IMG/VR virus record: IMGVR_UViG_3300023297_000111
Location: 1-21,033 of that record
Length of the DNA: 21,033 nucleotides
Reading direction: 5' to 3' (one strand)
Source: a virus
Shown here: piece after piece, positions 1-21,033 of the stretch
How positions within the stretch are numbered: position 1 is the stretch's first letter
How the letters are laid out: each line of letters begins with the position of its first letter
Notes under the pieces: generated by a model
What the model was told of the DNA's origin: nothing
The model's database searches: none
The model's input: the letters and a program-made list of their open reading frames with translations, nothing else
Position numbers and translations under genes: made by a program

Positions 1-55
1 AGGTCGCACCTGCTGCAATTGTTGCCGATATTTTGTACTTTGTTATTTTTGACAT
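1..55 (-). CDS. Partial gene start, unknown, cut by left edge
   Basis: Only the first 18 codons are inside the window. The protein begins MSKITKYKIS and continues with an alanine-rich stretch. The ATG at 55-53 is preceded on the minus strand by TGGAG with about 9 nt spacing, a fair Shine-Dalgarno site. It lies downstream of the capsid-side genes and after a U-rich tract and a hairpin, so it may belong to a separate unit. A tail or connector gene would be expected here in a head-tail virus, but nothing in these residues shows it. Confidence 0.5.
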   Translation of the reverse strand, partial: MSKITKYKISATIAAGAT

Positions 56-94
56 GTTTGTTTCTCCATTTAGTTGACTTAAGGTCCCTCGACC

Positions 95-114
95 TCTTGT
101 TTCTTAAAACAAGA
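95..114. repeat. Perfect 8-bp hairpin
   Basis: TCTTGTTT and AAACAAGA are perfect inverted arms around a 4-nt loop. On the transcribed (minus) strand the T-rich tract comes before the hairpin, so this is not a bacterial-type intrinsic terminator for the upstream gene. It could be an operator, or a structure in the leader of the partial gene that starts at 55. Confidence 0.5.
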
Positions 115-140
115 AAAATAAATAAAAAAAATAAAAAAAA
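113..140 (-). terminator. U-rich archaeal-type terminator after the 86-aa gene
   Basis: Just after the stop codon at 147 the minus strand reads as a long run of T interrupted by single A residues. Poly-U tracts of this sort, without a needed hairpin, are the usual archaeal termination signal. Similar tracts follow the capsid gene and the coiled-coil gene in this window. Confidence 0.55.
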
Positions 141-146
141 GTTTGT

Positions 147-407
147 TTATTTAACTTCTACGAGATTGTTCCTTTTAGCGATTCTTTGTGATAGTTCCAC
201 TTCTTCTCCAGTCTTCAATGTTATCCATCTGAACTTGTTCCCTTCGATTAATTTAATCTTGATCGCCTTTCCGGGGTTCATGAATTTTAATACTTTGGGT
301 TGCTCAATTGGTTTGTCTACTGGTTTTGGTTCTACCTTAGGCTCTACGGGTTTGACTGTTGCTACTTCAGATTTCTTTGGTGCTTCGATTAATTTGTCTT
401 TCGCCAT
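147..407 (-). CDS. Small Lys/Pro-rich virion-region protein
   Basis: An 86-aa protein of unknown function. Residues 1-38 are rich in Lys, Pro, Val and Glu, with repeated KPVE/EPK-like units, and look unstructured. Residues 40-86 look like a small beta-rich domain (GKAIKIKLIEG, FRWITLKTGEEVEL). Its ATG sits two bases after the stop of the preceding 258-aa gene, so the two are probably translationally coupled. The place just after capsid genes fits a minor head protein or head completion factor, but no family is recognised. The poly-U tract just downstream suggests it ends its unit. Confidence 0.7.
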   Translation of the reverse strand: MAKDKLIEAPKKSEVATVKPVEPKVEPKPVDKPIEQPKVLKFMNPGKAIKIKLIEGNKFRWITLKTGEEVELSQRIAKRNNLVEVK

Positions 408-408
408 T

Positions 409-1185
409 TTATTCGAATAACACTCGAGAGATTTTCTCGTAGTAAACTGTCAACACTCTAGCTCCTGCTCCCAGGTTTTGCATTCCGATGTATGGAATTA
501 AATCCACGTCATTTGTCAAAGCTGTAGTCACTTCTACACATTTATCATTGATGTAACAATGTGCTTTTCGGTCTGAATCTATTTCAATTCTAAATCGATA
601 AACTGTGCTTGCCGCGCATGTCACTCCACTTGCTTTCGCTGTGTCTGTGCCACCAATTGAACTTTCAACTACCCATCCTGCATCCGTATCGTCAGTTGAA
701 TATCTGAAGAATACTTTGTCATCGTCGGTTGCTATTACGGGTGTGTTTGTTAATTTCAAACCTGCCCAGAATAGAATTGTCGCTACTGATGCCGGTGTTT
801 TTATTGCTGCTTCCCAGATTACCTGGTTTTCAGTTCCCCATTTTACTCCCGTCCATGGCGAGTATTCAGAGTCTAGATGTGGCAATAAAATCACTTGATC
901 GTTATCAGCTGCAGTTGTTGTCAAAAGCATAGCCGCGTCCGTTGCCGAATACGTACTACAAGTTGTAACTGCATTTTCTCCCAAAAGTTCGAAGTCTGTA
1001 CTAATTGCTCGAGCTATTTCAGTTGTGTACACTGCATCAATATCTCCGTTAAGACCAACCTTTCGTCCCATCCATTCAAGATAATATCTCTCTGGACTTC
1101 GACTAAAATTTCCCTCAACTTTAACTTTGTCTTTGTACACTCGGTCGCCAGTCATGTTTCCGCTTACTATTCCTTGTCCTACCAT
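409..1185 (-). CDS. Putative virion surface protein with concanavalin-like beta-sandwich
   Basis: A 258-aa protein. The middle and C-terminal parts have the rhythm of a concanavalin/LamG-like jelly roll of the sort seen in phage structural proteins: an early strand with VIWEAAIKT, then FFRYSTDD, WVVESSIGGT, a YRFRIEID strand followed by AHCYINDK, and a closing YIGMQNLGAG and LTVYYEKISR. This order is typical of such folds in tail or decoration proteins. The N-terminal 100 residues are Thr/Ala-rich. It lies 20 bp after a 90-aa gene and directly before the 86-aa gene, in the block downstream of the capsid protein. The fold is inferred from sequence pattern only; a decoration or fibre role is a guess from position. 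Confidence 0.65.
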   Translation of the reverse strand: MVGQGIVSGNMTGDRVYKDKVKVEGNFSRSPERYYLEWMGRKVGLNGDIDAVYTTEIARAISTDFELLGENAVTTCSTYSATDAAMLLTTTAADNDQVILLPHLDSEYSPWTGVKWGTENQVIWEAAIKTPASVATILFWAGLKLTNTPVIATDDDKVFFRYSTDDTDAGWVVESSIGGTDTAKASGVTCAASTVYRFRIEIDSDRKAHCYINDKCVEVTTALTNDVDLIPYIGMQNLGAGARVLTVYYEKISRVLFE

Positions 1186-1205
1186 TTTAATTCAAAAACG
1201 GCAAT

Positions 1206-1478
1206 CTAAAGACGGCCCATTACGTAGATTGTTCTTGCTTCGCTATCAGCTGCTCCTGGAATCAGTAGTCCTGTCGCGTCTGTAATTACTAGGATTGGTT
1301 CCCAGTCGTCAGTTGCTCCATAACTTGAAGCGCATACTATCTTTGAGATATCCACAAGTGAACTGATGTCAATCGTATCTGCGTCATCAGCTGTTGCTGG
1401 TGTTACTATCTTGTAAACATTAAACCCAACTTGTGGGTCGTTTGTTACCGTACAATCATCTATATCTATTGCTGCTAT
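1206..1478 (-). CDS. 90-aa virion-region protein with apparent AUA start
   Basis: An open frame of 90 codons with no ATG, GTG or TTG at a sensible place. Its stop is TAG at 1208-1206, and an in-frame TAA lies only a few codons upstream of the start. A strong Shine-Dalgarno site (AGGAGG, 1492-1487) is 8 nt from an ATA codon at 1478-1476, so initiation appears to be at AUA. The protein then reads AAIDIDDCTVTNDP with later segments YKIVTPATADDADTID, GATDDWEPILVIT and RTIYVMGRL, which look like a folded Asp/Thr-rich beta protein. The product is unknown; a head decoration or head-completion role is inferred from its place between the capsid and lectin-like genes. A sequencing error turning ATG into ATA is the alternative. 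Confidence 0.75.
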   Translation of the reverse strand: MAAIDIDDCTVTNDPQVGFNVYKIVTPATADDADTIDISSLVDISKIVCASSYGATDDWEPILVITDATGLLIPGAADSEARTIYVMGRL

Positions 1479-1486
1479 TTTTTTTA

Positions 1487-1492
1487 CCTCCT
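1487..1492 (-). promoter_or_regulatory. Ribosome binding site that fixes an AUA start
   Basis: CCTCCT on the plus strand is a perfect AGGAGG on the minus strand. The 8-nt A-rich spacer leads to ATA GCA GCA. No ATG, GTG or TTG is in range in this frame, so this site decides the start. Confidence 0.7.
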
Positions 1493-1537
1493 GTGTGATT
1501 TAGTTGGGATGCCTGTTCTGGCACTGTCGTATGTTTT

Positions 1538-1556
1538 TTTTCTCCGACCGAGAAAA
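1538..1556. repeat. 7-bp hairpin between capsid gene and 90-aa gene
   Basis: TTTTCTC and GAGAAAA are inverted around the loop CGACC. It follows the T-rich tract behind the capsid gene. It may stabilise mRNA ends or be part of the leader of the 90-aa gene. Confidence 0.4.
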
Positions 1557-1558
1557 TT

Positions 1559-1588
1559 CAAATAAAAAAATAAAAATAAAATTGTTAT
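1559..1588 (-). terminator. U-rich tract after the major capsid gene
   Basis: After the capsid stop codon the minus strand runs TTTTATTTTTATTTTTTATTT, close to a pure T/A tract. This matches archaeal U-rich termination and would end or attenuate the protease-capsid unit, a common way to set high capsid levels relative to downstream genes. Confidence 0.5.
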
Positions 1589-2689
1589 TTATAATATATT
1601 GTCAATAAACGCGTTGAACTTTGGATTTTTCATCACTAGACATTGGTACTGCTTTAGATAGAACTTATCCGAATCGTTAGTTTTACCTAGCGCTTCGTAT
1701 GTTGTATCCTGCAAAACCCTCATCTCGATGTAATCTGTATCAAGGAAGTAAATCTGTTTAGCACCTGAAGTATTGCTCAAATATTGAGAATAAATCATTG
1801 GTATTGGACCAGCAATTGTCATTACTGATATAGCAGCTGGTACACCAAATGGTAAGATACCATTAGGAACATCGCTTGGAGAATATCGGTATGTATCCAA
1901 CATAATCTTTCGCACGTCCTGTAGTGCTGCGCTAGAAGCGATTGCTAACTTAGGGTTACCCGAGTCATCAATAGCGTATCTAACCGCTGTTTCAATATCA
2001 TTGTATGTTAATGCTGCGCCGTCCAAATCAAGCTGATTTGTTGTACTCTGTAACTTTACGATACCTGAGAATTCAGTTGCGTCTGTGGATGCGTCACCAT
2101 TAACGATTAAACTTTCTTCCAATTCCTTTAGTGCTCTTGCCGCTGTTAAGACTCTTAATTGCATAGCGTTAGAGGCTGCAACGTTTCCGAATGCACTACC
2201 GCCTAACCCTGAACCAGTTCCCTGAAAGCCTTCAAGAACGAACGCAGGTTGCGCTGCTCGTGCAGGTCCAGTAACTCGACCAACTGAATAAAGGAATTTG
2301 ATTGGCGTAGAGTACCTATCGATTGTATCGTTAGCTTCTCCAAATGCACCATCTTCTAGTGCTGTAAACGCAGCACCTTTTTCAGTTATCTCGTTCCAGT
2401 CAGCGTACATTCCCAAGTTTGTCACTCGAGGAATTAGCTCAACTAATGGTGTTCTCTTCCTCGTCTGATCAATCAGCAAAGGAGATAAATAGACTGGAAT
2501 CATTGCATATCCTGCAGTTCCAGTTCCACCCTGAGTTGTAGTAGTTGCTTTCATGCCGGCCTCTGGCCTCATGTCCACACCACTTACTGGGTCCCAATAC
2601 ATGGTTTTGCTCTTAAGGTTTGCGAACGATTGGAAGTAGGCGTCTTGAAAATCAAGGCCATCTGTACTTCCTGTGAATGCTTGTCCCAT
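1589..2689 (-). CDS. HK97-fold major capsid protein
   Basis: A 366-aa protein that would form the icosahedral shell. Length and layout fit HK97-type capsid proteins: an N-terminal region (1-60), then PVYLSPLLIDQTRKRTPLVELIPRV, the usual N-arm/E-loop entry in which sample-like proteins have several Pro and a charged helix, a Gly/Ala-rich segment near 150-175, a long helix with RVLTAARALKELEES around 180-195 and FSGIVKLQ, and a C-terminal P/A-domain ending in YQCLVMKNPKFNAFI. It directly follows the protease-scaffold gene (1 bp apart), the standard head-gene order. No Shine-Dalgarno site is evident, so it probably depends on coupling to the protease gene. The downstream U-rich tract supports it as the end of a strongly expressed unit. 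Confidence 0.85.
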   Translation of the reverse strand: MGQAFTGSTDGLDFQDAYFQSFANLKSKTMYWDPVSGVDMRPEAGMKATTTTQGGTGTAGYAMIPVYLSPLLIDQTRKRTPLVELIPRVTNLGMYADWNEITEKGAAFTALEDGAFGEANDTIDRYSTPIKFLYSVGRVTGPARAAQPAFVLEGFQGTGSGLGGSAFGNVAASNAMQLRVLTAARALKELEESLIVNGDASTDATEFSGIVKLQSTTNQLDLDGAALTYNDIETAVRYAIDDSGNPKLAIASSAALQDVRKIMLDTYRYSPSDVPNGILPFGVPAAISVMTIAGPIPMIYSQYLSNTSGAKQIYFLDTDYIEMRVLQDTTYEALGKTNDSDKFYLKQYQCLVMKNPKFNAFIDNIL

Positions 2690-2690
2690 T

Positions 2691-3707
2691 TTAGCAAAGG
2701 TCTAAAGGATCAACAGATTTTAAATCAGCTTCAGCTGCTTTCTTATCTGGTTCATTCTCATTGTTGTTCAAGGACTTATGTACGGGTTGTTTTAAAGCAT
2801 CTGTAATCTTAGCAATGTTCTCTTTCATTTCTGATTGAGCTTCCTTCATAGAAACATTATCTTTCACAACAGCGTCGTACTTTTCGTTCATAGACTTCAA
2901 TTCGTTTGAAATAGATTTAAGCATCTCAATTGATTTACCTTCAACGTCATTCGAACCTTCGCCTTCTCCAGCATCGCTGCCTTCGTCGGTTTCAGTTTCT
3001 TTGTCGTTTTCGTCATCTGTCATCTTAGAATTTTTTGTGTGTAATTTAGTTATATCTTCCGATTTAACGGTTGAATGTGATTTGCTCTTAACTTCGAGTT
3101 GTCCTTCTACGCTTGGATCTAGTGATTTTCTTTTCTTATATTCTTCTAGTGCATCCATTGATTTCGTGAATACTTCTGCCATTTGGGCCCGTGTGTTACA
3201 TGGGTTTCCTGTCATTGCTACATTTAATAGAGTAACATCATTAAGCATTCGAATTGATTTCCCTTCTCTTTGATCGTACGAGATGTCGGTTGGTAGAAAT
3301 GCCACCGAGAAAGCATCTAAATATTTTTCTATTAGATTTCCTTTGATTGATTTATAGTTTGGATTGTACCTATTGATCTCACACTTGACGCTTGTTGAGT
3401 ATCTTCCTTTGCCTAAATCTTTAATGGTTGCATCGATTATCTTTCCTGCAGGGATCCTTGTTTTGTTAATTTCTTTTTCCTCATGAGTATCTCCCTTAAA
3501 CGCTTCGTGTTCTAAATCTAATTTCATATTTCTTTCTAGAATTTGTTTCTGCATAGACTTTTGACAATCCTTTGTCATAATATCGTTTACGAAGTCTATA
3601 TCGTTTGTGGAAATATCTCCCTCAACATACAGGTGCTCCTCTCCCTTCAGGTTAACTATATTTACGTTGAGGGGAGTAGTGAATGTGAAGCTTGCTTCTT
3701 GATCCAT
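2691..3707 (-). CDS. Prohead maturation protease fused to scaffold
   Basis: A 338-aa protein. Residues 1-185 resemble the HK97 prohead protease family (peptidase S78): LDLEHEAF supplies the catalytic His near 67 and DAFSVAFLP the nucleophile Ser near 134, followed by the LLNVAMTGNPCN segment typical of the family's end. Residues 229-338 are acidic and then helical (SIEMLKSISNELKSMNEKYDAV region), as expected of a scaffolding or delta domain. It would direct procapsid assembly and then cleave scaffold and capsid N-termini. It is followed by the capsid gene after 1 bp. A TATA box centred about 25 nt from the ATG suggests a leaderless mRNA. An internal ATG at residue 229 (3023-3021) could start a free scaffold but has no clear ribosome site. 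Confidence 0.85.
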   Translation of the reverse strand: MDQEASFTFTTPLNVNIVNLKGEEHLYVEGDISTNDIDFVNDIMTKDCQKSMQKQILERNMKLDLEHEAFKGDTHEEKEINKTRIPAGKIIDATIKDLGKGRYSTSVKCEINRYNPNYKSIKGNLIEKYLDAFSVAFLPTDISYDQREGKSIRMLNDVTLLNVAMTGNPCNTRAQMAEVFTKSMDALEEYKKRKSLDPSVEGQLEVKSKSHSTVKSEDITKLHTKNSKMTDDENDKETETDEGSDAGEGEGSNDVEGKSIEMLKSISNELKSMNEKYDAVVKDNVSMKEAQSEMKENIAKITDALKQPVHKSLNNNENEPDKKAAEADLKSVDPLDLC

Positions 3708-3728
3708 AATCAGTCTAACTCTTTTTTT

Positions 3729-3745
3729 ATTATAAATCTACTTTC
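3729..3745 (-). promoter_or_regulatory. Archaeal promoter for protease-capsid unit
   Basis: Minus strand: GAAAG (BRE-like, 3745-3741), then TTTATAAT at 3736-3729. The box centre is about 25 nt from the ATG at 3707, the spacing expected between an archaeal TATA box and its transcription start, so the transcript is probably leaderless. Confidence 0.65.
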
Positions 3746-3769
3746 AAAATTTTAGAAGTATTATTCTGT

Positions 3770-4264
3770 CTATTTACGTAATGCCTTACTTATTTTTTCT
3801 CTTGTTTTCTTAGAATGTTTAAATCCAGTCTTTAAATCGGTATTTGTTCTAGCTTCTAATCCTAGTTTTTTAAATCTATCATATATTGCTGATTTTGATT
3901 TAAAACCAAAAAAGTCTGCTATTTTTTTATAATCCCACTTCTTTTCATAATATAAATTTTTCATTAATTCCAAATCAATTTCTATTTTATTAGCCCCGGG
4001 TATTCCATGAAGTTTCAAATGTGCCTTCTGTGTCATTAACATAAGATTTTCTATTCTGTTGTCTGAAGGATTGTTGTTTAAATGATGCAATATTAAGCCT
4101 TTTTGTATTTTTCCAAATTTCTTCTCCCACAAGTATCTATGTTCTAAATATTTTTTACCTTTAATCTCTATGCACCTATAACCATCTTTATTGATAGTTC
4201 CACCCTTATAATTATGTGGTCGTTTTCCATACATTATATTTTCTTTTCCGGGTTTGAATTTCAT
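3770..4264 (-). CDS. Free-standing HNH homing endonuclease
   Basis: A 164-aa protein with the HNH fold used by homing endonucleases. The core runs from LEHRYLWE through GLILHHLNNNPSDNRIENL to KAHLKLHG, giving the paired His and the Asn of the HNH motif. After it come a helix-turn-helix-like DYKKIADFFGFKS and a C-terminal Lys-rich GFKHSKKTREKISKALR of NUMOD3 type, which usually contacts DNA. It is inserted between the portal-MuF and protease genes, likely as a mobile gene. I chose the ATG at 4264 because a TTTTAAAA box is centred about 26 nt upstream; an ATG three codons further up would be only 17 nt from it. Confidence 0.8.
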   Translation of the reverse strand: MKFKPGKENIMYGKRPHNYKGGTINKDGYRCIEIKGKKYLEHRYLWEKKFGKIQKGLILHHLNNNPSDNRIENLMLMTQKAHLKLHGIPGANKIEIDLELMKNLYYEKKWDYKKIADFFGFKSKSAIYDRFKKLGLEARTNTDLKTGFKHSKKTREKISKALRK

Positions 4265-4286
4265 AAACAACATAAGAAATCTATCC

Positions 4287-4301
4287 TTTTAAAAGTTTCT
4301 G
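4287..4301 (-). promoter_or_regulatory. TATA box of the HNH gene
   Basis: Minus strand reads AGAAAC then TTTTAAAAGG, with the box centred about 26 nt from the ATG at 4264. The same AGAAACTTTTA string occurs before the HNH gene nested in the first terminase intein, which suggests these endonuclease genes move with their own promoter. Confidence 0.55.
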
Positions 4302-4304
4302 TTC

Positions 4305-7300
4305 TTATTCAGAACTGATACTATCTTCTTCTTTTTCTAAAAACAGCAAAACAGAACGGCATCTGGGATGTGAGGGAGGACTTTGTCCAGACCAATCCTT
4401 ATAATGAAAGTCTTCGTCTAGTCCGACTATCTGACCATCTAAATGCTTACAAATATCTGAGGTTCTGTCATCATGTGCGCTCAACCATTGTTTTTTCATA
4501 TCCAATCCAGAACCCTTCATTGCTAGTAGTTTTCCTTGATTTTCTGCTCTTCCGACTTCTGTTATAGCTATAATTTCGGCCCGATTATCTCCTACGTTGA
4601 ATACTTTTGTCACTCTTGCTTTTAGCTTTGTTACCCCTTCCCCGTTGATTATTCCTCTGCCTAATTCGGCTTTTAGGTTGTTTGCTATTTCTTCTGTCAT
4701 TCCCTTTACATTATCGAACGTGTGGTCTTGTAAAAACTGAACTGCATTGTTATTCATTGGGATATTCTTGTCTATTTGCTTCTCTGAGGTGTCCCATCCA
4801 AATTGAAAGTTTACTTTGATGACTTCGTCTACTACCTTTCTAAATGTGAAAATCTCAAATATCTTCTTAATGATTCTTGGCAAATCGTCTATTCCCTTAA
4901 TCTGTAGTAATTGTTCAGGCTTGCCTTGTTCTTCTAGTAATTCGAACACCTTCTTTTTATTGACCTTTAGGAGGTCTGTGATGTTCTTCTTTAGCTTCTT
5001 CTCGGATGGACTTAGTTCTTCTCCTGGTCCTAGTGTGTTTGGTGAGTCTGAGGTTGATGCCTTCTTGACATCCTTTGGCTTATCTCCTTTAGCCGGCTTG
5101 CCTGTCATCTTGTCACGATTGTTTGCGCTATCCCTATTGATTTTGTCTGCGTCCTGTTGTCGGGGATCCCCTACGTTTATGTTCGTTCCCTGATTTGGAC
5201 TTCTCTCTCCAACATTCTTGTCACCCCATTCTACATCATCTAATCCTTCTGCGTTACGCACTTCGTTGATTGTCTTAAGGTCTGATTCGGTCTGCAACTT
5301 GTATAATCCCCACTTCTTTGTTTCTTCGTCTATGTCAAATATCTTGTATTTGTATCTTACACCTTCAACTCCAAACTCCGGGATGATTTCCGTGTTGACG
5401 TGGTATTCGATTAATCTTAGTAAAGGGTAGATGATTCGTTTCTTTGCTACGCTTGTCTGTACGATTTGGTTTGCGGATCCTTTTGCATCTTCTGTGTTAT
5501 AATGAATACCTACCTTTCCATTTCTACAAGTAATGAATGGTCTGTTTCTTACGCTTGGACACCACATTGTTCCAGTATATTTTTCATTAAATCTTTGAGT
5601 AGATATAACAACTCTTGGTTCTTTTTGCGAAATATTAACATTAAGTTCATAGGTTTTATTCCATTTTGGGTTATCAAATTCTCTTTCGTAAATAGAAGCC
5701 TTATATCCTAATTTTAAACATATTTCAAACACATCCTCAATTAATCTCTTACTACTGGATGAATAATTAAATGAATCTTCCCCTTCCCTTCTTGAACCAT
5801 CTCCAGATACCAAGGCATCTAATAATATTCTTAATTGTGGCTTTGGTAAATTCTTTATTTCTTGTGGAATATGCTTTTCTAAGCTTCCACCAAATCTACT
5901 CAAATAAAGGGCTAGAGATTTATTATTAAGTGTCCAGCAAACCTTTTCTCTTCTGAATCCCATTTTTTCAGCTAATGGTTTCATAATTTTAATACCCTCT
6001 GGTTTTACTTGTGCTATTTTAACATGAAATTGTTTTCTTTCTCTCATCTTCTTTAATACAGAACCTTCAGACAAATAATAACCTAAAAATTCACACCATT
6101 CATCTATATTAAAAGTTGTTTGTTGATATCTTCCCTTATCTTTATTGTTTTCATATTCTACTAAGGGTATGTTGATTTCATCTAAATATTCCCCTTCCCA
6201 CCCCAGTCCTCCTTGTAGAAATTTAACCGTATCCACATCTATTTCATTCGAGGGACTACATTTATATTCTTCTTTTTTAGGAGTCCTATAATACATTCTG
6301 TGATTATCGCTAACTAGAACATCTACACAATTATTTTTATAAAAATGAAAGTTTCTATCTTTAACGTCAAATGTATGAATTTTATCTGGTTTTATATATT
6401 CTATTTCTTTTTGATTTATTATGGTGGCAATTTTATCATCTTCTTTAATTTCCCAATAATATTTGAGTCCGTTGTCTGTTAAAACCTGTGTATCATCTGA
6501 ATAACAAAATCCTAGTTCTGTGGCTGTAATCCCGAAGGCTCCCCACACTAGCTTTGACCACCACTTCTGGCTTTCGATAAGTTCTAGCTCCTGGTTTGTG
6601 AATCCTAATCTCTCGAACTTTGGCATCTTGTTAACCATTGGGAGTTTGTGATTCGCTCTCTTCCAGTTACCCAGATCGTCCTGCACCTTTTGCTGCTGAA
6701 TCCACTGTTGTCCGAACGCTGTCAAATCCTCACTACTCATCCCTTCTAATCCCAAGACTCCTGGAGGGATTGAGTTGTCGTTGAAATATTCGAGTTGACT
6801 CTCCACTGCGTAGATTAATGTCTGAACCGTCTTTGCCAAAACTTCCATACTGCTTCGGCCATATAAATTGTCGGTCCTAACTTTCTTCTCAAACCACACT
6901 ACCTCTCGCCTTCCGAATGGGATTGGTCTGGCGCCTGTGTTGAATCCGTATTGGAAGTACGCGCCCTCTTCATGCGCATCCTCAGCCGTCATCTCTGCTT
7001 GGATTGCCGGATATTCCATTGTTTGGGTTTGCTCTTCTCCTTCCCCAAGAATGTTCTTCATTAAAATTAAGTCTGCCCTAGTCGTGTAAAATCCATAAGG
7101 ATCGGGATTCTTTGTGAATGCCATTCCATCCCTTGCGCAAATCTCAACCATCTCTCCAAACATGTTAAAAATCTTCACCATGACTCCGGAGTTAAGTTCT
7201 AGTAAATCTGGCAACATCATTCTCACAATCATTTCCCATGACTCTTTGTTTGTGTTTGGGTTCTCGAAGAAGTCCTGCAATCTCTCAACATCTGCATCCT

Positions 7301-7688
7301 TTCCTGGTACTTCGTTTCCTGCTCGGTCCTCTGCTACGATTTCATATTGAATCGAACACACCTCATCGATGATTGCTGTCACACACATATCCACATAAAT
7401 TGAGGCTGCTAGTTGTCTGTAATAATTAAGGTCTTTATATCTTGGATATCCGAATGGTGCTCGGTAGAAAAAGTTTGGAATGTATGCTTTGGGTTGGCCG
7501 TCTCTCGTCTCTTCGTAAACGGTCACTGCATTGCTTCTAGTTGGTTTTGGGTTGCCGGTTGCTTTGTTGTATGGTCCTATTGATTGTCTTGTGTGCTGAT
7601 TTGCTTGCTGGCCGAATGGTTGTAGAACTGATTTACTACCCGTTTCCCAAGGGCAGTTTGAAAATATTGAGGCTGATTTTCTTTCCAT
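4305..7688 (-). CDS. Portal protein fused to MuF-type minor head domain, with intein
   Basis: An 1127-aa precursor; the host protein is about 790 aa after splicing. Residues 1-394 plus about 732-830 form the portal: early YKDLNYYRQLAASIYVDMCV, the ELNSGVMVKIFNMFGEMVEI strand pair, a REVVWFEKKVRTDNLYGRS segment and a long helix with AVESQLEYFND, followed by the late ITATELGF/TEDAKGSANQ joint. The portal is the dodecameric channel at the packaging vertex. A Lys/Pro/Gly linker (about 850-915) leads to a C-terminal domain like Mu gpF/SPP1 gp7: AIAITEVGRAENQG region, WLSAHDDRTSDICKHLDGQ and PPSHPRCRS. Portal-MuF fusions are known in phages. Residues 395-731 are an intein. No Shine-Dalgarno site precedes the ATG at 7688; a TATA box lies about 70 nt upstream. 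Confidence 0.88.
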   Translation of the reverse strand: MERKSASIFSNCPWETGSKSVLQPFGQQANQHTRQSIGPYNKATGNPKPTRSNAVTVYEETRDGQPKAYIPNFFYRAPFGYPRYKDLNYYRQLAASIYVDMCVTAIIDEVCSIQYEIVAEDRAGNEVPGKDADVERLQDFFENPNTNKESWEMIVRMMLPDLLELNSGVMVKIFNMFGEMVEICARDGMAFTKNPDPYGFYTTRADLILMKNILGEGEEQTQTMEYPAIQAEMTAEDAHEEGAYFQYGFNTGARPIPFGRREVVWFEKKVRTDNLYGRSSMEVLAKTVQTLIYAVESQLEYFNDNSIPPGVLGLEGMSSEDLTAFGQQWIQQQKVQDDLGNWKRANHKLPMVNKMPKFERLGFTNQELELIESQKWWSKLVWGAFGITATELGFCYSDDTQVLTDNGLKYYWEIKEDDKIATIINQKEIEYIKPDKIHTFDVKDRNFHFYKNNCVDVLVSDNHRMYYRTPKKEEYKCSPSNEIDVDTVKFLQGGLGWEGEYLDEINIPLVEYENNKDKGRYQQTTFNIDEWCEFLGYYLSEGSVLKKMRERKQFHVKIAQVKPEGIKIMKPLAEKMGFRREKVCWTLNNKSLALYLSRFGGSLEKHIPQEIKNLPKPQLRILLDALVSGDGSRREGEDSFNYSSSSKRLIEDVFEICLKLGYKASIYEREFDNPKWNKTYELNVNISQKEPRVVISTQRFNEKYTGTMWCPSVRNRPFITCRNGKVGIHYNTEDAKGSANQIVQTSVAKKRIIYPLLRLIEYHVNTEIIPEFGVEGVRYKYKIFDIDEETKKWGLYKLQTESDLKTINEVRNAEGLDDVEWGDKNVGERSPNQGTNINVGDPRQQDADKINRDSANNRDKMTGKPAKGDKPKDVKKASTSDSPNTLGPGEELSPSEKKLKKNITDLLKVNKKKVFELLEEQGKPEQLLQIKGIDDLPRIIKKIFEIFTFRKVVDEVIKVNFQFGWDTSEKQIDKNIPMNNNAVQFLQDHTFDNVKGMTEEIANNLKAELGRGIINGEGVTKLKARVTKVFNVGDNRAEIIAITEVGRAENQGKLLAMKGSGLDMKKQWLSAHDDRTSDICKHLDGQIVGLDEDFHYKDWSGQSPPSHPRCRSVLLFLEKEEDSISSE
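5496..6506 (-). mobile_element. Portal intein (337 aa) with in-frame LAGLIDADG endonuclease
   Basis: Residues 395-731 of the portal precursor. The N-splice junction is ELGF|CYSDDTQVLT with Cys1. Block B is LVSDNHRMYY with the conserved His. Two LAGLIDADG helices are visible, FLGYYLSEGS and LLDALVSGDGSR, with the acidic residues in place. The end reads GTMWCPSVRN, then RNGKVGIHYN|TEDA, with terminal Asn and +1 Thr. The penultimate residue is Tyr rather than His, as seen in other phage inteins with a variant block G. Removing it rejoins ITATELGF to TEDAKGS, a continuous portal sequence. Unlike the two terminase inteins, the endonuclease is in the intein frame. Confidence 0.9.
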
Positions 7689-7700
7689 GAATGTGATATT

Positions 7701-7715
7701 AAGGTGGGCAACCTT
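7701..7715. repeat. Small palindrome in the portal leader
   Basis: AAGGT GGGCA ACCTT, 5-bp arms around 5 nt, ending about 12 nt before the portal ATG at 7688. It may fold in the leader mRNA near the start codon, where no Shine-Dalgarno site is seen. Confidence 0.35.
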
Positions 7716-7755
7716 GATGAAGTGCTGGTCTGGATAATAACTCTAATTAAAATAA

Positions 7756-7767
7756 TTTTATAAACCT
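7756..7767 (-). promoter_or_regulatory. TATA box of the portal gene
   Basis: Minus strand GGTTTATAAAATT. Transcription would start near 7735 and leave a leader of about 47 nt before the ATG at 7688. This is the only clear promoter here that would not give a leaderless or near-leaderless mRNA. The roughly 100-bp gap between terminase and portal holds this box and the palindrome and nothing else I can support. Confidence 0.55.
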
Positions 7768-7789
7768 TCTTGCGAAAATCGTTAAGCGT

Positions 7790-10700
7790 CTATTCTACGA
7801 GAATCCTCCCATTAACCATTCGAACTTCTTTGCCATCGACTACCTTTGTTGTTATGCCTCCTTCTCCAAAAACTTTTAATTTGTTATTTTCCTCGATGGT
7901 GTCAATTGGATCCGTAAAAACCCACGCCGATTCGTTTGGGTTAATCTCAAAATACATTCTCATCATTAAGCAATTAGAAACAAGAATATCATTAGCATAA
8001 TAACAATGGTCTTTTTGAACCTTTAAATCATAAACGTCTATTTCCCCACATAAGCTTAGCAGCACAACTTCTTGAACAGCATTTGGTTGAGTCTTGTTTT
8101 TTGACGCTGAATTCTTTTCCGCAGTATAAACAATTTCTTCTTTCAAAATATCTTTTTTCTTTATACTTTGCGTTTTGAAAACATTTGTTTGAGCAATATT
8201 TACCGCATTGGTGTACACTTTTGTCAATAAATTCTTTTTTACAGAATTCACATATTTTTTTAATGTTTTTGATATTTTGTTTTGCATGAATCCTTTGATG
8301 TTCCGATGATTCAATGATTGTAAGATTCTTTGGATTATTATTGAAATGGTTTCCGTCAATATGGTGAACCGAGTATCCTTTAGGGATTGGTCTTCCTGTT
8401 GAATCCTCATAAACTCTTCTATGCAATGCTTCGATTTTTCCATTTCTTTTCTTGTAATAATATCTTCCACTGGATAAAAGCCTGTATCTTTCTCCTTTGT
8501 AAATAATCTCTTTATTCTCCATTTTAATAAATTTTTTGTGTTTAATATCTCTCCTTTGTACTCTCTCATCTTAAGGGCTTTAACCTTTTTAAAACTATCA
8601 TTTAGATAAATCTTGTGATTTGGTGTGCAATAAATTTCCTTACCATTATTAAATTTTATTTTTACAATTTGCTTTGATTTCTTCCTTTTTACTTCTAAAA
8701 CTTTCCTGCTTCCATATGGAGTTATTACCTTTTCTCCAATATTAATATCCTTAATGAATTTATATCCATTTGTGGTTAATACGTTGGTATTTCCTACCAG
8801 ACAATCACCTGCATCCGTTGACCTGCTAAGTGCGGCCGAGTCATGAAGCTCTTTCTTTGTTATCACTCTCATCTTCGCATCTTTGTCTGAGTCCATTTGC
8901 TTCATGACTTCTAAATCCTCAATAATTAATTCTTTGATGTTGATTGGCAGCTCCCTATAAATTCCAATCATCCCAGAGTTAACATGGTTTGCTAATTCGA
9001 ACCAACACTGGCTTCTTAGGTTCTTGTAATTGTCCAGCCCCTCATCATCCGTGCTTTGCTTCTTTTTCTTTAGTGGCGCCGCGTTTGCTACGAATCCGAT
9101 AATCTCCGGCATTTCTTTCTTCAATCCGAACCCCACCCCAATCTCATCCACTAGGCAATGACTTCTTGGGATTGTTCTGCTTGTTAGTATCTCATCCAAC
9201 TCACTACTCGACAGCCCTTCTGAAAATTGTAAAAGCTCAGTAATAAATAACCCATCCCAAATCGACACCATGCAACTATCCCTTCCGAATCCTGACTGGT
9301 CCACTATGCAATACTTCTTTCCTCGCTTGGCCTCATTTGTGAATAAATCAACGATTGAGTCGTAGTTGAATATCTTTGTTGGATCATCATCATACTCCCA
9401 ATTCCCATTCAACAATCTCTCCCGGTTCTTTTTGTCTAGCTTCTTCAAATTCTCGATATAATGCACTGAGATAAATGGGTTGTCGTAAACACTCGCCGGC
9501 ACGTATGCTTTGAAGGGTTCGAGTTCGTTGTCTCGCCACTTCTTATAAAAATCTCTATAAATAAAAGTCTTACAAGGATTGCTCCCCATCCCAATCTTTG
9601 GGATTAATCCGAACTCATCCAACTTGAACCTCATACGACTTCGAATGATTTGGTACGCCTGTTCAGTAATGTCACCCATCTCATCAATAAAGCCGTCAGT
9701 ATACTCGGTCGAACCAAGACTTACAAACTCAGGGTCACTTGGATATAAAAATAAGTCCTTAAGATATTCTTCGCTTCCATTCGAGAAGGTGATATAAGAT
9801 GCCTGAGCATTGTAATTATAGTCTATACCCATTTGTAACCCCATTTTACTCGCAACTTCAAAAAATGTCAAGAGTGTTGATGCTTTCAAATCTTTAAGAC
9901 GTGCTCTCGCGAGAAATCCTCTGGAACCTTTATACTTCAATCTTCGTTTAATTTGCCAATAACATCCTGTAAAACTTTTCGAGTTGTGAATAATTATCCC
10001 ATTAGCCAAAACATAGGATTCGTTCTCTGTTTCAATATCATACATTGGTTCATTTTGCCAATAAAATCTAATCTCTAAAATATCATTTAAATTTATTTCA
10101 CATGCTTCCAACTTTTTCTTATTATAATGTCCTTTATACAACTTGGTTTTACTCCGTACTCCACTGCCAACTTCTTTCTCCCGTATTTCCTCGGGATGAA
10201 TTTCTCCCTTATCTCTTTTACCTGTTGCTCGGTTAGTTTGCTCATTCCGTTCTGACTCCCTGGCTTCCTTTGAAGATTTGCTCGATTCCCTACATTCTCC
10301 ATAAATGGGTTCATTCTTCCTAGTTTCTCCGCATGATGGAAGTTCTCCTTTCCAGTCATCCATTCTAGATTTTCTATTTGATTGTTTCGTTTGTTGAGAT
10401 CTTTGTGATTTACTTCTGGTTTGCTTTCCGGATTCGGAATAAATGTTTTGGCTACTAATCTGTGAATTTGTACGCCTTCCTTTCCTGTATTTAAAACAAT
10501 AGTTGTTCTCAAGTAACCCTTCTTTGTTATCCCGGGGTTCATTATCATAATCTTTCCAGAATTTTTCCAATTGATTGTCTTTAATCTCCCTTTGTTGCTT
10601 ATCAAATACCGACCATTCGTTTCTTTTACTTCTACCCAATACTCCTCTGGCAAGTTCTCCAATCTCAACCCATTCTCCATCAAATAAGAATTTATGCGCT

Positions 10701-11011
10701 TGTGTGAAGTTGATTTTTGTTCCATCTTTTAATTTTAACTCTATACATCCAACGGAACCACCATTTATAAAAGTTTCTAACACTGGCTTATATTCCAGAA
10801 TATTCTTTTTCTTATTAAAAGTAAGCACAATTTCACCTTTTTTAATATCTTTTAGAAACCTTTCCCCTAGGGTAGTGGTGGTTCTGACCTTAGTTACACC
10901 AACTCCGCAACCACCGGCTGCGCCACCCATAAAGATTTCTGTGTGTTCATCATCATCTAGAGTATTAAGGATCTCACTTTGCTTTTGGCTTAAGGTTATT
11001 TTTCTTATCAT
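7790..11011 (-). CDS. Terminase large subunit (TerL) with two inteins
   Basis: A 1073-aa precursor; the spliced protein is about 487 aa, a normal TerL size. It is the packaging motor: ATPase plus headful nuclease. Walker A is GGAAGG|SKSF, split by intein 1 after residue 34. Walker B is FIDEMGD near 441-447. The nuclease shows CIVDQSGFGRD (first Asp), CLVDEIGVG (second acidic site) and the last Asp in STDAGD|CLMM, split by intein 2 after residue 736. The gene starts inside the end of the small-terminase gene (38-bp overlap), so the two are coupled. TerL is inactive until both inteins splice, because each interrupts a catalytic motif. The region of each intein between its splicing halves is also an HNH gene in another frame. 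Confidence 0.93.
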   Translation of the reverse strand: MIRKITLSQKQSEILNTLDDDEHTEIFMGGAAGGCGVGVTKVRTTTTLGERFLKDIKKGEIVLTFNKKKNILEYKPVLETFINGGSVGCIELKLKDGTKINFTQAHKFLFDGEWVEIGELARGVLGRSKRNEWSVFDKQQREIKDNQLEKFWKDYDNEPRDNKEGLLENNYCFKYRKGRRTNSQISSQNIYSESGKQTRSKSQRSQQTKQSNRKSRMDDWKGELPSCGETRKNEPIYGECRESSKSSKEARESERNEQTNRATGKRDKGEIHPEEIREKEVGSGVRSKTKLYKGHYNKKKLEACEINLNDILEIRFYWQNEPMYDIETENESYVLANGIIIHNSKSFTGCYWQIKRRLKYKGSRGFLARARLKDLKASTLLTFFEVASKMGLQMGIDYNYNAQASYITFSNGSEEYLKDLFLYPSDPEFVSLGSTEYTDGFIDEMGDITEQAYQIIRSRMRFKLDEFGLIPKIGMGSNPCKTFIYRDFYKKWRDNELEPFKAYVPASVYDNPFISVHYIENLKKLDKKNRERLLNGNWEYDDDPTKIFNYDSIVDLFTNEAKRGKKYCIVDQSGFGRDSCMVSIWDGLFITELLQFSEGLSSSELDEILTSRTIPRSHCLVDEIGVGFGLKKEMPEIIGFVANAAPLKKKKQSTDDEGLDNYKNLRSQCWFELANHVNSGMIGIYRELPINIKELIIEDLEVMKQMDSDKDAKMRVITKKELHDSAALSRSTDAGDCLVGNTNVLTTNGYKFIKDINIGEKVITPYGSRKVLEVKRKKSKQIVKIKFNNGKEIYCTPNHKIYLNDSFKKVKALKMREYKGEILNTKNLLKWRIKRLFTKEKDTGFYPVEDIITRKEMEKSKHCIEEFMRIQQEDQSLKDTRFTILTETISIIIQRILQSLNHRNIKGFMQNKISKTLKKYVNSVKKNLLTKVYTNAVNIAQTNVFKTQSIKKKDILKEEIVYTAEKNSASKNKTQPNAVQEVVLLSLCGEIDVYDLKVQKDHCYYANDILVSNCLMMRMYFEINPNESAWVFTDPIDTIEENNKLKVFGEGGITTKVVDGKEVRMVNGRILVE
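8028..8522 (-). CDS. HNH endonuclease nested out of frame in TerL intein 2
   Basis: A 164-aa protein on the same strand as terL, but two bases out of its frame. It opens with RYYYKKRNGKIEALHRRVYE and the HNH core PKGYSVHHIDGNHFNNNPKN, then ESSEHQRIH. Two Cys4 zinc knuckles follow: CEFC...CGKYCSNKC and CLYC...CCSRSC. It therefore looks like an intact HNH homing endonuclease with two zinc fingers for DNA contact. The gene begins after block B of the intein and stops right where block F begins. No Shine-Dalgarno site sits before the ATG at 8522, but an archaeal TATA-like box is centred about 22 nt upstream. It is likely to cut inteinless terL alleles and drive spread of intein 2; that role is inferred. 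Confidence 0.85.
   Translation of the reverse strand: MENKEIIYKGERYRLLSSGRYYYKKRNGKIEALHRRVYEDSTGRPIPKGYSVHHIDGNHFNNNPKNLTIIESSEHQRIHAKQNIKNIKKICEFCKKEFIDKSVHQCGKYCSNKCFQNAKYKEKRYFERRNCLYCGKEFSVKKQDSTKCCSRSCAAKLMWGNRRL
8541..8555 (-). promoter_or_regulatory. Possible promoter of the HNH gene inside intein 2
   Basis: Minus strand GGAGAGATATTAAAC, close to the GAAAGATATATAAA element found at 18157 and 19459. The box ATATTAAA (8548-8541) is centred about 22 nt from the ATG at 8522, near the leaderless spacing. It lies within intein coding sequence, so it could be chance in AT-rich DNA. Confidence 0.4.
10093..10725 (-). CDS. NUMOD4-HNH endonuclease nested out of frame in TerL intein 1
   Basis: A 210-aa protein on the terL strand, one base out of frame. 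The first ATG (10725) follows an in-frame TAA three codons upstream, so the gene cannot begin earlier; a second ATG at codon 16 is possible. Domains in order: NUMOD4-like LPEEYWVEVKETNGRYLISN with KGRLKTINW; HNH core IHRLVAKTFIPNP, VNHKDLNKRNNQIENLEW and ENFHHAEKLGR; and a C-terminal helix-turn-helix ending in EYGVKPSCIKDIIIRKSW. This is the full layout of free-standing HNH homing endonucleases. It lies wholly inside intein 1, between blocks B and F. A TATA box is 42 nt upstream. It probably mobilises intein 1 by cutting uninterrupted Walker A alleles; that is inference. Confidence 0.88.
   Translation of the reverse strand: MEQKSTSHKRINSYLMENGLRLENLPEEYWVEVKETNGRYLISNKGRLKTINWKNSGKIMIMNPGITKKGYLRTTIVLNTGKEGVQIHRLVAKTFIPNPESKPEVNHKDLNKRNNQIENLEWMTGKENFHHAEKLGRMNPFMENVGNRANLQRKPGSQNGMSKLTEQQVKEIREKFIPRKYGRKKLAVEYGVKPSCIKDIIIRKSWKHVK
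10764..10779 (-). promoter_or_regulatory. Possible promoter of the HNH gene inside intein 1
   Basis: Minus strand AGAAACTTTTATAAATGG. The TTTATAAA box (10771-10764) predicts a start near 10742 and a leader of about 17 nt before the ATG at 10725. The string AGAAACTTTTA is shared with the promoter of the HNH gene at 3770-4264. It also codes for intein residues. Confidence 0.45.
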
Positions 11012-11399
11012 CTTTGATTTTCATAATTGATTCTTCTTTCATTTTCTTAATTGTCTCATCACTCATGATTACTTCTTGAAAGGTTATACTTTGCTCTCCA
11101 GAGTGTTCTATTTCCTGCTTTTGTCCCCATCCCCTTTGTTTTCCTACTTTGGAGTTTGTTAATAACCACTTGCTTTGGTCTATATCTCTGTTTGATAATA
11201 TTGACATTGCTACTATATCTTCTGCGTTTTCTACCAATTTAACAACTTCTAAATCTAGTAGCTCTCGCATCTTTGGTCGCTTTTTTAAGAATAATCCTAC
11301 TGCTTGTCTGGTCTTCTCCATCTTCTCGGCTATCCTTGCTTGGTTTCCGCCTGAGTTTACGAGTGCCGCCTTGAATGTCTTTTCAGTTATCTTTGCCAT
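10974..11399 (-). CDS. Terminase small subunit (TerS)
   Basis: A 141-aa protein. The N-terminus contains a helix-turn-helix (GNQARIAEKMEKTRQAVGLF) followed by LKKRPKMRELLDLEVV, typical of small terminases that recognise the packaging start site. A middle segment, LSNRDIDQSKWLLTNS followed by KQRGWGQKQEIEHSG, is characteristic of this family. The C-terminus is Lys-rich and overlaps the terL start by 38 bp. I chose the ATG at 11399 because a GGGCGG ribosome-binding-like site precedes it and the preceding 53-aa gene stops one base upstream; a longer frame to 11444 exists but would overlap that gene. Confidence 0.85.
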   Translation of the reverse strand: MAKITEKTFKAALVNSGGNQARIAEKMEKTRQAVGLFLKKRPKMRELLDLEVVKLVENAEDIVAMSILSNRDIDQSKWLLTNSKVGKQRGWGQKQEIEHSGEQSITFQEVIMSDETIKKMKEESIMKIKDDKKNNLKPKAK

Positions 11400-11400
11400 G

Positions 11401-11562
11401 TTAATTTTTCCGCCCAAAACTATGGTTTTTGTCAAGTTTGTCAAGTTTTACTCGCAAATCCGACCGCGCAACTTGACATAAAGCTCCAGATTTAATCATT
11501 TCCATGCCTTTTTTGAACGATTCCATTGAATTAACCTCATATTCTACTCTTTTTTCGACCAT
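11401..11562 (-). CDS. 53-aa protein upstream of TerS
   Basis: A short frame starting MVEKRVEYEV and ending FGRKN, with its TAA one base before the TerS start. It contains a predicted helix (MESFKKGMEMIKSG) and a repeated KLDKLDK. GAGG lies about 14 nt upstream of the ATG. The tight packing between the 57-aa gene and TerS supports it as real. No family is recognised. Confidence 0.6.
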   Translation of the reverse strand: MVEKRVEYEVNSMESFKKGMEMIKSGALCQVARSDLRVKLDKLDKNHSFGRKN

Positions 11563-11563
11563 T

Positions 11564-11737
11564 TTAGTTCGATTTTTCCTCTTTATTTTTATTAAATACT
11601 CTGTTTAGGAAGTCTTGCATGCTACTTCCGACTTTCATTGGGCTAATTTTTCCTATTTTTTCGTGTGTAATGTCTTCATCTAGGCTTTCGTTGTATTCTT
11701 TTTTACTCCAATCAAACTTCCAATCAAAATTACTCAT
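11564..11737 (-). CDS. 57-aa protein in the pre-terminase gene chain
   Basis: Begins MSNFDWKFDWSKKEYN and ends NKEEKSN. The start overlaps the stop of the preceding gene as ATGA and has a GAGGCGG-type site upstream; the stop is one base before the next ATG. An FDWKFDW repeat at the N-terminus resembles a short peptide motif. Function is unknown; it may be an accessory to packaging, judged only by place. Confidence 0.6.
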   Translation of the reverse strand: MSNFDWKFDWSKKEYNESLDEDITHEKIGKISPMKVGSSMQDFLNRVFNKNKEEKSN

Positions 11738-11949
11738 AATGTATCCGCCTCTTTTATACCAAAAAAGTCACAAAACCAATATATTTGTGCACAGTGTCCT
11801 GCTAAACATTCTCTATTTTTACATTGTTTTTTATCTTTTTGCCATTCTTTAATCATATTGGTTACTTCATTTTTTATGAACTCGTCTAGTCCTTCCTTTA
11901 TATCTTCATTATTGAACCACTCATCTGTTAATTCTTCAAATTTTTTCAT
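11734..11949 (-). CDS. 71-aa Cys-containing acidic protein
   Basis: Begins MKKFEELTDEWFNNEDI; the later part is CKNRECLAGHCAQIYWFC, whose clustered Cys and His could bind a metal. I chose the ATG at 11949 because AAGGCGGTG precedes it and it overlaps the stop of the methyltransferase fragment as ATGA. A longer frame to 12036 would run inside that fragment and is unlikely. No family is recognised. Confidence 0.6.
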   Translation of the reverse strand: MKKFEELTDEWFNNEDIKEGLDEFIKNEVTNMIKEWQKDKKQCKNRECLAGHCAQIYWFCDFFGIKEADTL

Positions 11950-12260
11950 AATTTCACCGCCTTCATTTTCGTATGGTTTTCCCATCTTTCTATCCCGTGT
12001 GAGCAAAAGTCCGGGTCTAGCTCTATTGTGTAACAAACACGTTTTCTTTCCTCACAGGCCATTAAAGTGCTGAATGAACCCCCAAATGGGTCGAGTACTG
12101 CCTGTCCTTTCTTTGTGTTGTTTAATATTGCTCTCTGGGCTAGTTTTGTTGGTTTTTGGGTTGGGTGGATGTAGTTCTTGTTGGAATCCTTCTTGATTTC
12201 CCATACTGTGCTTTGCTCCTTGATCTTGTTTACGAATCGCTTCAGTTCCTCATGGGTCAT
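11946..12260 (-). CDS. C-terminal half of a DNA methyltransferase (stand-alone)
   Basis: A 104-aa protein that matches only the end of beta-class amino-methyltransferases: HPTQKPTKLAQRAIL, then the SAM-binding motif I VLDPFGGSFST and MACEERKRVCYTIELDPDFC. In full enzymes a DPPY catalytic motif and a target domain come first; here neither exists, and a 44-aa YegP-like gene sits directly upstream, overlapping as ATGA. The frame is intact and coupled on both sides, so it may be a retained SAM-binding fragment or a recent remnant. It does not resemble the other DPPY enzyme in the window closely enough to be its duplicate. Catalysis is doubtful. Confidence 0.7.
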   Translation of the reverse strand: MTHEELKRFVNKIKEQSTVWEIKKDSNKNYIHPTQKPTKLAQRAILNNTKKGQAVLDPFGGSFSTLMACEERKRVCYTIELDPDFCSHGIERWENHTKMKAVKL

Positions 12261-12391
12261 TTTGTTAATGTTGCATTTTCTGCATTTCTTTTTGATGCAT
12301 AGCCTTGGCCCTGCGCCACGATCTTATAATTATCTGCTATCAATCTCCATCTCCAGTCGGATTTGCCTTTGTATATTTCAAATTTGCTCAT
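12257..12391 (-). CDS. 44-aa YegP/DUF1508-like protein
   Basis: Reads FEIYKGKSDWRWRLIADN and then GQGYASKRNAENA, the signature of the YegP (DUF1508) fold: a strand with a KD/KS-x-WRWRL motif followed by an S-K-x-N-A helix. A strong GGAGG site is 7 nt before the ATG. The stop overlaps the next start as ATGA. Full YegP proteins usually have one or two such units; this is one unit. Function in the family is unknown. Confidence 0.75.
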   Translation of the reverse strand: MSKFEIYKGKSDWRWRLIADNYKIVAQGQGYASKRNAENATLTK

Positions 12392-12543
12392 GATTTTTCC
12401 TCCGGTTGATTTAATTTTTTAAATTTTCTGATTCTTCCACATCTAAAACAAATAGCTTCAAAATAATGATTTTTAGCTCCTAGTCCTCTTAATTGATTAT
12501 ATTCTTGATGCCCAAACAACCAGCACAATATTTTGTTTATCAT
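12388..12543 (-). CDS. 51-aa zinc-ribbon-like small protein
   Basis: Begins MINKILCWLFGHQEY and later shows AICFRCGRIRKF. The pair LCxLFGH...CxxCGR resembles small phage zinc-ribbon proteins of the DUF1660 type. AAGGAG precedes the ATG at 12543, and the stop overlaps the YegP-like start as ATGA. A nine-codon-longer start is possible but would lack a ribosome site. Confidence 0.65.
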   Translation of the reverse strand: MINKILCWLFGHQEYNQLRGLGAKNHYFEAICFRCGRIRKFKKLNQPEEKS

Positions 12544-12683
12544 TTCGCTTTCTCCTTGTGTTTTTTCCACATAGACTTTTTATGCTGTTTAAGAATATCA
12601 ATAAGTTCTCCAACAGTCTCAATATCTTTAAGTTTTAAATTTTCTATTTGCTCTATTTTTGATTTAAGATGTATTTTTGCCAT
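12540..12683 (-). CDS. 47-aa helical basic protein
   Basis: Begins MAKIHLKSKIEQIENLK, continues TVGELIDILKQHKK, and ends in a Lys-rich tail. Predicted to be helical throughout. Its stop overlaps the next start as ATGA; GAGGA lies about 11 nt upstream of its own ATG. No family is recognised. Confidence 0.55.
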   Translation of the reverse strand: MAKIHLKSKIEQIENLKLKDIETVGELIDILKQHKKSMWKKHKEKAK

Positions 12684-12684
12684 T

Positions 12685-12771
12685 TTAATCATCTTCCTCT
12701 ATATCCGGAGCTTCGCCTTCTGGGATTTCTCTTGCAAATTTTCCTGTTTTTGGATGCCTTTCTAATACCAT
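12685..12771 (-). CDS. 28-aa microprotein heading the terminase operon
   Basis: Reads MVLERHPKTGKFAREIPEG and ends in an acidic tail. It is the first frame after the repeat-bearing intergenic region and ends one base before the next ATG. No Shine-Dalgarno site is seen. It may be a real virion or packaging peptide or a leader frame for the chain that follows. Confidence 0.45.
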   Translation of the reverse strand: MVLERHPKTGKFAREIPEGEAPDIEEDD

Positions 12772-12778
12772 TGTGTTT

Positions 12779-12829
12779 GTTCAGGATTTTTGAACGCTTT
12801 CCTGTTCAGCGTGTTCAATATTTTTGAAC
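12779..12829. promoter_or_regulatory. Tandem palindromic operator-like repeats
   Basis: Two 17-nt copies at 12779-12795 and 12813-12829: GTTCA GGATTTT TGAAC and GTTCA ATATTTT TGAAC. They differ at two bases, both inside the spacer; the 5-bp inverted arms are identical. The copies are 34 bp apart, about three helical turns, on the same face of DNA. A further GTTCA half-site is at 12804-12808. They lie between the terminator of the coiled-coil gene and the first gene of the terminase operon, so they could bind one of the winged-helix proteins encoded just upstream. A clear TATA box was not found. Confidence 0.55.
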
Positions 12830-12830
12830 G

Positions 12831-12853
12831 ATAAAAAATAAAAAATAAAATTT
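12831..12853 (-). terminator. U-rich tract after the coiled-coil gene
   Basis: Minus strand reads TTTTATTTTTTATTTTTTAT, 10 nt after the stop codon at 12863. It matches archaeal U-rich termination and separates the regulatory unit from the terminase operon. Confidence 0.5.
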
Positions 12854-12862
12854 GTTTTGAAA

Positions 12863-13324
12863 TTAAAGCTTTAATTGGGACCCGATTTCTTCTTTGATTT
12901 CGTTGATTTCTTTGTTGACTATTTTGAGCCTGTCCTCAGTTGATTCGATTTCCTTTTTGGATTTCTCCGCTTGGTCTATCTTAGCAATTGTCTGCAAGTC
13001 CTCTTTTAGCTTTGTTAGCTCTGGAGTCATTTCGCCTGCTTCTTTTAGGCTGTTATTCATCTCAACAAGATGTTTGTCGTGATATGTTTTCTCCTGGACT
13101 AGGCCTTTGTATGCAAGTTTGATTCCTTCTTCAGTATACTCAACTTCCATGCTGGATTTGACTGTTGACACGAGTTTGGATTCTACTGCTTCTATGTTCT
13201 TGGATTCGTCTCCAATAACTTCCTCAGTCTTGTTCTCCATGACGTTGGATTTCTTCTGCAATAGGATTTTTCTTCGCTCGTCGTATGTTAACTTAGATGT
13301 TTCGTCTAGTTTATTCTGTACCAT
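12863..13324 (-). CDS. Coiled-coil protein, unknown
   Basis: A 153-aa, strongly charged protein. Residues 50-150 are heptad-like and helical (MNNSLKEAGEMTPELTKLKE region and the KSKKEIESTEDRLKIVNKEI region), so a coiled coil is likely. A strong GGAGG site is 8 nt before the ATG; it lies in the end of the preceding HNH gene. A scaffold, tape-like or chaperone function would fit the fold, but position between regulators and the terminase operon does not decide it. Confidence 0.7.
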   Translation of the reverse strand: MVQNKLDETSKLTYDERRKILLQKKSNVMENKTEEVIGDESKNIEAVESKLVSTVKSSMEVEYTEEGIKLAYKGLVQEKTYHDKHLVEMNNSLKEAGEMTPELTKLKEDLQTIAKIDQAEKSKKEIESTEDRLKIVNKEINEIKEEIGSQLKL

Positions 13325-13331
13325 GTATTTT

Positions 13332-13751
13332 TTACCTCCATTTTTTTTTGTTTAATTTTCCTGAAAATGTATCTGTAGTTTTATGACACTCTTTACAGAG
13401 TGTTCTTCCATTATCTATAGCAAATCTTAATTCTGGGAATAAGGCGAATGGTTTGATGTGGTCTGCATTTAAGTTTCCACCTCTTTGCCCACAAAATCTA
13501 CAAGTCCAATTATCTCTTTTAAATACCGCTTCTCTCCATAATCTATATTCCATAGAATTTCTTATTTTTATATTTTTAGAAGATATTCCACCTTTCCAAT
13601 TCCAATGTTTATTCCCGCTTTGTAATTTGTGTCCTTTTTTAAAGCCATTTTCAATACTCTTAGGATTGTATCCTTTATGTTTATAACTCTCCTTCCTCTT
13701 AAGTGATCGTTCTTTCTCTTTCTCTTTTCTATGATATTTTGCGTAGGGCAT
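13332..13751 (-). CDS. HNH endonuclease with Cys4-type HNH core
   Basis: A 139-aa protein. The N-terminal third is very basic and includes a NUMOD3-like GFKKGHKLQSGNKHW segment. The HNH domain shows CRFC near residues 84-87, the catalytic ADHIKPF near 97, and LCKECHKTT near 118, giving two CxxC pairs that hold a structural zinc. I chose the ATG at 13751 because GGAGGTG precedes it. It overlaps the winged-helix gene by 23 bp and ends just before the coiled-coil gene, so it may be a homing-type insertion between two regulatory-unit genes. Confidence 0.8.
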   Translation of the reverse strand: MPYAKYHRKEKEKERSLKRKESYKHKGYNPKSIENGFKKGHKLQSGNKHWNWKGGISSKNIKIRNSMEYRLWREAVFKRDNWTCRFCGQRGGNLNADHIKPFALFPELRFAIDNGRTLCKECHKTTDTFSGKLNKKKWR

Positions 13752-14124
13752 TTTCACCTCCCTTCTCAGTTTCTTCAATTTTACTAAACTCGCAGCATTC
13801 CTGTGGACTCCTTGTTAAATTAACAGCCGTCAACTCTATATCACTCAAGACTCCATTTTTGTTGTTATGATAATTTTTCTTAATCTCCTTTAAAAGTTTG
13901 ATCTGCGATTTGCCATAGTCTGTAAGTGTGATAACAATTTCCTTCCCGCGCTTTCCATCTCCTTCGGTTTTGTTGACTATGTTTGATCTTGCCCACCTGG
14001 ATATTAATGTTGATGCAGCACTCAACGCCAAATCACAACGTTTTGCTAACTCAGAAATATTCCTAGGCTTTTTTGAAATCTCAATTAAGAAATTCATATT
14101 TTTTTGATTAATTATCTCCAACAT
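13729..14124 (-). CDS. Winged-helix (MarR-like) transcription regulator
   Basis: A 131-aa protein. Residues 8-75 form a winged helix: FLIEISKKPRNISELAKRCD, the recognition helix LALSAASTLISRWARSNIV, and a wing with GKEIVITLTDYG. Such proteins bind palindromic operators as dimers. I chose the ATG at 14124 because GAGGT precedes it; it overlaps the previous gene by 13 bp. The tandem GTTCA-TGAAC repeats about 950 bp downstream are a possible target. The short acidic C-terminus overlaps the HNH start. Confidence 0.75.
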   Translation of the reverse strand: MLEIINQKNMNFLIEISKKPRNISELAKRCDLALSAASTLISRWARSNIVNKTEGDGKRGKEIVITLTDYGKSQIKLLKEIKKNYHNNKNGVLSDIELTAVNLTRSPQECCEFSKIEETEKGGENALRKIS

Positions 14125-14726
14125 ACTCTTGACCTCACTTTTTCTCTGAATTGGGATTCTGTACAAACTTCTCTCATTATTGTTGTTCTGGAATCTCCTG
14201 CGAACACTGTTGCTTCACTTACGACTATGCATGCTATTTGTTTTGGAGTAGTCTCAGATGGAAAATTATTATAATATGTTATCTCCTTGACTTGAATAAA
14301 TCTTCCTTCTTTAGTCTCATATATCCCATCACAAAAAATATCAAATTCTAATGCCCCAAAATAAACATGGAAAGATTCTGGATCAAGTGTATCATCAATA
14401 AGAACATCCATCCCTAATAATTTTAATGATTTTCCAAATTTGTCTTTAAGTTTTTTTCCAAGTCTAATCGTGTTTGGTATTTCTCTATTATTCATAATAT
14501 AAGTTGTTACTGCTCTGTTTATATTATCTAACTGATTCACATCTTTCCATATCTTCCAATCAAATACTTCGGTTTGTCGAAGGTGTACTCTCGCATGAGT
14601 TCCGTCGTGACATACAATCCTCTCAAGTCCATCTTCACTTAAAACCCAAAAATGTTCTGCTTCCCAGCTTGGTCTTGTGATTTTTTCACCATTCCTCAAA
14701 GCAATTTTAATATTATCCCAGTTCAT
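14112..14726 (-). CDS. DUF2829/Tad2-like N-terminus with unknown C-terminal domain
   Basis: A 204-aa protein. Residues 1-62 follow the pattern of DUF2829, the fold of the Thoeris anti-defence protein Tad2: W(D)NIKIALRNGEKITRPSW, then aromatic strands (HFWVLSEDG) and a closing FDWKIWKD where the family ends in a DW-I motif. Residues 75-204 contain KKLKDKFGKSLKLLGMDV, a beta-rich FHVYFGALEFDIF and RFIQVKEITYY and are not recognised; classic Tad2 proteins are only about 80 residues. It overlaps the winged-helix gene upstream as ATGA. If the domain call is right, it may bind cyclic-ADPR-type signals; this is inference from a family resemblance by eye. Confidence 0.55.
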   Translation of the reverse strand: MNWDNIKIALRNGEKITRPSWEAEHFWVLSEDGLERIVCHDGTHARVHLRQTEVFDWKIWKDVNQLDNINRAVTTYIMNNREIPNTIRLGKKLKDKFGKSLKLLGMDVLIDDTLDPESFHVYFGALEFDIFCDGIYETKEGRFIQVKEITYYNNFPSETTPKQIACIVVSEATVFAGDSRTTIMREVCTESQFREKVRSRVCWR

Positions 14727-14917
14727 TTGAGTTTAATTCTCCCATCTTTATTGATTCGAACGTTTAGCATTGTTATCGCTATCCCAACAGAATAAAAGTC
14801 CACACTTGCGCCCTTCACTATATCTGATTTGAATACTGGCTCGTCTTGTTTTTTTAGAAATTGCTTAACCTTCTCAAGAGTTGCAACGTTTATGTTCTTC
14901 CTGTTAGAATCACCCAT
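14723..14917 (-). CDS. 64-aa winged-helix-like protein
   Basis: Begins MGDSNRKNINVATLEKVKQF; the rest, with DEPVFKSDIVKGASVDF and VGIAITMLNVRI, fits a small winged helix in which a recognition helix follows KSDIVKG. I chose the ATG at 14917 because a TTTAAATA box is centred about 25 nt upstream; an earlier ATG at 14929 would be too close to it. It leads a unit that also carries the MarR-like protein. Confidence 0.6.
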   Translation of the reverse strand: MGDSNRKNINVATLEKVKQFLKKQDEPVFKSDIVKGASVDFYSVGIAITMLNVRINKDGRIKLK

Positions 14918-14938
14918 AAATATAAACATATATTTTGC

Positions 14939-14950
14939 TATTTAAACTTT
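14939..14950 (-). promoter_or_regulatory. Archaeal promoter of the regulatory unit
   Basis: Minus strand ACAAAGTTTAAATAGC; the box TTTAAATA (14946-14939) is centred about 25 nt from the ATG at 14917, giving a leaderless transcript. Confidence 0.65.
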
Positions 14951-15028
14951 GTGGTTTTGGTTTTTGTCTCAAAAGACAAGGACTCCTGCAGATGTGCCTT
15001 ATGCAATCATCGCCCTTATGAAATTAGA

Positions 15029-15044
15029 CAAACATAAATGTTTG
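15029..15044. repeat. Perfect 16-nt palindrome, operator-like
   Basis: CAAACAT AA ATGTTTG: 7-bp arms around AA. It lies between the nuclease stop codon and the promoter of the regulatory unit, about 90 bp upstream of the TATA box. A shorter hairpin (TTGTCT...AGACAA) occurs near 14955-14972. The rest of this 140-bp gap holds no gene I can support. Confidence 0.5.
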
Positions 15045-15070
15045 GTTTGATGCATACCATATAGGCAAAT

Positions 15071-15637
15071 TTAGTCTTTTGAGTTTTCATAGAATCTCCA
15101 GTATTTTTCTTTGAAGTCATGATAAACGATCACTACTTTATTCTTCACCTTTGTTTTCTCTGCAATTAGAATCTTACTGAATATATTATTGTCTAGCATC
15201 CACTTACATTTTTCTTTTTCTATTTTGGATAATTCTCCACCGATTTTTGATTCGACCCCAATCACTTCGTATATCTGTCCAAGTTCTTTATTTACATTTA
15301 TAACTCTTCTACATTCAGAACATCCGAATCTTTCAAAGTTACTTGGTCTAAATACAACAAAGTCTGGGAATCCTGCGCCCTGGGAGATTGGTCTGCCTGG
15401 TCCTGCCCATTTATTTTTTGCTCTGATTAATTTCGGATGTACCCACTTCTTAACTTCAATATCCTCTATTTTTAATCCTCCGACTCCTTCAACATGTCCA
15501 GGTTCCACATTATTCGTCCACTTGTCAACTGTCCAACCCTTTTCTTCTAGGTCAGAACGTACTCGTAACTCAAAAATTGCTCCCTGGGCTTTGGACTTCT
15601 TGCCCCTCTTAACGTTTTTTTCGTCTACCATGTTCAT
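15071..15637 (-). CDS. PD-(D/E)XK nuclease, Holliday-resolvase-like
   Basis: A 188-aa protein. It begins with a basic GKKSKAQGAIFELRVRSDLEEKG, where E23 fits the first catalytic Glu of archaeal Hjc-type resolvases. GFPDFVVFRP places D92, and VIGVESKIGGEL places the E129-x-K131 pair, completing the PD-(D/E)XK site. A CSEC pair near 106-109 interrupts the fold. It probably cuts branched DNA during viral replication or packaging. It overlaps the Cys-rich gene by 29 bp and closes the methyltransferase unit. The start could also be the Met two codons on. A restriction-type nuclease is the alternative. Confidence 0.7.
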   Translation of the reverse strand: MNMVDEKNVKRGKKSKAQGAIFELRVRSDLEEKGWTVDKWTNNVEPGHVEGVGGLKIEDIEVKKWVHPKLIRAKNKWAGPGRPISQGAGFPDFVVFRPSNFERFGCSECRRVINVNKELGQIYEVIGVESKIGGELSKIEKEKCKWMLDNNIFSKILIAEKTKVKNKVVIVYHDFKEKYWRFYENSKD

Positions 15638-15851
15638 CGAATAATAATTTTACTTGAAGTTCGAGATTCTTTTTTGGGATTCTATCCAGTATCACTTCTT
15701 TAAACCATTGCCTTAATTCGCATGGATAAGTATACGAACAAACTTTCTTCTCTCCTTTGCATTGATGCGCTGGTCGATAGTCTCCACAAATATCCATATA
15801 AGCACATTCTAGTTTTTCTAATGGGAAAGTATCGCTGACATATGTTTTCAT
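15609..15851 (-). CDS. 80-aa Cys-rich protein
   Basis: Begins MKTYVSDTFPLEKLEC and has six Cys in the first half (LECAYMDICGD, HQCKG, VCSYTYPCE), which suggests a zinc or iron-sulfur site. The C-terminus is basic (GRRKKR). Its ATG overlaps the stop of the 22-aa frame upstream as ATGA. No family is recognised. Confidence 0.65.
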   Translation of the reverse strand: MKTYVSDTFPLEKLECAYMDICGDYRPAHQCKGEKKVCSYTYPCELRQWFKEVILDRIPKKNLELQVKLLFDEHGRRKKR

Positions 15852-15916
15852 ATTTCTGCCCTGTATTCTTTTAAGTATCTCAACTGCTTTGTTAAAAAAT
15901 CATTATTTATTTCCAT
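15848..15916 (-). CDS. Possible 22-aa microprotein
   Basis: Begins MEINNDFLTKQLRYLKEY and would form one amphipathic helix. It starts 8 bp after the methyltransferase stop and overlaps the next start as ATGA. No Shine-Dalgarno site is visible. Its length means that chance is a real alternative. Confidence 0.35.
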   Translation of the reverse strand: MEINNDFLTKQLRYLKEYRAEI

Positions 15917-15923
15917 AGTGCGT

Positions 15924-16952
15924 TTAGTAAGGCTTAGGCGAATCCTCAATCCTCTGTTTAGCTATCTCAAAGTATTTTTCATCAAGTTCCATTCCAATAA
16001 AATCCCTGTTTAAATTAACACAAGCTACTCCAGTAGAACCAGAACCCATTGTAAAATCTAAGACAGTATCTCCTTTATTTGAATAAGTTCTAATTAAATC
16101 TTTTAGTAAATCTACTGGTTTTTGTGTTGGATGAAATCCGTCATAATCTTTCTTGTATTTTAGTATATTGGATTTAATCTTTTTATCAACTGGCAGGTTA
16201 AATATTGATGGATTTATCTTATTTAATTCTTCATTATGGCTACTCTTAAATGGCTTATCTATTTTAATTAATTCTTCAAAGTTAATAAATTTATCCATAT
16301 TGTTTATGTTAAAATGTTCTACTATTTTACCGTATGTCTTTTTTGTACATAGGCTGAACTGAGAACTTCCGAATCTAAAAGTATGGTCTGCACCTTGTCC
16401 TACTATTTCTACTATGTTCTTTTTTGTTAATCCAATAAATTCAAACACCTCTTTAAAATATGGTCTTAATGGATGTATAAATTCGGTATCATGTAACGGA
16501 TTCATTTTACTAAAAACTAAAATATCTTCATAATAACTAACTGGTGCTTTTTTTGCTATAAGGCTATTTGCAAAATGGTCTTTCTCCCAAACCATTCTAT
16601 AACAGAATTGTAAATTTGGTATTGCTTCGGTTATTAATTTTGATGTATATGGCTCTTGACTAAATAGAATTAATTTTCCGTTTCTTCTCAAAACTCTATT
16701 TGCATAATTGAAAATCTCTTTTATATCTAAGACTTTATCCCATTCTGTCTTGTCTTTCATCCCATGCTCAAAATCACCAGACGCTATTCCATTAACTGTT
16801 CCGTATGGTGGGTCGGTTATTATCAAATCTATACTCCCATGTTTTAACTTCTCCATCTCCTTAAAACAATCTCCGTATAATAGTTGTACATCACTATGTT
16901 CAACTTTCTCGTTTTCTTGTACATTATATTGTTCAGTTCCCATATTAATCAT
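15924..16952 (-). CDS. DNA amino-methyltransferase (DPPY type, beta class)
   Basis: A 342-aa enzyme that would transfer methyl from SAM to adenine N6 or cytosine N4. The catalytic motif IV DPPYG lies near residue 47 and comes before the SAM site, as in beta-class enzymes. GFHPTQKPVDLLKDL precedes motif I VLDFTMGSGSTG near 299-306; the middle 130 residues would be the target domain. I chose the ATG at 16952 because GGGGTGG is 8 nt upstream; it overlaps the C5-type gene by 8 bp, and an ATG at 16943 is also possible. Together with its neighbour it may protect viral DNA from host restriction. Confidence 0.85.
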   Translation of the reverse strand: MINMGTEQYNVQENEKVEHSDVQLLYGDCFKEMEKLKHGSIDLIITDPPYGTVNGIASGDFEHGMKDKTEWDKVLDIKEIFNYANRVLRRNGKLILFSQEPYTSKLITEAIPNLQFCYRMVWEKDHFANSLIAKKAPVSYYEDILVFSKMNPLHDTEFIHPLRPYFKEVFEFIGLTKKNIVEIVGQGADHTFRFGSSQFSLCTKKTYGKIVEHFNINNMDKFINFEELIKIDKPFKSSHNEELNKINPSIFNLPVDKKIKSNILKYKKDYDGFHPTQKPVDLLKDLIRTYSNKGDTVLDFTMGSGSTGVACVNLNRDFIGMELDEKYFEIAKQRIEDSPKPY

Positions 16953-17577
16953 TAAGCGAACCACCCCATTGTTCTGCCATTGCCATAGCCACACCAGGGA
17001 AGGTTTTGCTTCTTAGTATTTTGATTTCTGGTGAATTATAAGCTATCTTCTTTCCATTCTCACCTACTGGGTCATGTGACCACTTAGCCATCTTTGCTCC
17101 GTTGGGTGAGACATAAAACTCCCCTTCTCCGACTATGTTTGTTGGCTCTAGTTTTGGAACTCCTTTTAACCACAAACATGTTGTTTTCTTTGCTTCGTGT
17201 CCAAACATAAAAGGTTGTATTATTTGGTCGGGTTTTCTCCATTTACTAGACATAATACAAACTGGATTTTCTATTACTATCTTGGGACATTTACAATTAG
17301 CGAATAACATAAAGAAATCTATACCTTGTTGTTGTCTTCCATCTGCAATCTTCTTCGCAAAATGTCTAGCTCCACTTACTGCTAAGTGTGTGCATGGCGG
17401 AAACGCAATAATCATATCCCATTCTTGTTCTAATAATGACTCAACATCTCCCTGGATATGCCATTCGGGATGCCCTCCGCTACATGGTAGAATGTCACAA
17501 GAGTAAGCTTCGTGACCTAATCTTCTGAACTCCTTACATACTGCCTGGCTTTCTTCACAGGCTATTAATACTCTCAT
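16945..17577 (-). CDS. C5-methyltransferase-like phage protein
   Basis: A 210-aa protein. RVLIACEESQAVCKEFR begins a Rossmann-like SAM site, followed by SCDILPCSGGHPEWHIQGD; FPPCTHLAVSG carries the PPC motif with the catalytic Cys near 62; and VIENP near 102-105 matches motif VI. This short form is common in phages and lacks a large target domain. AGGAGT is 8 nt from the ATG, and the start overlaps the 50-aa gene as ATGA. It probably modifies viral cytosines, though some relatives may act on nucleotides. Confidence 0.8.
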   Translation of the reverse strand: MRVLIACEESQAVCKEFRRLGHEAYSCDILPCSGGHPEWHIQGDVESLLEQEWDMIIAFPPCTHLAVSGARHFAKKIADGRQQQGIDFFMLFANCKCPKIVIENPVCIMSSKWRKPDQIIQPFMFGHEAKKTTCLWLKGVPKLEPTNIVGEGEFYVSPNGAKMAKWSHDPVGENGKKIAYNSPEIKILRSKTFPGVAMAMAEQWGGSLND

Positions 17578-17726
17578 TTCTTACTCCTATTCGTGAAAGG
17601 TTTGGTAAGCGAATTTAATTGTTTCTTTAGCTTTTCTTTTCTCAAAGTATCTCTTCTGACGTGTGAAACTCCAAATCCACAATCATCATCAAAATCAATA
17701 TCCTGTAATGTTTTTAGTTTTTCCAT
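17574..17726 (-). CDS. 50-aa basic protein
   Basis: Begins MEKLKTLQDIDFDDDCGFG, continues with a Lys/Arg-rich helix (VRRDTLRKEKLKKQLN) and ends in NRSKK. It starts 7 bp after the LAGLIDADG gene and ends in an ATGA overlap with the C5-type gene; its last codons hold that gene's Shine-Dalgarno site. No family is recognised. Confidence 0.6.
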   Translation of the reverse strand: MEKLKTLQDIDFDDDCGFGVSHVRRDTLRKEKLKKQLNSLTKPFTNRSKK

Positions 17727-17733
17727 GTTGTTT

Positions 17734-18129
17734 CTAAGCTTTGATACCCCATGCTTTATTTTTATTTAACAAGTTTAATGTATTTTTAGACAACAACCTT
17801 CCTTCTTTATCCCTTTGTTTTAATAAATTTAATAACTCCTTAGCTTTTTGTTTTTTTACTATTAAGTGTGGAATCATGTCAGCAAGTATATTTTTCATTT
17901 CTTCTCTTTTAGCTATTATTAGTTCCCAGCAAGTATTCTCATTTTTCTTTTTTGAGATTATTCCACCATACCTTTTTCTTATTTCTTCTAAAACTTCTTT
18001 ATTTTGATTACTAACGCCTACTCTATAATAAATTGTAAATCCTCTTATCAATCTTTTATCTTTATGTTTTCCAAAAATTATACATCCTTCTCCATCTATA
18101 AATCCTGCAATATATTTTTTATCTATCAT
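17734..18129 (-). CDS. Free-standing LAGLIDADG homing endonuclease
   Basis: A 131-aa protein with one LAGLIDADG helix, YIAGFIDGEGCI near residues 6-17, followed by a beta-rich FTIYYRVGVSNQNKEVL, the RYGGIISKKK strand and a C-terminal WELIIAKREEMKNILADMI helix. One-motif enzymes act as dimers on near-palindromic sites. I chose the ATG at 18129; AGGTG lies just upstream and a TATA box is centred about 31 nt upstream. A GTG three codons earlier is possible. It heads the methyltransferase unit, so it may be a mobile insertion there. Confidence 0.85.
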   Translation of the reverse strand: MIDKKYIAGFIDGEGCIIFGKHKDKRLIRGFTIYYRVGVSNQNKEVLEEIRKRYGGIISKKKNENTCWELIIAKREEMKNILADMIPHLIVKKQKAKELLNLLKQRDKEGRLLSKNTLNLLNKNKAWGIKA

Positions 18130-18156
18130 CTTACACACCTAAGTAGATGGTGTTGG

Positions 18157-18170
18157 TTTATATATCTTTC
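18157..18170 (-). promoter_or_regulatory. Archaeal promoter of the LAGLIDADG/methyltransferase unit
   Basis: Minus strand GAAAGATATATAAACC. It shares GAAAGATATATAAA with the promoter at 19459-19472. The predicted transcript has a leader of about 6-8 nt before the ATG at 18129. Confidence 0.7.
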
Positions 18171-18190
18171 TATTTTAGCGTGTGGGAGAA

Positions 18191-18370
18191 TCATTTTTCA
18201 TCAACTCCGTCATTTTCATGTAAGGCGTCGCCAAAGGCTTCATTAATACAAGAAATATCTTTATCTGGGATAATCCCACCACTATTATACTTTGGAATTT
18301 CATCTCCAACTTTTCTGCACTTGCTACAAAGTCCTACAACTTTTACTCCAATTATCTTAATTCCTGTCAT
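18191..18370 (-). CDS. 59-aa protein with a CxxC pair
   Basis: Begins MTGIKIIGVKVVGLCSKC and has an acidic tail (HENDGVDEK). GAGGTGG is directly before the ATG at 18370. It overlaps the preceding gene by 14 bp. The CSKC pair could be half of a zinc site. No family is recognised. Confidence 0.55.
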   Translation of the reverse strand: MTGIKIIGVKVVGLCSKCRKVGDEIPKYNSGGIIPDKDISCINEAFGDALHENDGVDEK

Positions 18371-18653
18371 CTTCCACCTCGCTTGAGACATTTAATGCGT
18401 CGTCATGTCCAAATCTCTTTCTTAATTCTCTCACCAAGATTTTCATCTCAGGAGTAGATATTCTTTTTTCAAAATCTTCAAATGTCATTCCAAATGTTTT
18501 GGGAAAATTTATTTTCATTTCTTCAATTGCTCTTTTTATCTTTGTACAATCAGAACAAATAAATCCCTTTTGACATTTCTCCATTGAAAACCCCTTTTCT
18601 GGATATTCACTATCAAAATATACTTTCATATCTTTTCCACATCCTTCACTCAT
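18357..18653 (-). CDS. 98-aa zinc-binding-like protein
   Basis: Begins MSEGCGKDMKVYFDSEY; SMEKCQKGFICSDC adds three Cys, so a Cys4 zinc knuckle is likely in residues 5-36. A helical part with EEMKINFPKTFGMTFEDFEK follows. AGAGGAAA precedes the ATG, which overlaps the recombinase stop as ATGA. Function is unknown. Confidence 0.6.
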   Translation of the reverse strand: MSEGCGKDMKVYFDSEYPEKGFSMEKCQKGFICSDCTKIKRAIEEMKINFPKTFGMTFEDFEKRISTPEMKILVRELRKRFGHDDALNVSSEVEDDRN

Positions 18654-19204
18654 TTTCCTCTACTCCCAAATTTATTTCTATACTGTGCGATCCTTTCAGC
18701 TGGACAAAGATTAATATAAATTGAAGTTGTTGCAATGTCTGAATGTCCTAGCAATCCTGAAACTGTTGATATGTCTATCCCTGCTCTTATACATTCTGTA
18801 GCAAACCCATGCCTAAGTGAATGGAAATGAATTTTAGGCTTCTTCTTCTTTAGTCCAGTTATTTCTGCTGATTTGATAAAGGCTTTCTGTAATGCTCTTT
18901 GTTGGCATTTAAGAGGTATAAAATTAATGTGTGCAGGTTGCCAAGACAAAGGCAAACTAACTATTCTATCTTTTGAGTTTTTACCCATGTTTACTCGTAT
19001 TTGTTTATTGCCGAAATCGAAGTCTGCTTTTTGTAGATTTACTATCTCGCTTATTCTTAATCCAGATTCAAACCCTAACATAAATGCTACTTTGTGGTGC
19101 ATAAATTCTGTAACCTTTAGAAGTTCTACATATTCATCTTGGTTAATCTCTACTGGTAAAGGTTTAGCTTTTACTTTTTGTCCTTTCTTTTTGTGTGGTC
19201 TCAT
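18650..19204 (-). CDS. Short tyrosine recombinase (integrase family)
   Basis: A 184-aa enzyme of the XerC/D-integrase family. The catalytic set is complete: SGLRISEI gives Arg near 50, GKNSKDR the Lys region, FHSLRH gives His and Arg near 128-131, LLGH gives His near 154, and TSIYIN the Tyr nucleophile near 163. Only about 25 residues come before the catalytic domain, so the usual N-terminal core-binding and arm-binding domains are missing. It may integrate the genome or resolve multimers. I chose the ATG at 19204 because GGGGAGG precedes it and it overlaps the previous stop as ATGA. No attachment site was found. Confidence 0.85.
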   Translation of the reverse strand: MRPHKKKGQKVKAKPLPVEINQDEYVELLKVTEFMHHKVAFMLGFESGLRISEIVNLQKADFDFGNKQIRVNMGKNSKDRIVSLPLSWQPAHINFIPLKCQQRALQKAFIKSAEITGLKKKKPKIHFHSLRHGFATECIRAGIDISTVSGLLGHSDIATTSIYINLCPAERIAQYRNKFGSRGK

Positions 19205-19437
19205 ATCAAGTCCTCCCCGAAAGTTTCTAATTCTAATAGCTTTAACTTTTCCCAATCTGCAATTACTATTCTACCCTCTCCAGTCTCTTGCATATATCCT
19301 ATTGGGTTTGTTCTAATTCCTTCTATAAATTTATTTAGATAATATTTAACATCACTTCTCAATAGGTAAACAATTTCTGCATCTATTTCAGTTGCTTCAT
19401 CAACTATTATTCTTTTATCACTTAATGTCTTTTCCAT
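19201..19437 (-). CDS. 78-aa protein leading the recombinase unit
   Basis: Begins MEKTLSDKRIIVDEATEID; contains AEIVYLLRSDVKYYLNKF and GRIVIADWEKLKLLEL. A leaderless start is supported by a TATA box centred 25 nt upstream. It overlaps the recombinase as ATGA, so it may act with it, for instance as an excision or specificity partner; no family is recognised. Confidence 0.65.
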   Translation of the reverse strand: MEKTLSDKRIIVDEATEIDAEIVYLLRSDVKYYLNKFIEGIRTNPIGYMQETGEGRIVIADWEKLKLLELETFGEDLI

Positions 19438-19458
19438 GTTTTTCTTACGTATAGTTCC

Positions 19459-19472
19459 TTTATATATCTTTC
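19459..19472 (-). promoter_or_regulatory. Archaeal promoter with ideal leaderless spacing
   Basis: Minus strand CGAAAGATATATAAAGG. The centre of TATATAAA is about 25 nt from the ATG at 19437. With the twin at 18157 it is the best evidence here for archaeal transcription. Confidence 0.75.
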
Positions 19473-19517
19473 GGTTATTGCGAACTTATGTTTTCTACTC
19501 CGTAGAGGTTACAACGC

Positions 19518-19625
19518 TTAATCATTCGTTTGCGTCTTAACCAATCCCTTTTTCTTTAAATCATTAAGTGCATAACAAACTTCTTTACTCCAAATTATAG
19601 AACCTTTTTTCCATCTTTTTCCCAT
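19518..19625 (-). CDS. Short helical protein, start uncertain
   Basis: From the ATG at 19625 it is 35 aa: MGKRWKKGSIIWSKEV, then CYALNDLKKKGLVKTQ. The frame is open back to about 19678 and there reads as similar protein (NLNRWFYKQAICYYI), but has no ATG, GTG or TTG before 19625. It looks like a small winged-helix piece (recognition helix plus KKKGLV turn). It may start at a rare codon near the end of the SWIM-HNH gene, or be a remnant. No family is recognised. Confidence 0.4.
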   Translation of the reverse strand: MGKRWKKGSIIWSKEVCYALNDLKKKGLVKTQTND

Positions 19626-19659
19626 GATGTAATAACAAATGGCTTGTTTATAAAACCAT

Positions 19660-20172
19660 CTATTTAAATTCTCCCGAATGCATTAATTTATGATGTTCTT
19701 TACACAGTAAAACACAGTTATCCTGATTATATAATCCTCCAGAATTTCCCCTCGTTTTACGGTGACACTCAATCCCTGGATGGCCACATCCTAGCATCTC
19801 ACAAATTCCTCCGGACCTATCAAAAATAATTCTTCTTAACTCTGTATCGCATTTGTCGGTCCCTTCCATTGGTTTGGGTTTCTTCAATGTGAATCCTTGC
19901 TCTGCTGCGATGTCTATTATTGGCTTCAAATGTTTGCAAGGTTCTGCATAAAATCTCTTATCGGAAAACTGGCCACTATTCTTTAATCGTTTGCCTGGGA
20001 ACCAACTTGCTTCTCTTATTACTTTCCCATTAACAATTTCTTTTGGTCGATACACTCCGCTAAAATTCCCACACGTACAATCAATAAAATAAATCTGTTT
20101 TGATTCTAGAAGGTAGTGAACTCTTTGGGTATACCCTGAGAAATGATATGTCTTTCTTATTTTTTCTTCCAT
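19660..20172 (-). CDS. SWIM zinc finger fused to HNH endonuclease
   Basis: A 170-aa protein. Residues 28-85 match the SWIM pattern CxC...CxH: FIDCTCGNFSG gives C32 and C34, and AEPCKHLKPI gives C79 and H81. Residues 110-165 form an HNH domain: ICEMLGCGHPGIECHRKTRG, then NQDNCVLLCKEHHKLMH. SWIM domains bind DNA or proteins. The pairing may give sequence targeting to the nuclease. Its ATG overlaps the preceding stop codon by one base. It could be a homing-type enzyme or a replication/packaging nuclease; I favour the former mildly. Confidence 0.75.
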   Translation of the reverse strand: MEEKIRKTYHFSGYTQRVHYLLESKQIYFIDCTCGNFSGVYRPKEIVNGKVIREASWFPGKRLKNSGQFSDKRFYAEPCKHLKPIIDIAAEQGFTLKKPKPMEGTDKCDTELRRIIFDRSGGICEMLGCGHPGIECHRKTRGNSGGLYNQDNCVLLCKEHHKLMHSGEFK

Positions 20173-20366
20173 TAGAATTTATCCCAAATATTTAATTTAG
20201 CTGTTTCTAGTGCTAATCTCATAATCTCAAAAATAGTATCTGTTTCTATTGGATCATCTCCTAAAACTTTTGAGAATCTGTAAGTGTCAACTATCAAACA
20301 GCGATAAGCATCCATGCTCCAATCACTAACATTCCAATATTCCAATTTTCTTACTCTTTTTTCCAT
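20172..20366 (-). CDS. 64-aa helical protein
   Basis: Begins MEKRVRKLEYWNVSDWSMD and ends ETAKLNIWDKF. I chose the ATG at 20366 rather than the longer frame to 20483, because the extra N-terminus is low-quality protein and the DNA there codes for the 50-aa gene in another frame. Overlap with that gene is 16 bp. No family is recognised. Confidence 0.6.
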   Translation of the reverse strand: MEKRVRKLEYWNVSDWSMDAYRCLIVDTYRFSKVLGDDPIETDTIFEIMRLALETAKLNIWDKF

Positions 20367-20503
20367 TCTTCGTCGAATACCTCTTTTGTTTCTTTCATTG
20401 TTAGGCCCTGGACTACTAGGTTCTTGTAATCGTATGACTGGCCATTTGCTCCGATTTTCTTCTCTGTCTTGTTTATCACACATACTTGTTTTGGGTCTAC
20501 CAT
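20351..20503 (-). CDS. 50-aa protein
   Basis: Begins MVDPKQVCVINKTEKKIG and has SYDYKNLVVQGLTMKETKEV, ending EWKKE. GAGGAG is 6 nt before the ATG, a strong site. It overlaps the end of the HEXXH gene by 7 bp. No family is recognised. Confidence 0.65.
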   Translation of the reverse strand: MVDPKQVCVINKTEKKIGANGQSYDYKNLVVQGLTMKETKEVFDEEWKKE

Positions 20504-20799
20504 AGCATCTCCTCTTCTTTTAAAATAATCAAAATCTCACAAAAAATCCCAAACACCACATACAGCACTAACAATGGATATCCAATAATCTCATTAAGGT
20601 TCTGCGCAAACTCACACATTTCTGTTGGGCATGGTTCTTCTGCTATTGTTACAAAATTTGGGAAATGGGATAAATATTCCACATGACTTTCAATTCCATA
20701 TCCTGAATAAATTGCAACGTGGACTTGCTCGTGCATCACTCCCAATCCAATTGCTCCCAAAAAAAACACAACCATAAACATTGATGATAGTCTTATCAT
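20497..20799 (-). CDS. Small membrane protein with HEXXH motif
   Basis: A 100-aa protein with two hydrophobic segments, residues about 4-22 (SMFMVVFFLGAIGLGV) and about 72-92 (YPLLVLYVVFGIFCEILI). HEQVH at 23-27 is a zinc-protease-type HEXXH placed just after the first segment, and GYGIESHVEY follows. PCPTEMC offers a possible disulfide. A membrane metalloprotease or a zinc-binding membrane protein is possible, but the motif alone can occur by chance. It overlaps the upstream gene as ATGA. Confidence 0.65.
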   Translation of the reverse strand: MIRLSSMFMVVFFLGAIGLGVMHEQVHVAIYSGYGIESHVEYLSHFPNFVTIAEEPCPTEMCEFAQNLNEIIGYPLLVLYVVFGIFCEILIILKEEEMLW

Positions 20800-21033
20800 A
20801 TTAATCCACTCCTTAAAGATTTTATATCTTCAATTACCAAATCATAAATATCATTTGCTTCTTTTCTATTTTTTAATCCAACAATAACAATCGAACCAGA
20901 AAACCATATAGAAACATACGGATTTTTTTGTTTTTTATGAACATTAAGTTTTCCATCTTTTCGATAATCAAATTGTTTAGAAAACATTATATTATCTTCT
21001 CTTGGCAAAAACCAACCACAATCATTTATTAAT
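20796..21033 (-). CDS. Edge-truncated protein with TBP-like segment
   Basis: The frame is open to the right edge (LINDCGWFLPRED before an ATG at 20987), so the gene probably begins outside the window. The last 45 residues, with YVSIWFSGSIVIVGLKNRKE and ANDIYDLVIEDIKSL, match the second half of a TATA-binding-protein repeat, where a FSSG-like turn, a strand and an NxxEA helix follow in this order. It may be a viral TBP-like factor or another protein with that fold. An internal start at 20987 would give a 63-aa protein. Confidence 0.5.
   Translation of the reverse strand, partial: LINDCGWFLPREDNIMFSKQFDYRKDGKLNVHKKQKNPYVSIWFSGSIVIVGLKNRKEANDIYDLVIEDIKSLRSGLI

Follow-up and report, generated by a model that had tools for sequence, protein, structure and literature searches.

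How could an intein stay mobile when the protein that is spliced out contains no endonuclease? Textbook inteins carry their homing endonuclease as an in-frame domain of the spliced-out protein, so that one polypeptide does both jobs. The window (the whole stretch that we analyzed, 21,033 nucleotides of the viral record IMGVR_UViG_3300023297_000111) raises the question twice within a single gene. Positions 7790-11011, on the minus strand, are one open reading frame of 1073 codons for the large subunit of the terminase (TerL), with inteins at two sites, and within each of them the same DNA, read in another frame, encodes an HNH nuclease. We think it very likely that both inteins are mobile, each with a homing endonuclease that is overprinted on its loop and produced as a protein of its own. 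The elements on which this argument turns are the following.

7790 to 11011, minus strand: TerL precursor of 1073 aa, in which both inteins lie (Pfam Intein_splicing and Hint families; two TIGR01443 matches).
9983 to 10909, minus strand: intein 1, in the Walker A loop, GGAAGG/C...HN/SKSF (splicing residues, AF2, Foldseek).
10093 to 10725, minus strand: HNH1, a NUMOD4-HNH gene of 210 aa, +1 relative to the TerL frame, start codon uncertain (Pfam, I-HmuI match, codon test).
7973 to 8803, minus strand: intein 2, near the TerL C-terminus, DAGD/C...SN/CLMMR (TIGR01445/TIGR01443, Intein_splicing).
8028 to 8522, minus strand: HNH2, HNH_3 with two CxxC pairs, 164 aa, -1 relative to the TerL frame (Pfam, alignment, open intein frame).
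8804 to 9982, minus strand: middle TerL extein (392 aa match a cultured TerL at 39%).
5496 to 6506, minus strand: for comparison, a portal-protein intein of ordinary architecture, with an in-frame LAGLIDADG_3 endonuclease (domain match).

The splicing parts of the two TerL inteins are canonical. Intein 1 is exactly 9983-10909 (309 aa), with Cys1, a TxxH motif and the terminus IIIHN/S, and C1, T69xxH72, H308 and N309 are invariant in 12 homologues; intein 2 runs from DAGD, through C...VSN, to CLMMR, with SN/C at its C-terminal junction, and its Hint assignment comes from Pfam and NCBIfam matches. Profile matches of intein 1 to solved inteins lie at both of its ends (profile residues 1-113 and 271-311), its AF2 model has a pLDDT of 83-92 at residues 1-90 and 271-309 and of about 30-50 at residues 91-260, and the best Foldseek match of that model is the Ssp DnaB mini-intein. 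Judged by these residues and profiles, both inteins should splice, and the middle of intein 1, read in the TerL frame, is predicted to be an unfolded loop. Pfam and NCBIfam profiles detected no endonuclease domain in the TerL frame of either one, so that both lack the in-frame nuclease of a standard large intein; for intein 1, good splicing blocks without a nuclease in their own frame are just what an earlier note on this DNA had described. Group I and group II introns were looked for with Rfam, which gave no match.

That note had also proposed a complete NUMOD4-HNH gene, out of frame and on the same strand, within intein 1, and Pfam agrees: HNH1 has both NUMOD4 and HNH_3 above the cut-offs, in the +1 frame. 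It matches I-HmuI (1U3E) with a profile E of 5e-16, and it is on this match that its assignment rests, because an AF2 model built from five sequences is poor (pLDDT 57). HNH1 spans residues 62-273 of intein 1; its first codons therefore overprint block B, and the rest occupies the usual nuclease position of inteins. What had been overlooked is that intein 2 is arranged likewise, with HNH2 carrying HNH_3 and paired CxxC motifs (by Pfam and alignment). Both hidden genes thus have the domains of HNH homing endonucleases of the I-HmuI group.

Could the intein frame simply happen to be open across a nuclease gene? For HNH1, a codon permutation test, in which the HNH protein and its codons were kept and synonymous codons shuffled, rejects this: 10.9 stops were expected in the intein frame, there are 0, and the frame was open in 0 of 20,000 permutations, in line with an earlier rough estimate of ~4e-5 for openness by chance. 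The outcome was the same for three further loci of our survey (L004, L010 and L005). The third frame across HNH1 has 32 stops, and in ten other genes of the window the alternate frames are open for at most 61 codons. When the divergence of HNH1 to its close relatives was simulated under HNH constraint only, 6.5-9.3 stops were gained per pair and 0 of 200 runs stayed open. Single HNH2 loci exclude chance weakly (2.3 stops expected in the window, P 0.025 alone; P 0.01-0.025 for the individual cases), and against an HNH2 relative at 74% identity 4.7 stops would have been gained. An assembly or sequencing error that had shifted an ordinary in-frame HNH intein has next to no chance of being the answer, because one frame would be riddled with stops after a single indel, and dozens of independent assemblies, as well as annotated complete phage genomes, keep both frames open for 160-210 codons.

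Which of the two frames, then, is the one that matters as protein? HNH1 homologues with 77, 81, 62 and about 50% HNH identity have both frames open in every case; a homologue with one frame broken by stops, which had been set beforehand as the finding that would sink the idea, is not among them. Between the window and L004, substitutions by HNH codon position number 35/32/78 (highest at position 3), and the proteins read in the HNH frame share 77% of their amino acids, those read in the intein frame 54%. Changes at position 3 and the better-kept protein both mark the HNH frame as the one under constraint, as had been suspected: it carries the information, and the intein frame is held open with slight further constraint. 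One might still suppose that the HNH genes are remnants, that the nuclease is no longer made, and that its frame persists because TerL must stay open. The window’s own HNH copies, which lack a start signal, would suit such an explanation, as would the decay that a homing cycle predicts. However, the openness of TerL gives HNH codons no protection, and yet the HNH protein shows strong conservation among relatives as distant as about 50% identity (w 0.02-0.4 in fits); with intein 2 having moved recently as well, we regard remnants as very improbable.

That movement shows in a comparison of intein and exteins. Three contigs from other samples (L010, L011 and L012) share intein 2 with the window at 100.0% identity over 834 nt, whereas their TerL exteins are 72-78% identical to those of the window. 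The same excess of intein over extein identity recurs at greater distances, in L014 (92% versus 68-70%), L015 (90% versus 76-78%) and L016 (80% versus 51-54%). Such an excess is a homing signature and therefore points to a recently working nuclease; on these comparisons intein 2 has evidently been transferred horizontally in the recent past, which implies that the hidden HNH2 would have been functional then. Intein 1 tells its story by its absence. Along terL and beyond its downstream end, L010 and L011 share about 97-99% identity, with intein 1 in L010 and an exact empty site in L011, which is the precise presence and absence in like genes that one looks for in an intein; L014 has an exact empty site too, and the search for inteinless homologues that the earlier note advised has thus borne fruit. 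The bases flanking the site differ between L010 and L011 (ggtggt/tcg versus ggggga/agt), as expected from co-conversion; these are the traces that one expects of active homing.

An HNH protein encoded in a terminase gene calls to mind a quite different job, that of a packaging cofactor resembling HK97 gp74. Nearly all of the host genes are TerL, the free relatives of these nucleases sit beside terminase genes, and HNH packaging proteins do exist (Kala et al. 2014, cited in PMC10448857). Against a cofactor speak the NUMOD4/HNH_3 architecture and I-HmuI match of HNH1, the patchy presence in near-identical TerL, the horizontal transfer of intein 2, and hosts of other kinds: one out-of-frame HNH lies in a DnaX/RFC-like gene, not TerL (L101), and another ATPase has a split intein with an HNH1-type gene between the halves (L141). 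We judge the cofactor to be quite improbable, and homing endonucleases remain the reading that we prefer.

How would the hidden protein be made? The candidate starts of HNH1 are ATG 10725, ATG 10680 and TTG 10668, the last with GGAG 6 nt upstream. Initiation at 10725, where the gene had been thought to begin, is doubtful, since HNH1 codon 5 is a stop in the homologue L114; TTG 10668 with its GGAG is kept in 4 of 5 close relatives, the window counted. A Shine-Dalgarno sequence at the first ATG is absent from both HNH genes of the window and from most other loci. Of 68 out-of-frame loci, 25% have an SD-like tetramer plus ATG in the HNH frame, against 4% and 0% for the other frames (Fisher 8e-7); among free-standing HNH genes the share is 26%. 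Because the enrichment in the HNH frame equals that of free-standing genes, independent initiation is the better guess: the HNH is likely translated separately, probably from an internal start on the mRNA that also gives TerL.

The competing idea is programmed ribosomal frameshifting from the TerL frame, which would yield a fusion of N-extein, N-intein and HNH. For HNH2 loci the shift would have to be -1, and a slippery heptamer, A_AAA_AAT, precedes the first ATG by 15 nt and is kept in L015 and L016; near the junction, heptamers in the productive phase reach 3.5 per kb, versus a background of 1.1. Their density inside the HNH gene is reckoned to be equal, however, so the heptamers at the junction are explained by composition, and with an excess no greater there than within the gene we rejected them as a frameshift signal. 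A slippery heptamer is present, moreover, in only 16 of 44 loci, and HNH1 loci would need a +1 shift with HNH-frame stops lying just upstream. Frameshifting seems to us unlikely.

The explanation that we favor is the following cycle. Translation in the TerL frame would give a precursor, and its Hint halves, which in intein 1 have about 95 and 40 residues, would splice themselves out to leave an intact TerL; the loop of 160-200 residues between them would be an unfolded linker, with the sole role of staying free of stops. One base over, the same DNA would give a complete HNH homing endonuclease as a separate protein, which would cut intein-less terL near the insertion point, and repair would then copy intein and nuclease gene together into the cut terL.

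Where might such an arrangement have come from? The closest free relatives of HNH1 (among the matches listed: L119, L120, L122-L124, L129, L130 and L164) lie directly upstream of terL genes that are without a Walker A intein, and they presumably adjoin their target. Free relatives of HNH2 lie mostly between terL and portal, directly downstream of terL and near the site of intein 2, as in PAE1, FBPa53, EauM-23, Poludnitsa and BL3 (the BL3 match is partial); Acinetobacter phage BP10 has a free gene of HNH2 type upstream of terS. The hidden HNH of phage Highwayman is 50% identical to this free gene of BP10. The TerL of BP10 has an annotated length of 469 aa, and its alignment to that of Highwayman is weak. 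Within the HNH1 family, free, overprinted and between-split-halves forms all occur. The likely course is that a free HNH gene beside terL, already cutting terL, settled within a mini-intein that occupied its target, in the loop of that intein, and the overprinted state would be the endpoint of “collaborative homing.” On trees, the out-of-frame genes of HNH1 fall nearly together (2 changes), and those of HNH2 are mixed with free-standing genes (7 changes, weak support).

Parts of this arrangement are familiar from other systems. In the fractured genes of Dassa and colleagues (2009; cited in PMC10448857 and PMC8228797), the two halves of a split intein reportedly enclose a free endonuclease gene. 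Here, as there, an endonuclease gene with a separate product lies between intein halves in phage hosts; in the fractured case, however, the host gene itself is split into two ORFs and splices in trans (L141 is of this kind), whereas TerL in the window is a single ORF. In collaborative homing, a free HNH gene sits beside an intron-bearing gene (PMC10448857), much as the free HNH genes beside terL may serve a terL site, although in our case the gene is inside the element, which splices as an intein. The nearest ecological parallels are these two, fractured genes and collaborative homing (PMC10448857). Inteins with an in-frame HNH, such as that in the dCTP deaminase of cyanophage CL131, for which splicing has been shown (PMC6293099), also have HNH_3 between Hint halves, where inteins usually carry their endonuclease; in those inteins the nuclease is read in the intein frame and leaves with the excised protein, whereas in the window a second gene on the shared DNA encodes it. 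I-HmuI is a NUMOD4/HNH nuclease like HNH1, but it is encoded in a group I intron.

The closest precedent appears to be the ShiLan domain, with the Pacc40 insertion, an out-of-frame HNH without a splicing domain (Arsenault, Gosselin and Gogarten 2025, PMC11855218). It shares with our cases an HNH in another frame, an open host frame, a patchy, homing-like distribution and an unclear translation start. It differs in having no intein or intron splicing domain and in being, it is thought, retained in its methylase, whereas the HNH genes described here lie within canonical intein halves, mostly in TerL, Intein_splicing and Hint flanking the HNH in the window. No earlier description of an intein whose endonuclease is encoded out of frame turned up in the literature, subscription journals being mostly outside the coverage, and this is no proof of priority.

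How common are these inteins? Our survey of public contig collections was pattern-based, with family alignments, and was seeded from two HNH families, so that its frequencies are not population estimates. At least 55 of 74 classified HNH2-type loci are out of frame within a longer ORF (52 + 3 by frame), as are at least 15 of 79 HNH1-type loci in IMG/VR; the relative frame is the same in all of the HNH1 type and is split 52 versus 3 in the HNH2 type. With near-copies removed, there are at least 59 distinct out-of-frame loci, nearly all of them inteins in TerL; the design thus turns up in dozens of phages that are not related to each other. The zero stops of these loci are not independent evidence because the loci were classed by the absence of stops. 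The independent evidence is the intein matches (Intein_splicing in 48 of 50 HNH2-type host ORFs, among the matches listed) and the bimodal contrast with 67 distinct free-standing relatives, in which observed over expected stops are 0.97-1.07 in both other frames.

It is probable, in our estimation, that these loci represent a widespread and long-lived class of mobile inteins with an overprinted nuclease, in which the overlap entangles a selfish gene with an essential one. Indels and nonsense changes in either frame would be purged, which would slow the decay with which the life cycle of a homing endonuclease usually closes. Splicing and mobility would then be the work of separate proteins that share their bases, and this in dozens of TerL lineages, with two relative frames and no fewer than two HNH families. 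These loci would offer natural and easily cloned cases for asking how an endonuclease gene first joins an intein, how a hidden HNH is translated (a question shared with ShiLan) and whether entanglement preserves selfish genes, and surveys that list inteins without an in-frame nuclease as “mini-inteins” may be missing active ones.

As for hosts, the archaeal virus that had been supposed for the window is unsupported because the closest cultured TerL proteins, at 39% identity over 392 aa of the middle extein, come from phages of Bacteroidota. Searching cultured phages for the Walker A type (HNH1) yielded no clear case. Overprinted inteins do occur in complete or cultured genomes, those of Acinetobacter phage Highwayman, Tetrasphaera phage TJE1 and Rhodobacteraceae phage LS06-2018-MD07, where the genes are annotated simply as TerL. 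Finally, two of the surveyed loci (L127 and L056) are on one contig, the divergent TerL of which has, like the window, both inteins and both hidden genes.

Neighbouring bases at the insertion point of intein 1 read ggtggt before the site and tcg after it in the intein-bearing allele (L010) versus ggggga and agt in the exactly empty one (L011), a difference in sequence that suggests co-conversion or cleavage resistance.

An intein with an out-of-frame HNH also lies within a DnaX/RFC-like gene (locus L101, 2962-5184), which shows that this design extends beyond terminase genes. A divergent TerL on contig IMGVR_UViG_3300043399_001031 (L127/L056) has, like that of the window, two inteins, each with its own hidden HNH gene. 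At locus L141 (172-2056), a RecA-like ATPase has a split intein (GRPT/C...HN/CGKSQ) whose halves are separated by an HNH1-type gene; this locus is a fractured gene.

The window itself holds, besides its two hidden HNH genes, three homing-endonuclease-like genes and a portal intein, six in 21 kb:

3770-4273, minus strand, homing-endonuclease-like gene, HNH_3/NUMOD3
13332-13778, minus strand, homing-endonuclease-like gene, HNH
17734-18138, minus strand, homing-endonuclease-like gene, LAGLIDADG_1
5496-6506, minus strand, ordinary LAGLIDADG intein within the portal/Phage_Mu_F ORF

In that ORF (4305-7688, minus strand) the portal domain shares a single reading frame with a head-morphogenesis domain, Phage_Mu_F.
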